Assembly (NCBI GenBank): GCA_031275815.1
Contig: JAISOF010000030.1
Span: forward strand, 1-64,000
From: Candidatus Nomurabacteria bacterium
GTDB lineage: Bacteria; Patescibacteriota; Saccharimonadia; Saccharimonadales; Saccharimonadaceae
DNA length: 64,000 nt
Direction: 5' to 3'
Both the position numbers and the translations under genes were made by a program. The notes under the pieces were generated by a model. It did no database searches. It was not told where the DNA came from and saw nothing but the letters and a program-made list of their open reading frames with translations. Of the stretch, positions 1 to 64,000 are shown one piece after another. How positions within the stretch are numbered: position 1 is the stretch's first letter; each line of letters opens with the position of its first letter.

Positions 1-113
1 CCCCGTCAAAGAGTACGTTTCGCGTCAAATCGGTTAAGGTGTGGGCACCCCACACCCTTCAGCCTTAACCGATTTGGCTGCACTCAGCGAACAGCAAAGC
101 CTCTTTGACGGGG
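1..113. repeat. Nested imperfect inverted repeat at window edge
   Basis: The outer arms, CCCCGTCAAAGAG at 1-13 and CTCTTTGACGGGG at 101-113, are perfect complements. Inside them AAATCGGTTAAGG (about 28-40) pairs with CCTTAACCGATTT (63-75), around an inner GTGTGGG/CCCACAC hairpin. The whole block could fold as one long RNA or DNA hairpin. It may continue to the left of the window. No coding potential is evident and no known RNA family was recognised. It could be a terminator of an upstream unit, a structured RNA or the end of a mobile element. Confidence 0.6.
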
Positions 114-149
114 TGATAATTATGCAACAATGCAAAATCCCAAAAAACC

Positions 150-178
150 TTTACCAAACCGCCAAAAAAGTGTAGAAT
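150..178 (+). promoter_or_regulatory. Promoter for the 256-963 gene
   Basis: TTTACC (150-155), a 17-nt spacer and TAGAAT (173-178) form a sigma70-like promoter. Transcription would begin near 185 and give a leader of about 70 nt ending in a purine-rich AAAAGGGGGG ribosome-binding site at 245-254. Confidence 0.55.
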
Positions 179-255
179 GGAGTTTTAAGGCGAGGCACCT
201 TAATAGCTCATTGCAATGGTCGCGTTTTTGAAGGTCTGTTCAAGAAAAGGGGGGT

Positions 256-963
256 ATGCCGATGGCAAATGACAAATTGTGGATTCCACTCATCACTAAT
301 CTAAACTACTTCAATGACAAAAACGGCGATTCGGTCAGACGATTTTATGAGTTTCTGGGGTTTGATATCAGCCAGCAAGTCCAAATTGACAAGCCGCATT
401 TGGGGGTGTCGTTTGGCGGGGTTTGTATCGACATGAAATCTGCGACGCTTTTGCGCTCTTTGCCGGACGGCTGGGAGTATCGACCGGTCGCTGGACCGGG
501 CAGCAAGAAGATGTTTTTCCACAACGGGTTCATCGTGGCAAACATCATGGATTATCAGGATTTGCCGCAGATGAAGTTCAGCAGCCGGTTCATGATTCGA
601 CCCATAGCGCAAAAAACTCCGGTTGGCACGGCCGTTCTGGCTGAGCGCTATTATCCAAAATGGCTCATTGACATTTATGACCGTCTGAGCCCTGTTATGT
701 CAATGTCCACTGTTTTGGAATACTTTTCTTTCGACGATGATTTTTCCAAGATTTTCCAACTATCGATCGGACAATTCGACGCCGCCAAGACCAAACCCAT
801 CACCTCTTTGCAACCTTTTGAGCCCCCTCCGGCGGATCACGGCGAGTTCGTGGAAACGTTGGCGCGGATGAAAGAGGAGGCATTCAAGAAATACCGGTTT
901 CCGGATGTGTTTTCGGTGCTGGGGTCAACCCATTACAATGAGTGGATGAAAAGGGGGCTTTGA
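256..963 (+). CDS. Hypothetical protein, 235 aa
   Basis: I do not recognise this family. The protein is soluble, with no signal peptide or membrane segment. Its N-terminus (IPLITNLNYFNDKNGDSVRRFYEFLGF) is followed by a mixed alpha/beta body and a proline-rich linker near residue 190. The start follows a strong purine-rich site and an in-frame ATG lies two codons later, so either could be used. Its 3' end overlaps the convergent rRNA methyltransferase-like gene by 39 bp, which would make antisense read-through between the two likely. The early NLNYFND/FYEFLGF pattern loosely recalls glyoxalase-type folds, but this is not strong enough to assign. Confidence 0.75.
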   Translation: MPMANDKLWIPLITNLNYFNDKNGDSVRRFYEFLGFDISQQVQIDKPHLGVSFGGVCIDMKSATLLRSLPDGWEYRPVAGPGSKKMFFHNGFIVANIMDYQDLPQMKFSSRFMIRPIAQKTPVGTAVLAERYYPKWLIDIYDRLSPVMSMSTVLEYFSFDDDFSKIFQLSIGQFDAAKTKPITSLQPFEPPPADHGEFVETLARMKEEAFKKYRFPDVFSVLGSTHYNEWMKRGL

Positions 964-1590
964 TGCCAAAGCCCCCGTCCGATTTTGAGGAAGAAGGCTA
1001 AGCAGATAAAAGCGCTCCACGTTGCCGTAACGCCCAGAGGTGGCGTTGTCGTGTTTGGCGTGGATTTTGAAGTGGGGCTTGATGGTTTGTTCGAAGTTTT
1101 TGATGATTTCGCGGCGGATTTTGTGGTTTTTCACCACGCCATCCACAAGTTGAAACGGCTTTGCCTCAAATTGAGGTTTGAGCATCACCAACAAGACCGT
1201 ATGCAGACCGGCTAACCTCATCTTAGCATATTTCAAAACTTTTGTCAAGCTTAAGAACGAAACATCTGCCATAATAATGTCGGGATAACTCGTGATTTTG
1301 AAGTCAAAAATGTCGGTTTTTTCGTGCAACTCCACGCGCGGGTCACGGCGCAAGAAGGGACTCATCTGGTTGGTGCCCTTTTCCACCGCAATCACTTTTT
1401 TCGCCCCTTTTTTTAGGGCAAAATCCGTGAAACCTCCGGTGGACGAACCAATGTCCAGCACTGTTTTTCCGCGAAAATCCACACCAAAAGCTTGCACTGC
1501 GTCCGCCAACTTCAGCTCCGCCCGCGACACGAAACCTTTGGCGCGCCAAAGTGTGGCGGCGTCATCACTTTTTGCGTTCGCGATAGGCAT
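925..1590 (-). CDS. TlyA/FtsJ-like RNA 2'-O-methyltransferase without S4 domain
   Basis: This is a Rossmann-fold SAM-dependent methyltransferase of the TlyA (16S/23S rRNA 2'-O-methyltransferase) type. The TlyA signature FVSRAELKL lies near residue 25, the SAM-binding motif I DIGSSTGGFTD near residue 48, and the ADVSFLS motif near residue 110. Ordinary TlyA proteins (about 240-270 aa) begin with an S4 RNA-binding domain. Here the 221-aa protein starts almost directly at the methyltransferase, so RNA recognition must differ or rely on a partner. The ATG at 1590 was chosen because GGAGA lies just upstream; a TTG at 1605 has no such site. The gene overlaps the end of efp, so it is the last gene of the rpsF operon. 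The target RNA cannot be inferred from sequence. Confidence 0.85.
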   Translation of the reverse strand: MPIANAKSDDAATLWRAKGFVSRAELKLADAVQAFGVDFRGKTVLDIGSSTGGFTDFALKKGAKKVIAVEKGTNQMSPFLRRDPRVELHEKTDIFDFKITSYPDIIMADVSFLSLTKVLKYAKMRLAGLHTVLLVMLKPQFEAKPFQLVDGVVKNHKIRREIIKNFEQTIKPHFKIHAKHDNATSGRYGNVERFYLLSLLPQNRTGALASKPPFHPLIVMG

Positions 1591-2125
1591 AAGTCTCCGT
1601 GTCAATCGACACCACGTCGCCGGTTTTGATAAACGCTGGCACTTTCACCACCAGTCCGGTTTCCAAAGTCGCGTCCTTGACAATCGACGATGAAGTGTCA
1701 CCTTTCACGGCGTTTTCGGTGTATGTCACCTCCAGCCAGAGGTTTTTCGGCAATATCACCGCGATAATCGTGCCGTTGAAGAACTGCAACTCCACCGTAT
1801 CGCCCTCTTTCAAGAAATCTTTGGCGCTGTCTGTCAAGTCCTTATTCACTTGGTATTGCTCAAAGGTTTCCGGATCCATGAAAAAGAAATCCGTGCCGTC
1901 GTTGTAGAGGTACTGCACTGCACGATTATTCACTTCCGCCGGCTCAATTTTGTCTTGACCTTTGAAAGTTTTGGGCAGCAGCGCGCCCGTAATAAGGTTT
2001 TTCACCTTGACGTTGACAATTGAACCGCCACGCCCCATCACCTTTTGGGAATATTCCACCACCTTGAACGGTTGTCCGTCAAGCTGAATCACCGCGCCTT
2101 TTTTCAAATCTGTTGGGCTATACAT
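1565..2125 (-). CDS. efp: Translation elongation factor P
   Basis: EF-P binds between the ribosomal P and E sites and relieves stalling at polyproline stretches. The 186-aa length is typical. The KOW-like N-terminal domain carries the conserved loop with a lysine (GGSIVNVKVKNLITG), followed by the two OB domains with TGLVVKVP and IDTETYAYRERKK. The start is set by AGGGGGA just before the ATG at 2125; an upstream extension to 2266 would run into rpsR and is not credible. The gene follows rpsR with a 10-bp gap and overlaps the tlyA-like gene. Proline-rich surface proteins elsewhere in the window would be natural clients. Confidence 0.97.
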   Translation of the reverse strand: MYSPTDLKKGAVIQLDGQPFKVVEYSQKVMGRGGSIVNVKVKNLITGALLPKTFKGQDKIEPAEVNNRAVQYLYNDGTDFFFMDPETFEQYQVNKDLTDSAKDFLKEGDTVELQFFNGTIIAVILPKNLWLEVTYTENAVKGDTSSSIVKDATLETGLVVKVPAFIKTGDVVSIDTETYAYRERKK

Positions 2126-2135
2126 CAACGTCCCC

Positions 2136-2333
2136 CTAATTGCTCGCCACGAACGGCAACAAAGCCAGATGTCGAGCGCGCTTGATGGCAACCGCCAATT
2201 GTCTTTGTTGTTTCGCGGACAGCCCCGTTTTACTGATGGGCTCAATCCGCCCATAAGCGTCCACAAAGCGGCTCAAAGTTTTCGTGTCTTTGTAATCAAA
2301 ATATAAGTTCACATCTTTCTTGTATCTTTTCAT
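2136..2333 (-). CDS. rpsR: 30S ribosomal protein S18
   Basis: A small basic 65-aa protein with the S18 core: [22 protein letters not shown], then [30 protein letters not shown]18 binds S6 on the 30S platform, and its gene follows rpsF and ssb in the usual bacterial order. It lacks the N-terminal cysteine-containing extension of some paralogues. It starts 8 bp after the ssb stop. Confidence 0.97.
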
Positions 2334-2341
2334 AATTCTCC

Positions 2342-2785
2342 TTAAAATGGTATCTCCGACAGGTCAATTTCTTCGTCGATTTCGGTCGGCGCGGTGTCTT
2401 TGGCGGTGGCGCTTTTGTTGGAAGTTGGTTCTGCAAGGGCGCTATTGCTATCGCCTTTGGCACCCACAAACGCGAAGTTATCCACCACCAGCTCCAAACT
2501 GGTGCGTTTGTTACCGTCCTTGTCCGTCCATTCTCGCTCCGACAGGTCGCGCCCGTTCAGCAAAATCGGGTCACCTTTCTTGAAGTTTTTGGCAATCACT
2601 TCACCACGTGCGCCAAACATTTGACAGCGATAGAATGTTGTGATGGAGTCGTTGTCGCCCGCCCCTTTGCGATACATGTTGACTGCCACACTGAAATTGG
2701 TCACGACGGTGCCGCTGGGCAGGGTTTTCAAGTCCGGATCCCCCGTTAAATTGCCAGCGATCACGATATTACAAAAACCTTTCAT
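2342..2785 (-). CDS. ssb: Single-stranded DNA-binding protein
   Basis: An OB-fold SSB of 147 aa. The N-terminal domain has [20 protein letters not shown] and later [21 protein letters not shown] disordered linker follows from about residue 108. The acidic C-terminal tip ([10 protein letters not shown]) is the conserved peptide that docks replication and repair partners. The start overlaps the rpsF stop (ATGA), which indicates translational coupling. The rpsF-ssb-rpsR order is the standard bacterial arrangement. Confidence 0.97.
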
Positions 2786-3135
2786 GATTTTTCCTCCTCT
2801 TCATCTTGTTGTTGTTCTTTTGCTTCTTTTTGCTGTTTGGCAAGAGCACGTTTTTCGTCTTTCGCCACCAACAAATATCTCAAGACCTCGTTTGTGATAT
2901 TCAAAGTTGCGCTGATTTTCGCCAGTGCCTCCGGCGGTAGCTTCAACTCAAAATAATGATAAATCGCAAAATCTTGTTTCTGGATTTGATACGCCAGACG
3001 CTTTTTGCCCTCGTCCTCGTCTTTGGTAATTTCACCACCGTTGTCCGTGATGATTTTTTGGATTTTGTTCACCGCCGGATCCTGATTAATCTCAAAATCT
3101 GGGTGAATCAGAACCGTTAGTTCGTATTCTCGCAT
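2782..3135 (-). CDS. rpsF: 30S ribosomal protein S6
   Basis: A 117-aa protein with the S6 ferredoxin-like fold: MREYELTVLIHPDFE at the start, RLAYQIQKQDFAIYHYFELKLPPEAL in the middle, and a charged K/E/Q-rich tail from about residue 97. It partners S18. It leads the operon behind AGGAGAAAA (SD) and the promoter at 3194-3222, with a leader of about 50 nt that could hold autoregulation, as in other rpsF operons. Confidence 0.96.
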   Translation of the reverse strand: MREYELTVLIHPDFEINQDPAVNKIQKIITDNGGEITKDEDEGKKRLAYQIQKQDFAIYHYFELKLPPEALAKISATLNITNEVLRYLLVAKDEKRALAKQQKEAKEQQQDEEEEKS

Positions 3136-3193
3136 TTTTCTCCTCTGGTTAATGCTGACACTATTTCATATCAGCTGAGTTAATATCTCCTCC

Positions 3194-3222
3194 ATTATAC
3201 TCCCCCGTCGCCAGTTCGTCAA
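3194..3222 (-). promoter_or_regulatory. Promoter of the rpsF operon
   Basis: On the minus strand TTGACG (3222-3217), a 17-nt spacer and TATAAT (3199-3194) match the sigma70 consensus almost perfectly. The -35 box lies only 4 bp from the IS-end remnant at 3227-3306. Confidence 0.8.
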
Positions 3223-3226
3223 GCGA

Positions 3227-3306
3227 CGCGTTAGATAATAAATAAGTGTCACCAAACCCTGCGACTATCCATAACCACGTAATTGGTCGCCTAAGGCAGC
3301 GGCTTT
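3227..3306. repeat. IS-end remnant, copy 1 of an 80-bp repeat
   Basis: These 80 bp match 18959-19038 with about three differences and in the same orientation. Shared landmarks are CGCGTTAGATAATAAATAAG at one end, GTGTCACCAAACCCTGCG in the middle and GCAGCGGCTTT at the other end. The second copy lies just beyond the stop codon of an integrase fragment, so both are probably ends of the same insertion-sequence family. No transposase remains at this copy. Confidence 0.7.
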
Positions 3307-3543
3307 TTCTATGTGCGAGCAGAAACCTCCACAAAAAGTTCAAAAAGGTCTTGCTATTTGCAGGAGTATCGTGTATGATAGGCATAAGCTGATACGCTTC
3401 ACGGGGTTCCACTGATGATGTGGAGCGTGTGGAGACGGAAAAACAAAAACAGCGGATTAAAACAAAAAGTGCCCCAAGGGTGGGCGCGTAGCAGCGACAA
3501 GAAGCTCTTTTCTAAGGGCTTCTTTTATGGGCTTTGGGTACAA
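3307..3543. other. Region without a convincing gene
   Basis: Between the IS-end remnant and the structured element I see no supported gene. Open frames here lack ribosome-binding sites and recognisable domains. Confidence 0.5.
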
Positions 3544-3682
3544 GGTCTTGTTGGCACCAACCCCCACTTCACAGGGCTCTTCAATCTGTGACGACAGATT
3601 GAAGCGAGGAACCGACTGCCACAGGCTGGGCCGGCTGGCACGGTTCTGTACCTGTGAATGTGGGTGGTTGTGCAACAAGACC
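3544..3682. repeat. Three-way-junction-like inverted-repeat element
   Basis: Two 32-nt arms (3544-3575 and 3651-3682) are near-perfect reverse complements, beginning GGTCTTGTTG and ending CAACAAGACC. Between them lie two more hairpins. The first is CTTCAATCTGT (3579-3589) pairing perfectly with ACAGATTGAAG (3594-3604). The second is GAACCG..TGCCA (3609-3621) pairing with TGGCACGGTTC (3636-3646). The predicted fold is an outer stem with two inner arms. Partial copies of single arms occur at 13677-13714, 18260-18281 and about 48333-48351. It may be a miniature mobile element or a structured RNA; no known family was recognised. Confidence 0.65.
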
Positions 3683-3814
3683 GGCAAGGGAATTGCACCA
3701 ACAAGAGTAGAAAGAATGTTACACAACAACAGACAAGAGAGCCAAGCCAACAAAAGAACCACACCAACAAAACCCAAAACCAAAAAGCAATCAAAAAACC
3801 ACCACAAAAAGCAG

Positions 3815-3843
3815 TTGCCTTTTCATAACATAACCGCTATAAT
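3815..3843 (+). promoter_or_regulatory. Promoter of the giant surface protein gene
   Basis: TTGCCT (3815-3820), a 17-nt spacer and TATAAT (3838-3843). The ATG follows only 10 nt after the -10 box, so the mRNA should be leaderless or nearly so. This also shows that the longer open frame starting at 3527 is not translated from its first ATG. Confidence 0.8.
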
Positions 3844-3853
3844 ATCACTAAAC

Positions 3854-6800
3854 ATGATAGAGATAATCAAAGCATGGGGAGGGGAGGCGCCGGTCGTGGC
3901 GCCCCGCGTCGGGGGCTCATTTCGGGCTTTGTGTGTCAGCTTAATTGTGGTACTGGGGGGGGGTGCCCTCTTAAGTGCTATCATTCGAAACTCCACCTCC
4001 GTTAACGCCGCCGTCACCGCAACCACCATCACCCCCCAAAGCGGCTCGGCCAGCGGCGGCACCGAAGTTACCATCACTGGCACCAACTTGCAGGGCGAGG
4101 TTATAACACAAGTAGCTGCCGGCGAGTATCATTCTTTGGCGCTGTCGAACACGGGGCAGGTTTATGTTTGGGGGAGCGACGAATACGGTCAACTGGGTGA
4201 CGGCACCGTTGGGCCGAACGCTAATCCGACGCCGACCAACATCACCGCCAATTTCGCCGGCCTCTCTGGTCAGATTGTCCAAGTGGCCGGTGGTCGACAC
4301 TATTCGGTGGCGTTGTCGTCGAGCGGTCAGGTTTACACTTGGGGGCGCGACCAAAACGGTCAACTGGGTGACGGCACCGTCGGTACTCCCAACAGCAACC
4401 CGACACCCATCAACATCACTGCCAATTTCGCCGGCCTTTCTGGCAAAATTATCAAATTATCAGCCGGTTTTCAAGCCGTCCACGCCCTGACCGACAGCGG
4501 TCAACTCTGGGGCTGGGGTAATGATGGGTTCGGCACGCTGGGCGACGGCACGCCCGGTTATGACGGCGACAATAAAACTAACAACCCCACGCCCATCAAC
4601 GTAACCGCCAATTTCGCCGGCCTCTCTGGTCAGATAATCGACATCGTCGGCGACAAAGGGTCAAGCACTATCGTCCTCTCTAGCAGCGGCCAAGTCTATA
4701 CGTTTGGCTCCGACAGCTACGGCAATTTGGGCGACGGCACTGTCGAATCGCCGACCGGCAATGCCACACCCATCAACATCACCGCCAATTTTGCCGGCCT
4801 GACTGGTCAAATCACTAAAATCGGCGCTGGCAATAGCACCTCATTTGCCATAACTAACAGCGGTCAACTCTATGCTTGGGGCAACGACTCCAGCGGTCAA
4901 CTGGGCGACGGCACGACCGCCACCCCAGATAAAGTCCCCACACCCACCGAAGTTACCGCTAACTTCGCCGGCCTGACCGGTCAAATAATTGAGGTTAAAG
5001 GCGGTGGTTCGGCTTTCACCGCTGTCCTTACTAGCAGCGGTCAAGTTTATACTTTCGGCCGTGATTATTACGGCTACGGCTTTCTCGGCAACGGCACGAC
5101 TGACACCAGTTATTTCCCCACGCCCACCGAAATTACCGCTAATTTTGCTGGCTTGAAAGGCAAAATCACCGGTTTATCAGCAGGCGACGCATACGTTCTT
5201 GCCCTGACCGAAACCGGCCAAGTCTACAGTTGGGGCGTCGACGCACTAGGTCAACTGGGCGACGGCCTGACCGACACGCCAGCCGCCAACCCCACCCCCA
5301 TCAACATCACCGCTTTTATTCCGGCTACGCCGAACAACCTGACCATTTCCATCGGCGACTCCCCCTGTATCGACCTCGTAACTGGCTCGACCTACATTAC
5401 CACCAATATCGCCCCCGACGGCACGAGTGTCAAATGTAAAACCGGCCCGAATGACCCCAGCCAAACCCCTTACAATGTCTCTGTTACCGCCGGCGGCATC
5501 ACTAGCCAACTGCCTAGTGCCTACACCTACGGCACGCTGCCGACCCCCAGTCTCGACCAAACCAGCGGCCTGACCGGCGGCGGCGAAGTCATCACCATCA
5601 GCGGCGACTTCAGCCAAACGCCCTCGATGCAGACTTTTTCCGCCGACCACTGCGCCGCCATGCCGATTTATGACCCGGCCGACCCCGACCCAGCCAGCAC
5701 CATCGTCCTGTTCGACCGGCGTGGCGTTCCGCCCCAACAATATATGATTCGCAAGATGGCCGACGGCAAGTGTTGGATGATAAACAACTTGCGTCTGCCG
5801 CTGGACTTCAGCAGCCTTACTTTAAGCCCCGCCGACACCAATATCAGCGACGACCTGCTGGTTCACCCGTCCGACCTCAACAAAAATTCTTACACCGAAC
5901 CGCTGGCTTATGGTCTATTTTCGGACAACCCCGATTATGACCCCTATATGCCCAATTCCGAAGAAAGAGACATCACCTCGCCCAATTTCGCCGGCCTTTA
6001 TTACAACTGGTGTCTGGCGACAGGTGGTCAGGTCAACAGTTTTGGCACTTGTGTTGGGGAAACGGAGCCGCCCGTCGACGCCGATGAGGACATTTGTCCG
6101 CTGAACTGGCGCTTGCCTCGTGGCGGCGATGTCAAAGACCCGAATAACGAGTTTGACCAACTGAACGCCTATATGGCCGGTTACGTAAACGGCAACCAAG
6201 ACGTTGCTTACCCCAGTAATGCTTTTGCCAACCCCAGTTTTGCGGACAACTGGCGGTTCGACGGGCCGTTTCAGGGGGTCGACGCAGCGTGGTTTACCGC
6301 CAATCTTAGCGGTAGTGGTCAGATACAGTATTACCAAAACTGGGGTAATCTTTATGGTCTTTATTGGTCGTCTTCGATGATTCCGGCTGAACAGGAAAAG
6401 GCGATGTTTTTGGTTTATGGCGATGATTATAATTGGGTCGAAACTGGCTACGAAATACACGTCAGCCCTGATGCCGATGCCGTTTTTCGTAACGACGGCC
6501 TATCCATTCGCTGTCTAGCCGACAGCACCTACGCAGCACCCACCCCGACAGTAACTTTTGACGGCGTAGTGGCGACGGTCATATCGTCGAGCGACACCGA
6601 GATAACCGTCGCTGTGCCGGCTCACACCGCTGGGACAGTCGATGTGGCAGTGGCAGTGGGCAGCGACACGGCGACCGTAGCGGCCGCCTATACCTACACC
6701 GACCCACCGCTGGAACTGACCAGTATCAGCCCGACGCTCGGCCCGACGGCCGGCGGCACGGTGGTAACGATTACGGGGCGGAATATTATACCGTCCGTCG

Positions 6801-9595
6801 CCACGCCAACCACGTTACAGGAAATGAGCCAAGCATATTGTGCGACGATGACGGTGTATGATGGCACAAATCCGGCGGCGATTTTGACTTTGAAGGACAC
6901 TCGAAACAACCAAGATTATAATATTGCGAAGTTAGCCGACGACAAGTGTTGGTTTCTTGATAATCTCAAGTTACAGTTAACCAATGGCCTGACTTTAACA
7001 CCTGCTGACACCGATGTTGTAAATAATACAACAGTTTGGTTTACACAGGACGGCACTCAAGGCGGCACGGCTCTTCCCAATATGACAGGGAACTTTACTA
7101 ATAGTGGCTATATGACTAGGAATGGAAACGGCACAGCAACCGCACCAAACTTTGATGCTTGGCGACAAGTTAATCCGACAAACCTGACTGATTGTGCCAA
7201 CGGCTCGTCTTATAATTCCGATAGCCAAACTGGTTGTGGTTATATCTACAACTTTTACACCGCCACCGCTGGCACCGTCCCCCAAAGCCTCAGCACCGCC
7301 GGAGCAGAAGCCCCAGGCTCTATCTGCCCAGCCAATTGGCGTTTGCCTAGTGGCTATTACGATTCAAGCGACATCGACAACGACCTCCCATTCCTTAATG
7401 CCAGAATGAACGACCCGACTGCCACCACAGGCTCAACAGACAGCACCTACTACACCAACTGGCAACCTTCTGGTGCATTTCGGGGTGTGTTGCTTGGGTA
7501 CCGGGACTCAAGCTTCGACGGGCAGGGACAGTTCGGGGCCTTTTGGTCGTCTACGGTTTACTCGGCGTCGAACGGGTACGCCCTGTACTTCAGCACTGTC
7601 AGCGTCTACCCAGGCGATCATGCCTACTACCGGCGCTACGGGTTTGCGGTGCGGTGTGTAACTAATAGCGAATCGTTCACCCCAACAGTTACTTTCGACA
7701 ACATACCAGCCACCAACGTCAGCGTCGTCGATAACGGCGACGGCACGCAGACGGTTACCGCGGTAACGCCGGCTCACGCTACTGCTGTTGTCTCGGTCAA
7801 GGTCGATAACGGCACGTCGAACGCCACTCTCACGAATGCTTATACTTATCTTGACCCGATGATTATCGACTCTATTACGCCTAACCACGATATTGAGGAG
7901 GGTGGGGCGACGGTAACGATTACGGGGAAGAATATTATTGTGCCGACGCTGGCGACGCCGACTACCATGCAGGGAATGTCAACTGAATATTGTAAAACTA
8001 TGCCAGTTTATGACACGGCGAATCCGAATGCGGCTAGCACGCTGACGCTGACGGACACGCGCGACGGACAGGAGTATATGGTGCGTAAACTGGCGGACGG
8101 TAATTGTTGGATGATAAATAACCTTAAACTGGGGTCAACGACGGGGACGACGGCGCTCTCGCCGAGTAATACGAATATCTCGCAGGCGTGGACGTTGCCG
8201 CAAATTAGCATTGGCAGTGCCAGTTTCACCGAGCCGAAGGTGATGGCTTATAGTCCGCAGTCGAGTGATCTTAACGACCCGACTTTTTATGGTTATCATT
8301 ATAACTGGTGTGCGGCGACGGCTGGGGGCGACGGCACCAGCGGTAACGGCACTTGTTCGTCAGAGTATGTCGCGCCAGTCGATGCGGTCGGCGACATTTG
8401 TCCGGCCAATTGGCGGTTGCCGCGTGGGGGTTATCAGTTCGTTACCACTAACGAATTTAGTATGCTGAATGCGCGAATGGCTGGGTTTAGTGATAATCTT
8501 GACCCGACTTATCAGGCAAATTGGACTCTTTATCCTGATGGTTGGAAGTTTAATGGCGAGTTTCGGGCAACGATGGCTGGTTATTACAGCACGAATGGTC
8601 TCGGCGTGTCGGGTTGGACAGATGTCGGCCAGAACACTGATTTATGGGGGTCAAATTATCGTGGCGACGGGCATAGCAAGTTTGCGTGGACGATGGGATT
8701 TGCCTTTTCTAGTGGGTCGGTCGGCCCTGCCAATAGTGTCCAGCGTAATTACGGGCTGCCGGTGCGCTGTATGTCAGAGGGCGGTTTGCCGGGTTATACG
8801 GTAACCTTTGACACCGGTGCGGCGGCGGTGGTTGCGACGGATGTGTCGGTGGTGGATAATGGCGACGGCACCCAAACTTTGACCGCCACCGTGCCAGCCC
8901 ATACGCCAGGTTTGGTGGCCGTAACAGTAGACAATGGTATTTATAGTGCGGTTCTGGCGGCAGTCTGTAACGATGATCTATCCTATGGTGGTGACACCGG
9001 CAACAGTGGCACCGCCTGCAACGGCCAACTCGATTCAAACGAAAGCCAAAATGGCGACCGTGCTAATGTGGTCAGCGGGTTCCTATACGAAGAGATTTAT
9101 ATCTCCATAACTGTCGACCGGAGTATGGTTGATATTGGCGGCAGTAGTGGACTAAACCCTAGTCCCTCTGGTATATTCGGCACTGCTACTAGTGTCGCTA
9201 CCACTATCACCAACCACCCAAATGGCTACTCCCTCTCCATATCCACCGACAAACCCAGCTCCGACCCACACGCCAAAGACTTGAAACACCTCTTGTCAGA
9301 CGACTACGTCACCGGCACGGCAAACACTTGTACTTGGAGCGGCAGCAGTTTGGATAACACTACTGTTCCGTTGTCTGTTAATACTTGGGGGTTCACTCTC
9401 AGCACATCGAACCGCGACGCGGAACAACTCTGCCAAATCCCAAGCAGCAGCGCTCCCTTGACCATCAGAGCCACTGCCCAAGAAAACGCAACCGGCGACG
9501 TCACCAGTATCCACTTTGGCGCAAAAATAGATTTCGCAATACCCGCAGGGGAGTACCAAGCGACAATCATTTATACTGTGGAAACAAGGGATTAA
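3854..9595 (+). CDS. Giant surface protein: RCC1 propeller and FISUMP domains nested in TIG domains
   Basis: A 1,913-aa exported protein. A hydrophobic segment at about residues 25-42 (ALCVSLIVVLGGGALLSAII) acts as signal or anchor. The body consists of TIG/IPT immunoglobulin-like modules, each opening with a P..G...GGT.VTITG strand. The first is followed by seven RCC1-type repeats (GQVYxWGxDxxGQLGDGT), enough for a seven-bladed propeller, before the rest of the TIG fold resumes. The next three are each interrupted at the same place by a FISUMP-like module with C.TM..YD, DGKCWMINNL, CPxNWRLPRGG, WSS and a final RC pair. About 260 C-terminal residues form an uncharacterised domain ending GAKIDFAIPAGEYQATIIYT. 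No clear sorting signal is visible. The likely role is adhesion or host contact. The start is set by the promoter just upstream. Confidence 0.85.
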   Translation: MIEIIKAWGGEAPVVAPRVGGSFRALCVSLIVVLGGGALLSAIIRNSTSVNAAVTATTITPQSGSASGGTEVTITGTNLQGEVITQVAAGEYHSLALSNTGQVYVWGSDEYGQLGDGTVGPNANPTPTNITANFAGLSGQIVQVAGGRHYSVALSSSGQVYTWGRDQNGQLGDGTVGTPNSNPTPINITANFAGLSGKIIKLSAGFQAVHALTDSGQLWGWGNDGFGTLGDGTPGYDGDNKTNNPTPINVTANFAGLSGQIIDIVGDKGSSTIVLSSSGQVYTFGSDSYGNLGDGTVESPTGNATPINITANFAGLTGQITKIGAGNSTSFAITNSGQLYAWGNDSSGQLGDGTTATPDKVPTPTEVTANFAGLTGQIIEVKGGGSAFTAVLTSSGQVYTFGRDYYGYGFLGNGTTDTSYFPTPTEITANFAGLKGKITGLSAGDAYVLALTETGQVYSWGVDALGQLGDGLTDTPAANPTPINITAFIPATPNNLTISIGDSPCIDLVTGSTYITTNIAPDGTSVKCKTGPNDPSQTPYNVSVTAGGITSQLPSAYTYGTLPTPSLDQTSGLTGGGEVITISGDFSQTPSMQTFSADHCAAMPIYDPADPDPASTIVLFDRRGVPPQQYMIRKMADGKCWMINNLRLPLDFSSLTLSPADTNISDDLLVHPSDLNKNSYTEPLAYGLFSDNPDYDPYMPNSEERDITSPNFAGLYYNWCLATGGQVNSFGTCVGETEPPVDADEDICPLNWRLPRGGDVKDPNNEFDQLNAYMAGYVNGNQDVAYPSNAFANPSFADNWRFDGPFQGVDAAWFTANLSGSGQIQYYQNWGNLYGLYWSSSMIPAEQEKAMFLVYGDDYNWVETGYEIHVSPDADAVFRNDGLSIRCLADSTYAAPTPTVTFDGVVATVISSSDTEITVAVPAHTAGTVDVAVAVGSDTATVAAAYTYTDPPLELTSISPTLGPTAGGTVVTITGRNIIPSVATPTTLQEMSQAYCATMTVYDGTNPAAILTLKDTRNNQDYNIAKLADDKCWFLDNLKLQLTNGLTLTPADTDVVNNTTVWFTQDGTQGGTALPNMTGNFTNSGYMTRNGNGTATAPNFDAWRQVNPTNLTDCANGSSYNSDSQTGCGYIYNFYTATAGTVPQSLSTAGAEAPGSICPANWRLPSGYYDSSDIDNDLPFLNARMNDPTATTGSTDSTYYTNWQPSGAFRGVLLGYRDSSFDGQGQFGAFWSSTVYSASNGYALYFSTVSVYPGDHAYYRRYGFAVRCVTNSESFTPTVTFDNIPATNVSVVDNGDGTQTVTAVTPAHATAVVSVKVDNGTSNATLTNAYTYLDPMIIDSITPNHDIEEGGATVTITGKNIIVPTLATPTTMQGMSTEYCKTMPVYDTANPNAASTLTLTDTRDGQEYMVRKLADGNCWMINNLKLGSTTGTTALSPSNTNISQAWTLPQISIGSASFTEPKVMAYSPQSSDLNDPTFYGYHYNWCAATAGGDGTSGNGTCSSEYVAPVDAVGDICPANWRLPRGGYQFVTTNEFSMLNARMAGFSDNLDPTYQANWTLYPDGWKFNGEFRATMAGYYSTNGLGVSGWTDVGQNTDLWGSNYRGDGHSKFAWTMGFAFSSGSVGPANSVQRNYGLPVRCMSEGGLPGYTVTFDTGAAAVVATDVSVVDNGDGTQTLTATVPAHTPGLVAVTVDNGIYSAVLAAVCNDDLSYGGDTGNSGTACNGQLDSNESQNGDRANVVSGFLYEEIYISITVDRSMVDIGGSSGLNPSPSGIFGTATSVATTITNHPNGYSLSISTDKPSSDPHAKDLKHLLSDDYVTGTANTCTWSGSSLDNTTVPLSVNTWGFTLSTSNRDAEQLCQIPSSSAPLTIRATAQENATGDVTSIHFGAKIDFAIPAGEYQATIIYTVETRD

Positions 9596-9718
9596 TTACA
9601 CATTTTTAGCGCTAAAAACTGGCAGTTTTCGCACATTTTTAGCACTTAGCTTCAAAATACACCCCAAAAAGCGTGGACACCACTTGAACACAACAAACAA
9701 CAAGGCTCTATCCGCTGG
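9596..9718. terminator. Palindromic spacer between convergent genes
   Basis: The palindrome TTTTTAGCGCTAAAAA lies just past the stop of the surface protein and could serve as a weak bidirectional terminator between the convergent surface-protein and lemA genes. It lacks a classic GC-rich stem. Confidence 0.35.
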
Positions 9719-10486
9719 CTAAACACCAACTTTTGGCGGTGCGTCCGTTTCCGTCGGCGCAATGCCCGCGTCCACCGCCGGCTTCACTCCCGCCGCGCCG
9801 GTGCCGTCAGGCTGTTCCACCTGTTGCTGTCGATGGGCGGCGGTGGAGCTGGAAGTCACAGCATTATTAATCGTCGGGCGCTCAGTTTTATTTGCCGACA
9901 TTTCAAACAGCTTGAATGGCTCCTTAAACCCAAAAATCGCCGCAATAATATTGGTCGGAAAAGCCGTGCGTTTGGTGTTGAACGACGTGGCGTTGCGGTT
10001 ATATGTCCGGCGCGCTGAGCTGATATTTTCTTCCACCGAAGAAGTGCGGGTCGCCGTGTGCACGCCCAAAGTTTCAATCGACCGGAGCTCCGGATAGCGC
10101 TCCTGCAACGGCCACAGCGGCATGCCGACCTGAAACGCGGAATTAATGCTGTTGTCCGCCACGATTTTGTCGTTGAGCGTGCCATTGTTGCGGGCGGTGT
10201 TCACCCGTGCGCGCAACGCCGCAATCTCGGCATACGTGCGCTCTTCGTGCTGATAAGCCCGCTCCGCCTGCTCCAACAACGCGCTGATTTCGTCAAACCG
10301 TTGCTCAAGATACGTGTCGATATTGCTGAAAGATTCCTCTGTTTTGCGCTTAGCGTTGTTCAAGTTGTTATACATGAAAATGAACAGCAAAACGAGAATC
10401 ACGCAAAGCGTAATCCACCAGTTCGTAAAAATCCAATTATAAATCTCGGTTTCAATCCCCGCAAACTGCTTACTAACCAATTCCAT
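9719..10486 (-). CDS. lemA: LemA family protein
   Basis: A 255-aa membrane-anchored protein. One transmembrane helix (about residues 23-40, WWITLCVILVLLFIFMY) is followed by the LemA signature NNLNNAKRKTEESFSNIDTYLEQRFDEI, a long helical bundle, and a low-complexity P/T/A-rich tail from about residue 205. LemA proteins are widespread and of uncertain function, often paired with a membrane partner. The start follows a full AAAGGAGGTGA site and overlaps the preceding gene by 14 bp, so the two are translationally coupled. Confidence 0.93.
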   Translation of the reverse strand: MELVSKQFAGIETEIYNWIFTNWWITLCVILVLLFIFMYNNLNNAKRKTEESFSNIDTYLEQRFDEISALLEQAERAYQHEERTYAEIAALRARVNTARNNGTLNDKIVADNSINSAFQVGMPLWPLQERYPELRSIETLGVHTATRTSSVEENISSARRTYNRNATSFNTKRTAFPTNIIAAIFGFKEPFKLFEMSANKTERPTINNAVTSSSTAAHRQQQVEQPDGTGAAGVKPAVDAGIAPTETDAPPKVGV

Positions 10487-11969
10487 CTCTGGTCACCTCC
10501 TTTAATGCCTTTGCTTTATTATATATCGCGTCCAGCTCAGTGTCAAATATTTGCTTGAACTCTTTCCATTTCATGGTTTCAATCGCGAGCAGTTTTGGCT
10601 CATAACCCGAAACCAGCTGTTTTGACAGCGCGTGATAATCTTGCGGCGCCATGTACGCATACCAAAAATCTGTCAAATATTTGCAAAGATACACTTTTTC
10701 AATGAGGGGGAACACGCGATAGTATCGGAAAAAATCCTTGTCGGAAGCCTTTGGCACCGTGCTGTCCACCACCGCCTCCGCATAAGTTTTTTTGAAATCC
10801 ATAAACTCGCCACGCTTGATTTTGGCATAAGCACTGCGACGTGGTGACACGTTGAAGTTTAAGCCTTTATCCGTAAAAGTCAGGTTGAAGGCGTTGTAGC
10901 GCTTGTATAAAAACAGTAGCCGCTCCTCAAACGCCGCCGTCATAATCCGCGTGGCCTCAAAATGCATTTCTTCAAGGTTCGAAAAGCCCTTGAACCCACT
11001 AATCCGGCAATCCAAAACCTTGTTCAGGGTTTCATCCACAAAATGATGATTATATTTGTTGTCGTGAATGGCGTGAATCGTCGCCTCTGTTGCGGACGCC
11101 ACCAAGGTTTCGTTGGCGCGAATCAAAATGGCGTTGCCGCGCAAGTTTTGGAACAATTTGCGTCCAAAAATGTCATAATACAGACCCACAAACGCCTTTT
11201 TGCCTTTGTTTTTCAATTCTAAGGACAAATCCGCGAACCGCCCCGCGCTGAGCGGCCCCATGAACACGGTTTCGTGGCGGGTTTTGGTGGAGTAGCGGGA
11301 ATCAGTCACGGTGCGTTTTATGGCAGTATCAACCAAATTGGCTGTATCATGCTTTTTCTTACCGAAAAACCGCGTTCTGAGGGTCAGCGGCCACAGCCGC
11401 CACTTCATTACCCCCGTTGCCAAAACATTCCCCACATCTGTGACGCCCGTGTGTTCGCACACTTCGTGGCTGGGGATGGTGGTGTGCTCCGGAAAAGTTG
11501 TGGAAAACTCCGGCACTGCTCCGAAAATAAGGTCTCGCAAGAACGTTTTTGCTAAAAAACTGCGATATTCGGTGTCGGTGCAAAAAACCGCCGAACAAAT
11601 GACAGTGCCAAAAAACGACACAAAACCAATAACTATGATATACATTGCTATCGTCCCCGTGCGATCGAGCGGAGCCAGCGCCACGCAAAGCAAAATAAAC
11701 AGAAACCACCCACACCAAATCAGGGCAAACCTGCGCGTCATCGCCCGATCAAGCTTTTGCGCCACAATCATCCAAAAAATATATTTCTTGAAGTTGGGAT
11801 TTTTGTACAAAAAGTCCGCATAAGCCACCGGATCTGCGCCAAAATATTCGGCGGCCGGAGTATTTTGTTGGTGATGCCGCGCCTGCGCAATGTCATTTTT
11901 CAAGCTCAAAAAATAAAACTCAGCATTCTTGATGGCGGACTCTGCCTTTTGGAGCAATTTATTGCGCAT
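10473..11969 (-). CDS. Membrane protein, DUF3137-like, LemA partner
   Basis: A 498-aa protein with two transmembrane helices at about residues 80-125 (FALIWCGWFLFILLCVALA and IAMYIIVIGFVSFFGTVIC) and a large soluble C-terminal part. The core FADLSLELKNKGKKAFVGLYYDIFGRKLFQNL resembles DUF3137 proteins, which commonly accompany LemA. The N-terminus is an amphipathic helix. The start ATG follows a TATAAT (minus strand, 11984-11979) by 9 nt, so the mRNA is probably leaderless. The function is unknown. The family call rests on pattern and neighbourhood only. Confidence 0.75.
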   Translation of the reverse strand: MRNKLLQKAESAIKNAEFYFLSLKNDIAQARHHQQNTPAAEYFGADPVAYADFLYKNPNFKKYIFWMIVAQKLDRAMTRRFALIWCGWFLFILLCVALAPLDRTGTIAMYIIVIGFVSFFGTVICSAVFCTDTEYRSFLAKTFLRDLIFGAVPEFSTTFPEHTTIPSHEVCEHTGVTDVGNVLATGVMKWRLWPLTLRTRFFGKKKHDTANLVDTAIKRTVTDSRYSTKTRHETVFMGPLSAGRFADLSLELKNKGKKAFVGLYYDIFGRKLFQNLRGNAILIRANETLVASATEATIHAIHDNKYNHHFVDETLNKVLDCRISGFKGFSNLEEMHFEATRIMTAAFEERLLFLYKRYNAFNLTFTDKGLNFNVSPRRSAYAKIKRGEFMDFKKTYAEAVVDSTVPKASDKDFFRYYRVFPLIEKVYLCKYLTDFWYAYMAPQDYHALSKQLVSGYEPKLLAIETMKWKEFKQIFDTELDAIYNKAKALKEVTRDGIG

Positions 11970-12063
11970 GTGTATAATATTATACAGTAACTTTGGCTTT
12001 ATTGATACAACAAGGTTTCATAAAGGTGGGGAAGTGTTATAAGGATTTAATACCAACTTAGTC

Positions 12064-12092
12064 TTGAAAAATCTGATTTTTTCAGTTATAAT
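12064..12092 (+). promoter_or_regulatory. Promoter of rny
   Basis: TTGAAA (12064-12069), a 17-nt spacer and TATAAT (12087-12092). Unlike most first genes here, rny then has a leader of about 45 nt and an AAAGGA ribosome-binding site, leaving room for post-transcriptional control. Confidence 0.75.
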
Positions 12093-12144
12093 GGATTGTG
12101 GAATATTAAACATTGATAACATCACCGTATTCTGAAAGGATTCT

Positions 12145-13656
12145 ATGATAGGTATAATAATAGCATGTATTATCAGCGCTGGGGTTTCTGGTGGCGCGGT
12201 AATTGGGTACAATAAATATAAGGCGACCAAGGTCAAGGACAATGTAGACAACTTGATTAGCAAGGCGAAGAAAGAGGCCGATGGGATTTTGATGGACGCG
12301 AAAAAAGAGGCGTTGAACATCAAAGACGCGGCAAAAAAAGAGGAAGACGAGCACCGGCGCGAGTGGAAGAGGATGGAGAGTCGTTCGGCGGAGCGCGAGG
12401 CCAGCCTTGACAAGAAATTGGAGGATTTGGACACGCGTTCAGAGAAGTTGCGGGCGGAGGAAAACAGTCTCGAAAGTTTGAAGAATGAAATCCGCGCCAT
12501 CCGCACCAAACAACAGGAAAAGTTGGAGAAAATCGCGGGGCTGTCCAAGGCCAGCGCGAAAGAGAAACTGCTGACCATGACCGAGAAAGATATCAAAAAC
12601 GATTTGATTGGGCTGGTGAAAAAGGAGCAACACGACATCAAAGAAGACGCGGACGAGATGGCGCAAACGATTTTGGTGACGGCGATGGAGCGCATGAGCT
12701 CGGAGGTGACAGCAGATCGCACGGTGACGGCTTTGAAGTTGACGGACGACGAGATGAAAGGGCGGATTATCGGCAAAGAGGGGCGCAATATTCAGGCTTT
12801 GCAACGGGCGACAGGTGTGGACATTTTGGTGGACGACACGCCCGGCATGATTGTATTGTCTTCGTTCGATCCGGTGCGCCGACAGGTGGCGCGGCTAGCG
12901 TTGGAGTTGTTGATGAAAGATGGGCGGATTAATCCGACTTCGATTGAGGATACGGTGGTGAAAGCCGAGAAACAGATTGACAAGGAAATTAACCGCGCGG
13001 GCGAGGATGCAGCGCGCGAGGTGGGCGTGGTGGGGTTGCCCAGAGAGATTTTGCGGTTGCTAGGCGAGTTGAAGTTTCGCACGTCTTATGGACAGAATGT
13101 GCTGTTGCACTCGGTGGAGATGGCGCATATTGCGGGGTTAATTGCGGAAGAAATCGGCGCGGACAAGCGCATTGCCAAAACCGCGACTTTGTTGCATGAC
13201 ATCGGCAAAGCGGTGACGCACAAAATTGAGGGCAAGCACGCTGAAATCGGCGCGGAGCTTGCGAAAAAATACGGTTTGGAAGAGGCGATTGTGCACGCGA
13301 TGGCGGCGCACCACGAAGACATTGAACCGACCACGGTGGAGGCGATTATTGTGAAAATTGTGGACGCGCTGTCGGCGGCGCGACCGGGTGCCCGAAATGT
13401 CAGCGCTGAAAACTTTGCGGAACGCATGCGCGATTTGGAAAACATTGCGCTTAGTTTTGGCGGCATTGACAAAGCGTACGCCGTGTCGGCTGGGCGTGAG
13501 ATCCGCGTGATTGTGGAGCCGAAACAGATTGACGATTTATCGGCGCTGAAACTGGCGCGCGACATTGCGAACAAAATCGAAGCCACCATGCAATATCCGG
13601 GCATTATCAAGGTCAACGTGATCCGCGAGACGCGGGCGGTGGAGTACGCGAAGTAA
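12145..13656 (+). CDS. rny: Ribonuclease Y
   Basis: RNase Y is the membrane-anchored endoribonuclease that starts mRNA decay in many bacteria. All parts are present in 503 aa: an N-terminal transmembrane helix (IGIIIACIISAGVSGGAVIGY), a long charged coiled coil (about residues 30-190), a KH domain (GRIIGKEGRNIQALQRATG) near residue 213, and an HD domain (HSVEMAHIAGLIAEE, then LLHDIGKA) near residues 320-355. The C-terminus VIRETRAVEYAK is typical. The gene is monocistronic behind its own promoter, and downstream lies a hairpin related to the dispersed 3544-3682 element. Confidence 0.97.
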   Translation: MIGIIIACIISAGVSGGAVIGYNKYKATKVKDNVDNLISKAKKEADGILMDAKKEALNIKDAAKKEEDEHRREWKRMESRSAEREASLDKKLEDLDTRSEKLRAEENSLESLKNEIRAIRTKQQEKLEKIAGLSKASAKEKLLTMTEKDIKNDLIGLVKKEQHDIKEDADEMAQTILVTAMERMSSEVTADRTVTALKLTDDEMKGRIIGKEGRNIQALQRATGVDILVDDTPGMIVLSSFDPVRRQVARLALELLMKDGRINPTSIEDTVVKAEKQIDKEINRAGEDAAREVGVVGLPREILRLLGELKFRTSYGQNVLLHSVEMAHIAGLIAEEIGADKRIAKTATLLHDIGKAVTHKIEGKHAEIGAELAKKYGLEEAIVHAMAAHHEDIEPTTVEAIIVKIVDALSAARPGARNVSAENFAERMRDLENIALSFGGIDKAYAVSAGREIRVIVEPKQIDDLSALKLARDIANKIEATMQYPGIIKVNVIRETRAVEYAK

Positions 13657-13676
13657 GATTTGAGCGGTTTTGCCGC

Positions 13677-13730
13677 GCCCTGTGAAGTGGGGGTTGGTGC
13701 CAACAAGACCTTGTTGGGGGTTATTTTGAG
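13677..13730 (+). repeat. Solo arm of dispersed inverted repeat, likely rny terminator
   Basis: Positions 13677-13714 are an exact 38-bp reverse complement of 3540-3577. The segment folds on itself (CCAACAA/TTGTTGG around GACC) and is followed by GGGGGTTATTTTG, so it may end rny transcription. Its presence at two loci in opposite orientation indicates a dispersed element, here possibly co-opted as a terminator. Confidence 0.6.
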
Positions 13731-13829
13731 TATTACAGTGTTTTGTGTTTTGCGATTAAAAAACTCCCGTCCACCCCAACAAAAACGCGCTTGCATTTCA
13801 TTTCGTGCTTATGTTACAATTTACTCAAT

Positions 13830-14012
13830 ATGTTGAGTAAAAGTAAGTCTGGGAAAGTTGTATCACGCATGCGGGAGCAGGTTGCTCGCGTGAAAAAAAA
13901 GCTCTCTCTCGGAGGCCACAGCGGTAGTTATCCAGGGTTGTTCGCCTCAGCAAGCAGGTATGGGTCCGCGCTCAACGGCACCGGTTGGCGGGCGGTGGCT
14001 GGCGCATATTAG
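13830..14012 (+). CDS. Small cationic peptide, 60 aa
   Basis: A short gene with a lysine/arginine-rich N-terminal half (MLSKSKSGKVVSRMREQVAR) and a glycine/alanine/serine/aromatic-rich tail ending GTGWRAVAGAY. A promoter (TTGCAT, 18-nt spacer, TACAAT at 13815-13820) stands 9 nt before the ATG, in the leaderless pattern seen for many genes here, and a perfect hairpin follows at 14021-14045. There is no signal peptide or known family. A small DNA- or RNA-binding protein or a secreted peptide are both possible. The coding assignment rests on promoter and hairpin placement. Confidence 0.5.
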   Translation: MLSKSKSGKVVSRMREQVARVKKKLSLGGHSGSYPGLFASASRYGSALNGTGWRAVAGAY

Positions 14013-14020
14013 CTTCCCTG

Positions 14021-14045
14021 TAGTGTTGTAAAAATTACAACACTA
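14021..14045. terminator. Perfect 11-bp hairpin after the 60-aa gene
   Basis: TAGTGTTGTAA (14021-14031) and TTACAACACTA (14035-14045) are perfect complements around a 3-nt loop. The minus-strand side is followed by GGG tracts rather than a clean T run, so terminator activity is plausible but not certain. Confidence 0.5.
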
Positions 14046-14133
14046 AAACCCCCAAAAAAAAATACTTTCACAACACCCCAACCACACCCGTCAATGACTC
14101 TCAACGCCAATAACTTCTTGATGGGAAAAACCG

Positions 14134-14210
14134 TGGTGGAGCATAGGAGATTCAAACTCCTGACCTCTTCGCTGCCAGCGAAGCGCTCTAATCAGCTGAG
14201 CTAATGCCCC
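14134..14210 (-). tRNA. tRNA-Ala (GGC)
   Basis: Reading the minus strand, GGGGCAT pairs with ATGCTCC in the acceptor stem. The D arm is AGCTCAG..GAGC, the anticodon stem-loop CTTCGCTGGCAGCGAAG carries GGC, and the T arm is AGGAGTTTGAATCTCCT. Discriminator A and an encoded CCA follow. Confidence 0.95.
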
Positions 14211-14246
14211 ATGTTGACGATACTCTGTATCATTTTAACACACGGT

Positions 14247-14338
14247 TGGCGGAAGAGGCAGGATTCGAACCTGTGAGAGATATTGCTACCCCTACACGCT
14301 TTCCAAGCGTGCGCCTTCAACCACTCGGCCACTCTTCC
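14247..14338 (-). tRNA. tRNA-Ser (GGA)
   Basis: The minus-strand sequence starts GGAAGAG and ends CTCTTCC, with discriminator G and an encoded CCA. The anticodon arm CACGCTTGGAAAGCGTG carries GGA. A long variable arm, typical of class II tRNAs, precedes the T arm. Confidence 0.95.
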
Positions 14339-14346
14339 TTATAATT

Positions 14347-14428
14347 AAGAAAACCTTTTTCGAAAAGGTTTTCTTCCTTTTCAAAATCATTTATATTTTT
14401 GAATTGGGATTAAAGCCCAATTCAAAAA
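14347..14428. terminator. Two tandem AT-rich hairpins
   Basis: AAGAAAACCTTTT/AAAAGGTTTTCTT (14347-14375) and TTTTTGAATTGGG/CCCAATTCAAAAA (14396-14428) are both perfect 13-bp stems. They lie 5' of the minus-strand tRNA pair and upstream of the ABC operon. No plus-strand transcript obviously ends here, so they may insulate the two units or be part of an unannotated RNA. Confidence 0.5.
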
Positions 14429-14565
14429 TGGTTGATGATTTCGATTGACATCATAGCATTTTTTTTCTTGAATGTAAAATGTAGAAAAAATAACTCCTCA
14501 TAAGCTCTAAACCAAGCAGGGGAAAAAGTTTACTCAAAAATCTCAAAAATGTATGGTGGTTCTGC

Positions 14566-14594
14566 TTGTTTAATCGTGCGGCAAAAAATATAAT
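14566..14594 (+). promoter_or_regulatory. Promoter of the ABC transporter operon
   Basis: TTGTTT (14566-14571), a 17-nt spacer and TATAAT (14589-14594). The ATG is 6 nt beyond the -10 box, so transcription would begin at or next to the start codon. Confidence 0.75.
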
Positions 14595-14600
14595 ATCTAT

Positions 14601-15332
14601 ATGACAGCGACGATTATTGAGATTCGGGGGTTAAACAAGCGCTTTGGCGTCGGCGACGCGGAGACTTTGGCATTGCGCGATGTCAATCTCAAAATCAAGT
14701 CGGGCGAGTTTGTGATGGTGACCGGCCCAAGCGGTTGTGGGAAGACCACTTTGCTGAATATTATCGGGCTGTTGGATCGGGCGACTTATGGCGAGTATTA
14801 TCTTGACAATCACCCCGTTGCGCGGATTAGCAAGCGCAAACAGGCGAGGTTGCGCAACGAAAAAATCGGCACGATTTTCCAAAACTTCAACTTGATTCAA
14901 GGCATGACGGTGATTGAAAATGTGGCGTTGCCACTGATTTATCGCGGCGTCGGCAAGACCAAACGCCTCAAAACCGCCAGCCGAATGCTTGGGCGATTCC
15001 AACTTAATGAGCGTGAATATTACCTTCCGAACCAACTTTCCGGCGGGCAGCAACAACGCGTTGCCATCGCGCGCTCTCTTGTTGGCAACCCCTCCATTAT
15101 TTTGGCGGACGAGCCGACTGGCAATCTGGACAGCCGTGCCAGCCACATCGTGATGGAGGAGCTGCGCGAAATCCACGAACAGGGCAACACGATTATCATG
15201 GTAACCCACAACGCCAACCTCACGGCATACGCCACGCGCGTCATCAACATCATTGACGGGCACATCGACACAGACATCAACATCAACAAACGCGTCGCGA
15301 AAAATCCCGCCCGCCAGAGGAGGAGAAGATGA
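14601..15332 (+). CDS. ABC transporter ATP-binding protein, MacB/LolD type
   Basis: A 243-aa nucleotide-binding subunit: Walker A GPSGCGKTT near residue 42, Q-loop QNFNLIQGMT, signature [15 protein letters not shown] near residue 145, Walker B ILADEPTGNLD near residue 168, and the switch histidine in MVTHN. The NLD after Walker B is typical of the MacB/LolD/FtsE group, which works with FtsX-like permeases in lipoprotein, peptide or drug export rather than uptake. The stop overlaps the permease start by 4 bp. The mRNA is predicted leaderless. Confidence 0.93.
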   Translation: MTATIIEIRGLNKRFGVGDAETLALRDVNLKIKSGEFVMVTGPSGCGKTTLLNIIGLLDRATYGEYYLDNHPVARISKRKQARLRNEKIGTIFQNFNLIQGMTVIENVALPLIYRGVGKTKRLKTASRMLGRFQLNEREYYLPNQLSGGQQQRVAIARSLVGNPSIILADEPTGNLDSRASHIVMEELREIHEQGNTIIMVTHNANLTAYATRVINIIDGHIDTDININKRVAKNPARQRRRR

Positions 15333-16543
15333 AGTTTTTGTTGAAAAATCACATTTCCGACGCCGCGCAGTCTTTGAAAGCCAATCGTTCGCGGTCGTTC
15401 CTCACGGTGTTGGGGATTTCCATCGGCGTGGCGAGCATTGTGACGATTTTGTCGCTGACCGGCGGGGTGAAACGTATTATCAGCGACCAGATCCAACAGT
15501 ACGGCGACGACCTGATTGTTGTGCGTCCGACTTATACCAACCACGCCAAAGATATTTTTTCACACTTGACCGATTCCATGTCTTTTGCCAGCAGTAGTTT
15601 GACTCTGCAAGACGTCGCCTCTGTCAAAAGTTTGGATGAAACGATGCTGGTTGCGCCGGTGTCGGTCAGCCAGCACGAGCTGTTGGGCGACAACGACGCG
15701 GTGAGTAGTGTGATTGCCACTACACCGGACTTTTTCAATATTTTTGGGTTAACGGCGCGCGACGACGACGATTTGAACAGTAGTTTGTCGCAAAACACCA
15801 TTGTGTTGGGTTCGCGCCTGTCGGTGCGGTTGTTCGATTCTGTTGACACCATCGGCAAAAAACTGATCATCAAGGGTGAGAGTTTCATGGTGGTGGGCGT
15901 GTTGTCGCCAATTGCCGACCCTATCAACATCAACAACGTCAACCTTGACGAGGCCATGTTCATGAGCATTGAAAAGTCGCCGATTGTCGACAAAACGCCG
16001 CAAATTCAGCAAATCAATTTGCGCACCCGTCAAGATCCCGCCACTGTCGCCAATCTTGTCGACCAAGCCGTTGCCAAAAACCACAAAAACGCCAAAGATT
16101 TTGAAGTGCTGTCGGGGGAGAGTATTTATAGCCCAGCGGAAAACATTTTGAGCCTGATGTCAATCACCTTATCCATTGTCGCCGGCATTTCGTTGGTGGT
16201 CGGTGGCATTGGCGTTATGAATATCATGCTGGTTACCGTTGCCGAGCGCACGCGCGAAATTGGCATTCGTAAAGCTGTTGGCGCGTGGGGTGGGCAGATT
16301 ATGGTGCAATTTTTGATTGAAGCTTTGATTTTATCCATCATGGGTGGCGTTTTGGGCTTTGTTTTTGGCTATTTGGGCGCCAGCGCGGTGGCGCTCTTCA
16401 CGCCAATTCTGCCTTTCATTTCGCTGGACATTGTGAAGACTGCTTTTTCGATTTCTATAGCCGTTGGCGTGGTGTTCGGACTTTATCCCGCTTTCCGCGC
16501 GGCGCGGAAGAAACCGGTGGATTGTTTGAAGTATTATCGGTGA
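15329..16543 (+). CDS. ABC transporter permease, MacB/FtsX type
   Basis: A 404-aa permease: an N-terminal transmembrane helix (about residues 18-45), a large extracytoplasmic MacB-PCD domain, then three helices in the last 140 residues. The FtsX core GGIGVMNIMLVTVAERTREIGIRKAVGA is near residue 300. It is translationally coupled to the ATPase. The pair forms a mechanotransmission-type transporter. The substrate is unknown, and no periplasmic adaptor is encoded nearby, as expected for a cell without an outer membrane. Confidence 0.93.
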   Translation: MKFLLKNHISDAAQSLKANRSRSFLTVLGISIGVASIVTILSLTGGVKRIISDQIQQYGDDLIVVRPTYTNHAKDIFSHLTDSMSFASSSLTLQDVASVKSLDETMLVAPVSVSQHELLGDNDAVSSVIATTPDFFNIFGLTARDDDDLNSSLSQNTIVLGSRLSVRLFDSVDTIGKKLIIKGESFMVVGVLSPIADPININNVNLDEAMFMSIEKSPIVDKTPQIQQINLRTRQDPATVANLVDQAVAKNHKNAKDFEVLSGESIYSPAENILSLMSITLSIVAGISLVVGGIGVMNIMLVTVAERTREIGIRKAVGAWGGQIMVQFLIEALILSIMGGVLGFVFGYLGASAVALFTPILPFISLDIVKTAFSISIAVGVVFGLYPAFRAARKKPVDCLKYYR

Positions 16544-16585
16544 TTTTTGTTGGGTGTTGCAACAAGATTGATGAGCGAGCGGGAG

Positions 16586-17155
16586 CTACTCAAAAAACCT
16601 AATTTCCTTCAAAATCTCCTCCAACTTCGCATGCAAATCGTCAATTGACTTGTTATTTTGCACAAAGTAATCCGCAATCGCAATTGGGCCGCCCTTTTCC
16701 AGATTCTCCACCTCTGACCAATCGCGCTCGTTCGCCTCCTTTTCGGTGAATGGTCGCTCCGGACGCGTCGCCAACCGATGATGCCGCAAATGCTTGTTTG
16801 GTACCAACGCCACAATCGTAATTTCACCCGGAAACGCATGTTTCAAAATCCGATACTCGCTCCAAGTGTAAAGCCCGTCAAAAATAATCCGGCGCTGCCC
16901 CGACTGAATCAACCTGTGCGCCTCCTCAATCACCCGCTTCGCCACAAAATCCTTGCCCTCTTTTTGGCGAATCTCTTCACGAAACCGCTGTTGGCTCTCC
17001 GGCGTAATCTCAAGCCCCGCCTCGCGCATTGCCTTATAAATCATGCCGCCGAAATAAATATCTGGCACACCTTTGCTCTTCACATACTCTGCCGCCGTAG
17101 ACTTTCCACTACCGCTCATGCCAACGAAACAAATAATTTTCACATTTTTTTCCAT
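16586..17155 (-). CDS. P-loop kinase, dephospho-CoA-kinase/UPF0200-like
   Basis: A 189-aa NTPase with Walker A FVGMSGSGKSTAAEYVKSKG at residues 8-27, a substrate-binding region IYFGGMIYKAMREAGLE, RRIIFDGLYTWSEYRIL as Walker B-like strand, and a lid with arginines (HHRLATRPERPFTEKEANERD). It resembles UPF0200 and dephospho-CoA kinase-related proteins; the substrate is not certain. The start at 17155 is chosen because the longer frame to 17299 runs through the tRNA-Gly gene. Confidence 0.8.
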   Translation of the reverse strand: MEKNVKIICFVGMSGSGKSTAAEYVKSKGVPDIYFGGMIYKAMREAGLEITPESQQRFREEIRQKEGKDFVAKRVIEEAHRLIQSGQRRIIFDGLYTWSEYRILKHAFPGEITIVALVPNKHLRHHRLATRPERPFTEKEANERDWSEVENLEKGGPIAIADYFVQNNKSIDDLHAKLEEILKEIRFFE

Positions 17156-17180
17156 AAAAAAAGACCTATTAAACTTTATA

Positions 17181-17257
17181 TGGTGCGAGTGAAGAGACTC
17201 TAACTCTCGACCTCTTCCTTGGCAAGGAAGCGCTCTAAACAACTGAGCTACACTCGC
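17181..17257 (-). tRNA. tRNA-Gly (GCC)
   Basis: The minus strand reads GCGAGTG.. with D arm AGCTCAGTTGTTTAGAGC and anticodon arm CTTCCTTGCCAAGGAAG carrying GCC. The T arm pairs around GTTAGAGTC, followed by CACTCGC, discriminator A and an encoded CCA. Confidence 0.93.
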
Positions 17258-17328
17258 GACAACGAAACACAGTTTCATTATACCAAACTCTCGCCACAAA
17301 ACAAGATTTTTGATATAATTAGTGTGAA

Positions 17329-17402
17329 GGCGCCTTGGCGGAGCAGTTACGCAGCGGTCTGCAAAACCGCGTAGGCGGGTGCAACTCCCGCAGGTGCCTC
17401 CA
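17329..17402 (+). tRNA. tRNA-Cys (GCA)
   Basis: Acceptor stem GGCGCCT pairs with AGGTGCC, and the anticodon arm GCGGTCTGCAAAACCGC carries GCA. The T arm is GCGGGTGCAACTCCCGC, with discriminator T and an encoded CCA (17400-17402). A TATAAT at 17314-17319 serves as -10 box. Confidence 0.95.
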
Positions 17403-17440
17403 AAATAGGATAATTTCGAGAAGTTGTCCTATTTTGTTTT
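17402..17440 (+). terminator. Intrinsic terminator of tRNA-Cys
   Basis: AAAATAGGA (17402-17410) pairs perfectly with TCCTATTTT (17427-17435), followed by GTTTT. It begins at the last base of the tRNA. Confidence 0.75.
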
Positions 17441-17484
17441 CCGCCCAAAAGCTCACACCGCCCGACAAAATGCCAACCAAAAAC

Positions 17485-18135
17485 TCAGCGCCCGCTAACC
17501 AAAGACCCGTCCGCGTTCGTCCTGATTAACGACCGGCAATAAGCGCACCGCTGCACGTGTCCCAGTGCGACCTTGTTGTCAGCCCCGCAATTTTCGCAAC
17601 GCACCACCGCAAACTGGATGTTGCCCACATCTTTCGCCTCCACTCCCGATTTTGCCAACACTAACTCGCGAGTTTTCTGATTAATATGCCCGTGAAAAAA
17701 CCCTCTATCCAGCATTTCTTGCAAAGCAATTTGAACTTCGTCGGCGTCCATCCCCGCCGACTGAGCGATGCGGTCAATGCTCGTTTCGCCCTCGTTGACC
17801 ACGATGCTGATGTATAATCTGTATTTTTTGGCTTTCGCGTTCATCTGTTTGGATTTCACAATCAACAAGATGCCACCTGTCAAAAGCCCTGCGCTGGTGA
17901 TCATGGTGGCAACTTCAAACCTACTTCCTAACATCCCGAACAAACCGAGAATCGTCAATATCCACCCCATGACCCCAGCCACACCACCACCTTTGAAAGT
18001 CGCCGACCGGTCGACGTTTGACTTTCTGAGCAACATGAGCAAGCCAATCGGCCAACAAAGCACCAAAAGCACCACAATAAACGCCCAATCCCTTGAGTCT
18101 TTCGCCACTTGCGCATTCCATTGTTTTCCTTCCAT
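17485..18135 (-). CDS. Membrane protein with C-terminal zinc ribbon, 216 aa
   Basis: Three or four transmembrane helices lie in the first 105 residues (WAFIVVLLVLCWPIGLLML, GVMGWILTILGLFGML, MITSAGLLTGGILLIV). A winged-helix-like segment follows (TSIDRIAQSAGMDADEVQIALQEMLDRGFF), of the kind seen in PCI/wHTH oligomerisation modules. The protein closes with a zinc ribbon, CENCGADN..VQRCAYC, near residue 185. The start at 18135 has a GAAGGGGG site; an extension to 18279 would cover a TATAAT promoter and part of a dispersed repeat. No function is known. The layout recalls bacterial membrane-stress or zinc-ribbon adaptor proteins. Confidence 0.75.
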   Translation of the reverse strand: MEGKQWNAQVAKDSRDWAFIVVLLVLCWPIGLLMLLRKSNVDRSATFKGGGVAGVMGWILTILGLFGMLGSRFEVATMITSAGLLTGGILLIVKSKQMNAKAKKYRLYISIVVNEGETSIDRIAQSAGMDADEVQIALQEMLDRGFFHGHINQKTRELVLAKSGVEAKDVGNIQFAVVRCENCGADNKVALGHVQRCAYCRSLIRTNADGSLVSGR

Positions 18136-18259
18136 AACCTCAAAACCCCCTTCACTTAAGTTGTGGTAACTAACTTTATTATACAGAAAAAAGTAAAATA
18201 TAAAATACCGGAATGGCGCTGTTGCATAACTTAGCTCGTCACCCCAGTCACGGCTCTTT

Positions 18260-18281
18260 TTGCCAGTCTTGTTGCACAACC
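18260..18281 (-). repeat. Dispersed repeat arm
   Basis: The reverse complement, starting GGTTGTGCAACAAGAC, matches 3665-3686 with one mismatch in 22 bases. It is a solo copy of the right arm of the 3544-3682 element. Confidence 0.55.
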
Positions 18282-18551
18282 TCCAACGAGACCGACAGGA
18301 AGATACAGAGATAATTTTCTCTTGCGAAAAATGCCAAAAAACTTGTCCTTAATAGTATTGACTTGGCATGTATGGTGAGATACAATGGTTCAGGTTAATT
18401 TGGCTGTTCAGACTAATTTTAGGGTTAGTTTGTCTGTCAGTTGAACCAGTTGATCTTTGACAATAGGGTTGGCAATCCGGCCGGTAACACTGGCTTGATT
18501 GATAGATGTTTCACATTTTGAGCGGGCATAAAAAGCCCAAGGAGGCACTAA
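18282..18551 (+). promoter_or_regulatory. Promoter and long leader of the 88-aa secreted protein gene
   Basis: TTGACT (18358-18363), a 17-nt spacer and TACAAT (18381-18386) give a strong promoter. The transcript would carry a leader of about 160 nt, ending in a small hairpin (GGGC/GCCC, about 18524-18538) directly before the AAGGAGGCA ribosome-binding site. The long leader, unusual in this window, suggests post-transcriptional control. No riboswitch class was recognised. Confidence 0.6.
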
Positions 18552-18818
18552 ATGAAGAAAGCAAAAGTAGTGGCAGTAGTGACGGCAACGGCGATGATGG
18601 CGGCTCCGGCTGTGGCGTCTGCCAGTGACGGCAATCCGTTTGACAGCTTTATTGCTGCCCAGCAACAAGTTTCGTCAACGCAAGAAGTCGACGAGACTGA
18701 GGGTCCTTCAACAGCGGATGTTTTCGCGAATTACCATGCAAAACATCCATTTCTCCAGCCGTTACAGCAAATCGGCACCTTCAAGGAAATGGTGCAATTT
18801 AACGGTTTTGCAAAGTAA
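18552..18818 (+). CDS. Small secreted protein, 88 aa
   Basis: A signal peptide (MKKAKVVAVVTATAMMAAPA, cleavage probably after VASAS near residue 25) precedes about 63 mature residues rich in Q, S, T and E. The mature part ends in an amphipathic stretch (PLQQIGTFKEMVQFNGFAK). There is no cysteine and no recognised domain. It has a strong promoter, a consensus ribosome-binding site and its own terminator, so it is probably well expressed. The function is unknown. Confidence 0.8.
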   Translation: MKKAKVVAVVTATAMMAAPAVASASDGNPFDSFIAAQQQVSSTQEVDETEGPSTADVFANYHAKHPFLQPLQQIGTFKEMVQFNGFAK

Positions 18819-18854
18819 GCCGAAACTCAACACCCTTTGTTCAAAGGTTATTTC

Positions 18855-18884
18855 AGCCTCCCTCAAAAAGAGGGGGGCTTTACT
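18855..18884 (+). terminator. Intrinsic terminator
   Basis: AGCCTCCCTC (18855-18864) pairs with GAGGGGGGCT (18870-18879) with one wobble, followed by TTTACT. It lies 36 bp after the stop of the 88-aa gene. Confidence 0.8.
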
Positions 18885-18958
18885 CATATCGTGAAAGACT
18901 AGCCAGCACATAACTCGCTAACCCATGTTACATAGTTAAATTAACCAAACTCAATCAC

Positions 18959-19578
18959 CGCGTTAGATAATAAATAAGTGTCACCAAACCCTGCGGCTAT
19001 CCATAACCACGTAATTGGTCGACTAATGCAGCGGCTTTGCCGCTCCTAGGCGAGTCAAAAACTAGCTGTCATACTAGAATCAGTCTCCCCGCAATCTCCT
19101 AATAATGGTAACCGAGTTCTCTCTGAACCCTTTCTAACTTAATTGTTAATATCTCAATCTTACTCTTTAGTCTGGCAGGATTCAAGGTCTCATATTGTAA
19201 TCTTAGTCGTTGTTTGGTTGCTCTCGCTAGTTGCTGTTTGTTTGCTAGGGTCTCACCCGGAAAGTCTTCATCAGGCAAAGCCAACACTCTAGCATAAGGT
19301 GCAGCTGGCTGGTCATAGATTCGTCTTTGGCCCTTGCGCTGGATGCCTAAACTGCTGTAACTAACTTTACTCTCTAACCGAAAACTAGGCTGAAAGAAGT
19401 TAACATATAGCCGGAGCACCGCATAGAGCTGATTCATCACTATGACTGCTGCCTGACAATCATAACGTTCATAGCCTAAGTACTTCCTAACTACCACATT
19501 GTTGCGTTGCTCAATAAAGCAGTTGTCATTCTTCTTATGTGGTCGGCTGCGAGTCATCTCAATCTGATGTTTCTCTTC
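18959..19578 (-). mobile_element. Insertion-sequence fragment: transposase 3' part plus IS end
   Basis: The fragment runs from an 80-bp terminal sequence at 18959-19038 (shared with 3227-3306) through the C-terminal part of a DDE integrase-type transposase. The 5' half of the element is gone. The inner boundary is near 19578, where surface-protein coding sequence resumes. The family resembles the IS481-like/ISNCY integrases (RSRPHKKNDN..EQ.N..V..YLGYERYD..NFFQPS). Confidence 0.75.
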
Positions 19579-19905
19579 GGCGTCCAGGCTGCCATCATTC
19601 TTCGCCACTAAGGTGCAAACCACTTTATCGCCGTTGGCTGTGAAGTTGGCGTTGATATTGACCGTGTCTTTTAAAGTAGCCGTTTGGCTAATGGTGGAAC
19701 TTGAAACTTGTGCCTCACCACTTGGCGTACACTGGAGGCTATCCCAGTAAATGTCCCAACTGGCACTTTTGATGGTGGCCTGACCATTAATCAAGAGAGT
19801 GGTACTAAGAGCTGCGAACGCCACGCCGAGTCCCAAAACGCCAGCGACTAGCGCCGCCACGGCAATGATTCGGGTCTTTTTATGATGTTGACTAACGTGG
19901 GCCAT
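19099..19905 (-). CDS. Chimeric ORF: secreted-protein N-terminus fused to transposase C-terminus
   Basis: A 268-aa frame in two unrelated parts. Residues 1 to about 109 are an exported protein with signal anchor IIAVAALVAGVLGLGVAFAAL and a beta-rich TasA/camelysin-like start (ATIKSASWDIYWDS..). From about residue 111 it reads as a transposase tail with RSRPHKKNDNCFIEQRN, which contains the last acidic residue of the DDE triad, then NFFQPSFRLESK and a basic coiled C-terminus. The simplest reading is IS insertion followed by deletion, fusing in frame. Start and ribosome-binding site (AAAGGAGAAAAAT) of the host gene are intact, so a chimeric protein could still be made and exported. Transposase activity is not expected. 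Confidence 0.7.
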   Translation of the reverse strand: MAHVSQHHKKTRIIAVAALVAGVLGLGVAFAALSTTLLINGQATIKSASWDIYWDSLQCTPSGEAQVSSSTISQTATLKDTVNINANFTANGDKVVCTLVAKNDGSLDAEEKHQIEMTRSRPHKKNDNCFIEQRNNVVVRKYLGYERYDCQAAVIVMNQLYAVLRLYVNFFQPSFRLESKVSYSSLGIQRKGQRRIYDQPAAPYARVLALPDEDFPGETLANKQQLARATKQRLRLQYETLNPARLKSKIEILTIKLERVQRELGYHY

Positions 19906-19921
19906 ATTTTTCTCCTTTGTT

Positions 19922-19944
19922 GTTATAACGTACGTTGTAATAAC
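19922..19944. promoter_or_regulatory. Palindromic operator-like site
   Basis: A perfect AACGTACGTT core (19927-19936) lies in a wider imperfect palindrome GTTATAAC..GTTGTAATAAC, and overlaps the probable -10 region 16-38 bp upstream of the chimeric gene. It is a candidate repressor site. No cognate regulator is adjacent. Confidence 0.4.
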
Positions 19945-20126
19945 TCTATCAGCTGGGGAAAGAAACAAAGCTTGCTCGTCAGTCTAGCAATATCATTACT
20001 CTGACGCTTTTAGTTGTAAGCAAACGTAAACATATCGTCAAGGTTTCTGGGCGGTGGGCGGTTTTGAAAAGTTTATAAACTTTACGCAACCCCCGCCGAT
20101 GATGGGTGGCTTGGTGGTCATATTGA

Positions 20127-23100
20127 TCAGCGAATTAGCCACACTCGGCGTATACGTCGCATAACCAGGGCTACTGTCGCCAAACTCACTGTCGCTGTTG
20201 CCGCTGCTAGCCAAATCGTTAACTGTCGGCTCGTGCCGAACAGACCAGTGTTTGGTACGTCTGGCGAAATCAACTCCCAAACTGCCACCAAAAACAGGTC
20301 GCTGGTAATGGTGTCTTGGTCGAAGTTAAACCGAACAAATTCACCGTTTTTCTCATAAAACCAGCCGACCAGGTTGTAGCCGGCGCGCGAGACAGTCGGC
20401 TCGGACACCACATCGCCATGATAGACATCGACATCAGCCACCGCTGGTTCGCCGCCAGCGGGGTCGAAGGTGATTTTGAACTTGGTGGCGGCATAGGCGA
20501 TGTCATAATTGTTGTAGCCGCGAGCGAACGGCGTCGTCCACTGGGTCGTGAGAACATGGGCGTTATAGGTCGGCAGGTCGATCGGCGCTACCACTGGTTC
20601 GGACGTTGCCGCCGAGTTACCCGCAAACTGCACACCAGCCGCCACGTCGATCAGTGGCAGACTCTCATAATCCGCCCATACCCCACCACCGTTATTAGTC
20701 GCCGTATTGTCCAAAATCTGAACCGTGTCGCTGAGACTAAGACCAAACTTGCGAGTAGTTTTGAGATAAATCCCGCCGCCATCATATGCCTCATTACCCG
20801 AAATCTCTACCGAGCCGCTAATCACGGTCGGCTGATCGCCAGCCAGCAAAATACCGCCGCCCAGCTGGGCTTTGTTGTCAGTAATAACCACATCACCGTT
20901 AACAGCCAGACTATTCGCACACACCCCTCCGCCATCGCTACCGGCTTGGTTGCCGGCGATCCGACTTTGCCCAGTTATCAGCAAGCTACTCCCCCCAGTT
21001 ATCCAACTATAAATCGCCCCGCCAGCCGCCGCCGACTGGTTGTTTTCCAAAATACTATCAGCCACAGTAAAGCTCGACGTCGAGCCAGAATAATACAAAC
21101 CACCGCCGATGTTCGCTTGATTACCACTGATACTCGCCCCACTAATCGTAATCGGCAGCGACAGCCGAAGATAAAAACCACCACCATTACTAATCGCCTG
21201 ATTGTCATCAAAATTGCCGCCGGTAATATTGACCGCCAAAATACCAGAGTTGACATAAACTCCACCGCCCACTCCTGTCGTCGTGTTACCCGACACAGAT
21301 ACATTGCCGTCAATTGTCAAACTACCAGCGTTCATCAGCACCCCGCCGCCGTTGCCAGTAGTGTCCACCACCACTTTGCCGTCCTCGATATGGCTGGTGC
21401 CGACTTGATTATTATTAACCTGAGCCTCGCCCTCCAAAGTTAAACTCGCCCCAGTAAAACTAATCCCGCCCGCCGAACCATTGTTGGTCTGCCCTGCCAA
21501 GTTGCCGTTGACCTGAACATTGTCTTTGATAGTAACCGTCGTCGTGCCAGACCCGACAAATAGCCCGCCGTGGCTCGCCCCTACCACGTTGCCGTTAATC
21601 TGGGCGCTGTCCTCAATTAGCACCACGCCGTTGGTGCCGATATTAACACCGCCAATGTTTGTCATTGCTGTGTTGTGATTAATCTTGAAATAATCTTTGA
21701 TGGTGGCTTTAGAATCATTACCAACTGATATACCGCCGACTTGCACACGAGTCAGATTATCAACAATTTGGCCGTTGCCCGACAGTTCGACCTCTGTATA
21801 ATTGCCAGTTTGGACTCCGCCCACCGACGACGTCGCTTGGTTGTCGCTGATTTTGGCGTTGTCGGTTATGGTCAAGGCAGCGGGTCGCTCTGCCGTGCCA
21901 GCCGCCATCATCACGCCGCCACCGACACCGCCATATTGAACGGTCGCTGCGGGGTCTGAAACTGGTGCGTCGCCGACCATTCGTCCGGCCTGATTATTAC
22001 TAATTTCCGCATTGTCACTAAGGGTTAACCGCCCCGCCGTAGGGACGTAAATCCCGCCGCTGGTGCCAGTAGTCCCTTGCCCCGAGCGGTTGTTAGTAAT
22101 CCGAGTTGAACCGTTGACTGTCAAATTAGTATAGTTGCCCACCGCCACACCGCCAGCACTGCCAGCCGCTTGGTTGCCACTGATTTCGCAATTGGTAATA
22201 GTAACGTTTTTTGGCACGGCCAGTGTGCCATTTGTGGCAAATTGAAATCCGCCATAACCGCTGCTAAGGGCTGAGTTATTATTAATTACTGAATTAGTCA
22301 AAGTGAAATTATCAGCACTGGTGCCGCTGAAAACCAAACCGCCGCCCGAAGTCGCCGCCACATTGCCGGTCACTGTGATATTGTCCATCGCCGTTAGCCC
22401 TGTCGTGCCGTTGATATAAATGCCGCAATTTGCGCCGCTCGGTTTGGCGGGGTCGGTGGAGTTGACAGAGGTGCATTCGTTATCGTTCGCCACCACATTA
22501 GAAAAGTTAGTGAAGGTCGCCAAAGAGCCGTTAATCCGCATACCGCCGCCGAGACCTTGACTAGTCAAGCCGTTAGCAATGACGTGGTTGCGGCTGAACG
22601 TGCCGCCAGTGATGTCCACAGTGCCGTCGACTGGCCCAGTTAGTTGTATGCCGCCGGCAATCGCTGAATAGTTGGCTCCATCGGAGGGAATCACCCAGTT
22701 GTCGTCAAAGTGGCCGCCGCTGATGCTGACGGTTTTGGCATGGATTAACGCACCGCCGCCAGTCGGGCTGAGGGCGCCAGTGGCAATGTTGTTGGTAATC
22801 CCGCCGTCTGCTATCGAAAAACTGCTGTTTGCACCGTATTGATAAATTCCGCCGCCGTTGCCGTTGGTGGTGTTGTTGTCAATGGCACCGCCCGTGATAT
22901 TAATCGCCACGTAGTCGCCCGTGAAAACACCGCCGCCGTGCCGTGCGGCGTAGTTGCTGGTATAGTTGCCGGCAATTGCACCGCCGCTGATATTTAACTG
23001 AGTAATGTAACTAGCGTTACCAGCGATATAAATTGCTCCGCCGTGTGCTTCGCTATGATTACCAGTGGTAGCGACCTTGCCAGGCGACAGGTTATAAGGC

Positions 23101-23915
23101 GCCGCCGCTTGCGGATTGTCGTCGCCAATCACCCCTCCGCTGATATTAATGATGGTGTTTTGACGAGCGTGAATCGCACCGCCGCCGTAACTGGCGTTGT
23201 CAGCAAAATTATTATAAATCCGACCGCCGCTGATGTTGATGGTAGCGGGGTTCGAGTTAGTGATATTAGCGTAAATTGCCCCACCGCCCGGCGCTCGGTT
23301 GTCCCGAATTATCGCTCCGTCCTCGATATTAACAGTCGCTCCGGCGGCCAGCTCGACGGCGGCGCGAGTGGCGGTAGTGGTAGTATGCCCCTGCAAAACC
23401 GCACCGCTCCCCAGCGTTAATTGACCAGCAGCGCTAAAACTTATCAAACTGGTGTTGGAATTGCTATTGCCATTCAGCGTGATATCCCTCAGCGTCAACT
23501 GCTGGCCGGCCGCCCCCACCCGAAAAGCCCACGAAATCCCAGAAGTAAGCGTTAATTGATGCCCAGCCGGATCGTCCGACTGAATCGTGATATTGCGCCC
23601 GCTAGAAACGTTGATACCAGAGGTGATATTGATATTGTCGGTGATGGTAATGACCACATTATCGCCCACCGCGCCGGTGTTCATACAATTGTTCAGATCT
23701 GTCAGCGTCGCCGCCGTGCAGGTTGTGTCGGCGGCCTGCGTTATATTTGGCAGGGTGATTACGCCCCAAACACTAGCAACTACCACTGGTAGTACAATCA
23801 ATAGGCTCCTTTTCAGCACTTTCCTACTCATTTCATCCTCCCCGTACGAAACCTGCGTTGCAAGACGACTTTTCACTGCACTAATCCAGTTATTTCTCTC
23901 CAAAGGCTTTCTCAT
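20127..23915 (-). CDS. Cell-wall-anchored beta-helix surface protein with sortase-like tail
   Basis: A 1,262-aa surface protein. A signal sequence (about residues 36-60, SLLIVLPVVVASVWGVITL, cleavage near TQAAD) is followed by roughly 1,000 residues of right-handed beta-helix repeats of the Pmp/polymorphic type, with recurrent GGG(V/I)Y, ISGG.. and ..NN.A..GG motifs. Near residue 1,150 there is one Listeria-Bacteroides/InlB-like module (FDPAGGEPAV..GYNLVGWF). It ends PDVPNTGLFG, a hydrophobic helix and RRIRR, the layout of a sortase substrate with a VPNTG variant of LPXTG. The start at 23915 is preferred because TATAAT (23931-23926) lies 10 nt before it; an ATG at 23927 would overlap that box. 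Likely role: adhesion. No sortase gene is in this window. Confidence 0.85.
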   Translation of the reverse strand: MRKPLERNNWISAVKSRLATQVSYGEDEMSRKVLKRSLLIVLPVVVASVWGVITLPNITQAADTTCTAATLTDLNNCMNTGAVGDNVVITITDNINITSGINVSSGRNITIQSDDPAGHQLTLTSGISWAFRVGAAGQQLTLRDITLNGNSNSNTSLISFSAAGQLTLGSGAVLQGHTTTTATRAAVELAAGATVNIEDGAIIRDNRAPGGGAIYANITNSNPATINISGGRIYNNFADNASYGGGAIHARQNTIINISGGVIGDDNPQAAAPYNLSPGKVATTGNHSEAHGGAIYIAGNASYITQLNISGGAIAGNYTSNYAARHGGGVFTGDYVAINITGGAIDNNTTNGNGGGIYQYGANSSFSIADGGITNNIATGALSPTGGGALIHAKTVSISGGHFDDNWVIPSDGANYSAIAGGIQLTGPVDGTVDITGGTFSRNHVIANGLTSQGLGGGMRINGSLATFTNFSNVVANDNECTSVNSTDPAKPSGANCGIYINGTTGLTAMDNITVTGNVAATSGGGLVFSGTSADNFTLTNSVINNNSALSSGYGGFQFATNGTLAVPKNVTITNCEISGNQAAGSAGGVAVGNYTNLTVNGSTRITNNRSGQGTTGTSGGIYVPTAGRLTLSDNAEISNNQAGRMVGDAPVSDPAATVQYGGVGGGVMMAAGTAERPAALTITDNAKISDNQATSSVGGVQTGNYTEVELSGNGQIVDNLTRVQVGGISVGNDSKATIKDYFKINHNTAMTNIGGVNIGTNGVVLIEDSAQINGNVVGASHGGLFVGSGTTTVTIKDNVQVNGNLAGQTNNGSAGGISFTGASLTLEGEAQVNNNQVGTSHIEDGKVVVDTTGNGGGVLMNAGSLTIDGNVSVSGNTTTGVGGGVYVNSGILAVNITGGNFDDNQAISNGGGFYLRLSLPITISGASISGNQANIGGGLYYSGSTSSFTVADSILENNQSAAAGGAIYSWITGGSSLLITGQSRIAGNQAGSDGGGVCANSLAVNGDVVITDNKAQLGGGILLAGDQPTVISGSVEISGNEAYDGGGIYLKTTRKFGLSLSDTVQILDNTATNNGGGVWADYESLPLIDVAAGVQFAGNSAATSEPVVAPIDLPTYNAHVLTTQWTTPFARGYNNYDIAYAATKFKITFDPAGGEPAVADVDVYHGDVVSEPTVSRAGYNLVGWFYEKNGEFVRFNFDQDTITSDLFLVAVWELISPDVPNTGLFGTSRQLTIWLAAATATVSLATVALVMRRIRRVWLIR

Positions 23916-24032
23916 ATACATAAACATTATAGCACTTTTTTACAAAATACAAACATAGTTTGAGGACTGTGGGTGGGGCAGGTGTGATGATTGTTGGGTA
24001 AGGTTGTCGAAAGTGACTTGTAGCGCCGGCAT

Positions 24033-24614
24033 TTAAACATGCTTGCCCTGCGGCTCAGTTTGTGACAAATACCACTTTGCAAACTCCACCCAATGTTCCC
24101 GATGAAACAGTTGCCGGCCATGTTTCTTTTCCATTTCGTAGTGTTCAGCAATGGATATTCCATCATAAAGAGAGACCACCAGTTCCAGTTTTGTATCGCA
24201 TTTGCCTCTGGGTTGGTCAAGAAAAAATCCCGACACATCTTCTTCAAACAATTTCAAAGACTGTCCGTCATAAAAAGCCGTCTTTTCTTGTGCAATAATT
24301 GTGCGGTCGGTTTTGTTTTTCATGATATTCAACCAATCTTCAGCCGTGAACCAGTGATTGACATCTTTCATATAGCCTCCCGGAAAACCATTTAGTGCCG
24401 GAATCGACCAACTGGTATCATTGACCAGCACAGGTTTTTTAATAATATCATAAGCGGCAATCACTTTGGCTTTGGTAATCTCCATTGGGTCGTGATGTTG
24501 AATCTCGTGAATGTCCACTGCCACCGCCATGAAATCTATGCCATATTTATCAAAAATCGGTTTGACGTTGTCGATTTTTCGCTGATTGCCGGTGACAAAA
24601 ATTAGCTTATTCAT
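24033..24614 (-). CDS. Ham1/ITPase-like nucleotide pyrophosphatase
   Basis: A 193-aa protein starting MNKLIFVTGNQRKIDNVKPI, matching the Ham1/RdgB opening in which substrate NTP is gripped by the (T/S)xNxxK loop. VLVNDTSWSIPALNGFPGGYMKDV corresponds to the conserved (E)DTG/S..LNG.PG region. The family hydrolyses ITP, XTP or other non-canonical purine NTPs to clean the nucleotide pool. Here the usual EDSGL is replaced by NDTSW, so the substrate may differ. The ATG overlaps the end of the glycosyltransferase gene by 8 bp, so it is the second gene of that operon. Confidence 0.8.
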   Translation of the reverse strand: MNKLIFVTGNQRKIDNVKPIFDKYGIDFMAVAVDIHEIQHHDPMEITKAKVIAAYDIIKKPVLVNDTSWSIPALNGFPGGYMKDVNHWFTAEDWLNIMKNKTDRTIIAQEKTAFYDGQSLKLFEEDVSGFFLDQPRGKCDTKLELVVSLYDGISIAEHYEMEKKHGRQLFHREHWVEFAKWYLSQTEPQGKHV

Positions 24615-26244
24615 GTCCTGAATCTTCTTGGTGGTTTTGTTTGACCAGATATTCCAGCGCATTGTGGCGGTGGCCGTCGATGGGGTCGGTGACGGTGATG
24701 GTTCGGAGCAGTTCCCAATTTTCGATGGGTGGCGAACTGGCTGTTTCGGATGAGCTGAGAAACCAGACTTTTTGATCTTTTTGAGCGAACTCGGAGAGGT
24801 CGAAGATTTTGTGTGTGGTGTCGGCTTGCAACATGGCAAGCGAGGTGCTGTATTCATATTCCGCTCTGCTGTCCAGAAAATACACTGGGTTTTTGTTTGT
24901 AGCATAAACGTTGGCGTCGTAAAAAATCCATGGGGTTTCCGCGATGACACTGGTTTTTTCTGAGGACGCGCTGTCGATTTCCGACATTAATTTTTGCGCC
25001 ATAGAAACTGCGTTGGTGTCAAAATTATAATTGCCAAAATACAACACGTTTCGCACGCCCCAACCGCTGAGCGCCAACATTGAGATTAGCAAGGCAGCTT
25101 GGGTGACTTTTGCTTTTGGCGATTTCAATTTGGCACCGACCGCCAGAGCGACCAGAAAGCTGAACATGACCATTGAGAAAATTACATAGCGGTTGATGAA
25201 GGTGGGGCGGAGGGGTGGCATGGAGAGGATGGCGAGAGTTATGGGCGGCAGCAGGACAATTAATAAAAGTAGCAAAAAGTTTGGTTGCAGTTTTTTGGTC
25301 AAGTTTTGCCGCGTTTGAACAAGTAGGCTGATTAATAATATGAGCGCCAAAGTCAGCCCCAGCGTGAGGACGCCGCCCGTTCGGCTGTGGGTGGTGTATG
25401 CCATTGTTTCGCCCAAAAAGTTTCCGATTGTGTCCGACCCAAATGACGGTATCCATGAGCCGTTGGCTTGAACGATGGAAAGCTGCCTGAGCATGACGGG
25501 CAGCCATGGCAGGAACAAAATCGCGGCGAAAATTAATGATTCAACCAGCCCGCGCGTGAAGAACTTTTTGCGCAGCATGATAGCGCGCCAGACCCAGTGC
25601 GCCAAGATTGGCAGGGCGGCGTAATAGTGCGTCCACATAGCGGCGGCAATCAAAAAACCATACAGCAACCAGAGTTTGCGCGAGGGTTTTTGGTTCGCCA
25701 AAACGAAGACGTGGGTTGCCAAAATCAGCAGGAAAATCAGTAGCGTATAGCAGCGCATTTCGGTGGCATAGCGCAGCAGTATGGGTGAGAGGGTTAAAAA
25801 TAACAGGGTCAAATAGCCAATTTTTGCCCCAAACAACCGCCGCGCAAGAGCGAAACCGCTGAATAAAACTCCCACGCCAAGTAATACGCTGAGCAACCTG
25901 AGCGCAATATCGCTGTTCCCGACTATCAGCGACCAAACTTTGAGCACGAAATAATACAGCGGCGCGTTGATGTCCAGCGCTGTGTAATGCCAAATCTCGC
26001 CCCAATCTTGCTGAATCATAAAGGCTGAAAAACTTTCGTCAAACCAGACCGACCAAGCGCCGATTTTGCTGAGAGTTATGGTCAGGAAAACGCCAGTTGC
26101 CAACAACAACGCCGCCACCATCGTCGCACGCGGGTGCCGCGTCAAGAAATTATTTTTCAGACAAGCCGTCACCGCCTCAAAAAAACCAGCCAGTCCGCTT
26201 TTCGCTCGCTTCGTCAGTTTATAAACTTTCTTATTTGTTTGCAC
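24607..26244 (-). CDS. GT-C family glycosyltransferase, membrane
   Basis: A 545-aa polytopic protein with about 11-12 transmembrane helices. The first extracytoplasmic loop has WSVWFDESFSAFMIQQDWGE, the acidic-residue signature of the PMT/ArnT-like GT39/GT83 superfamily. These enzymes transfer a sugar from a polyprenyl-phosphate donor to proteins or surface glycans outside the membrane. A soluble domain covers the last 110 residues. The likely start is the GTG at 26244, 6 nt after a TACAAT (minus strand, 26256-26251). The apparent ATG at 26289 lies inside the divergent promoter region. The acceptor is unknown; the nearby surface proteins are candidates. Confidence 0.85.
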   Translation of the reverse strand: MQTNKKVYKLTKRAKSGLAGFFEAVTACLKNNFLTRHPRATMVAALLLATGVFLTITLSKIGAWSVWFDESFSAFMIQQDWGEIWHYTALDINAPLYYFVLKVWSLIVGNSDIALRLLSVLLGVGVLFSGFALARRLFGAKIGYLTLLFLTLSPILLRYATEMRCYTLLIFLLILATHVFVLANQKPSRKLWLLYGFLIAAAMWTHYYAALPILAHWVWRAIMLRKKFFTRGLVESLIFAAILFLPWLPVMLRQLSIVQANGSWIPSFGSDTIGNFLGETMAYTTHSRTGGVLTLGLTLALILLISLLVQTRQNLTKKLQPNFLLLLLIVLLPPITLAILSMPPLRPTFINRYVIFSMVMFSFLVALAVGAKLKSPKAKVTQAALLISMLALSGWGVRNVLYFGNYNFDTNAVSMAQKLMSEIDSASSEKTSVIAETPWIFYDANVYATNKNPVYFLDSRAEYEYSTSLAMLQADTTHKIFDLSEFAQKDQKVWFLSSSETASSPPIENWELLRTITVTDPIDGHRHNALEYLVKQNHQEDSGHE

Positions 26245-26315
26245 GCGTCTATTGTAACAAAAATATCCGGCGAATACTAGAAATCTCACAAAAAGTGTTA
26301 CAATTATAAGTAGAC
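26245..26315. promoter_or_regulatory. Divergent overlapping promoters
   Basis: The minus-strand -10 box TACAAT (26256-26251) serves the glycosyltransferase and the plus-strand TACAAT (26299-26304) serves the HD hydrolase, 11 nt from its ATG. Both units appear leaderless and share only 71 bp. Confidence 0.55.
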
Positions 26316-27371
26316 ATGCGGCACAAAAATAATTTGAACGACGACAAAATGTTCACGAAACGGTTTTTTCGGATTTTGTCACCCGACTTTCCTGAGTTTT
26401 TGCAAGAATATATTGCTACGCCAGCGATGCAACGTTTGAAACCAAACTCGATTTCGTGCGGTTGCAATTATACTGATTTGTTTGATGTGAAGTTCAAGTA
26501 TTCCAATTTGAGTCACTCAATTGGCGTGGCGTTGATTGTTTGGCATTTCACGCGCGACAAAAAAGCAACTTTGGCGGGGCTGTTCCACGACATTGCCAAC
26601 CCGTCTTTCAAACATTGTATTGATTTCATGAATGGCGATTACGAAAAGCAAGAGTCGATTGACGAGCGAATGGCGGGGATTTTGACCGACTCCAAAGAAA
26701 TTATGAGGCTACTAAGACGCGACAAAATCGCAACGAGTGACGTGTTGGATTTTGCCAAATACCCAATTGCCGACAACGACACACCGCAACTTTCGGCGGA
26801 TCGTTTGGAATACACTTTGGCAAATGGTTATTTTTGGTTGCCGGTGTGGACGATGGCGGAGATTAAGGAAATATATGACGGTTTGACGGTGGCGGAAAAT
26901 GAAAATGGCGTCCCAGAGTTGACTTTTCGGACTTTGGAAATTGCTGAGAAATTTGTTGCTGGCGCGTCGAAACTTTGGCCAAGTTGGATAGATGATAAAG
27001 ATAAAATTACTATGCAATTTATTGCCGACACAATGCGGAAAATGAGTCATCTGGGCTTAATCACAGTTGACGATTTGTACGAAAAATCTGAAACAGAAAT
27101 TATTGATATTATTAAAAATTGCGACGACAAAAAAATCCGCGAGGATTTTGAAAAGTTTCAAAACTTGACCGAATGTCGCGTCAGCACTTTCAAAGTTGCG
27201 GGCAAATATTGCCGGTCGATTAAAGCCAAAAGACGTTATGTCGTCCCGCTGGTCGTCACGAAAAACGGCGCTGAGCGTATTACCAAGCTGTCTCAAACCG
27301 CCAAGTGCCAAATTGACAGGTTTCTCAAAATGACGTTTGCGAAATATGTGTGGTTGGATATTGACGAATGA
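26316..27371 (+). CDS. HD-domain phosphohydrolase
   Basis: A 351-aa soluble HD-superfamily hydrolase. The metal ligands are visible as KYSNLSHSIGVALIVWHF (first H), LAGLFHDIANPSF (HD pair) and later YPIADNDTPQLSADRLEYTL (D). The arrangement resembles dNTPase/SpoT-like or uncharacterised HD proteins. N-terminal DFPEFLQEYIATPAMQRLKPNSISCG matches the start of dGTPase-type HD proteins (IxTPxxQRL). The substrate is not assignable from sequence. The 3' end abuts a decayed permease on the other strand. Confidence 0.85.
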   Translation: MRHKNNLNDDKMFTKRFFRILSPDFPEFLQEYIATPAMQRLKPNSISCGCNYTDLFDVKFKYSNLSHSIGVALIVWHFTRDKKATLAGLFHDIANPSFKHCIDFMNGDYEKQESIDERMAGILTDSKEIMRLLRRDKIATSDVLDFAKYPIADNDTPQLSADRLEYTLANGYFWLPVWTMAEIKEIYDGLTVAENENGVPELTFRTLEIAEKFVAGASKLWPSWIDDKDKITMQFIADTMRKMSHLGLITVDDLYEKSETEIIDIIKNCDDKKIREDFEKFQNLTECRVSTFKVAGKYCRSIKAKRRYVVPLVVTKNGAERITKLSQTAKCQIDRFLKMTFAKYVWLDIDE

Positions 27372-27374
27372 TTG

Positions 27375-28307
27375 AAAGAGCACCATGCCTTGCTGAGCTG
27401 GGTTGCGATAAATCGCGGCGATGCGGCCGCTTGCCCACGTTTCGCCACCATAGATTTTCCATGATATCTCATCGCCAATATTGACTGTCAACTTGTCCGC
27501 GTTTTCATCAAACGACGCTTGGTGAGAAAATTGATACATGTCTTCATAAACTGTGGTTCCCAAATCTTGCATGGCGGAGCGCATGGTGAAAGCCGAAATA
27601 ATCAACATAGAACAACCAAACGCACCGAGCGACTAGTTAGTGGTTTCCATAATTTGGTTTTTCAGCTCGGCACTGTCCGTATCCGATTTGATCAAGACTT
27701 GGTTGTAGCTCAGCTTTTCAGGCAGCGGAAAATATTTTGCCGAAACAAAACCGAAACCATAATCTTTGAAGTTGGGCGTGATGCCAGCGCTTTCATAATT
27801 GAAAACATATTCGCTGGAATACACCAGCCCCGCGATTCGTTTGGTGATTTGTAGCCCCTCGTATTCCACTGTGAAATCGGCGGCGATTTTCAATGCGTTA
27901 GCCGAGGCAAAACGTTCGCTCAACCAAATGCCGTCTGTTTCGAGATTGAAAAGTTCGCCTTCGCGAACGAGCGGTCGACTAATTTCGTTGCTTTCCAAAA
28001 AATAAACTGTGACTTCAGGCTTGTGCTCCAACGCGGCGACGGTCGGCAACTCCAAACGCCGCTGAACCTCCATCACGCCGTCAATATTTTTGAGATTGTG
28101 CGCCGTTTCGTCCGACAAGTTTTCGCCATAAACATAGGCGTCGGCTTGGTTGGTAGTTTGATAAAAATCGTCGAGCGATTTTCTCAGTCCCAAAGTTTCG
28201 CCACTAATGCCCGTGTAAATAAATACCGCGATAAACACCATCAGAAAAATTGAGATGAATTACGCTTTGTTTCTGGCAAAGTCGCGTAACATGATTTTCT
28301 TCAACAT
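27375..28307 (-). pseudogene. Decayed FtsX-like ABC permease
   Basis: From ATG 28307 the frame reads MLKKIMLRDFARNKA and hits TAA (28262-28260). It then continues in the same frame as FISIFLMVFIAVFIYTGISGETLGLRKSLDDFYQ.., an FtsX/MacB-type permease start, to a TAG at about 27635-27633. Beyond that it again stays in frame (SLGAFGCSMLIISAFTMRSAMQDLG) until it is cut off at the HD gene. There are two in-frame stops and the 3' part is missing. It pairs with the ATPase remnant upstream and was once part of an export system. Confidence 0.85.
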
Positions 28308-28323
28308 TTCACCACATAACTTC

Positions 28324-28646
28324 GCTAATTTTGCGTGCCGGTTTTGGAATCTAGCGCGCCTGTCAGTTCGTCGCAAAGCAGCAATTTAGGATTTTTAGCA
28401 ATAGCGCGGGCAATCGCCACGCGTTGTTGTTCGCCACCCGAAAGTTCAGCAGGAAACTGGTTGTCGTGACGCGCCAACCCCACGCTCGCCATCACGCTGC
28501 GACCATTTTTTGCCCGCTCCCGACGGACCCAAAATCACCGTCAGCTCGCCTTTTTCGATGTTAATGTTGATATTTTTCAGCGCCCAAAAAACTTTTTCGC
28601 CCACCATATAAGACTTTTTTAGATTTTTGATAGTTATGTAAGGCAT
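28324..28646 (-). pseudogene. Decayed ABC transporter ATPase with internal deletion
   Basis: The N-terminus is intact through Walker A (MPYITIKNLKKSYMVGEKVF .. LGPSGAGK). Then the frame shifts and about 80 residues are missing. The sequence resumes as [33 protein letters not shown] with Walker [12 protein letters not shown] and stops soon after, lacking the H-loop. It cannot be functional. It belongs with the adjacent permease remnant. Confidence 0.88.
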
Positions 28647-28854
28647 GATTTCTCCTAAAGCCTGTTAGCTATCGGTCGCTACCTGAGGCAGAGTTCTTGG
28701 TGATATTTAAAACAAACCAGTCTTTTTGCCAAAATTACTGCCGGTTTCTGAATTGTTCAAAGACTATTAATTAGTATACATTAAATGAAATTATGAAACA
28801 AGTCTTTTGTCACCCAATGCGACCAAACAGCAAAAATATCGTGCCCTGAACATA

Positions 28855-28886
28855 AAAATAAGGCCCGTGAAAACTCACGAGCCTTG
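28855..28886 (-). terminator. Intrinsic terminator of the ROK gene
   Basis: AAGGCTCGTGA / TCACGGGCCTT (minus strand, 28886-28861) is followed by ATTTTTAT. The stop codon of the ROK gene lies inside the ascending stem, so translation to the end would compete with hairpin formation. Confidence 0.8.
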
Positions 28887-30248
28887 CTCGAAGTCCAGCC
28901 ATTTGACGACTGGAGATGTATTGATTTTTTCGTATGGTTCAGGCTGTTTCGGCTCATCGTCCACCCACGCATAATAGGCGTTAATGGCTGCACCCACTGC
29001 CGTATGCGGAATCAGTACGGGCGTTTTTATAATGCGAGTCGACCTCGATGTGTGAGATTCCGAGTATTCCATCAGCAGAATATTCAGATTGCGCCATATC
29101 TTGGCATCCGGATCCAGCGTGGCGGCTTTGCCGGAAAGGATTATCAAGTCCAAATCCAGAACCGTCAATGTCCCAATGATACGCCCCAAATAAACGAACA
29201 GGCCCCACATCGCTTCATTCGACAATTCTCCGCTCCCTTCGCTGATGATATCATACGCCCCGCATTGTTTGAGTCGAGCCGTCAAACAATTATCTTTCTG
29301 GCAGACATCGCACATAACGGGTGCGTCAGCGTCAGTTATTTCCAATGTGTCAACAGCTGCAACAGGGGTCAAAGACATAAAGTATGTGTCAGTTATTTCC
29401 GGTGCCATTGCCGGAATATTGGGGAGGTGCCCAATCGTGCCACTCATACCGCCACTCCCTCGGTGTAACTGGTGGTTCAAAATCAATCCCACCCCAATGT
29501 CGCTGCCCAAATACACCACCGCAATATGGCCCTTGCTCATGTTGGGGTCTTGACGCAAGTACAGATATTCCTTCTCTGCAATTGCCACCAGTTTCGCACC
29601 ATGCTCCGCCACGAGAGGAATATTGCGTTCACGAAAGAACAAGAGTTTGTCTTGATAGATAAGATCATCTATGCTAATTCCGCTCATCATCACCGTTCCA
29701 AACGTCCTACCACTCTCCTTATCGAAAGCGACAGGCAGAGAAAGCCCAACGCCATAAATCGGAACGCCGTCTTTAATAAGCGCCACGATGAGATCCATGA
29801 ACCTATCCACCATTCCCGTAGCCCTAAGAAGGTTTTTGGGCGAGGGAAAGCTCACATAGTCCCCATCCGCACTCAAATTGCCTCCACAGGTTTCGAGAAA
29901 CAGTTTCTTGGTTTTTTCGGAAACGCTTTCTTGTTGGAACAGTTTGTCGAACGGCACCATTTTGAACTGAAAATCCACAATCAACAGCCGAGTGTGTTTG
30001 CGCCCGATGGAAATGCCCGCAAAAAATGCGATTTTTGGGTTCAAATTATATTTTCCATCAGTGCCCCTCTCGACAATTGCCTGACTCTGCAATTTCTCAA
30101 TTTGGTACCTCACGGTTGGCCACGCCAAGCCAGTTCTGTCGCTAATCTCAGTCTTTTGGTTGACATCATAGTGCCGAACCACTTCGATAACCCTTTTGCG
30201 ATAACTGACTATACTTCTGATATCTTCCTGTTGTTTGCCAAAAGACAC
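28875..30248 (-). CDS. ROK-family transcriptional regulator
   Basis: A 457-aa protein with an N-terminal winged helix (VVRHYDVNQKTEISDRTGLAWPTVRYQIEKL) and a C-terminal ROK/actin-like ATPase-fold domain. That domain has YLGSDIGVGLILNHQLHRGSGGMSGTIGHL and the ROK zinc site CDVCQKDNCLTARL. NagC/XylR-type ROK regulators bind sugars and repress sugar genes. The start is taken as the GTG at 30248, 7 nt after AAAGGAGGT; the codon at 30257 overlaps that site. No sugar genes are adjacent. The neighbours are an ABC exporter upstream and a dead ABC transporter downstream. Confidence 0.88.
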   Translation of the reverse strand: MSFGKQQEDIRSIVSYRKRVIEVVRHYDVNQKTEISDRTGLAWPTVRYQIEKLQSQAIVERGTDGKYNLNPKIAFFAGISIGRKHTRLLIVDFQFKMVPFDKLFQQESVSEKTKKLFLETCGGNLSADGDYVSFPSPKNLLRATGMVDRFMDLIVALIKDGVPIYGVGLSLPVAFDKESGRTFGTVMMSGISIDDLIYQDKLLFFRERNIPLVAEHGAKLVAIAEKEYLYLRQDPNMSKGHIAVVYLGSDIGVGLILNHQLHRGSGGMSGTIGHLPNIPAMAPEITDTYFMSLTPVAAVDTLEITDADAPVMCDVCQKDNCLTARLKQCGAYDIISEGSGELSNEAMWGLFVYLGRIIGTLTVLDLDLIILSGKAATLDPDAKIWRNLNILLMEYSESHTSRSTRIIKTPVLIPHTAVGAAINAYYAWVDDEPKQPEPYEKINTSPVVKWLDFEQGS

Positions 30249-30449
30249 TTCGCTCACCTCCTTTTATGGTGCGTCTTTTTGAAGTTGGTTTGGAAAAACT
30301 TACGAAAATCAATTTTTAAGCTTGCTCCCACTTGGTTTTGATTATACCACAACTAAACGAGCGAAAAACTCAATTTATTTTTATTCATACACCAATATTA
30401 GCACAAGCAGTTAGTTTTCTCAAAAGATACTTAGAGTGACAACCAAAAC

Positions 30450-32243
30450 CTAATCCAAATACCCCTCCGCCTGCAACTCGAACATCTCACGGTACAGGCC
30501 TTTTTCCAGCGCCATTAGTTGGCGGTGGCTGCCTTGTTCGATGATGCGACCGCTGTCGATGACCAAAATCTTTTCGGCTTTTCGGACGGTGGAAAAGCGG
30601 TGGGAGATGATGATGGTGGTTTTGCCGTGCTGGCTTTTTGCGATTTCTTGGAAAATCTCATATTCGGCTTTGGCGTCGACGGCGGCGGTGGGTTCGTCCA
30701 AAATCAAGACGTTGGGGTTGCGCCAAAAACTGCGCGCCAGCGCCACTCGCTGCCATTGACCGCCGGATAAGTCGGTGCCGTTTTTGTCATCGAAGCGCTT
30801 GCTGAGGATTTGGGACATCCCAAACGGCAACTTATTCACCAGCGGAGTGAGTTTGGCTTTGTCCACCACTTCCAAAATCTCCTTCTTGTTCAGCTTTCTT
30901 GTGATGTCGCCATACCAAATATTTTCGGTGAAATTGGTGAAAGTATAGCGGGAATAATCTTGAAACAATGCACCCAGATGTTTGTAATACGAAACTTTAT
31001 TGATTTTGGAAAGCGGCACATCGTTTACCAAAATCTCGCCGGAATCCGGCGGATACAGCCCAAACAAAAGTTTGATAATAGTGGTTTTGCCGGATCCGTT
31101 TTCGCCGACCAAAGCGACGGCCTCGCCCGTGTTGATGGTGAAGCTGACGTTTTTAATCACCGGCTGTTCACCCAAAGGATAGGTGAACGTCACGTCACGA
31201 AACTCAATTTTGGGCGGTTTGTCAGCCGCCACTAACACCTCGCCGTCGACTTCTTCCGGCAAATCAAGATAAGCAAAATAATCGCTGGCATTCATAATAT
31301 CACTGCCAACTTGGCTGAGACTGCTCACCACTTGAAAAGCGCTGCTCATCAAATTATCCATCAAACTTTTGATGGTCATCAGGTAGCCAATTTCCAACTT
31401 GCCGTCTATAATCAACTTGCCTGCCCATGCCAGCACGCCCAAAGTTGCCAAACTTTGCAACGAGCCCGACGCCATTTCCCACGGCAAAAACTTCCGCTCC
31501 GCCGCCATTTCCTCAACTCTATCCTGCACAATGTGTTTGCGCCACTGCCGCACAAAATAATTATAAAGCCCGTTCACACGTAACTCGATGGTCTGCTTTT
31601 GGTCGGTTAATTGGCTGCGAATCCCCCAGCCTTTGCGACGATGCACGGAATTGCTTTTCCAGATTTTGCGCTCCATCCGCATTTTTTGAATCATCAACAC
31701 GGAGTTTGGAATCATCGTCAGAACGATAACCAGCGCAATCGGCCACGACAGGCTTGCGAGCACCGCCACCGCCACCGCAAATGCAATGGACTGCGACATA
31801 ATCGCAAGCAAACGTGGAAACAGCCAACCCAAACTCAGCGCATAGCGCTCGGCAATTTCCAACTTGTCGGCATTTTCTTTGGTTTCGCGGGCGGCAATCG
31901 AAATGCGATTGACTTTGAGATAAAGTTGCTCGTTGGCGTAATTGTGAATATCGTATTGCAAAACTTGCGAAAAATAACCGTTGACGTGCTGCAAAATCGT
32001 GCGCAAAATCGACAAAGCCACCAGTAGGCCAATAAACAACAAAAAACCATTCCAATCGCCCGCCGCCAATTTGGTCAAAATAACACCGGTGAAAATAGCC
32101 TGAACCGAAGGAATCGGCGCCTGAATAATCTCGACAGCTGAAATAAAAATCGCCGCCAACGGATTGGAGCGAAACATCATCCGCACACTATAAGCAGTCG
32201 CCCGCAGCGCCACACGAGGGTTGACTTTGTTAGGTTTTGGCAT
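30450..32243 (-). CDS. ABC exporter, fused permease and ATPase
   Basis: A 597-aa half-transporter with a six-helix membrane domain in residues 1-320 and an ATPase domain after 350. Walker A ALVGENGSGKTTIIKLL lies near residue 380, signature LSGGQWQRVALARSF near residue 490, Walker B VLILDEPTAAVDAKAE near residue 513, and the switch histidine in IIISHRFSTVRKAEKI. It is homologous to multidrug/lipid exporters (MsbA/LmrA type) and would act as a dimer. The substrate is unknown. A TATAAT (minus strand, 32256-32251) 7 nt before the ATG predicts a leaderless message. Confidence 0.93.
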   Translation of the reverse strand: MPKPNKVNPRVALRATAYSVRMMFRSNPLAAIFISAVEIIQAPIPSVQAIFTGVILTKLAAGDWNGFLLFIGLLVALSILRTILQHVNGYFSQVLQYDIHNYANEQLYLKVNRISIAARETKENADKLEIAERYALSLGWLFPRLLAIMSQSIAFAVAVAVLASLSWPIALVIVLTMIPNSVLMIQKMRMERKIWKSNSVHRRKGWGIRSQLTDQKQTIELRVNGLYNYFVRQWRKHIVQDRVEEMAAERKFLPWEMASGSLQSLATLGVLAWAGKLIIDGKLEIGYLMTIKSLMDNLMSSAFQVVSSLSQVGSDIMNASDYFAYLDLPEEVDGEVLVAADKPPKIEFRDVTFTYPLGEQPVIKNVSFTINTGEAVALVGENGSGKTTIIKLLFGLYPPDSGEILVNDVPLSKINKVSYYKHLGALFQDYSRYTFTNFTENIWYGDITRKLNKKEILEVVDKAKLTPLVNKLPFGMSQILSKRFDDKNGTDLSGGQWQRVALARSFWRNPNVLILDEPTAAVDAKAEYEIFQEIAKSQHGKTTIIISHRFSTVRKAEKILVIDSGRIIEQGSHRQLMALEKGLYREMFELQAEGYLD

Positions 32244-32352
32244 AAAGGATATTATACACTATTTGGCGGGAATTTTTTCAATTTATGAGGCTTCTTGATT
32301 ATTTCGGCAAGTGTTCGCGGATTTTATAAAAATCTTCTCATTATGATACTAA

Positions 32353-32505
32353 GATTTCCGAGCAGAAAAAAATGGAAAAATGTGGGCAAAGCCCACGCAC
32401 TCCGTGATAAGCGACAAGGTTGCTGTGCTTCGCACAAGAGTTGTTACTAACTCAGTTATTATGCTGACGCATAACAGATGTGAAAATGGCAAGTGATTAG
32501 TTACT
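32353..32505 (+). repeat. Left long inverted repeat of a four-gene cassette
   Basis: About 153 bp that match the reverse complement of 34995-35148 along nearly their whole length with scattered mismatches. It starts GATTTCCGAGCAGAAAAAAA, contains a GTGGGC/GCCCAC hairpin, and ends AAGTGATTAGTTACT. Outside the outer end the sequences differ and no target-site duplication is evident. Confidence 0.9.
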
Positions 32506-32567
32506 GACTGGTTACTTACGCCAAAGACATTTTTTAATTTTTCGTAGAAATATGGTAGAATAAAGTT

Positions 32568-33404
32568 ATGACAAAGAAAAACGAAATCATCAGGGTCAAA
32601 GATACAGCTATCACGGTTTCGCATTTCGACAACGGTGATTATATTTCTATCACCGATATCCTAAAAGCCAAAGACGGCGATTTTTTCATCTCTGACTGGC
32701 TCAGAAATCGCAACACTGTTGAATATCTTGGTATCTGGGAAAGCATCTATAACCCAAATTTTAATTATGGCGAATTTGCCATAATTAAAAGTAAGGCTGG
32801 GCTTAACAATTATAAAATTAGCGTCAAAGAATGGGTCGAAAAGACCAACGCCATCGGGTTAAAAGCTACCGCTGGACGATACGGTGGAACTTACGCCCAC
32901 AAGGACATCGCTTTTGAGTTCGGCATGTGGATTAGCCCAGAGTTCAAGATTTATTTAATCCAAGAGTTTGACCGCTTGAAGAACGACGAGCAACAACGGC
33001 TATCTGCCGAGTGGAGTTTCCAACGAACGCTGGCGAAAGTTAATTATCATATTCACACGGATGCTATTAAGGAGCATATAATTCCGCAAATAGTAAATGA
33101 GAAACAAAAAACTTTTACCTATGCCAACGAGGCCGATTTACTAAATGTTGCATTATTTGGTAAAACCGCCGCCGAGTGGCGAGCCGAAAATCCAAACAGC
33201 AAAGGTAATATCAGAGATGAAGCCATGCTCGAACAACTAGTCGTTCTGTCTAATCTCGAAAGCATAAATGCCCTACTGATTCGTGATGGTTTGTCGCAAA
33301 AAGATCGGCTCGTTCGCTTAAACGCAATTGCGATTACCCAGATGAAATCACTTACTGAGCATAATTTGCTCAAACAGTTAAAGGAGAAAAACCATGAACG
33401 ATAA
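32568..33404 (+). CDS. KilA-N domain protein
   Basis: A 278-aa protein with a KilA-N DNA-binding domain in residues 20-130: YISITDILKAKDGDFFISDWLRNRNTVEYLGIWE, then TAGRYGGTYAHKDIAFEFGMWISPEFKIYLIQEFDRL, the hallmark. The C-terminal helical part (about 130-278) is typical of phage and mobile-element KilA-N proteins. It leads a compact operon inside the inverted repeats. TAGAAT (32556-32561) stands 6 nt before the ATG. Likely role: DNA-binding regulator of the cassette. Confidence 0.92.
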   Translation: MTKKNEIIRVKDTAITVSHFDNGDYISITDILKAKDGDFFISDWLRNRNTVEYLGIWESIYNPNFNYGEFAIIKSKAGLNNYKISVKEWVEKTNAIGLKATAGRYGGTYAHKDIAFEFGMWISPEFKIYLIQEFDRLKNDEQQRLSAEWSFQRTLAKVNYHIHTDAIKEHIIPQIVNEKQKTFTYANEADLLNVALFGKTAAEWRAENPNSKGNIRDEAMLEQLVVLSNLESINALLIRDGLSQKDRLVRLNAIAITQMKSLTEHNLLKQLKEKNHER

Positions 33405-33744
33405 AACCAAAAAACTGATTTCAGAAAACCCAACCATCCTCGCCACTAGTCAAAACAACATTCCAAATATCGCAGTGGCAACAGATGTCACCGTTTTGGA
33501 CGACGGCACTATCTTAATAGCACACAATGAGATGAGGCAAACGATTGAAAATATAAAATCTAATGTCAAAATCGCATTGCTGATTTTAGATAAGAATTAT
33601 GCTGGTGTTAGAATATTCGGTAAGGCGCACTATTATACCGAAGGCAGATATTTCGACCTAGTGAATAAATTATACAAAAATGCGACTACTGATCCGCTAG
33701 GAGCAATCTTGATAACGGTCGACAGAATAATGGAGATAAAGTAA
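33394..33744 (+). CDS. Pyridoxamine-5'-phosphate-oxidase-like flavin-binding protein
   Basis: A 116-aa split-barrel protein: NPTILATSQNNIPNIAVATDVTVLDDGTILIAHNEMRQTIENIKSN and VRIFGKAHYYTEG match small PNPOx-like FMN proteins. These often bind FMN or F420 and reduce small molecules; the substrate is unknown. It overlaps the KilA-N gene by 11 bp and has a GGAG site. Confidence 0.85.
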   Translation: MNDKTKKLISENPTILATSQNNIPNIAVATDVTVLDDGTILIAHNEMRQTIENIKSNVKIALLILDKNYAGVRIFGKAHYYTEGRYFDLVNKLYKNATTDPLGAILITVDRIMEIK

Positions 33745-33745
33745 A

Positions 33746-34129
33746 ATGACCGACGAAATCCGCCTAATCAGCCAAGCCACCGGCGACACCTACTCTAATT
33801 CAGTTGGTAACAAAATCGCGGTGATAAAAATTGAGAATAACGTGATGATGACGGCGAAAGAAATCGCTAAATTATATGGGGTGAGTTTGGCTTATATTAG
33901 GATAAAATTGAAGAAGCTTTTTATCACAAAGACATTGGAGAAAAAACGAGTTAGTAACATTTTCAGCCACCAAGCCAACGACGGCAAACTATATGAAACA
34001 AGGTACTATAACGCCGAAGCAATAGTTGCTATAGGGTTGTCTATCAAGTCACCCGAAGCGGTTGCTTTTCAGGAGTGGCTCGGAGCTCCTAACACCAAAC
34101 AGATAAAGGATATTTCATGCTCGGCATAG
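33746..34129 (+). CDS. RhuM-like DNA-binding protein, shortened
   Basis: A 127-aa protein that matches the N-terminal part of virulence RhuM-family proteins: VMMTAKEIAKLYGVSLAYIRIKLKKLF (HTH-like) and KLYETRYYNAEAIVAIGLSIKSPEAVAFQEW. Full RhuM proteins exceed 300 aa; this one stops after the conserved module. It follows the PNPOx gene directly and overlaps the transporter gene by 13 bp, so it is part of the operon. Confidence 0.75.
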   Translation: MTDEIRLISQATGDTYSNSVGNKIAVIKIENNVMMTAKEIAKLYGVSLAYIRIKLKKLFITKTLEKKRVSNIFSHQANDGKLYETRYYNAEAIVAIGLSIKSPEAVAFQEWLGAPNTKQIKDISCSA

Positions 34130-34986
34130 TGTTTGCTATTATTTCCGCATTGTTTATTGGACTTTGCTACTATTTTCTAAAAATCAGTTATAAAGAATTC
34201 AAGCCGTCGGTTGCTTTTTTGTTTGATGCTACATTTGGACTGCTAATTTGGGTTCCGCTCGCTATATTTATGGGGATTAGTAGCGGTGCGAATTTTGGCG
34301 AAGCAACTATTTTTGCTGTTATCTCGGCGATTTTGTCGGAGGCGGTGGTTTTTTATGCTTTGTCGCACGGGGAGCTTGCTATTACGACGACAATTCTATC
34401 AACCTATCCAGTTTATACGGTTATTTTGTCATTTTTTATCAACGGTGAGAGCCTATCATTTTCCATCTTGGCTTTCGTAGTTATTACAATAATCGGGAGC
34501 GTGCTTGCGACATTGCCGAACAAACTAAAGAAAAGCGAGTTTAAGCTCAACGCTGCCATAATTTGGCCGTTCGTAGCGGCGATTTGCATTGGTTTGTCAG
34601 ATACTGTTTCCAAGAATTATATAAATAGATCTGATGATTTTAGTTTCCTTTTTATGCTCGGTTTTGTCCAAATACCAGTTGCGTTAGCGTATTTGCGGGT
34701 TGAGAAACAGAAAATTAGCAAGGCGGTCAAGAATGCTTTTCACAAAATTACAGATTACAAGTTTGCGTTACTTGGCGGGTTGTTTAATATAATTGGGACT
34801 GGATTTTTGTGGCTTAGTTTTTCGTTTAGTCCGGCGGCTATTGCTTCGCCAATTACTGGTAGTAGCGGGGCGGTTACGGTTTTACTCGCTCGGCTTTTGT
34901 TAAAAGAAAAAATCACGATCATTAAATATGTCGGCATAATTCTAGCGTTTGCTGGTGTTATTGGGCTTGCTATTCTGAGGCCATGA
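34117..34986 (+). CDS. EamA/DMT-superfamily transporter
   Basis: A 289-aa protein with ten predicted transmembrane helices in two EamA repeats. The first ends near SFFINGESLSFSILAFVVITIIGSVLATL and the second near SSGAVTVLLARLLLKEKITIIKYVGIILAFAGVIGLAIL. DMT transporters export metabolites or amino acids; the substrate is not predictable. It is the last gene of the cassette, ending 8 bp before the right inverted repeat. Confidence 0.9.
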   Translation: MLGIVFAIISALFIGLCYYFLKISYKEFKPSVAFLFDATFGLLIWVPLAIFMGISSGANFGEATIFAVISAILSEAVVFYALSHGELAITTTILSTYPVYTVILSFFINGESLSFSILAFVVITIIGSVLATLPNKLKKSEFKLNAAIIWPFVAAICIGLSDTVSKNYINRSDDFSFLFMLGFVQIPVALAYLRVEKQKISKAVKNAFHKITDYKFALLGGLFNIIGTGFLWLSFSFSPAAIASPITGSSGAVTVLLARLLLKEKITIIKYVGIILAFAGVIGLAILRP

Positions 34987-34994
34987 TTTCAGCT

Positions 34995-35148
34995 AGTAAC
35001 TAATCACTTGCCATTTTCACATCTGCTATGCGTCAGCATAATAACTGAGTTAGTAACAACTCTTGTGCGAAGTATAACGACTTTATCGCTTGGCACGAAG
35101 TACGTGGGCTTTGCCCACATTTTTCCATTTTTTTTCTGCTCGGAAATC
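34995..35148 (-). repeat. Right long inverted repeat of the cassette
   Basis: The reverse complement of 32353-32505 with scattered mismatches and a 1-bp length difference. It begins AGTAACTAATCACTT and ends GCTCGGAAATC. Confidence 0.9.
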
Positions 35149-35484
35149 GCCGAAGGCGGGCGCTCTCGAAAGGGTGTGCCTAAAAATCAAAAAACGCAAT
35201 TGATTTGTATTTTGTGCTAAAATAGGTTCGTGCGAGAGCGTAAAATCGCACCAAGAACGGATTTTTAACGGAAGTGTCGCCCGAAAGGGTGATATTTTCT
35301 GCACTGGATAAGTATATCCCAGACGAACAAAGTGTTTTTGTTAGTGTAGAAACCCATGCGAAGGATGAGAAAAACATGTATAATAACTCATTAGAATCAA
35401 TAAACTTTTTACGCAAATTATTAAAGAAGAAAATATTATGAGTATCGAAGTAGAGGCGATTCCAAATATGCCACATATTGAACG
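35149..35484. other. Gap between cassette and tRNA-Leu
   Basis: No supported gene. A CGCTCTCG (35160-35167) / CGAGAGCG (about 35233-35240) inverted pair and a small CGCCCGAAAGGGTG hairpin near 35277-35290 are visible. A 115-aa minus-strand frame runs into the tRNA and has no ribosome-binding site, so it was not called. Confidence 0.4.
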
Positions 35485-35570
35485 TGGTGGGCGGAGCGGG
35501 GCTTGAACCCGCACGACTTTTGGTCAACAGATTTTAAGTCTGTCGCGTATACCAATTCCGCCATCCGCCC
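35485..35570 (-). tRNA. tRNA-Leu (TAA)
   Basis: The minus strand starts GGGCGGATGGCGGAATTGG, the anticodon arm ACAGACTTAAAATCTGT carries TAA, and a long variable arm precedes the T arm GCGGGTTCAAGCCCCGC. It ends TCCGCCC, discriminator A, encoded CCA. Its 3' end faces the inverted-repeat cassette. Confidence 0.95.
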
Positions 35571-35643
35571 GCGATTTGGGGTTTGCCGAAACGACTTCCC
35601 CACTCATTTTAGCACAAAATGTGGAAAATCGAAGTATCCGGTC

Positions 35644-35862
35644 TTATATTCGTGCCGTTACTGTCAGGATGAGGTTTTGTTGATAGGCGCAGGGGATGGC
35701 GGTGAAGTCAATTTTTGTGCCGAAATAGAGACCGTAGTTTTCGCCACCGGCGGCGGATGAGGTGGTGGTGAATGCCAAGAGGTCGGGCTGAGGGGCGGGG
35801 ATTTTTTCCAGCTGTTTGGCTGGTCTAATCTTTTTAACTGGTTTCGCATTGGTTGTCGGAAC
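35644..35862 (-). pseudogene. C-terminal fragment of a surface protein
   Basis: Directly after the TGA of the P-type ATPase, and in the same frame, 72 codons read VPTTNAKPVKKIRPAKQ.. and end GLYFGTKIDFTAIPCAYQQNL .. TARI then TAA. The ending matches the tail of the giant surface protein (HFGAKIDFAIPAGEYQ..). No start codon, so this is a remnant left by rearrangement. The shared frame could be chance. Confidence 0.65.
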
Positions 35863-38202
35863 TCAGTGCGCGTCGTTTTTGTGCAGCATAATTTGGCTAA
35901 TCAAGTTCACCAAAACAATCGCTGCCGCGCTGATTATAAACGTCCACGGCAGCGCGACAAGGCTCAATTCGTAATGGAATACATTAGCGATAGACGGCAC
36001 CACTAAGGTCAAAACAAATGCCAAAGCACAAGCAAAAATCAGCCCCAGTTTCCATGCTTTGACGGGGTGTGCCAAAATCACCAGCACCATGAAACCGATT
36101 AGCATCACGACGATGGATACGCTGGTGCCAGCGGCGGCGCGCGTAACGCCGAGCGACAAATTGATGGAATAGGTTAGCAACATAGCAAGCGCCGCGACCA
36201 CTCCGACCGGCACGGCAAACTTCAACACTCGCAACAAAAATCCCGCCCGATAAAGCTGGCGGTTGGGCGCCAAAGCGAAAAAGAACGCCGGCACGCCAAT
36301 GCTCAGGGCGCTGATTACCATCATTTGTGACGGTAAATACGGATAAACCAACCCCGCCACCGTCACTGCAAGCGCGAGCACCAAAGAATAAACATTTTTA
36401 ATCACAAACAGGTTCGCCACCCGTTCAATATTGGCAATCACCCGCCGCCCCTCGCCCAACACGTGCGGCAAATGCGCAAATTGATTATCCAACAAAACAA
36501 TCTCCGCCACAGCTTTGGTGGCGGGCGAACCGCTGTTCATCGCAATGCCAAGATCGGCCTTTTTCAAAGCCAGCGCGTCATTCACGCCGTCACCGGTCAT
36601 GGCAACGACATGCCCTTGTTTTTGGAGAACTTCAGCGATTTGACGCTTTTGTTCGGGCTGCACGCGTCCGAAAACGTTGTGGGTGTTGATCAGCTGTGTG
36701 AACTTTTTCGCTTGAGCGGACGACTTTGTGGGGTCGGGCAAATCTCGCGCGTCAAAAACTTTGATGTTACCAAGACCCACCGCTGCTGCCACAGCGCCAA
36801 CCGTCAGTGGCGAATCGCCCGAAATAATTTTGATGACAACGTTTTGTTCAGCGAAGAAACGCAAAGTTTTGGCGGCATCGCGACGGACTCTTTCGGACAA
36901 CACCACGAGAGCAGCGGGCTGGATAGCGTTGGGTACTTCTCCTGCCTCCGTCCACGCGCCAACCTCAACCAAAGCCAAAACTCGCTTGCCGCCGGCAGCA
37001 ATGACTTTGGCGTCTTGAAACATTTTCAGCTGCCGATGTTTCGCGAATAACACCTCCGGCGCGCCGAACAACCATTTGTGCCCGGCAATTTCAATCGCAC
37101 TCCACTTGCGCGCCGAGCTGAAAGGGATTTCACGCGTGAACGGTTGTGGCTTGATGTGTTTGAGCGCACTCGTGATGGCGTCGTTGGTCGGAGAACTTTG
37201 GCGGCGCGCGATGGTCGCCAAAGCCGCGTGCACTTTGGCACCATTTTTCTCATCATCCAAAATCACGGCCTCAAATCGAATATTACCCTCCGTCAAAGTG
37301 CCGGTCTTGTCGAGCAACAAAGTGTCAACCCGCGCCAAAGTTTCCACCGCCGGCATCTGCTGAACCAAAACTTTGTGGCGCGCCAGTTGCACGACCGCCA
37401 ACATGAATGCCGCCGATGTCAAAAGCACCAACCCCTCCGGAATCATGCCGACAATTGCCGCTGTGGCGTGAACTATGGCGCTGCGCCAATCGCTGTAATC
37501 GAGCTGCAATTGACCGAACACCAAAATCGGTGCCACGATGACAAGCAGCCACGAAATCCAGCGCAATAATTTGTTGGTGTCGGAAACCAGTTCGCTGTTG
37601 GCGCGTTGAAACTTTTTGGCATGGTGCGTCAACTCAAAAGAATACGACGCCGCGCCAATTTTGTCGGCGCGCATTACACCGCCGCCCGCCACCACCATCG
37701 AGCCGCTCAAAACTTGGTCGTGGACGTGCTTGAAAATCGGGTCAGACTCGCCCGTCAAAAGGCTTTCGTCAATCTCCAACTCGGAACTATCCAACACTTC
37801 ACCATCCACCACAATTTGGTCACCCAATTTCAACTGAATCAAATCTGACTGCACCACTTCGCTGACGCCAATTTCTAAAATGCGCCCGTCGCGAATCACG
37901 CTGACTTTGGGTGCGGACAAAATTGCCAGCTTGTCCAAAGTGCGTTTCGCGCGCAGTTCCTGAAAAATCCCGACGCCACTGTTGATAATAATCGCCAGCC
38001 CAAACAAGGCGTTGAGCGGCGAGCCGTCAATGATAATCACTACCACCGCCAAAACCGTCAACAACAAATTGAACCGCGTCAGAATGTTCGCCCGCAAAAT
38101 GTCGCCAATCGTCCGCGACGACTTGTCGGGTACGCGATTAGTCAAGCCCTTTTTTGTGTACTCATGCACCCGCGCGGCGCTGAGGCCTGTGAACTCATTC
38201 AT
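35863..38202 (-). CDS. Cation-translocating P-type ATPase
   Basis: A 779-aa E1-E2 ATPase: TGES in the actuator loop (SLLTGESDPIF), the PEGL motif in the fourth core helix (GMIPEGLVLLTSAAF), phosphorylation motif DKTGTLTEGN, and hinge TGDGVNDALALKKADLGIAM. The membrane topology is that of P2/P3-type pumps, and the N-terminal AAR..EYTKKGLTN region resembles the cation ATPase N-domain. The ion is not certain; PEGL favours Ca2+ or Mg2+-type pumps. The short N-terminus lacks heavy-metal CxxC motifs. A TAATAT lies 6 nt before the ATG. Confidence 0.92.
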   Translation of the reverse strand: MNEFTGLSAARVHEYTKKGLTNRVPDKSSRTIGDILRANILTRFNLLLTVLAVVVIIIDGSPLNALFGLAIIINSGVGIFQELRAKRTLDKLAILSAPKVSVIRDGRILEIGVSEVVQSDLIQLKLGDQIVVDGEVLDSSELEIDESLLTGESDPIFKHVHDQVLSGSMVVAGGGVMRADKIGAASYSFELTHHAKKFQRANSELVSDTNKLLRWISWLLVIVAPILVFGQLQLDYSDWRSAIVHATAAIVGMIPEGLVLLTSAAFMLAVVQLARHKVLVQQMPAVETLARVDTLLLDKTGTLTEGNIRFEAVILDDEKNGAKVHAALATIARRQSSPTNDAITSALKHIKPQPFTREIPFSSARKWSAIEIAGHKWLFGAPEVLFAKHRQLKMFQDAKVIAAGGKRVLALVEVGAWTEAGEVPNAIQPAALVVLSERVRRDAAKTLRFFAEQNVVIKIISGDSPLTVGAVAAAVGLGNIKVFDARDLPDPTKSSAQAKKFTQLINTHNVFGRVQPEQKRQIAEVLQKQGHVVAMTGDGVNDALALKKADLGIAMNSGSPATKAVAEIVLLDNQFAHLPHVLGEGRRVIANIERVANLFVIKNVYSLVLALAVTVAGLVYPYLPSQMMVISALSIGVPAFFFALAPNRQLYRAGFLLRVLKFAVPVGVVAALAMLLTYSINLSLGVTRAAAGTSVSIVVMLIGFMVLVILAHPVKAWKLGLIFACALAFVLTLVVPSIANVFHYELSLVALPWTFIISAAAIVLVNLISQIMLHKNDAH

Positions 38203-38312
38203 GAGAATATATTAGCATATACGGTACATATTAGCTATACCAATAAATTATATATGTATGGTTACTAAAAGTAATTAAGTATTAAATAGTGACTATTAAG
38301 ATTATCCCCGCC

Positions 38313-39710
38313 CTACGCCTCCGCTTTGAACCAACCCTGCCGTTCGGCTTGCGCCAAAGGCAGCATGGGTCTGCCGGCATAGACAATGCTGTCAGCCTTG
38401 CCGTCATTGTCAAAATTGAATTTGATGGTCTCGCCAGATGAACCATAATTGAGACTGTCCCCAATCTTCAAAGTCTTTTCGTCAACCACAAACAGCTCGC
38501 TTGCGCTCTCAAACTCTGTCCAATAAAGCGGCTCCACCGCAAACAATTTTTCGCCAACGGCAACGATGTCGTTCGGCCCCCAAAGTGAATAAAACCGTCC
38601 GGCAAATTTGCTGTGGGTGGCGGTTTTGGACTTGTTATGTCCGGCATTTTTCCAAAATGTATCAATGATATTAATCAAGCCGCCACATATATATTTAGCT
38701 GGAGCGTCATGGGCATTGGTGAGAACCGAAACCGCCAGTTTCTTTTTGGCGTCGAAACGCGTGCTGGTGGAGAAACCCGGAAAACCGCCGCCGTGTCCAA
38801 AAACCGACCAGCCTCTTTTCAAATAATTGACCAAGCCCAAGCCGTAACGTTCGTTTTCGTGATGGGACTCCCAATAACCGTGTTGCATTTGGCGCTTGGA
38901 GATGTCGGAAATCAAGGTGGGGTTGCCCAAAAAATGCGCGGCAAAATACTTGCACAGGTCTTCGGCGTTGCTGTAAAAACCGGTGGCGGCGGACATAGCT
39001 TGAGTGTCGGCGTGGTCGAAACGCCTGCGATTTTGGTTGAACAATTGCATGCCGTAACCATTCGCCAGTTTTGCCAGTGCGCGGTCGTCCAGATCGGGGC
39101 CGGTGGATAACAACCCCAGCCGCTCAACAATGTTTTTGGTCATGTATTCTCGGTATTTCATGCCGCTTGCGGCCTCAATCACGAAACCAAGATACGAAAA
39201 AGCCAAGTTGGAATATTTGAATTGCACGTCGGCGTCATAAATCAGCTTGCCAGTGGATATCAATTTTTGGAGCTCAGCCTCGTCCGGAAATGGACGGAGC
39301 GTGTCCCAAAAACTAGCGTCCGTGCCGTCGCGAATTATGCCCGCTGTGTGGTTCAGCAACTGCCGCACGGTGATTTGGCTGACTCTTTCGTCTTTGGTCG
39401 ACTTGAACCAATCAATGTGCTGGCTGACTTTGTCGTCCAAACCAAGTTTGCCGTTTTCCACGAGTTGCATGATGGCGGTCGAAGTAAAAGTTTTGGAGTG
39501 CGAGGCGATTCTGAAAACGTGGCTTTTGGACAGTTTGGTTTTGTTTTTCAAATCGGCATAGCCGAAAGGGCGCGAATAGACCAGTTTGTCGCCGTGCTGG
39601 ATGGCCACTTGCAGAGCCGGAATCCGCGAGTTGTTGAAGTTGAGTTCAAGCCAGCTGTCGATGTAATCAACGGCGGATTGGAGGTTTTCAGAGTTCAAGT
39701 TGTCATCCAT
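38313..39710 (-). CDS. Serine hydrolase, beta-lactamase class C fold
   Basis: A 465-aa cytosolic-looking enzyme (no signal peptide). The catalytic SxxK is SHSK in VFRIASHSKTFTSTAIMQLVENGKL near residue 70, the Tyr-x-Asn is YSN in QFKYSNLAFSYLG near residue 160, and HGG appears as FGHGGGFPGF. A C-terminal beta-barrel-like domain (about 350-465) is typical of the lactamase_B-like/esterase EstB group. Possible substrates are peptides or esters; beta-lactam resistance should not be assumed. Confidence 0.88.
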   Translation of the reverse strand: MDDNLNSENLQSAVDYIDSWLELNFNNSRIPALQVAIQHGDKLVYSRPFGYADLKNKTKLSKSHVFRIASHSKTFTSTAIMQLVENGKLGLDDKVSQHIDWFKSTKDERVSQITVRQLLNHTAGIIRDGTDASFWDTLRPFPDEAELQKLISTGKLIYDADVQFKYSNLAFSYLGFVIEAASGMKYREYMTKNIVERLGLLSTGPDLDDRALAKLANGYGMQLFNQNRRRFDHADTQAMSAATGFYSNAEDLCKYFAAHFLGNPTLISDISKRQMQHGYWESHHENERYGLGLVNYLKRGWSVFGHGGGFPGFSTSTRFDAKKKLAVSVLTNAHDAPAKYICGGLINIIDTFWKNAGHNKSKTATHSKFAGRFYSLWGPNDIVAVGEKLFAVEPLYWTEFESASELFVVDEKTLKIGDSLNYGSSGETIKFNFDNDGKADSIVYAGRPMLPLAQAERQGWFKAEA

Positions 39711-39719
39711 GATGATGGT

Positions 39720-39748
39720 ATTATAACTGGTTTTTGTTGGGTGGTCAA
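39720..39748 (-). promoter_or_regulatory. Promoter of the serine hydrolase gene
   Basis: Minus strand: TTGACC (39748-39743), a 17-nt spacer and TATAAT (39725-39720), 9 nt before the ATG. This is one of the clearest leaderless-type promoters in the window. Confidence 0.8.
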
Positions 39749-39848
39749 GCCGGTCGAAATAATTATGTCAGTGATGGCGCGCGGCCGGAACTGTCCAAAA
39801 CATGCGCCACAACATCAAATGTGTTAATATTAAAAAAAGGAGGAAAAA

Positions 39849-40466
39849 ATGACAAGCTTGCCAAAACGAAACGCGGAGAATGATTGGCTGATTACGCCGG
39901 AAAATGCGGCGCTCTTGGTGATTGATTATCAGCCGACGCAAATCAAAAGCGTCAAATCGCGCGATCACGACGAGTTGGTGAAAAATATTGTGGTGACGGC
40001 AAAACTGGCGAAGGCATTTGGTTTGCCGATTGTGCTATCAACAGTCAATGTGGCGACGACGCTGAACCAAGACACCGTTGCGCCGCTGAAAGAAGTTTTG
40101 GCGGATTTGCCGTCATACGACCGCACTTCAATTAACGCGTGGGAAGACCGCGAGTTTGTCGAGGCGGTGCGCGCGACCGGTCGCAAAAAACTGCTGATTG
40201 CGGCGCTCTGGACGGAAGCTTGCCTGACTTTTCCAACGCTGGACGCTTTGAAAGAGGGCTATGAAGTCTATCCAATTGTCGACGCCGTCGCCGGCACCAG
40301 CCAAGAAGCCCACGACGCCGCCCTGCGTCGCGTCGAGCAAGCCGGTGCCAGCCCAATTTCCTTTGCCCAATTGGCCTGCGAACTACAACGCGACTGGAAC
40401 CGCTCCGCCACCGAGCCAGCTTTCCTTGATATTATGCTGGAGGCGGGAAAGTTCACGGGCAGGTGA
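39849..40466 (+). CDS. Isochorismatase-like cysteine hydrolase
   Basis: A 205-aa protein: ENAALLVIDYQPTQIKSV (catalytic Asp near residue 28), a lysine in the mid-strand region, and ALWTEACLTFPTLDALKEGYEVYPIVDA with the catalytic Cys near residue 123. The family includes nicotinamidases and other amidases; the substrate pocket residues do not allow a firm choice. It is preceded by AAAAAAAGGAGG, a strong ribosome-binding site. Confidence 0.88.
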   Translation: MTSLPKRNAENDWLITPENAALLVIDYQPTQIKSVKSRDHDELVKNIVVTAKLAKAFGLPIVLSTVNVATTLNQDTVAPLKEVLADLPSYDRTSINAWEDREFVEAVRATGRKKLLIAALWTEACLTFPTLDALKEGYEVYPIVDAVAGTSQEAHDAALRRVEQAGASPISFAQLACELQRDWNRSATEPAFLDIMLEAGKFTGR

Positions 40467-40509
40467 TTAAAAGTTTGTGAATTTTCCAAACTGTGCTAAA
40501 ATATAAGTC

Positions 40510-40572
40510 ATGAAAAGATATTTTTACGTTTCCGATTTGCCGACCCCGACGCCGCTGTGGCAGCTGGGGTAA
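40510..40572 (+). CDS. Proline-codon leader peptide, 20 aa
   Basis: The 20-codon frame reads MKRYFYVSDLPTPTPLWQLG. Three CCG proline codons stand at 40540, 40546 and 40552, next to the first arm of a hairpin. A TAAAAT (40497-40502), with TTGTGA 16 nt upstream, lies 7 nt before the ATG. The peptide itself is unlikely to have a role; its translation would read charged tRNA-Pro. It is inferred from position, codons and the overlapping attenuator. Confidence 0.65.
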   Translation: MKRYFYVSDLPTPTPLWQLG

Positions 40573-40635
40573 GTTAACTTGTTTATAAAAATAACCAACC
40601 GAGTCAAATTGACGCCCCAGCCGAGGGGCGTTTTT
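40543..40635 (+). promoter_or_regulatory. Attenuator: mutually exclusive hairpins and terminator
   Basis: Four pairing regions are visible. Region 1 (ACCCC at 40543-40547 plus GCTG at 40554-40557) pairs with region 2 (CAGC at 40561-40564 plus GGGGT at 40566-40570). Region 2 (GCTGGGG, 40563-40569) pairs alternatively with region 3 (CCCCAGC, 40615-40621). Region 3 (ACGCCCC, 40612-40618) pairs with region 4 (GGGGCGT, 40625-40631), followed by TTTT, as an intrinsic terminator. A ribosome stalled at the proline codons would cover region 1 and let 2:3 form, permitting read-through. This is the classic amino-acid attenuation layout. Confidence 0.7.
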
Positions 40636-40676
40636 GCGTCTGATTTGCTGATTTGGCTTGGGATGGAGAAATGGAA

Positions 40677-41471
40677 ATGAATTATCAATTGGAAAAATTG
40701 TTGGTTGTGAAAGTTGGCACAAATGTCTTGACCGACACGACCGGCGAGCTTGACAAACTTGACGAGAAATCTTTTAGGAATATTGGTCGCGAAGTGCGAG
40801 GTTTGACGAGTCGAAAAACCAGTGTGATTTTGGTATCGTCCGGTGCTATCACAGCGGGCGCGCTGCTCGATAAAAAGCGTCGGTGCGATGTGACAAACGA
40901 CGTGGATTTACAACGCTATGCGGTGCGTGGCTGGCCGAAAATTGTTCGTGCGTGGGAGTCGGCGATTGGCGCGGGGCGGGTGAGTTCGACTTTGCTGACC
41001 AAGCACGAAATCCATCTTGGCTCTACGCGGACTAAGGCGCTTGGTTTGGTTGGTTGTTGTTTGGCGCACGGAGACGTCTTCGTGGTCAATGAAAACGATG
41101 CGATTTGCGACGACGAAATCAAGTTTGGCGACAACGACAGGCTGGCGGCGGAGTTGGCGGTAGCCTGTGCAACGACGGGGCTTTTTCAGTCGGTCAAATT
41201 AGTGCTGCTGACGAACAAAAACGGCTTGAACATGGTGGCGGATGACGACGCCACCATCATCCGAACCGTGACCGACATCGCAGCCGTCGAAAAATACGCC
41301 GGTCGAACCGTCGACAAACGTAGCCGCGGTGGCATGATTACGAAAATCCAAGCCGCCAAAATTGCCACCAAAGTTGGCATTGAAACCTGCATTGCCAACG
41401 GTCGGAAACGGGATGTTGTAGCGCGAACTTTGCGCGGGGAGATTGGCACGCGGTTTGTGGTGGACGTGTAA
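40677..41471 (+). CDS. Glutamate 5-kinase-like amino acid kinase
   Basis: A 264-aa amino-acid-kinase-fold protein. It starts LEKLLVVKVGTNVLTD, typical of ProB (KxGS/T phosphate loop). It continues with VILVSSGAITAGA, VNENDAICDDEIKFGDNDRLAAELA (the ProB N.ND..FGDND signature) and GTRFVVDV at the end. Glutamate 5-kinase makes gamma-glutamyl phosphate, the first step to proline. The C-terminal PUA domain of many ProB proteins is absent. Start 40677 is 8 nt after GGAG; the ATG at 40671 is too close. No proA or proC is nearby. The upstream proline attenuator fits a proline-related role. Confidence 0.8.
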   Translation: MNYQLEKLLVVKVGTNVLTDTTGELDKLDEKSFRNIGREVRGLTSRKTSVILVSSGAITAGALLDKKRRCDVTNDVDLQRYAVRGWPKIVRAWESAIGAGRVSSTLLTKHEIHLGSTRTKALGLVGCCLAHGDVFVVNENDAICDDEIKFGDNDRLAAELAVACATTGLFQSVKLVLLTNKNGLNMVADDDATIIRTVTDIAAVEKYAGRTVDKRSRGGMITKIQAAKIATKVGIETCIANGRKRDVVARTLRGEIGTRFVVDV

Positions 41472-41576
41472 GCTATGGTCGCAAAACAGCAATGCCAATA
41501 ACGCCAACAAACGTTGAAATGATGCCAAAAGGACCCGAGCGGTCGTGGGACGAATTAAATAAATTATTCAGGTCGC

Positions 41577-42596
41577 TTATTTAGTGGCATCGTCGGCATT
41601 TCGGAGCGGGCTATCGGCGTCCATATGTCGACGCACCAAAGCTGTCACGGCTTCGGTTCGAGCTTTCGACCACTTTAGCCGATGGGCAATGCCGCCGACG
41701 ATTTCGGCGCTGATTATTTCGTGCATAATATAGTTGGAATAGCCTTTGGCGTTTTTGGTCTGTGCGAATGGTTTGCCGACGTCGTGGAATAATGCTGCCC
41801 ATCGAATATCGGTTTCGTTAGGGGATAGGTCGACGACCTTCTTGGTGTGTTCCCAGAGTTCGAGGTTGTGGTAGGGGCTGTTTTGATCAAAGCCGACTTG
41901 GAGCCACAATTCTGGCAAAATATAACGCAACAAGTTGCTGTCTGCCAAAACCTGGAGGCCTTGGCCGGCGTGTTTGCTAGTTAGCAATTTGTCTAATTCC
42001 GTAACCCATCGCTCGCGGCTGACATTGTAAATTGTGCTAGCTCTTCGCTTTATTTGCGTCATCAAATCTACGTCGACGTTAAACCCAAATTGAGCCACGA
42101 AACGAGCTGCCCGCAACATCCGGAGCGGGTCTTCTTTGATGCGTTCTCTGGCGTTGCCAACTGCTCGGATAAGGCGATTTTCGGTATCAATTTGACCACC
42201 AAACGGGTCAATGATATGTGGTTGATTATTTTTTAACTCAATCGCCATAGCGTTAATTGTGAAATCACGGCGGGACAGATCTACCATTAAATCGTCAACA
42301 AATTCAACAGAAGGTTTGCGGTTATTTTCTGAGTAAGTTTCGGTACGAAAGGTAGTGACTTCGATATATTTGCCGTCGAGCTTGAATCCAATTGTGCCGA
42401 ACTTTTTGCCGATAGTATAAGCATGTCGCCCAGCAGCTTTAACTCGCTTTTCAATTTCGTTGGGCAAAAGTGGCGTCGCAAAATCGAAATCATGCGGCGT
42501 GATTCCCAACTGACTATCTCGCACCGACCCGCCGACTAAGTAGACGGGATTAATTATTGTTTCGACTGGTTTGATGACTTTAATTAAATCATTCAT
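41577..42596 (-). CDS. cca: CCA-adding tRNA nucleotidyltransferase
   Basis: A 339-aa class II nucleotidyltransferase. YLVGGSVRDSQLGITPHDFDFAT holds the GGxVRD and DxD metal-binding motifs near residues 20-40, SRRDFTINAMAIE is the flexible-loop RRD region, and IRWAALFHDVGKP is a C-terminal HD domain. It repairs or adds the 3' CCA of tRNAs; since the tRNA genes here encode CCA, it may serve mainly in repair. The start at 42596 lies 7 nt after TATAAT (42609-42604, minus strand), and the cas1 stop lies just upstream. Confidence 0.93.
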   Translation of the reverse strand: MNDLIKVIKPVETIINPVYLVGGSVRDSQLGITPHDFDFATPLLPNEIEKRVKAAGRHAYTIGKKFGTIGFKLDGKYIEVTTFRTETYSENNRKPSVEFVDDLMVDLSRRDFTINAMAIELKNNQPHIIDPFGGQIDTENRLIRAVGNARERIKEDPLRMLRAARFVAQFGFNVDVDLMTQIKRRASTIYNVSRERWVTELDKLLTSKHAGQGLQVLADSNLLRYILPELWLQVGFDQNSPYHNLELWEHTKKVVDLSPNETDIRWAALFHDVGKPFAQTKNAKGYSNYIMHEIISAEIVGGIAHRLKWSKARTEAVTALVRRHMDADSPLRNADDATK

Positions 42597-42609
42597 ACAC
42601 TGGATTATA

Positions 42610-43638
42610 TCATTTTTTGTCTTCGGGGACTTTAGTTTTTGAAACTTCGTGGGCAACTTTCCAAAAATCTGTTTTGCCGGCGTGTCGTCCATAGAGCAAA
42701 AAATCAACTTTGGGCGGGCGACCGCCGTTTGGTTTGCCGGAAAGTGGGATCAGGAATTTGCGTTGTCTGCCAAGGCAATAATATTTCAGCGATAAAACAA
42801 TGCCGTGGAGTAATTCCTGGTTAGTCACTATCTGGCGGGTTAGTGGCACGTAACATTTTTCGTTAAGAAAATCTTTGGCAATAGCAATGCCGGAAGTCAG
42901 ATATTGGTCAGGTTTTTTGTGGATCCACTCGGACAATAGAATCTGATCAAACAATCCACGATACGGCTCCATCAAATCATAAATCAGGGACGGGTAATCG
43001 GTCGGTGTATGCAAAAAACCGTGATAGGGCGACAGGTGATGATAGCAGCACCAACGTAAAATAATGCCACTGATGAACTTGCTGTGAGCGTCGAGTGCTA
43101 TTGCCGCTGGATTTTTGGCCCGACGCGTCCATTCTGGGTGACCCAATTTAGTGAAAAACTCACGCCAATATTTTTTGGCGTGTTTGGCCTCGATATTACG
43201 CAAGCTATCCACTGAGGCAAAGGGCGGAAGTTTTTCGGGCGGCACCAGCCAACTCATATTTTTCATTTTTGCCGTGAGTAATTGACGAGCGCAGTGAGTG
43301 ACTCGGCGAGAGCTGGAACGGACTTTGATTTGGGCTGAGATGGTGTCGTCGGGGTCGGGCCGTTCGCCGCCAATGATATAAATCGGTTGCGTCATATTGC
43401 GGCGATGGATGATGATCGGAATACCGGCCCGAGCGATTTTGTCCAGATATGTCACCGATAAATTATAATCGCTGTCACCATAAATCATAATCGACTGGAT
43501 GGTATCGAGCGAGGAGGTTTCTGCGCCACCGTTATATTTGAATTCAAAAAATCCTTTGCTGGTTTCTTGGATTGATTGTAGGTAGGGTAACCACATTGGC
43601 ACACGTTTGGATTTGGTAGTTTTGATTTTTTCTGTCAT
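42610..43638 (-). CDS. cas1: Cas1 integrase of a type V-D system
   Basis: A 342-aa Cas1. The three metal ligands are all present: E150 in RNIEAKHAKKYWREFF, H210 in SPYHGFLHTPTDYP and D221 in SLIYDLMEPYR. The N-terminal beta domain contains the characteristic DTIQSIMIYGDSDYNLSVTYL. No cas2 is encoded at the locus. In the related V-C system Cas1 works without Cas2 and integrates very short spacers, which matches the 18-19-nt spacers here. It lies on the opposite strand to the array and effector, reading away from them. The ATG is 6 nt after TACAAT (43650-43645); a TTG at 43656 is less likely. Confidence 0.93.
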   Translation of the reverse strand: MTEKIKTTKSKRVPMWLPYLQSIQETSKGFFEFKYNGGAETSSLDTIQSIMIYGDSDYNLSVTYLDKIARAGIPIIIHRRNMTQPIYIIGGERPDPDDTISAQIKVRSSSRRVTHCARQLLTAKMKNMSWLVPPEKLPPFASVDSLRNIEAKHAKKYWREFFTKLGHPEWTRRAKNPAAIALDAHSKFISGIILRWCCYHHLSPYHGFLHTPTDYPSLIYDLMEPYRGLFDQILLSEWIHKKPDQYLTSGIAIAKDFLNEKCYVPLTRQIVTNQELLHGIVLSLKYYCLGRQRKFLIPLSGKPNGGRPPKVDFLLYGRHAGKTDFWKVAHEVSKTKVPEDKK

Positions 43639-43777
43639 AATGATATTGTATACCAAATTGTTGAAAGATCATACATATCATACATAAAATGCAAAAAATG
43701 CTTGAATTGCAGATGTTTTGTGCTATGATAATTGGTAGTTGATCGTACATTTACAATCTGTTATTTTAGAAGGAACT
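43639..43777 (+). promoter_or_regulatory. CRISPR leader and array promoter
   Basis: AT-rich leader between cas1 and the first repeat. TTGAAT (43702-43707), a 16-nt spacer and TATGAT (43724-43729) would start the pre-crRNA near 43736. The opposite end of the array carries a degenerate repeat, which supports this side as the leader end. The cas1 promoter lies at the left edge on the minus strand. Confidence 0.65.
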
Positions 43778-44628
43778 CCTCGAAAAATAGAGGGGAAAAG
43801 GCTTTTCGGCCGGTGGTAAACCTCGAAAAATAGAGGGGAAAAGGCAGCGCAATTTCGTAACTCACCTCGAAAAATAGAGGGGAAAAGGCTCGGAGTGGGG
43901 TTGGATTTCCTCGAAAAATAGAGGGGAAAAGGCTCACTCCATTCATACTCACCTCGAAAAATAGAGGGGAAAAGGCGGCAACCACGCCCTATCAGCCTCG
44001 AAAAATAGAGGGGAAAAGGCAAAGTCTCATCGTAGATTTCCTCGAAAAATAGAGGGGAAAAGGCACTACAACAATAGCGACACCTCGAAAAATAGAGGGG
44101 AAAAGGCAACTCTATTGTTAGTTTTCCTCGAAAAATAGAGGGGAAAAGGCCGAGAATGGCAAATATGACCTCGAAAAATAGAGGGGAAAAGGCATTTCTA
44201 GGTCTTCCTTCCCTCGAAAAATAGAGGGGAAAAGGCTCAGAGGCTTGGGTTTATGCCTCGAAAAATAGAGGGGAAAAGGCAGGACGACTGAACAAAAACC
44301 TCGAAAAATAGAGGGGAAAAGGCATTTTTTTAAAAAAGCTCGCCTCGAAAAATAGAGGGGAAAAGGCAGTCCTTTCCTATCGCCAACCTCGAAAAATAGA
44401 GGGGAAAAGGCTCATGAATCTGTCGTCGTCCTCGAAAAATAGAGGGGAAAAGGCTACTGCGTGCTGCATTTAGCCTCGAAAAATAGAGGGGAAAAGGCTT
44501 CCATTAAGTAATTTACCCTCGAAAAATAGAGGGGAAAAGGCACGTTACCCGGAGTCGTCGCCTCGAAAAATAGAGGGGAAAAGGCCAGTCGCACACACAA
44601 ACTCCTCGAAAAATAGAGGGGAAATGCC
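43778..44628 (+). CRISPR. Type V-D CRISPR array, 20 repeats and 19 spacers
   Basis: The repeat is 25 nt: CCTCGAAAAATAGAGG followed by GGAAAAGGC. Repeats 1-19 are identical by eye and the last (44604-44628) is degenerate, ending AAATGCC instead of AAAAGGC. Spacers are 18 or 19 nt (for example 43803-43820 and 43846-43864). CCTC and GAGG within the repeat can form a small stem before the conserved 3' AAAAGGC. Length and the 3' AAAGGC agree with CasY/Cas12d repeats I know, and the very short spacers are a hallmark of V-C/V-D arrays. No spacer was matched by eye to this window. Confidence 0.98.
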
Positions 44629-44760
44629 AAAATCTCTATTAAGCAAATCTAGATTAAGTTTCAGATGGTTGAAAGAAATCATCTTAGCCTTCCTTACCTA
44701 GTCCATTCTTATTGGATGGTCCTCTAGAATAACGGATTGTGAACGTACTTTCATTTAAGC
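44629..44760 (+). ncRNA. Candidate scoutRNA region between array and cas12d
   Basis: Cas12c and Cas12d use a short-complementarity untranslated RNA (scoutRNA) instead of a tracrRNA. This non-coding gap has a GCCTT at 44687-44691, complementary to the AAGGC 3' end of the repeat. A hairpin lies just before it (AGATG 44663-44667 / CATCT 44680-44684), a TCCA/TGGA hairpin just after it (44702-44716), and a second short match CCTCT at 44721-44725. Matches of five bases can occur by chance. The strand and ends of any RNA are not determined. Confidence 0.4.
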
Positions 44761-44772
44761 GGAAAGGGACAT

Positions 44773-47700
44773 ATGAAGCAAAAGCAAAGAGCAGGGAAGC
44801 GAGGATATCGTTTGCACGATGAGCGTATTGCGTATAGCGGCGGTGAGGGTTCAATGCGTTCAATTAAGTATGAGCTTGTGGGGGCGGATAAGCAGACGAT
44901 TACTGATGCAGTTGTCCACGATAATCTGCGGCTTTATGGTGGCCTAAACTTAAATGACTATCTAACTAGCGAGGAAACAGCGAGCCTGCTTGATTTTTGG
45001 CTTACGGCTTTATCGCTTGGTTTTATGTTTTCAAATCAAAATAGCATTGAACCTGAATTTTTGAAATATCTTGGTAAGCCGACTGCTTACGAAAAAGTCC
45101 ACAATCTCTTAGACGAAAACTTAAAGGAGATCATTGACGTAGATAAATTTGGAGAGTTTATTTATAAAAGTAACCGTGGTCTTGAGAAAAAGAATATCGA
45201 GCAGCGGAAAAAACTGATTTACAATTTGCTGAATAATAATGATGACTTAGCTAAAATTGAGAGCATTGCAGAAGATTTTGCAAAACAGCTAGATGAAGTT
45301 GAACAGTTTGTTGCCAAGCAGAGTGTGTTCGGTATTACGGCAGCGGAGTTGCCTGGACGCACACTGAGTCTCAGTTTTGCACTTGACCCAAACTTTGAAA
45401 TTATGAAAATTGAGGACCGTACCGAGTTTTTGGATAAAATAATTGACTTTTATAAATCAAAATGCGATGAAGCACAGACCAAACGATTTTTATGTATTGG
45501 TGATAATGGTAATTATTTTAATGGATTATTTGGAAATTTATATGAAAGTTTACGAGTGGGAAAGATTGACGAAATAGTTGATTTTCTAAGTGAAGTTTAT
45601 GAATTTGAGAATAGAAATGAAATTAAAAAACGGCTGGAGATGTTGAAAGAATTAGTTGATGAAATTGACGAGCCAAAGTTGGTCAACAAATGGAGTGATT
45701 ATCGTAGTGATTTCAACGGCACGATTGAGAGTTGGTATTCTAACCGTGAGAGCAAACAAAAGGAAACGGTCGAGCAATTGAAGGAGTGTCGAAAGCTGCT
45801 TAGCGAAATTTATGATGAGTTGCCCAAAGATTGTGAAATTCGTGAGGGGGTTTTATGTGAGACGATTGAGTTTATTGACACGGCGAGTGTAAAAATTGAC
45901 CGTGTGTTTACTAATGAGTTAGATAGCTATTTGGCGACTCTCAGGAGTGATTTGAATGAGTATATTCAACAAAATAATGAGGTGGAATTGCCAAAAGATT
46001 GTCAGAAAAAGTTATCTAAACATATCCAATCCAGCCCGCTGTTTTTTGGCGAAAATAAATTAGCATTGTGGCAGCAGTTGAAAAGTTTAAAGAGTTTGAT
46101 TCGTAAAGAAGTTGAGAAATTGGAAGAGATTTTGCGGGGGAGTTTTGACGACACCGAGATTAATGACAAGCAAGTTGATATGTTAGCGCAGCTTTATAAC
46201 CGGATCAAGACCGGCGGTAATAGCGAGGTTATCGCGGTTCTTCTTGCTGTCGAAAAAGAGTTGAAGGTGAAATTTTCCGACCGCACCGATCGGGCAACTT
46301 TTAATTTGACGGGCTATGAACGAGGGAATTACAAAAAGCTAAACATTCCCCAGAGAATCAAAGTTAGCCAGTTGCGTAAACTTACGAAGCTCGACCAGCT
46401 GTACGAAAAAGTCAAAAATGCGCCGCAAAATAATTTCGTTTTACGTGACGTGACCCAGCTTTCCAAAATTGTGGCAGCGGCTGTGGTGCGTGGCAGCGAC
46501 AGGGAGCGTGAGGTTAATTTGATTCATTCTAATTTGAACGGTTACGCTAATTTAATCAGTAAAACGGAGTTTATAAGTCGTTATCCAGTTCAGGCGGCTA
46601 ATGGCATGCAGAACCTATTGGCGCATAACGGAGCGGGGCGGTATTTTTATAAGTTTGATGATAAAAAGTTTTCGAACATTGAAAAACAAGAATTGATTTT
46701 CGCTAAGCAGGGTAATAATTTTTCTGTTGATGATGGTGTTTGGACTAAGCAGCCACAAAATGTGCCAGCGCTGGCTGTGCAAAGTTCACGTTATCAAGTT
46801 CAGTTTTTGGATTGGTTTTTTGGTAAACATAGCAAGAAAAAATCTTGGCTATCAGCAGGCGGAAGTTTTACGATCGCCGAGAAGACTTGTCGAATTAACT
46901 GGGATGGCGAGGAGCCAAAAATTACAGATGAGCAGAAAGACAGGCTGTTTGTAAGTCAGCCGTTTACGCTCCACTCAAAAGAAAAGCGTTTGGTGGATGT
47001 GGAGAAAATTAAAAATCGCTATATTGGGGTTGATATCGGTGAGTATGGTTTGGCGTGGAGCTTGATAAAAATTAACGGTAATAAAGTCGAACAGTTAGAA
47101 AGTGGTTTCATCGCTGACAATCAACAACAAACTCTGAAAGCTGATGTGAAAAATCTGCGCGATCGACAAGTTCGGGCGACTTTCACTTCGCCAGATACGA
47201 AAATTGCACGGGTACGAGAGAGCTTGATCGGGCGTTACCGCAACTTACTGGAAGATTTGGCGATGCGAAAGAATGCACGGCTTAGTTTTGAGTATGAAGT
47301 TAGTGGTTTTGAAACGGGCGGTAATAGAATTAGTAAAGTTTATGATTCGATTAAACGTGGCAGTGTGGCTAAGGAAGATAATAAGTCAGAAAATAATCGA
47401 GCGTGGGGTAAGCTGACTAACGACGAGTTTTCGTGGAAGGCTTTCGAAACAACCGCTGCTGGCACTTCGCAGTTTTGTACCAAATGCAAAAAGTGGAGTT
47501 CGTTGGCGGTTACCGATACGGTTGATTATCAATTGGAAGAATACGAAGACGGATTATTCAAAGTGAAATTAGACGATGGTGAATATGTGCGAGTTTTTGC
47601 GCCAAAAAATAAAGTTGGAGACAAGGTTAAGGGCAAGGATGGCCTAAAGGGAATGATCTATAAAGCCATGCGGCCAAATATGGATGGTGCGGGCATGAAA

Positions 47701-47985
47701 ATCGTGGAGCACAAATTGGGTTCAGCGAAATTCGCAGAATTACAGAAAGATTTTGGCCCAAATACTAAGCGAGGTAATATCGGCATTTATATTTGCCCGT
47801 ATATTGACTGCCAACATATAGCTGATGCTGATTTGCAGGCGGCATTTAATATAGCGGTACGTGGATATTTGAAAGACGCTAATCCCGGGCGTGCCAAAAA
47901 GTCTAAAGAAGATAGAATTTCAGCCAAGTGGTGTTGTGATGAAGAGTCCAAGCTGGAGTTTGAAGCTGTCGATATAAAGATTTGA
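44773..47985 (+). CDS. cas12d: Cas12d (CasY) effector nuclease, compact
   Basis: A 1,070-aa single-protein type V effector. The C-terminal RuvC nuclease is complete: RuvC-I YIGVDIGEYGLAWSL (D754), RuvC-II LSFEYEVSGFETGG (E840 or E842) and RuvC-III DADLQAAFNIAVRGY (D1020). A zinc ribbon is split by an insertion: C902 and C905 in FCTKCKKWSS, C1008 and C1013 in CPYIDCQH. The first 700 residues are helix-rich with no other named domain, as expected for REC lobes. Repeat type, short spacers, Cas1-only adaptation and protein size point to V-D; known CasY proteins are mostly longer. The start at 44773 follows GGAAAGGGA. The protein is expected to be RNA-guided and to cut double-stranded DNA. Confidence 0.9.
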   Translation: MKQKQRAGKRGYRLHDERIAYSGGEGSMRSIKYELVGADKQTITDAVVHDNLRLYGGLNLNDYLTSEETASLLDFWLTALSLGFMFSNQNSIEPEFLKYLGKPTAYEKVHNLLDENLKEIIDVDKFGEFIYKSNRGLEKKNIEQRKKLIYNLLNNNDDLAKIESIAEDFAKQLDEVEQFVAKQSVFGITAAELPGRTLSLSFALDPNFEIMKIEDRTEFLDKIIDFYKSKCDEAQTKRFLCIGDNGNYFNGLFGNLYESLRVGKIDEIVDFLSEVYEFENRNEIKKRLEMLKELVDEIDEPKLVNKWSDYRSDFNGTIESWYSNRESKQKETVEQLKECRKLLSEIYDELPKDCEIREGVLCETIEFIDTASVKIDRVFTNELDSYLATLRSDLNEYIQQNNEVELPKDCQKKLSKHIQSSPLFFGENKLALWQQLKSLKSLIRKEVEKLEEILRGSFDDTEINDKQVDMLAQLYNRIKTGGNSEVIAVLLAVEKELKVKFSDRTDRATFNLTGYERGNYKKLNIPQRIKVSQLRKLTKLDQLYEKVKNAPQNNFVLRDVTQLSKIVAAAVVRGSDREREVNLIHSNLNGYANLISKTEFISRYPVQAANGMQNLLAHNGAGRYFYKFDDKKFSNIEKQELIFAKQGNNFSVDDGVWTKQPQNVPALAVQSSRYQVQFLDWFFGKHSKKKSWLSAGGSFTIAEKTCRINWDGEEPKITDEQKDRLFVSQPFTLHSKEKRLVDVEKIKNRYIGVDIGEYGLAWSLIKINGNKVEQLESGFIADNQQQTLKADVKNLRDRQVRATFTSPDTKIARVRESLIGRYRNLLEDLAMRKNARLSFEYEVSGFETGGNRISKVYDSIKRGSVAKEDNKSENNRAWGKLTNDEFSWKAFETTAAGTSQFCTKCKKWSSLAVTDTVDYQLEEYEDGLFKVKLDDGEYVRVFAPKNKVGDKVKGKDGLKGMIYKAMRPNMDGAGMKIVEHKLGSAKFAELQKDFGPNTKRGNIGIYICPYIDCQHIADADLQAAFNIAVRGYLKDANPGRAKKSKEDRISAKWCCDEESKLEFEAVDIKI

Positions 47986-48007
47986 CAGTCGTTTTTTCCG
48001 TATGGCC

Positions 48008-48262
48008 TCACTCCTTGTCGCGACCTTCAAGCACACCAAGCAACGTATTAGTCCATTCTTTAAAAGAAGTCTCTATAGCTCCGATTGAGTCGTGCTTTTT
48101 GCCAGTATCGCTCTTTGACACAGATTGCCAAGTGGCATCAACCCATACCGTTTTGCTGACCAGCGACTTGTGTTTGGCGCTAAAAACTGGGTCGATATTG
48201 ATTGCATAAAACGGATTAACAAGTACTTTCTTGATGTCATCGACTGCTCATTTTTTGCTCAT
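48008..48262 (-). pseudogene. Small gene interrupted by TGA at codon 5
   Basis: After a perfect AAGGAGG site the frame reads MSKK, TGA, then 79 open codons AVDDIKKVLVNPFYAINIDPVF .. EWTNTLLGVLEGRDKE and TGA. Removing the single stop gives an 84-aa acidic protein of even composition. The family is not recognised. The simplest reading is a recent nonsense mutation (TGG or CGA to TGA). Programmed read-through cannot be excluded; other genes here use TGA as stop. Its 3' end lies 23 bp beyond the cas12d stop, convergent. Confidence 0.5.
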
Positions 48263-48332
48263 TTTTCCTCCTTATGGTTTAGTTACTTAATGAACATATC
48301 ACACATTAGGCAACTACTAGAATTGGTGCAAG

Positions 48333-48351
48333 CGGTCTTGTTGCACAATCC
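48333..48351 (-). repeat. Dispersed repeat arm
   Basis: The reverse complement contains TTGTGCAACAAGACCG, identical to part of the right arm of the 3544-3682 element, followed shortly by a further shared TTGCACCAA. It is a third solo relative of that element. Confidence 0.45.
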
Positions 48352-48409
48352 TCCTAAAAATAAATAATAGATAAGAAACCAAAAAGAGTAGTGCTATACT
48401 TGTAATATT

Positions 48410-48496
48410 ATGAAAAAAACAAAAAACAACACTACTCCAAACAATATTAACACAAAAACCACCAAAAAATCGGAAATTGGAGGCTTTGTTGCATAA
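48410..48496 (+). CDS. Possible 28-aa lysine/threonine/asparagine-rich peptide
   Basis: TATACT (48395-48400) lies 9 nt before an ATG opening 28 codons, MKKTKNNTTPNNINTKTTKK then SEIGGFVA. The placement follows the leaderless pattern, but the low-complexity product and short length make coding doubtful. The last bases, GGCTTTGTTGCATAA, resemble IS termini, so this may be relic sequence. Confidence 0.25.
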   Translation: MKKTKNNTTPNNINTKTTKKSEIGGFVA

Positions 48497-48620
48497 TTAT
48501 TTTTACTGAACTGCTTTTTCTGGCTATTGGCGGCAGGGGTGATAAATTGAACTCATGCGACAAAGCCCTCGAACTTTTCCGATGGTAGAGACTATATTAC
48601 AACTGTGTTATAATTATCCT

Positions 48621-49433
48621 ATGAACAAAACACGTCTAAATTGGACACTGGAAGAAACAAGAGCTGCGCTTATTTTGTATCACATGATACCGTTCGGGAG
48701 CATTAGCGCAAATAATCCACGTATTATAGAATTTGCAAAAAGTATTGGGCGTACGTCGGCGTCGGTGAGTATGAAACTTAGCAATTTTGCTAGATTTGAC
48801 CCAGCCTTGCAGCAAAGGGGCGTGGCTGGGTTGACGCACGGCAGCAAGCTTGATGAAAAAGTTTGGAATGAGTTCGAGATTAAGCCGGAGGAATTTATAT
48901 TAAAGGGCGAGGCGGCTCTAGCAAAATTGCAAGGCAAAAATCTTAAAGAAATTGTCGAAAAAGAATTAGCGGACAATGGCATCATTTTGCCAAAAGGCTC
49001 CGAGAGAAAAGCAATGGTGACAAAAAGAGTCAACCAAGAATTTTTCCGCAAAAGGCTTTTGATTTCGTACGGTCATAAATGTTGCATAACTGGAATGTCG
49101 GTCGGCCGGATGTTGGTGGCGAGTCACATTATTCCGTGGTCGGACAAAAATTATACCCATAAGCGCACCGACCCACGCAATGGTTTGCTACTAAACTCGC
49201 TTCATAATCAGGCGTTCGACACCGGGCTTATTACCGTCACACCAGACTACACGGTAAAAGCGTCGGAGTACATTAAAAGCCTTCCGCCAAACGATATGAC
49301 AAAAGCGTGGCTTATTGATATTGATGGCCAGAAAATTACCCTGCCGAATAAATATTTGCCGGATGAGGAATGTTTGAGGTATCATAATGAGAGGATTTTT
49401 ATAAATACGGCTCAAATGGCAAAATTGTCATGA
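48621..49433 (+). CDS. HNH endonuclease
   Basis: A 270-aa protein. The N-terminal third is a helical DNA-binding-like domain (TLEETRAALILYHMIPFGSIS .. SIGRTSASVSMKLSNFA), common in restriction-type HNH proteins. The C-terminal HNH nuclease has CCITGMSVGRMLVASHIIPWS, DPRNGLLLNSLHNQAFDTGLI, with H, N and H ligands visible near residues 175-205. This architecture matches HNH proteins found in restriction and defence contexts. ATG 48621 lies 6 nt after TATAAT (48609-48614), overriding an upstream ATG at 48555. Confidence 0.9.
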   Translation: MNKTRLNWTLEETRAALILYHMIPFGSISANNPRIIEFAKSIGRTSASVSMKLSNFARFDPALQQRGVAGLTHGSKLDEKVWNEFEIKPEEFILKGEAALAKLQGKNLKEIVEKELADNGIILPKGSERKAMVTKRVNQEFFRKRLLISYGHKCCITGMSVGRMLVASHIIPWSDKNYTHKRTDPRNGLLLNSLHNQAFDTGLITVTPDYTVKASEYIKSLPPNDMTKAWLIDIDGQKITLPNKYLPDEECLRYHNERIFINTAQMAKLS

Positions 49434-49439
49434 TTAACT

Positions 49440-49645
49440 CTGCTTACACAAGCATGACAGACGGCAACAGTAACAGCAGTGCCTACGGCATCACCGGCTG
49501 TGGCCCCAGCACCGCCACCAGCACCTACAACGACGCCATCACCACCGGCACCTCGCCCAACTAAGTCGCTACTAGCTATTCGTCAGGCAACCTCCAACGC
49601 AAATGCTACGGCTCAATCGGTCAGATCACCGGCACCACCCGAAAT
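49440..49645 (+). pseudogene. Surface-protein fragment
   Basis: A coding remnant reads AYTSMTDGNSNSSAYGITGC .. ITTGTSPN, stop (49562-49564), then in frame VATSYSSGNLQRKCYGSIGQ and ITGTTRNVH. Its GC-rich T/S/G/N composition matches the large surface proteins and differs from the AT-rich neighbours. It lacks a start and carries an internal stop. Confidence 0.55.
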
Positions 49646-49710
49646 GTTCATGTGATTTTTCTTGTCATAAACTCATCATACACCAAAAACAGATTATACC
49701 TAGTGTATTT

Positions 49711-49759
49711 TTGACATTTTGTATAAATAGTTGACATAAGCCATTCCATTTGCTACAAT
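49711..49759 (+). promoter_or_regulatory. Consensus promoter with direct repeats, antitoxin gene
   Basis: TTGACA (49731-49736), a 17-nt spacer and TACAAT (49754-49759). A second TTGACAT at 49711-49717 repeats the -35 sequence 20 bp upstream, about two helical turns, which would suit cooperative binding by the HTH-Panacea protein for autoregulation. Confidence 0.7.
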
Positions 49760-49784
49760 GAGAGTGCTAAAGAAAGGACTTAAT

Positions 49785-50486
49785 ATGAGACCACAGTGGA
49801 ACTTAAAAGAAATCCGCCAAACCTACGGACTGTCGCAAAGCGATATGGCTGGTGCCATTGGCGTTAAAAGTCGTGGCACGGTAGTGGCAGTTGAGAATGG
49901 CGAACGAGATTTGTCTAGCGAAGAACTGGGCCGGCTGGCTGATTTTCTTGGCGTGGAAATTTCTGATTTAATCAACTATGAAATCCCGAATTACGCAAAA
50001 TATCGCGAAATGTTGATAGAAACTTTGAGGCGCTACACGAAGTACACCAAGCGTCCTGTGCCAAAAACTTTGTTCGCCAAGCTAGTTTATCTTGCGGATT
50101 TTGCGTGGTTTTATAATGAATTAAAACCAATGAGCGGGATGAAATATCGGCGCGATACATTCGGACCAGTTCCAGACCAATTTTTCCGAATTGTGGACGG
50201 CATGATTGATAATGGCGAGTTAAAACTAGAAATCAAAGAAATCGTGGGACGCAAATCGCCCATGCAGGCGCTTAGTCTGAGCGACGACACGGCTGGCGAG
50301 CCAAACCAATATTTGTCTAAACGTGAGATTGACCTCATAGACAAAATAGTAAAAAAATGGAAAGACGCCAACGTTGACAGGATAGTTAATTTCACCCACG
50401 GTCAACTACCGTGGCAAGTAACTAGGCCAAATGAGTTTATACCTTATGAATTGATAACCCAGGAAGAGCCGAGCAATGTTTTCTAG
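49785..50486 (+). CDS. HTH-Panacea (DUF4065) antitoxin
   Basis: A 233-aa protein: an XRE helix-turn-helix at residues 3-60 (LKEIRQTYGLSQSDMAGAIGVKSRGTVVAVENGERDLSSEEL) and a C-terminal DUF4065/Panacea domain from about residue 85 (TLFAKLVYLADFAWFYNELKPMSGMKYRRDTFGPVPDQFFRIVDGM). Panacea is an antitoxin domain paired with many unrelated toxins; HTH-Panacea fusions usually autoregulate. The ATG at 49785 follows AAAGGA; an in-frame ATG at 49758 overlaps the -10 box. The stop overlaps the next gene by 11 bp, the usual antitoxin-toxin coupling. Confidence 0.85.
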   Translation: MRPQWNLKEIRQTYGLSQSDMAGAIGVKSRGTVVAVENGERDLSSEELGRLADFLGVEISDLINYEIPNYAKYREMLIETLRRYTKYTKRPVPKTLFAKLVYLADFAWFYNELKPMSGMKYRRDTFGPVPDQFFRIVDGMIDNGELKLEIKEIVGRKSPMQALSLSDDTAGEPNQYLSKREIDLIDKIVKKWKDANVDRIVNFTHGQLPWQVTRPNEFIPYELITQEEPSNVF

Positions 50487-50892
50487 TGACGGTTATAGGG
50501 TTTATTTTGAGGATTTTACTGCACGCCATTTTATTAAAAATTTTGAAAAGAAATATAAAGGCAGTTGGCTGACTACTCGCAAAGCTATTGTCAGCCAGTT
50601 ACGCAATGTTGATATGCTTATTAACAGTGGTCGTATTAAGCCGCCGATTCATATGACAGACGACCGCAGCGAGTGGATAATCAAATACGGGTTTGCTATT
50701 GCGGGTTTGAGGGAGTCGCCTAAAAATAGCGGACGGAGAATCATTGCGTATGTGAACGATAAGAAAAAAGTGGTGCGGATTTTGTTAGTTTATCACAAAG
50801 GTCATTTGGGTAAAGGAGCCGGCGAAACAAATGGGTGGAAAAGAATAGTCAGGCTGGAGTACAAAGAGCTATTAAGGAATTTTAATTTTTAG
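50476..50892 (+). CDS. Putative toxin, RelE/ParE-like, 138 aa
   Basis: The opening VYFEDFTARHFIKNFEKKYKGSWLTTRKAIVSQLRNVDML resembles the helical hairpin of RelE/HigB-like toxins, and the latter half (GRRIIAYVNDKKKVVRILLVYHKGHLGKG) gives the basic beta sheet with conserved K/H/Y residues expected of mRNA interferases. The family assignment is inferred from fold pattern and from coupling to the Panacea antitoxin. Expected role: translation inhibitor held in check by the upstream gene. Confidence 0.65.
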   Translation: MFSSDGYRVYFEDFTARHFIKNFEKKYKGSWLTTRKAIVSQLRNVDMLINSGRIKPPIHMTDDRSEWIIKYGFAIAGLRESPKNSGRRIIAYVNDKKKVVRILLVYHKGHLGKGAGETNGWKRIVRLEYKELLRNFNF

Positions 50893-50901
50893 GAGTAATA
50901 T

Positions 50902-52176
50902 ATGAACGAAATCAAATGCCCCCACTGTGGTAAAACCTTCAAAGTCGACGAGGCGGATTATGCTAGCATTTTGAAACAGGTGCGAGACAGTGAGTTTGCG
51001 AAAGAACTAAGCGAGCGTGAAAAATTGTTTGAACAAAACAAAGCCAGCGCCGTGCAGTTGGCGGAGGAAAAAACCAAGAATGAGTTGCGTGAACATTTCG
51101 CAAAATTGCAAAGCGAAATTGCGGCGAAAAAGCAGGAAATTATTGAGTTAAATTCCGCCAAGGAACGGGAACTTAGTAAGGTCGAGGCGGCCAAAGATCA
51201 AGAAATCATCCAGTTACGGGCGGAACTACAAAACGCCACCACCACCCAAAAACTAGCTGTCTCAGAAGCCGCCCGCAAAGCCGAAAAAGAAATAGATAAA
51301 CTCAGCGCCGAGCTGAAACAAAAGGACGCCGAAATCCAACTCAAAACCAGTTCGTTGAAAGAAAAATACGAGACACAAATTAAAGACCGTGACGAAACAA
51401 TCGAGCGACTGAAAGATATGAAAGCCAAGCTTTCCATCAAAATGCTGGGCGAAACTTTGGAGCAACACTGCGAAATCGAGTTTAATAAATTGCGGGCGAC
51501 GGGTTTTCAGAATGCTTATTTCGAAAAAGACAACGACGCTCGGTCGGGCAGCAAAGGCGACTATATTTATCGAGAGAATGATGAGGCTGACAACGAGATA
51601 ATTTCGATTATGTTTGAGATGAAAAACGAGCAAGACACGACCGCCACCAAGCACAAAAACGAAGATTTTTTGAAAGAGTTGGACAAAGACCGCAGCGAGA
51701 AAAAGTGCGAGTTTGCGGTGCTGGTTTCGCTGCTGGAATCGGAAAATGAGCTGTATAACACCGGCATTGTCGATATGTCGCACAAATATCCGAAAATGTA
51801 TGTCATTCGCCCGCAATTTTTCATCCCGATGATTACGCTACTTCGCAATGCGGCGCTCGGCTCGCTGAAGTACAAGCAAGAACTGGCGTTGGTACGTAAT
51901 CAAAATATCGACATTACTAATTTTGAACAAGAAGTGCTGAACTTCAAAACTGGCTTTGCTCGAACTTTTACCAACGCCGCCAAAAAATATAAAGAAGCCA
52001 TTGACAACATCGACAAGTCTATAACCCAACTTCAGAAAACCAAAGAAGCTCTGTTGACATCGGAGAAGCACCTGCTGGCCGCTAATAACAAAGCAGAAGA
52101 CCTAAGCATTAAGCGACTAACTAAGGACAATCCGACGATGACGGCACGGTTTGGGGAGCTCAAGAAGAGGGATTAG
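50902..52176 (+). CDS. DUF2130 protein
   Basis: A 424-aa protein with an N-terminal zinc-ribbon-like IKCPHCGKTFKVDE, a long coiled coil (residues about 30-180, K/E/Q-rich) and the DUF2130 domain, GETLEQHCEIEFNKLRATGF .. GSKGDYIYRE .. ISIMFEMKNEQD. The conserved acidic and lysine residues (DY, FEMKNE) suggest a PD-(D/E)XK-like nuclease core. The family is common beside restriction and defence genes; its role is not established. It starts 9 bp after the toxin gene with AGGAG. Confidence 0.88.
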   Translation: MNEIKCPHCGKTFKVDEADYASILKQVRDSEFAKELSEREKLFEQNKASAVQLAEEKTKNELREHFAKLQSEIAAKKQEIIELNSAKERELSKVEAAKDQEIIQLRAELQNATTTQKLAVSEAARKAEKEIDKLSAELKQKDAEIQLKTSSLKEKYETQIKDRDETIERLKDMKAKLSIKMLGETLEQHCEIEFNKLRATGFQNAYFEKDNDARSGSKGDYIYRENDEADNEIISIMFEMKNEQDTTATKHKNEDFLKELDKDRSEKKCEFAVLVSLLESENELYNTGIVDMSHKYPKMYVIRPQFFIPMITLLRNAALGSLKYKQELALVRNQNIDITNFEQEVLNFKTGFARTFTNAAKKYKEAIDNIDKSITQLQKTKEALLTSEKHLLAANNKAEDLSIKRLTKDNPTMTARFGELKKRD

Positions 52177-52187
52177 TTTTTACGTAG

Positions 52188-52504
52188 AAACTGACCGACT
52201 ATATGTTAACCCAAAAATAAAACCGTAGCATCTCAAAATTAAAAGTGGAGTGAACGTCAGATTATGATCTATAAAATTATTGATTATTATAGCCTACAAT
52301 AACGTTAATCGTACTATTATTAACGTATACTCACCGTCTCCTATTTTATTAAAAGAACCGTTTTCAAAAGATACTAAGTGAGCTAATTACTCCACTTTTA
52401 TTTTTGTCTAAACTCCACTCCGATTTTATTTTGGTGATGAGGGTTGTTCTATCTAGTGGGTACTGCAGTTTTATTTTTGGGCTAACAAACTGACCGACTA
52501 TATG
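52188..52504. mobile_element. MITE-like insertion with terminal inverted repeats and flanking direct repeat
   Basis: Terminal inverted repeats GTTAACCCAAAAATAAAAC (about 52205-52223) and GTTTTATTTTTGGGCTAAC (52468-52486) differ at one position. They are flanked by an exact 18-bp direct repeat, AAACTGACCGACTATATG, at 52188-52205 and 52487-52504. Inside, AAAAGTGGAGT and ACTCCACTTTT form a second inverted pair. The 281-bp element has no gene. It sits between the DUF2130 gene and the type III operon, just upstream of the mod promoter. The 18-bp duplication is long for a transposon target site. Confidence 0.7.
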
Positions 52505-52538
52505 GCAACTGGCGAAAAAGTGGTGTATAATTGAACGT

Positions 52539-54554
52539 ATGAACGGACAAAGTGATAACATCGTGGAGCGTAATCTCACCGAACTGGCACGGATTTTCCC
52601 AGAGGCATTTTCGGAGGGGAAAGTTGACTGGGATAGATTGCGGGCGACGCTGGGCGAAAATATTGAACTTGGTGAGCGTTATGGGTTGAGTTGGAAGGGC
52701 AAGAGTGACGTGTTTCGGGCAATCCAGGAGCAGACGAGCAAAACTTTGAAACCAGCGGAGGAGGAGTCTGTTGATTTTGACAAAACCCAGAATATTTTTA
52801 TTGAGGGCGACAATCTCGAAACCCTCAAAATCCTTCACAGAGCCTATTACGGCAAAATCAAAATGATTTATATCGACCCGCCGTATAATACTGGTAATGA
52901 TTTTGTTTATAACGACAAGTTTGCTGAGAGCCGGCGGGATTATCTCGCCGAGTCGGACGACCATGATGCGGACGGCGAGCGTACCCGCACCGACGGGCTG
53001 GTCAAAAACGGTCGTGATTCTGGGTATTGGCATAGCAATTGGCTGAATATGATGTATCCACGCTTGTTCTTGGCACGCAATTTGTTGCGTCAAGACGGCG
53101 TGATTTTTGTAAGCATTGACGATAATGAGGTAGCAAATTTGCGGTTGATTATGGACGAGATTTTTGGGGTGGAGAACTTTATTGCTAATATCATTTGGCA
53201 AAAGAAGTACACTCAGAGCAACGATGCGAACAACTTATCATACACTCACGAATATTTGACGTGCTATGCTCGCTCGATTGACGAAAGGAAGTCTATACTT
53301 AATAGACTTCCTCGTTCGGAAGAACAAAATGCGAGATATACTAACCCGGACAGAGACCCTCGTGGGGTATGGAAATCAATCCCTCTTCACGCTAGAAGTG
53401 GGACGAAAAGAGAAGAAATCCATTTTTCTAACGGTGTTAATTGGACTCCACCTGCTGGCACATTTAATAGGTTTAATCAACAAAAAATTACAGAACTAGA
53501 AAATGATAATAGAATATATTTTGGTAAGAACGGTAGCTCTACCCCCGTATTTAAAAAGTTTTTGAGTGAAGTCGGTGATATTGTTCCTAATAGTCTGTGG
53601 AAATACGAGGAGGTTGGCAGCACTGATTCTGCTCGTAGAGAGATAAAAGAGTTAATTCCGCAAAATGTATTTGACACACCAAAACCGGTTTCGTTGATAA
53701 AAAGGCTATGCCAAATTGGTACAGACGGCAAAAAAGACATCATCCTCGATTTCTTCGCTGGCTCCGGCACCACTGCTCAAGCCGTCGCAGAGTTAAATGC
53801 CGAGGACGGCGGCAACCGCAAATGGATTCTCGTTCAACTCCCCGAAGAGACCGACGAAAAATCCGAAGCCCGAAAAGCTGGTTTTGCCACTATTGCCGAC
53901 ATTTCCAAAGAGCGCATCCGCCGTGCTGGACAAAAAATAATCAAGGAAAACTTAAAATTTCCCAATGAAACAAAGAATGGGATGCAATTGGCGTCACACG
54001 GTTATTCATACGCAAGAAAAATAGGCGAAAAGATTAGCATGAAAAATATTACAGCACTCGACCAACACTTTATTGATACGGAGACCGGCGAAGATTTTTA
54101 TGAAAAATTTGGCAAAAATGACCCCAAGGACAAATACAGATTTGATCCTAATGCATTGGATATAGGCTTTAGGGTCTATAAACTTTCCGAAAGTAACCTC
54201 CGAAAATGGCGTGACCAAATGGACAGCTCGGACGATTTGCGTGGCGGACTACTCGACCAAATCGCCCCTCTCGCCGACAACGCCAGCGACAACGATTTGT
54301 TAATTGAACTTCTGCTTAAAAACGGCATCCGTCCCACCGAAAAAATCGTCGGCAAAGGCGACTACCTCGTCGCACCAAACGGTCTAATAATCTGCCTATC
54401 CCGCACCCTCACGCACGAAATCTTCGCCCAAATCCTCGCCGAAAAACCAACCAAAGTCATCTTGCTCGACATCGGTTTTCAAAACAACAGCCAACTAAAA
54501 GCCAATACTCTCCTCGCCGCCGAGCAGGGAGATGTTGGAGCGGAGGTGGTGTGA
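52539..54554 (+). CDS. mod: Type III restriction-modification methyltransferase (Mod)
   Basis: A 671-aa beta-class DNA methyltransferase: motif IV MIYIDPPYNTGNDFVY (D113PPY) precedes motif I LDFFAGSGTTAQAVAELN (about residue 405), the order typical of type III Mod. The region between, about residues 220-380, is the target-recognition domain and specifies the site. The methylated base is expected to be N6-adenine. TATAAT (52526-52531) stands 7 nt before the ATG. It leads a four-gene unit, and the next ATG overlaps its stop. Confidence 0.95.
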   Translation: MNGQSDNIVERNLTELARIFPEAFSEGKVDWDRLRATLGENIELGERYGLSWKGKSDVFRAIQEQTSKTLKPAEEESVDFDKTQNIFIEGDNLETLKILHRAYYGKIKMIYIDPPYNTGNDFVYNDKFAESRRDYLAESDDHDADGERTRTDGLVKNGRDSGYWHSNWLNMMYPRLFLARNLLRQDGVIFVSIDDNEVANLRLIMDEIFGVENFIANIIWQKKYTQSNDANNLSYTHEYLTCYARSIDERKSILNRLPRSEEQNARYTNPDRDPRGVWKSIPLHARSGTKREEIHFSNGVNWTPPAGTFNRFNQQKITELENDNRIYFGKNGSSTPVFKKFLSEVGDIVPNSLWKYEEVGSTDSARREIKELIPQNVFDTPKPVSLIKRLCQIGTDGKKDIILDFFAGSGTTAQAVAELNAEDGGNRKWILVQLPEETDEKSEARKAGFATIADISKERIRRAGQKIIKENLKFPNETKNGMQLASHGYSYARKIGEKISMKNITALDQHFIDTETGEDFYEKFGKNDPKDKYRFDPNALDIGFRVYKLSESNLRKWRDQMDSSDDLRGGLLDQIAPLADNASDNDLLIELLLKNGIRPTEKIVGKGDYLVAPNGLIICLSRTLTHEIFAQILAEKPTKVILLDIGFQNNSQLKANTLLAAEQGDVGAEVV

Positions 54555-55543
54555 TGAATGAAACTTCAGCAAAACAAAACGGAGACTATTTCTACTTGCG
54601 TTTCAAGGGTCCGAACGCTGACAATGGGATGCTTGACTTAGGGAAGGCTAGTAAAGTGCTTTATGCGATAAATCGCTGGGCAAAAAAATATAAAAAAGAG
54701 TGTGTAAATAACATAGATTTTGCTCTAAAAATTGGTGGGATAAAACGCGGAAGTACTGAACTGCAAATAATGATTGAACTTATTGAGCAACTTGTGTCAA
54801 CTCCCGTGGCACAAGTCGCGATACCTAGCATGATGCTAGCAAATATTCCTGGAATAAAAGATTTTATAAAATCGTTCGGCAAAACAATCGGTGAGCAATT
54901 AGCCCTAAAGTGTTTTGCGAAAGGGAAGAATCTGAGAGAATCTGATTTACGAGCAAAAAAAGGTAAGATAGTTGTCGATGCTGTCAATATAGATAACGAG
55001 CGTAAGGAAGTAGAAAAAAAAGACCTAGATTTTTATAGGAAATCCAATGATACACTTGATGATTTATTTGTTCTCGAGGAAGGAAAGGAAAATACATTGG
55101 AGATGGGGACAGTAATTAACGGAAAGTCAAGTGCTGTTGCTACATTATCTGTTACCGAGAAGAACTCTTTCGTCAAAGAATATTCTAGTGATGATATGGA
55201 GCGACGCATGAACGAAGGGTTTGATGATGAAAAAGCGACCGAGGAAAGAATTGTAGGGCAATTCGTTGAGTTTCATGGGCTAGCATACAAATACAGGTTT
55301 TCTTTTCAGGCACGAAAAGAACAAGATAAGTATGGTAAACAAAAAATTCTCTGCGTTGTTGATGACAACAAAACATCAGAAATATTAGATTTATTAAAGC
55401 CAGAGAACAAGAAAAATATATGTATACACGGTATGGCAGTAAAAGATTTTATGGGCAAATTAGATAAAATAAAAATCGATTGGTTCAATGAAAATCCGGA
55501 TTATAACCCAAATCAAATGGAGCTGTCGTATGGGACCAAATAA
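54554..55543 (+). CDS. Unknown protein between mod and res, 329 aa
   Basis: Not recognised. The N-terminal ~90 residues have a DLGKASKVLYAINRWAKKY helix and IGGIKRGSTELQIMIELIEQ, a GS.E.. pattern seen in proteins of several defence loci. A hydrophobic helical stretch follows (VAQVAIPSMMLANIPGIKDF, about residues 90-115). The C-terminal half looks like a small beta-rich domain (YKYRFSFQARKEQDKYGKQK). It starts ATG inside the stop of mod (GTGATGA), so translation is coupled. Function inferred only from position: part of a modified type III system. Confidence 0.75.
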   Translation: MNETSAKQNGDYFYLRFKGPNADNGMLDLGKASKVLYAINRWAKKYKKECVNNIDFALKIGGIKRGSTELQIMIELIEQLVSTPVAQVAIPSMMLANIPGIKDFIKSFGKTIGEQLALKCFAKGKNLRESDLRAKKGKIVVDAVNIDNERKEVEKKDLDFYRKSNDTLDDLFVLEEGKENTLEMGTVINGKSSAVATLSVTEKNSFVKEYSSDDMERRMNEGFDDEKATEERIVGQFVEFHGLAYKYRFSFQARKEQDKYGKQKILCVVDDNKTSEILDLLKPENKKNICIHGMAVKDFMGKLDKIKIDWFNENPDYNPNQMELSYGTK

Positions 55544-55624
55544 CTCTATCCCAACTAGTGGCGTCGTTGCGTATATTCTAAAAATGCAATTATGGACTGA
55601 TATTTATAGAAAGGCCTGCTTAGT

Positions 55625-57055
55625 ATGCTCATAAAGCAGATAAATATTACTAATTACAGGGTTTTTGATAATTTTGTGCTAGACGAAAACGATATTGCGA
55701 TTCCAGACGGGAAAACAAAAGGTAGTGGGCTTACGTTAATTATCGGAGAAAACGGAAATGGAAAAACTTCTATATTAGATGCAATAGCGCTAGGGCTGAA
55801 CACATACACAGTTGAGCAGTTTTCTTTCTTAGACCTACATAACATAGAGAAAAACACCATAATACAACTAACGGCGAAAATTCCTTTTAAAGTTAAAAGC
55901 ACGATGCCGAGGGGTAAATTTGATGCGATCGGCGTTAAGTTTGAGGCTCACACAAAGAAAAAATTAAGTGCTACTTATCTCAACAGGTTAACATCATCAG
56001 AGAACTTATTCGTGCCAATCGATTCGTCAAAATTCAAGGATAATCACCCGGACTTACGTATGTCGGTAAATAATCCTTTCAGTGGTTCTCGTTTTGATAA
56101 TATTGATTACATCATCATAAATGATGGTAGAACAAGCCAAATCAAAAGTGGAACTTTTTCGTCCACAAGATTTGATCGGCTAATTGAGCACTTTAATTCC
56201 TCATATCTTAATGATAAAAATATAGAGAAACCAGACTTTAATATGTCGATACAGGAAAAGTTTAAGGGAATGAATTTGGATAGCGGGATTTTGAGCGCTA
56301 TGAAAGAATTTACTAGAATCACTGGGCATGATATTGATTTATATCACATAGATAATTTTCAACCATTTTTAAATTCGTTCATAGGACAGAAGATCAATGA
56401 CAAAATGCCGTTGATTTCATCTGAGAAACTTGGCTCTGGGTTTCAAATGTTTTTAGCATTATTGGGACAATATTATATGAATAAGAATACAAAAAAAGAT
56501 TTGGTTGTGTTGATTGACGAAGCAGAAAATCATCTGCACCCTTCGCTGCAAAGAGAGTTAGTCAACTTGCTACTGGAAATTTCTAAAACGGCACAAGTTT
56601 TTGTAACGTCGCACTCTGCTGAATTAGTGAAACAAATTTCAATTAATAAAAGTCATAAAACTATTGTGATGAGTAGTCAAAAAAATCAGCCTACCAAGAA
56701 GCCACCGAAGTCGTTTATTTTACCATTACCAACAGCAGCAGAAACTAATTATGTTGCTTTTGATATCGAAAGCCTAGAGTATCATAATGAGTTGTATGGT
56801 CATCTCATGGAGATTTCAAACAAATTTAGCGTGAAAGATTTAGATGGCACATTCGGGGTTAATGATATTAAAAAATACGACTGGAATAACCCAACTGTGA
56901 ATAAACCTCAGCGATTATCCGTCCACTCTGTTATTCGTAACTGGTTTCACCACCCAGAGGATGCTAGTAAGAATGGCTTTTGCGATGCAGATTTTATTAA
57001 AGATAACCTAACCCAATCAATAGATTTTTTGAGAGACAGGATTAGAGAAAAATGA
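55625..57055 (+). CDS. OLD/SMC-like AAA ATPase in type III operon
   Basis: A 476-aa ABC/SMC-type ATPase: MLIKQINITNYRVFDNFVL, Walker A GENGNGKTSILDAI near residue 41, signature-like LGSGFQMFLALLGQYY, Walker B LVVLIDEAENHLHPSLQREL near residue 295, and a switch VFVTSHSAELVKQIS. The last 100 residues lack a Toprim core; they hold a distinct helical region (RLSVHSVIRNWFHHPEDASKN). Such AAA_15/21-type proteins occur in PARIS, Gabija-like and other defence systems, usually paired with an effector. The stop overlaps the res start by 4 bp. Confidence 0.85.
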   Translation: MLIKQINITNYRVFDNFVLDENDIAIPDGKTKGSGLTLIIGENGNGKTSILDAIALGLNTYTVEQFSFLDLHNIEKNTIIQLTAKIPFKVKSTMPRGKFDAIGVKFEAHTKKKLSATYLNRLTSSENLFVPIDSSKFKDNHPDLRMSVNNPFSGSRFDNIDYIIINDGRTSQIKSGTFSSTRFDRLIEHFNSSYLNDKNIEKPDFNMSIQEKFKGMNLDSGILSAMKEFTRITGHDIDLYHIDNFQPFLNSFIGQKINDKMPLISSEKLGSGFQMFLALLGQYYMNKNTKKDLVVLIDEAENHLHPSLQRELVNLLLEISKTAQVFVTSHSAELVKQISINKSHKTIVMSSQKNQPTKKPPKSFILPLPTAAETNYVAFDIESLEYHNELYGHLMEISNKFSVKDLDGTFGVNDIKKYDWNNPTVNKPQRLSVHSVIRNWFHHPEDASKNGFCDADFIKDNLTQSIDFLRDRIREK

Positions 57056-59823
57056 TGAAACTCCAATTTGAAAACAACCTAAATTATCAACTAGAAGCCA
57101 TTAGTGCGGTGGTGGATATTTTTGATGGGCAGGGGATGGTTGACGGGCAGAGCGTTGGGGTTGAGACGGATGAGAGGCAAGGAAGTTTGGAGAGTTTGAG
57201 TGCGGTGGCGAACTTTATAAACTTAGGTACGGAGCAGATTGGCAAAAATGTTCAGCAGATTCAGCAGAAAAATGGCTTGGAACTATCAAGGCTCGTTAAA
57301 GATGGTGGCATGGGAGGTTTTCGACTTAACGAAAGTGTACTTAACGAAGGAGACTTACTCAGCGGGAGTGGCGAAACATACATCGAAAACGGCCTAAATT
57401 TTTCCATCGAGATGGAAACTGGCACCGGCAAAACCTATGTTTACCTTCGCACGATTCACGAACTTTGTGCGAGATATGGCTGGCGGAAGTTTATTATTGT
57501 GGTGCCGAGTGTGGCGATTAAAGAGGGTGTGCTGAAAAATCTCGCCATCACACGGGAGCATTTTTCGAGTCTGTATGATAATCAAGAAATGGATTATTAT
57601 GTTTGGGACGCAAAAAAACGCGGGCAGGCACGGCAGTTTGCGACGACGGATACTTTGCAAATTATGGTGATTACGATTGATTCTTTTGCTAAGGCGGAGA
57701 ATATCATGAACAAGAATAGCGACTACGGCACGCCGCTACATTTTATTCAGGCGACACGGCCGATTGTGATTATCGACGAGCCGCAAAATATGGAAACTGA
57801 CAAGCGGCGTGAGGCTATTCAGTCTCTAAATCCTCTCTGTACTTTGCGTTATTCCGCCACGCACAAGAATCTTTACAACCTTGTTTATCGGCTAAATCCG
57901 GTTGAGGCATATGACCGTGGGTTGGTCAAGAAAATCGAGGTTGACAGTGTGCTGAGCGATAGTTCGTTTAACAACGCTTACGTAGGCTTTCAAAAAATTG
58001 AACGCAAAGGCAAATCCAAACTGCTCGCCCAAATCGAAATTGATATGGACGATAAAATGGGTTTGCAAAAACGTGTGGTGAAAATTGAGCCGGGTGCGGA
58101 TTTGATGGAGTTGTCGAACGGTCGTGAGATTTATGATGGTTATATTTTGGATGAAATCAACCTCGAGGATAATTCAATCACTTTTACTAACGGGCAGACT
58201 TTTTATGTTGGACAAAAGGACGAATCGAATCGTGAGGAAATTATCAAGTACCAAATCGAGCGGACGGTCGAAAATCATTTTGAAAAGGAATTGAAACTCA
58301 TGGGGCAGGGTGTTAAAGTTTTGAGCCTGTTTTTTATCGACAAGGTTTCGAATTATCGTGAATATCACGATGGCGGATTTAACAAGGGCAAGTTTGCGTT
58401 GTGGTTTGAGGAGGCGTTTAATAAAGTTCGTGTGAAGAAAAAGTTTATAAACTTTCCATACGACTTCACGGCCGAGCAGGTTCATAACGGCTATTTTGCC
58501 GAAGACAAAAATGGCAATTGGAAAGATTTGGCAGATAACGAACGGAGCGCAAATTCTAACGATGCCGATATTGCATATGAGTTAATAATGAAAGATAAAG
58601 AGCGGTTACTTGACGAGCGTGAGCCGCTGCGCTTTATTTTTTCGCACTCGGCACTGCGTGAGGGTTGGGATAACCCAAATGTTTTTAATATTTGCACTTT
58701 GAACGAAACGTCGAGCGAAATGAAAAAACGTCAAGAAATTGGTCGTGGTTTGCGTTTGCCGGTTAATATCGCTGGCGAGCGAGTGCGTGATGAAAATATC
58801 AATATTTTGACGGTCATTGCTAACGAAAGTTACGAAGATTTTAGTCGCAAATTGCAGACCGAAATCGAAACAGAAACTGGCGTGCAATTTGGTGGGCGGA
58901 TTAAGAATAAGAATGAGCGGCGGCGAGTGCGGCTGACGAAACGTTTGGAATTGGACGAAAATTTCAAGCAACTTTGGCAGCGGATTAAATATAAGACACG
59001 TTACCGTGTGGAGTTTTCGAACGAGCAGCTGGTGGACGAGGCAGTGAAATTGCTGGGTGGGGTGGTAATTGCTAGTCCGCAAATCACAAGTACTAAAACA
59101 CGAATTAACAAAATGAGCGACGGATTAACTGGGACGGTTATAACTTCTGGTGGCGTTAAAGCAAATAGCGATGGTTTTTTTGTGCCGAACGTACTAGCGA
59201 AAATCACCAACCGCACCAAAGTTACGAGGCAGACGGTATTTGATGTGCTGGATAAGTCCGGGGTGATAGAAAAGATTTTGCTGAATCCTGAAATGGTAAT
59301 CGACGAGGTTTCGAGTAAAATCAATCAAGCCCTGCGACATTTGATGGTCGATAATATTAAGTACGAGAAAACTGGTGAGGCGTGGGACATGCGGCTGTTT
59401 GAGAACAAGGAGCTGGAGGCCTATATTTATAATCAAGCCACTAAATCGGGTGCTGTGCCAGTGGAGCAACCCGACAAAACAGTTTATAATTTCGTTGATG
59501 TTGATTCCGAAGTTGAGTTTAATTTTATGAAAGATTTGGAGGCTCGTGAAGATATAAAGTTTTATATCAAACTGCCAAGTTGGTTCAAAATTGACACACC
59601 GCTTGGCCCATATAATCCTGATTGGGCGGTGGTGTTCGAGGACGAACAAAAAGTGTATTTTGTAGCCGAAACCAAAGGTTCAAATGACCTCTACGACGAA
59701 CATCTCGGTTCCAGTGAGCGAGGCAAAGTTTTGTCTGGACGAAAGCATTTCGCTGAACTCGACGTGCCATACATTGCGCCGACCGATTCATTAGCAGATA
59801 CTTTGAACAGACTCGGCACTTGA
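57052..59823 (+). CDS. res: Type III restriction endonuclease subunit (Res)
   Basis: A 923-aa DEAD-type helicase-nuclease. Motif I is FSIEMETGTGKTYVYLRTI near residue 124, motif II is VIIDEPQNMETD near residue 242, motif V/VI is FSHSALREGWDNPNVF .. QEIGRGLRLPVN, and the C-terminal PD-(D/E)XK nuclease is PYNPDWAVVFEDE .. YFVAETKGS (D about 857, E873, K875). With Mod it forms the ATP-dependent type III complex that cuts when two inversely oriented unmodified sites communicate. All catalytic motifs look intact. Confidence 0.95.
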   Translation: MMKLQFENNLNYQLEAISAVVDIFDGQGMVDGQSVGVETDERQGSLESLSAVANFINLGTEQIGKNVQQIQQKNGLELSRLVKDGGMGGFRLNESVLNEGDLLSGSGETYIENGLNFSIEMETGTGKTYVYLRTIHELCARYGWRKFIIVVPSVAIKEGVLKNLAITREHFSSLYDNQEMDYYVWDAKKRGQARQFATTDTLQIMVITIDSFAKAENIMNKNSDYGTPLHFIQATRPIVIIDEPQNMETDKRREAIQSLNPLCTLRYSATHKNLYNLVYRLNPVEAYDRGLVKKIEVDSVLSDSSFNNAYVGFQKIERKGKSKLLAQIEIDMDDKMGLQKRVVKIEPGADLMELSNGREIYDGYILDEINLEDNSITFTNGQTFYVGQKDESNREEIIKYQIERTVENHFEKELKLMGQGVKVLSLFFIDKVSNYREYHDGGFNKGKFALWFEEAFNKVRVKKKFINFPYDFTAEQVHNGYFAEDKNGNWKDLADNERSANSNDADIAYELIMKDKERLLDEREPLRFIFSHSALREGWDNPNVFNICTLNETSSEMKKRQEIGRGLRLPVNIAGERVRDENINILTVIANESYEDFSRKLQTEIETETGVQFGGRIKNKNERRRVRLTKRLELDENFKQLWQRIKYKTRYRVEFSNEQLVDEAVKLLGGVVIASPQITSTKTRINKMSDGLTGTVITSGGVKANSDGFFVPNVLAKITNRTKVTRQTVFDVLDKSGVIEKILLNPEMVIDEVSSKINQALRHLMVDNIKYEKTGEAWDMRLFENKELEAYIYNQATKSGAVPVEQPDKTVYNFVDVDSEVEFNFMKDLEAREDIKFYIKLPSWFKIDTPLGPYNPDWAVVFEDEQKVYFVAETKGSNDLYDEHLGSSERGKVLSGRKHFAELDVPYIAPTDSLADTLNRLGT

Positions 59824-59931
59824 AAGCGAAAGTTTATAAACTCTCGCAACAATAAATGATAATCACTCCGTAAAAATCTCCTTAAAACATATCACGAAAG
59901 TTTATAAATCGAGGAAACAAATGCAGTTCGC

Positions 59932-60960
59932 TTATTGTTTATTTATCAGCCTAATTTTCGAAAAGTTCTTTCCAGCCAAACCATCAATCTGGACTTCTTC
60001 GATGTCAAATTCACTTCTACTTAATTGGTTTGGCGATAAAACCGTTGGCTGGTATGTTTCGCCGTTTTTTAGCAACACGCCAACGCCAATCCAGAACTTC
60101 ATTGTTGAGTTTTTTGTCGAGCCAAGCACCAATCTCCCCTCTAATCTGCCTGTCAGAAAATCAAATTTGTCAGGGACTTGATAATATGGTCGACGACCTT
60201 TCACGAGCATATAAGCATCGTGTGTCAGCAATACTTTTTCACGCCAAAATTGATCCTGTTTTTGCTTGGGTGTGGCTTTAACATTGAGGTCGATAGTATC
60301 TTTGGTGCGGCTGGTTGGGGCGCCATGATAGGCTTCGCCAGTGCTTTTCGTCGGATCTGGCTCGCCGTCAAGTTTTGGCAACCCGCCATCCAAGGATAGC
60401 TCCAATTCTTTTTTCTGTGCCGTCAAATCTGCCAAAAACTCATCGTGATTTTTATATTGATCGCCGACTCTTGTTAGGGTGATGGAAAGATTTTTGGGTT
60501 GATATTGCTTTAAAAACGACAGTAGCTCATTAAAACTCGCTCGATATTTTTCGAGGTCTTGTACAGGAATGTTGTTAATAATCGGCACAATTACATCGTC
60601 CGAAAAGAAATCCAACCAAACGCCGGGTTTATAAATCTCGCAAATCGGCTTTAGCCACTTGATATAATACATCAACGTGAAAAGTTCTGCCCAATCGGTT
60701 TCGGGCGATTCGTCCAGCCGCCAAAGTTTGTAGCCGCCAAAAATGGTGACGGCTTGAATCGGCTTGCCTGCAGTCACGCATTCGTGAACGGCTGATTCTA
60801 TCCGATTACGAACGGATTCGGCGATAGAATATTTGCGAAATTTCTTCGACAAAATATATCGCACAATTTCTCTTTCCAAATCTTCAGCTGGCACAGTAGC
60901 CAAACTCAATGGTTTTTTCAACTCGCTCAATTTCGCCAATATATATTCTTGTGCTTTCAT
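59932..60960 (-). CDS. Unknown soluble protein, 342 aa
   Basis: Not recognised. A central conserved-looking block, IFGGYKLWRLDESPETDWAE .. YIKWLKPICEIYKPGVWLDFFSDDVIVPIINNIPVQDLEKYRASF, suggests an alpha/beta enzyme core. A charged linker and a C-terminal domain with RRPYYQVPDKFDFLTGRLEG follow. The start at 60960 follows AAAGGAG; a longer frame to 61044 lacks any such site. The TATAAT at 61054-61049 (minus strand) gives a leader of about 85 nt. It is convergent with res and may be the last member of the defence region or an unrelated gene. Confidence 0.7.
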   Translation of the reverse strand: MKAQEYILAKLSELKKPLSLATVPAEDLEREIVRYILSKKFRKYSIAESVRNRIESAVHECVTAGKPIQAVTIFGGYKLWRLDESPETDWAELFTLMYYIKWLKPICEIYKPGVWLDFFSDDVIVPIINNIPVQDLEKYRASFNELLSFLKQYQPKNLSITLTRVGDQYKNHDEFLADLTAQKKELELSLDGGLPKLDGEPDPTKSTGEAYHGAPTSRTKDTIDLNVKATPKQKQDQFWREKVLLTHDAYMLVKGRRPYYQVPDKFDFLTGRLEGRLVLGSTKNSTMKFWIGVGVLLKNGETYQPTVLSPNQLSRSEFDIEEVQIDGLAGKNFSKIRLINKQ

Positions 60961-61270
60961 AAACTCCTTTGGAGATGCGGAGTGGGCACCACGCCACTGT
61001 TTTTTGCCTTGCGGGCAAATGCGTATTCTCCGCCACCGCATCAAGCATATTATACCATACTCTTATATCCTGAATATAGGGAAAGTTTATAAACTTTCAC
61101 GTAATTACGGTGTGGGAGCAACCCTATCACGCAAAAACTAAGCTACAATACTAGCCAAAACGACTCCAACAATCAAAACCACATAACAAATTAACTTCTT
61201 CCAAACGACTTGATGATGGATGGTTTTTTGAGAGTAATGACAAAACCCAAAACCTCTCGAATGCGCCAAG
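60961..61270. other. Intergenic region with promoter and 18-bp palindrome
   Basis: It holds the minus-strand promoter of the 342-aa gene (TATAAT at 61054-61049) and the perfect palindrome GAAAGTTTATAAACTTTC at about 61081-61098. The core GTTTATAAAC occurs at four other places in the window. No gene was seen. Confidence 0.5.
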
Positions 61271-61828
61271 CTATCTCTTCCGTCCTGGCTGGCGCTTGGT
61301 GGTGGCGTAGCCGATGATGACCAGCGTCAAGGACAGCACGACGCAGGCGAAGACGTTGGTCACGATACTGATGATTGATTGTTCGTCGTCGGCGAATCGA
61401 TAAATTAGTGCGTTGATGAGTTGGCTCAAGAGGCATAGCAGCGGGGTGATTAGCGCCAATTTGTACCACATGTTCCATTTGATGAAGCGGAAGATGGCGT
61501 AGGCGAGCCACAGCGTCACGACGCCGATTGCTGCCGCTGGCAAGCCGATCGGCACGAACCAGTCGCCGCCCGAAAACTTTTCGATTAGATATAAAAATGG
61601 CCAGATGGTGAGCGTGAGCAAGGTCAGTCCCAGAAGGACGCCGTGCTTTTTCAGTAGCAAAACGGGCAACATCAGCAACCACGCCATCGTCACTCCGAGC
61701 GTCGGATAGGCCGCCCAAGTGAAAGTTTTGGCCACCGCCACATTGACGATTGTTGGCACCCCAATCGCTATCACGCAGATTAGCGAAAAAATCATAAGCC
61801 ATAGTTTGTTGTTTTTGAATAATTTCAT
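61271..61828 (-). CDS. Membrane protein, DUF6320-like
   Basis: A 185-aa protein with six predicted transmembrane helices (first LWLMIFSLICVIAIGVPTIVNVAV, last IVTNVFACVVLSLTLVIIGYA) and a basic C-terminal tail. WAAYPTLGVTMAWLLMLPVLLL and WFVPIGLPAAAIGVVTLWLAY resemble DUF6320 membrane proteins. Function unknown. The start follows AGGAGGAAACC. Confidence 0.75.
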   Translation of the reverse strand: MKLFKNNKLWLMIFSLICVIAIGVPTIVNVAVAKTFTWAAYPTLGVTMAWLLMLPVLLLKKHGVLLGLTLLTLTIWPFLYLIEKFSGGDWFVPIGLPAAAIGVVTLWLAYAIFRFIKWNMWYKLALITPLLCLLSQLINALIYRFADDEQSIISIVTNVFACVVLSLTLVIIGYATTKRQPGRKR

Positions 61829-61859
61829 GGTTTCCTCCTGACATATTGTAGCATAAGGA

Positions 61860-62084
61860 CATGTTAATGTAAACCACGTATTTTGGATGTATTGACTAAG
61901 ATTACTGTATATATAATGTAATACCAGACCATTTTACGAGCAGAGTTGCAGACGAGGCTGGGTTTCGGGTCGTTTAGTTGTCATCTTGTATAATGTGTGT
62001 TATAATTTAAGTAAATAGGGCGGGTATTCTTTTACAGATTAAGAAAGAAAGCCCCGCTGAGTGCTTTTTAAAGGAGGTGGAATT
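61860..62084 (+). promoter_or_regulatory. Leader region of the 238-aa gene
   Basis: Two possible -10 boxes are visible: TATAAT near 61912 and TATAAT near 62001. The nearer gives a leader of about 75 nt ending in AAAGGAGGTGG, a full-strength ribosome-binding site. About 90 nt between the boxes holds no frame and could be a longer leader or a small RNA. Confidence 0.45.
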
Positions 62085-62801
62085 ATGTTATCAACTATCA
62101 CAAAAATCCCCGCAACCATCCTGGAGACCAAGCAACCCCGCAAAGAGACCTTCGACATCCCCCAGGAAGTCGAAATCACTCTCAAAGAGGCTGCCCTTTA
62201 TGGCCTCCAGTTGGACCGAGCTGAAGTCAGGCGTGACATTGAACGAGCCGTGCAAATGGGCATCTTCGGCCGCATTGTCCTCAGCCTTCCCGCCGACACT
62301 CTGTCCGTAAAAGCTGCTATCGCCGCCGCAGACAAACTGCAACCTGACGACACGGCTTGGGTAGAGCAGGAAAGCCTGCTCGAACTGGCAGACGCGGCCA
62401 ACACCCGCAAAGTCCCCAGCATTCGCATCCTGCCTTTTACCAGAAACGGCTACGGTAGAGACGAACTCGGGCACTACTACAACCAGCACCAGAAGGACCA
62501 AATCAAGGCATTCAACGCAGACAGAGCCAAGTTCGACCAAGAACACACCGGCTTTAGTCTGGAAATCGCCACTGTCCAAGAAATTATCTCCGCTTGGAAT
62601 CGCCACCTCTTAAAAAACGAGGACGGCGACCAAGTCTACGACAACGGTTGGTACCGCACCCTCATAGAGGTGCCGGGCGGCCTTGTCTCTAGGCGGCTGC
62701 GTGTCTACTCGTACGGCGGCCAGCTCAAGCTGGAGTGGGACGAGTGCTTGGGCGCGGGCACGTGGGACTCGCTGGCTCTCTCGGCGGGGGAAATTGCTTA
62801 A
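62085..62801 (+). CDS. Unknown protein, 238 aa
   Basis: Not recognised. The N-terminal third contains EVEITLKEAALYGLQLDRAEVRRDIERAVQMGIFGRIVLSLPADTLS, and a later block has SIRILPFTRNGYGRDELGHYYNQHQ. The ending is beta-rich (RRLRVYSYGGQLKLEWDECLGAGTWDSL). There is no signal peptide or membrane segment. It has a strong ribosome-binding site and high GC content like the core genes here. The ATG at 62085 is preferred to 62061. Confidence 0.75.
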   Translation: MLSTITKIPATILETKQPRKETFDIPQEVEITLKEAALYGLQLDRAEVRRDIERAVQMGIFGRIVLSLPADTLSVKAAIAAADKLQPDDTAWVEQESLLELADAANTRKVPSIRILPFTRNGYGRDELGHYYNQHQKDQIKAFNADRAKFDQEHTGFSLEIATVQEIISAWNRHLLKNEDGDQVYDNGWYRTLIEVPGGLVSRRLRVYSYGGQLKLEWDECLGAGTWDSLALSAGEIA

Positions 62802-62987
62802 GCTTAAGGCTTTGGCGGTTTTCTTCTTTCTATCTTCTTCTCTTTAGGGTTTTCCAATGCACTAAAATGCAACGGCAGACCCTATTTTCTTTTTCTTAGA
62901 AAAGTGGTGGAGTACACTTCTCGACAAATAGTCGCCAAATATTACCCCTCACCCAATCATCATCCACACCCAAAATAAGGCGCTATG
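62802..62987. other. Convergent intergenic spacer
   Basis: The 186-bp spacer between the 238-aa gene and the convergent aminopeptidase shows T-rich tracts (TTTTCTTCTTTCT near 62819) but no clear hairpin terminator and no gene. Confidence 0.4.
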
Positions 62988-63902
62988 CTATGACACTAAC
63001 GCATCAAAAATCGCCCGAAAAACAGCGGTGATTTCGTGCTCGGGTTTGTGATTGGAAGTCGTCCAATAAAGTTTGGCGTGCGGGATGACTTTGCTGATTT
63101 TGTGAGCGAAATTGGGCGGGCAAACCATATCAAACCGGCCCTGAACGATATAAACCGGCACTTTGATTTTGGCCGCATTGTCCAGGATAAAATTGTCGGG
63201 CATAAAGCAATTATTGGCAAGATAGTGTAGTTCAATTTGCATACCGAGCGGGTCGTATTCGTCGAAATTATCCGGCGCTATGCGGTCATCGAAATTGCAA
63301 AGCGAACTTTCCATGTAGTCCATCACATAGGTCGACTTCTTTTGCTCTGACTTGGTGCCATTCAGGGCCTTGCCCAAATGATAAGCCGCCGGGTCGCTGC
63401 GATATTCGGCTGGCGTGTCGCTCAAAACTTTGTCCCAGACATCCGGATAAAAGATTTTGGCGTTCTCGTGCATATCGAGGATTTCTTTTTGCGAGCCACT
63501 GAATACGCCACCGATGACGATACCCGCCAGTTTTTCGGGCTGCGTGATTGCATAATATAGCGCCAGCGTCGAGCCCCACGAGTAGCCGTGAAGATAAAAC
63601 TTGTCGATTTTCAATTTCTTAGCGATCTTCGTGATGTCGCTTGACAAATCTTCAGTGGTGTTATTCACCCGCACACCACAGGGTGTGCTCTTGCCGCAAC
63701 CACGTTGGTCGAAGAAAATAACACGTTGCGTGCTTGGGTTAAAGACATTTTTGGAGTGATTTTTGACGCTGCCGCCCGGCCCGCCGTGTAGATAAATGAT
63801 CGGCGTTCGAGCGTTTTTATTGCCCCAATCGACAACATATAATTTGTGCCCGTCACCGACGTCGAGCACCAGTTCTTGGTTTGTGAAATCGTCTTTGTTC
63901 AT
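62988..63902 (-). CDS. pip: Proline iminopeptidase, alpha/beta hydrolase
   Basis: A 304-aa S33 peptidase: oxyanion motif IIYLHGGPGGS near residue 36, DQRGCGKSTPCG near residue 70, and nucleophile elbow FYLHGYSWGSTLALYYA (Ser near residue 108). Catalytic Asp is in VQGRFDMVCPP and His in SNHKPEH. The enzyme removes N-terminal proline from peptides, a way for an auxotroph to recover proline. A TAGACA / TATAAT promoter (minus strand, -10 at 63916-63911) lies 8 nt before the ATG, so a leaderless message is expected. Confidence 0.92.
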   Translation of the reverse strand: MNKDDFTNQELVLDVGDGHKLYVVDWGNKNARTPIIYLHGGPGGSVKNHSKNVFNPSTQRVIFFDQRGCGKSTPCGVRVNNTTEDLSSDITKIAKKLKIDKFYLHGYSWGSTLALYYAITQPEKLAGIVIGGVFSGSQKEILDMHENAKIFYPDVWDKVLSDTPAEYRSDPAAYHLGKALNGTKSEQKKSTYVMDYMESSLCNFDDRIAPDNFDEYDPLGMQIELHYLANNCFMPDNFILDNAAKIKVPVYIVQGRFDMVCPPNFAHKISKVIPHAKLYWTTSNHKPEHEITAVFRAIFDALVS

Positions 63903-63924
63903 ACTGGAGCATTATAGCAAATAT

Positions 63925-64000
63925 ATGATACAATGTCTAGTATGAGATGAAAAGACGAGCTGCCTGCATTTGCTAGGCAGAAGAAGTCATAAAAGAAAAA
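63925..64000 (+). other. Start of a further unit at window end
   Basis: A TACAAT near 63929-63934 on the plus strand is followed by a CTGCCT (63960-63965) / AGGCAG (63975-63980) hairpin. The window ends before any gene can be recognised; this may be a divergent promoter with a structured leader or small RNA. Confidence 0.35.

Follow-up and report, generated by a model that had tools for sequence, protein, structure and literature searches.

What does a short proline-rich open reading frame (ORF), followed by an intrinsic terminator, control in a member of the Saccharibacteria, and which signal would it read? The window, a stretch of 64,000 nucleotides, had been described in an initial annotation as carrying a proline-codon attenuator in front of a glutamate-5-kinase-like gene, hereafter the kinase gene. 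Exact matches to the TM7 probes TM7-580F and TM7-905/910 occur in the 16S of the window genome, while TM7-305/314 and TM7-1177 have none there; it most likely belongs to the Saccharibacteria (class Saccharimonadia). Patescibacteria get by with strongly reduced genomes, few regulators are known from them, and their cells are mostly host-dependent. In this study, we hold with considerable confidence that the leader is a ribosome-mediated transcription attenuator sensing proline-charged tRNA. Sequence comparison shows the arrangement to be real and conserved, proline-tRNA sensing being its most likely function.

Leader ORF, hairpins and folding in the window

Direct reading of the sequence places a leader ORF of 20 codons, encoding MKRYFYVSDLPTPTPLWQLG and followed by a stop codon, ahead of the kinase gene, and its three CCG codons lie where the initial annotation had listed them (Table 1). 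Attenuators of the trp and his type are marked by a short ORF that contains codons of the amino acid they sense; here such an ORF is present and conserved, its translation being predicted. The -10 box TAAAAT of the putative promoter occupies 40497-40502 and its end lies 7 nt before the leader ATG. Directly upstream on the same strand is a gene for an isochorismatase-family hydrolase (39849-40466; YcaC-like, 142 bits, below the cut-off), and on the other side a Type V-D CRISPR locus (42610-47985) comprises Cas1 on the minus strand (42610-43656), a Cas12d/CasY protein with an NF033951 match of 1014.7 bits (44773-47985), and an array at about 43777-44625 in which cctcgaaaaatagaggggaaaaggc is repeated.

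Table 1. Features of the leader and of the kinase gene, in positions of the window.
Feature	Position	Strand	Basis
Putative promoter, TTGTGA and TAAAAT spaced by 16 nt, with TG ahead of the -10 box	40475..40502	+	Consensus scan
Leader ORF MKRYFYVSDLPTPTPLWQLG and stop codon (ATG 40510, TAA 40570-40572), predicted leaderless or nearly so	40510..40572	+	Sequence; Pro-rich ORFs at orthologous loci
Three CCG proline codons, putative control codons (40540, 40546, 40552), overlapping arm 1	40540..40554	+	Sequence; Pro conserved in relatives
Hairpin 1:2, possibly the protector (ACCCC paired to GGGGT, GCC/GGC inside); weak in the window genome	40542..40570	+	MFE fold
Arm 2, GCTGGGG	40563..40569	+	Pairing with arm 3, covariation among relatives
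Arm 3, CCCCAGC, forming the antiterminator with arm 2	40615..40621	+	Folding, covariation
Intrinsic terminator 3:4, GACGCCCC AGCCGA GGGGCGTT then T run	40611..40637	+	Script search and sequence
Amino-acid kinase resembling ProB, an orphan; made up of an AAK domain alone, PUA lacking; ATGs in frame at 40671 and 40677	40671..41471	+	Pfam, TIGR01027, PDB

The initial annotation had proposed a set of three alternative hairpins, 1:2, 2:3 and 3:4, ending in an intrinsic terminator. Arms 2 and 3 are indeed fully complementary, and the terminator stem, which takes in the CCCC of arm 3, is present as described together with its T run. Pairing, folding and 2:3 covariation agree that the antiterminator (2:3) and the terminator (3:4) exclude each other, and an intrinsic terminator with a U run ahead of the gene occurs in the window and in most kinase leaders. 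The 1:2 hairpin is the weakest part of the set. When the ribosome footprint was masked during equilibrium folding at successive transcript ends, a ribosome at Pro11 or Pro13 gave a P(2:3) of at least 0.96, and one at Pro15 a P(2:3) of 0.69, up to a transcript end of 40626, while a ribosome at the stop codon gave a P(2:3) of 0 and a P(3:4) of 1 once arm 4 was out. With no ribosome and before arm 4 is made, equilibrium folding prefers 2:3 over 1:2, so that a protector hairpin is poorly supported in the window genome; it is clearer and stronger at two related loci, L053 and L055. Once the full terminator has been made, equilibrium prefers 3:4 also for ribosomes stalled at Pro13 and Pro15, thus read-through would depend on kinetics and the antiterminator would have to form first. 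Classical attenuators likewise depend on kinetics for read-through.

The folding energy of the leader alone is ordinary (z -1.22), thus the case rests on comparison. An Rfam search gave no family match in the region at gathering score, the matches in the window being tRNAs elsewhere, and a riboswitch or T-box was set aside on this result.

Proline leaders and paired arms among relatives

The search of whole genomes recovered the kinase from 6 of 61 close relatives, from 35 of 393 genomes in the class and, with a more stringent cut-off, from 16 of 394 in the family; in the named GTDB contigs only distant ProB homologues (28-38% identity) were found. Several of the loci searched lie on incomplete MAG contigs. 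Reading of the upstream regions revealed Pro-bearing leader ORFs before the kinase at 14 loci, and they differ in sequence, for instance MIKFRFSHFPTPRPIRQPR (L043), MISYMYSALPLPRPM (L044), MQAFTFLTPPAPTPTWQLGYVSE (L049), MNYSYQYTSSVLPRPLPI (L055), MVQYRFSALPAPLPI (L056), MSLAQKDYFNLPPAPICHRRLC (L065), MFKLQFSCIAPPSPR (L069) and, at a further orthologue, MQIFTSLTPPTPTPLRQLGYVSE. An upstream ATG ORF of 12-26 codons with at least three Pro, within 220 nt, was present at 13 of 29 kinase loci, as against a mean of 1.25 and a maximum of 4 in 200 dinucleotide-preserving shuffles. Pro is kept among relatives while other residues, the identity of the Pro codon (CCG, CCA, CCT and CCC all serve) and the arm sequences vary. 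The initial annotation had named conservation of Pro codons and pairing as the check on its reading, and loss of the Pro codons in relatives as a finding that would speak against it; Pro proved constant while arms 2 and 3 covary, and hairpins without the Pro codons are represented by at most one weak case, L068, which has a single Pro. The leader is not universal, two kinase homologues of about 50% identity (L051 and L052) being without it.

A distance between -10 box and leader ATG similar to that in the window is seen again in most relatives. Since the box ends 6-9 nt before the ATG in most loci, the message would start at or beside the start codon, and most of these leader ORFs are probably leaderless. 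Two loci that follow an ABC-transporter gene (L049 and L050) are exceptions to this spacing, and in L053 and L055 the best -10 box of the scan lies at another distance from the ATG. The script recognized no terminator in L044 and L049, and L044 is without a recognizable one.

Arms 2 and 3, anchored by eye, pair at 7/7 or 6/7 positions in 13/13 kinase loci, with pairs such as GCTGGGG/CCCCAGC, GTCGGGG/CCCCGAC, GTCGGAG/CTCCGAC, GCCGGGG/CCCCGGC, CGAGGTG/CACCTCG and CGGAGGC/GCCTCCG, and in the alignable set changes on both sides occur at 3/7 arm positions. In an automatic test of the 12 loci with a script-found terminator, helix scores averaged 19.3 for own partners versus 14.3 for swapped partners, and the observed own-partner sum was reached in 0 of 5000 permutations, a figure that is no clean probability as the loci are related. 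Given how far the leader sequences diverge, permutation tests took the place of a covariance model.

It might be asked whether the leader is instead a nascent-chain arrest peptide, in which the peptide, with or without a small molecule, and not a lack of Pro-tRNA, stalls the ribosome. Pro residues are known to slow ribosomes, and L053, L055 and L063 have a close motif ending at the stop codon (LPRPLPI or LPRPLPM). However, only Pro is kept across groups, while spacing, neighbours and C-termini differ, no PPP run occurs in the kinase leaders, and Pro-rich leaders also precede proS, where a sensor of charging would be expected. An arrest peptide is therefore improbable in our judgement, and charged tRNA-Pro is likely to be the signal.

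The orphan kinase and its link to proS

For the start of the kinase gene, 40671 or 40677, behind the GGAG of 40663-40666, is more likely than the TTG at 40653. Its product belongs to the amino-acid kinase family (Pfam AA_kinase, 61.5 bits). The resemblance to proB, noted in the initial annotation, is upheld by likeness to the glutamate 5-kinase 4q1t in the PDB (E 5e-25) and by the catalytic and glutamate-binding motifs NEND, GDND and GGM-TK, which are all retained. Residue claims rest on the PDB comparison, a row for E. coli ProB in a further alignment having served for orientation only. The TIGR01027 (ProB) score of 135.3 bits lies below the curated cut-off of 186, and the framing as a proline-biosynthesis gene finds no support. 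Neither proA nor proC was found in the window genome (1.07 Mb, estimated 93% complete), with controls matched in 14/14 genomes, and proA was not found in 17 other kinase-bearing genomes; an assembly gap is unlikely to account for the same proA absence in 18 genomes. The organism apparently cannot make proline via the ProB-ProA-ProC route. The kinase is thus an orphan, and the label of a proline-biosynthesis attenuator would be wrong; a proline-biosynthesis operon was rejected on the same absences. Attenuation at Pro codons, on the other hand, survives from the initial annotation through the conserved Pro and the covarying arms. As a side observation, the kinase of L063 (1318-2034, reverse complement) looks degenerate, most ProB motifs being lost, with a well-preserved Pro leader before it and, close by on the opposite strand, a gene resembling proS.

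Many relatives have the kinase gene immediately ahead of a proS-like gene (L044, L045, L046, L056, L061, L065, L068 and L073), thus control of the aminoacyl-tRNA-synthetase type is the better parallel. The prolyl-tRNA-synthetase-like identity was assigned from reading the sequence, and as a query this protein matched 324 of 325 genomes. Leaders also occur before proS itself: a -10-proximal ATG ORF with at least two Pro was present in 20 of 124 Saccharibacteria proS regions, compared with a mean of 0.37 and a maximum of 3 in 100 shuffles, examples being MTTVIVPTFAPRMPACR, MASETIRVYPLVPPACR, MTIKRPGLLSPQFIPACR and MNHLSFLPCMAMPAPCRHIS. Most begin about 100-120 nt ahead of proS, and a short hairpin, often CCGG-nnnn-CCGG, ends most of them and adjoins the stop codon; in many, it is the end codons of PACR or PARR type that form this hairpin. 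Pro-rich, probably leaderless ORFs before proS were seen in L081, L082, L083, L084, L191, L193, L194 and others.

The CU-rich parts of the proS leaders complement the proS ribosome-binding region above swapped partners (2/5000 permutations), as in L194 (TTCTCCCTT/AAGGGAGAA) and L191 (ATCCTCT/AGAGGAT). This complementarity to the Shine-Dalgarno (SD) region suggests translational rather than transcriptional control, and the leaders directly before proS may resemble translational attenuators that sequester the SD, which we offer as a lead and not as a result. Could control then lie mainly in translation, through uncovering of the ribosome-binding site of the kinase gene or of proS, rather than in termination? 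A clear long terminator is mostly missing from the proS-direct leaders, which agrees with such a view, as does the complementarity; yet the window and most kinase leaders have a typical U-run terminator that shares arm 3, and we give the proposal little credence beside transcription attenuation. Least of all do we favour a constitutive upstream terminator behind a chance Pro-rich ORF, without regulation, for while the ordinary folding energy and the commonness of chance short ORFs would allow it, recurrence far above shuffles before both kinase and proS and the covariation of arms 2 and 3 make it very improbable.

The proS gene of the window organism itself (L203, on G000:C32) showed no Pro leader; it appears leaderless, with a -10-like box about 7 nt before its ATG. 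Outside the class, 21 proS loci gave no clear Pro leader and one weak candidate, L258. As a control, 30 pheS loci were searched and no Phe-rich leader was found, thus nothing suggests that synthetase genes at large are under leaderless attenuation.

The proposed switch and known systems

From these elements we infer the following course of events, in which transcription start, translation, stalling, read-through and the signal are all putative. RNA polymerase would start at or beside the leader ATG, and ribosomes would load on the 5' end of the RNA. With Pro-tRNA scarce, the ribosome would stall at the Pro codons and leave arm 2 free, which could pair with arm 3 once this is made, so that polymerase would read into the kinase gene. 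With Pro-tRNA plentiful, the ribosome would reach the stop codon and cover arm 2, and arms 3 and 4 would form the terminator. In relatives the same switch may control a kinase-proS operon, or a variant may act directly before proS; its wider role in Saccharibacteria would be to keep prolyl-tRNA synthetase, and with it the orphan kinase, in step with the proline available. Whether all this amounts to a proline regulon of leaderless peptides with two forms (terminator-based before the kinase, with or without proS, and SD-sequestering before proS), in which the kinase serves proline/tRNA-Pro homeostasis and not biosynthesis, seems to us evenly balanced. The attenuator suggests that proline supply is something Saccharibacteria cells monitor, and would link the orphan kinase gene to the use of proline in genomes in which no partner for proline synthesis turned up. 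An SD would not be needed, as the ORF that does the sensing seems to open directly at the 5' end of the RNA.

The initial annotation knew of no described proB case in this phylum, and in the open-licence literature we likewise found no leader-peptide attenuation in Saccharibacteria or Patescibacteria and no proB or proS attenuator; a review of Patescibacteria biology makes no mention of leaders or attenuation (PMC11665869). As far as the literature was found, this would be the first described leader-peptide attenuator in Patescibacteria.

Like the ribosome-mediated trp, his, leu and pheST attenuators of E. coli, the system has control codons in a leader ORF, a choice between 2:3 and 3:4 pairing, and an intrinsic terminator, and the pheST attenuator also has an aminoacyl-tRNA synthetase as its target. 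It differs from them in the amino acid, proline, in a leader ORF that is probably leaderless and without an SD, in the orphan kinase as target (proS in relatives), in the weak 1:2 hairpin and in the phylum. Leaderless short ORF attenuators with poly-Cys are known in mycobacteria, and here as there a leaderless ORF would use the residues of one amino acid as sensor. Their amino acid is cysteine. For the mycobacterial cys leaders, no conserved terminator hairpin was found (PMC1262725). The leaders of Salmonella mgtP and mgtA sense proline-charged tRNA, a Pro-rich short ORF raising transcription of mgtCBR and mgtA as Pro-tRNA charging drops (PMC3641672), which is the behaviour proposed here; unlike the present case, the targets are Mg2+ transport and virulence genes and not a gene of proline use, mgtP has an SD and three Pro codons in a row, and no sequence relation was seen. 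For control of aminoacyl-tRNA synthetase genes by leader peptides, the parallels are the actinobacterial trpS and leuS attenuators predicted in Streptomyces (PMC1262725) and, in bacilli, a his leader peptide ahead of hisS/hisZ genes; the authors of the latter work knew of no earlier case outside Proteobacteria and Actinobacteria (PMC2965389). These systems concern other amino acids and other phyla, and the word proline is absent from both papers. Beside them, the surprise of the present locus is its phylum, its probable leaderless sensor ORF, its orphan target and the link to proS.
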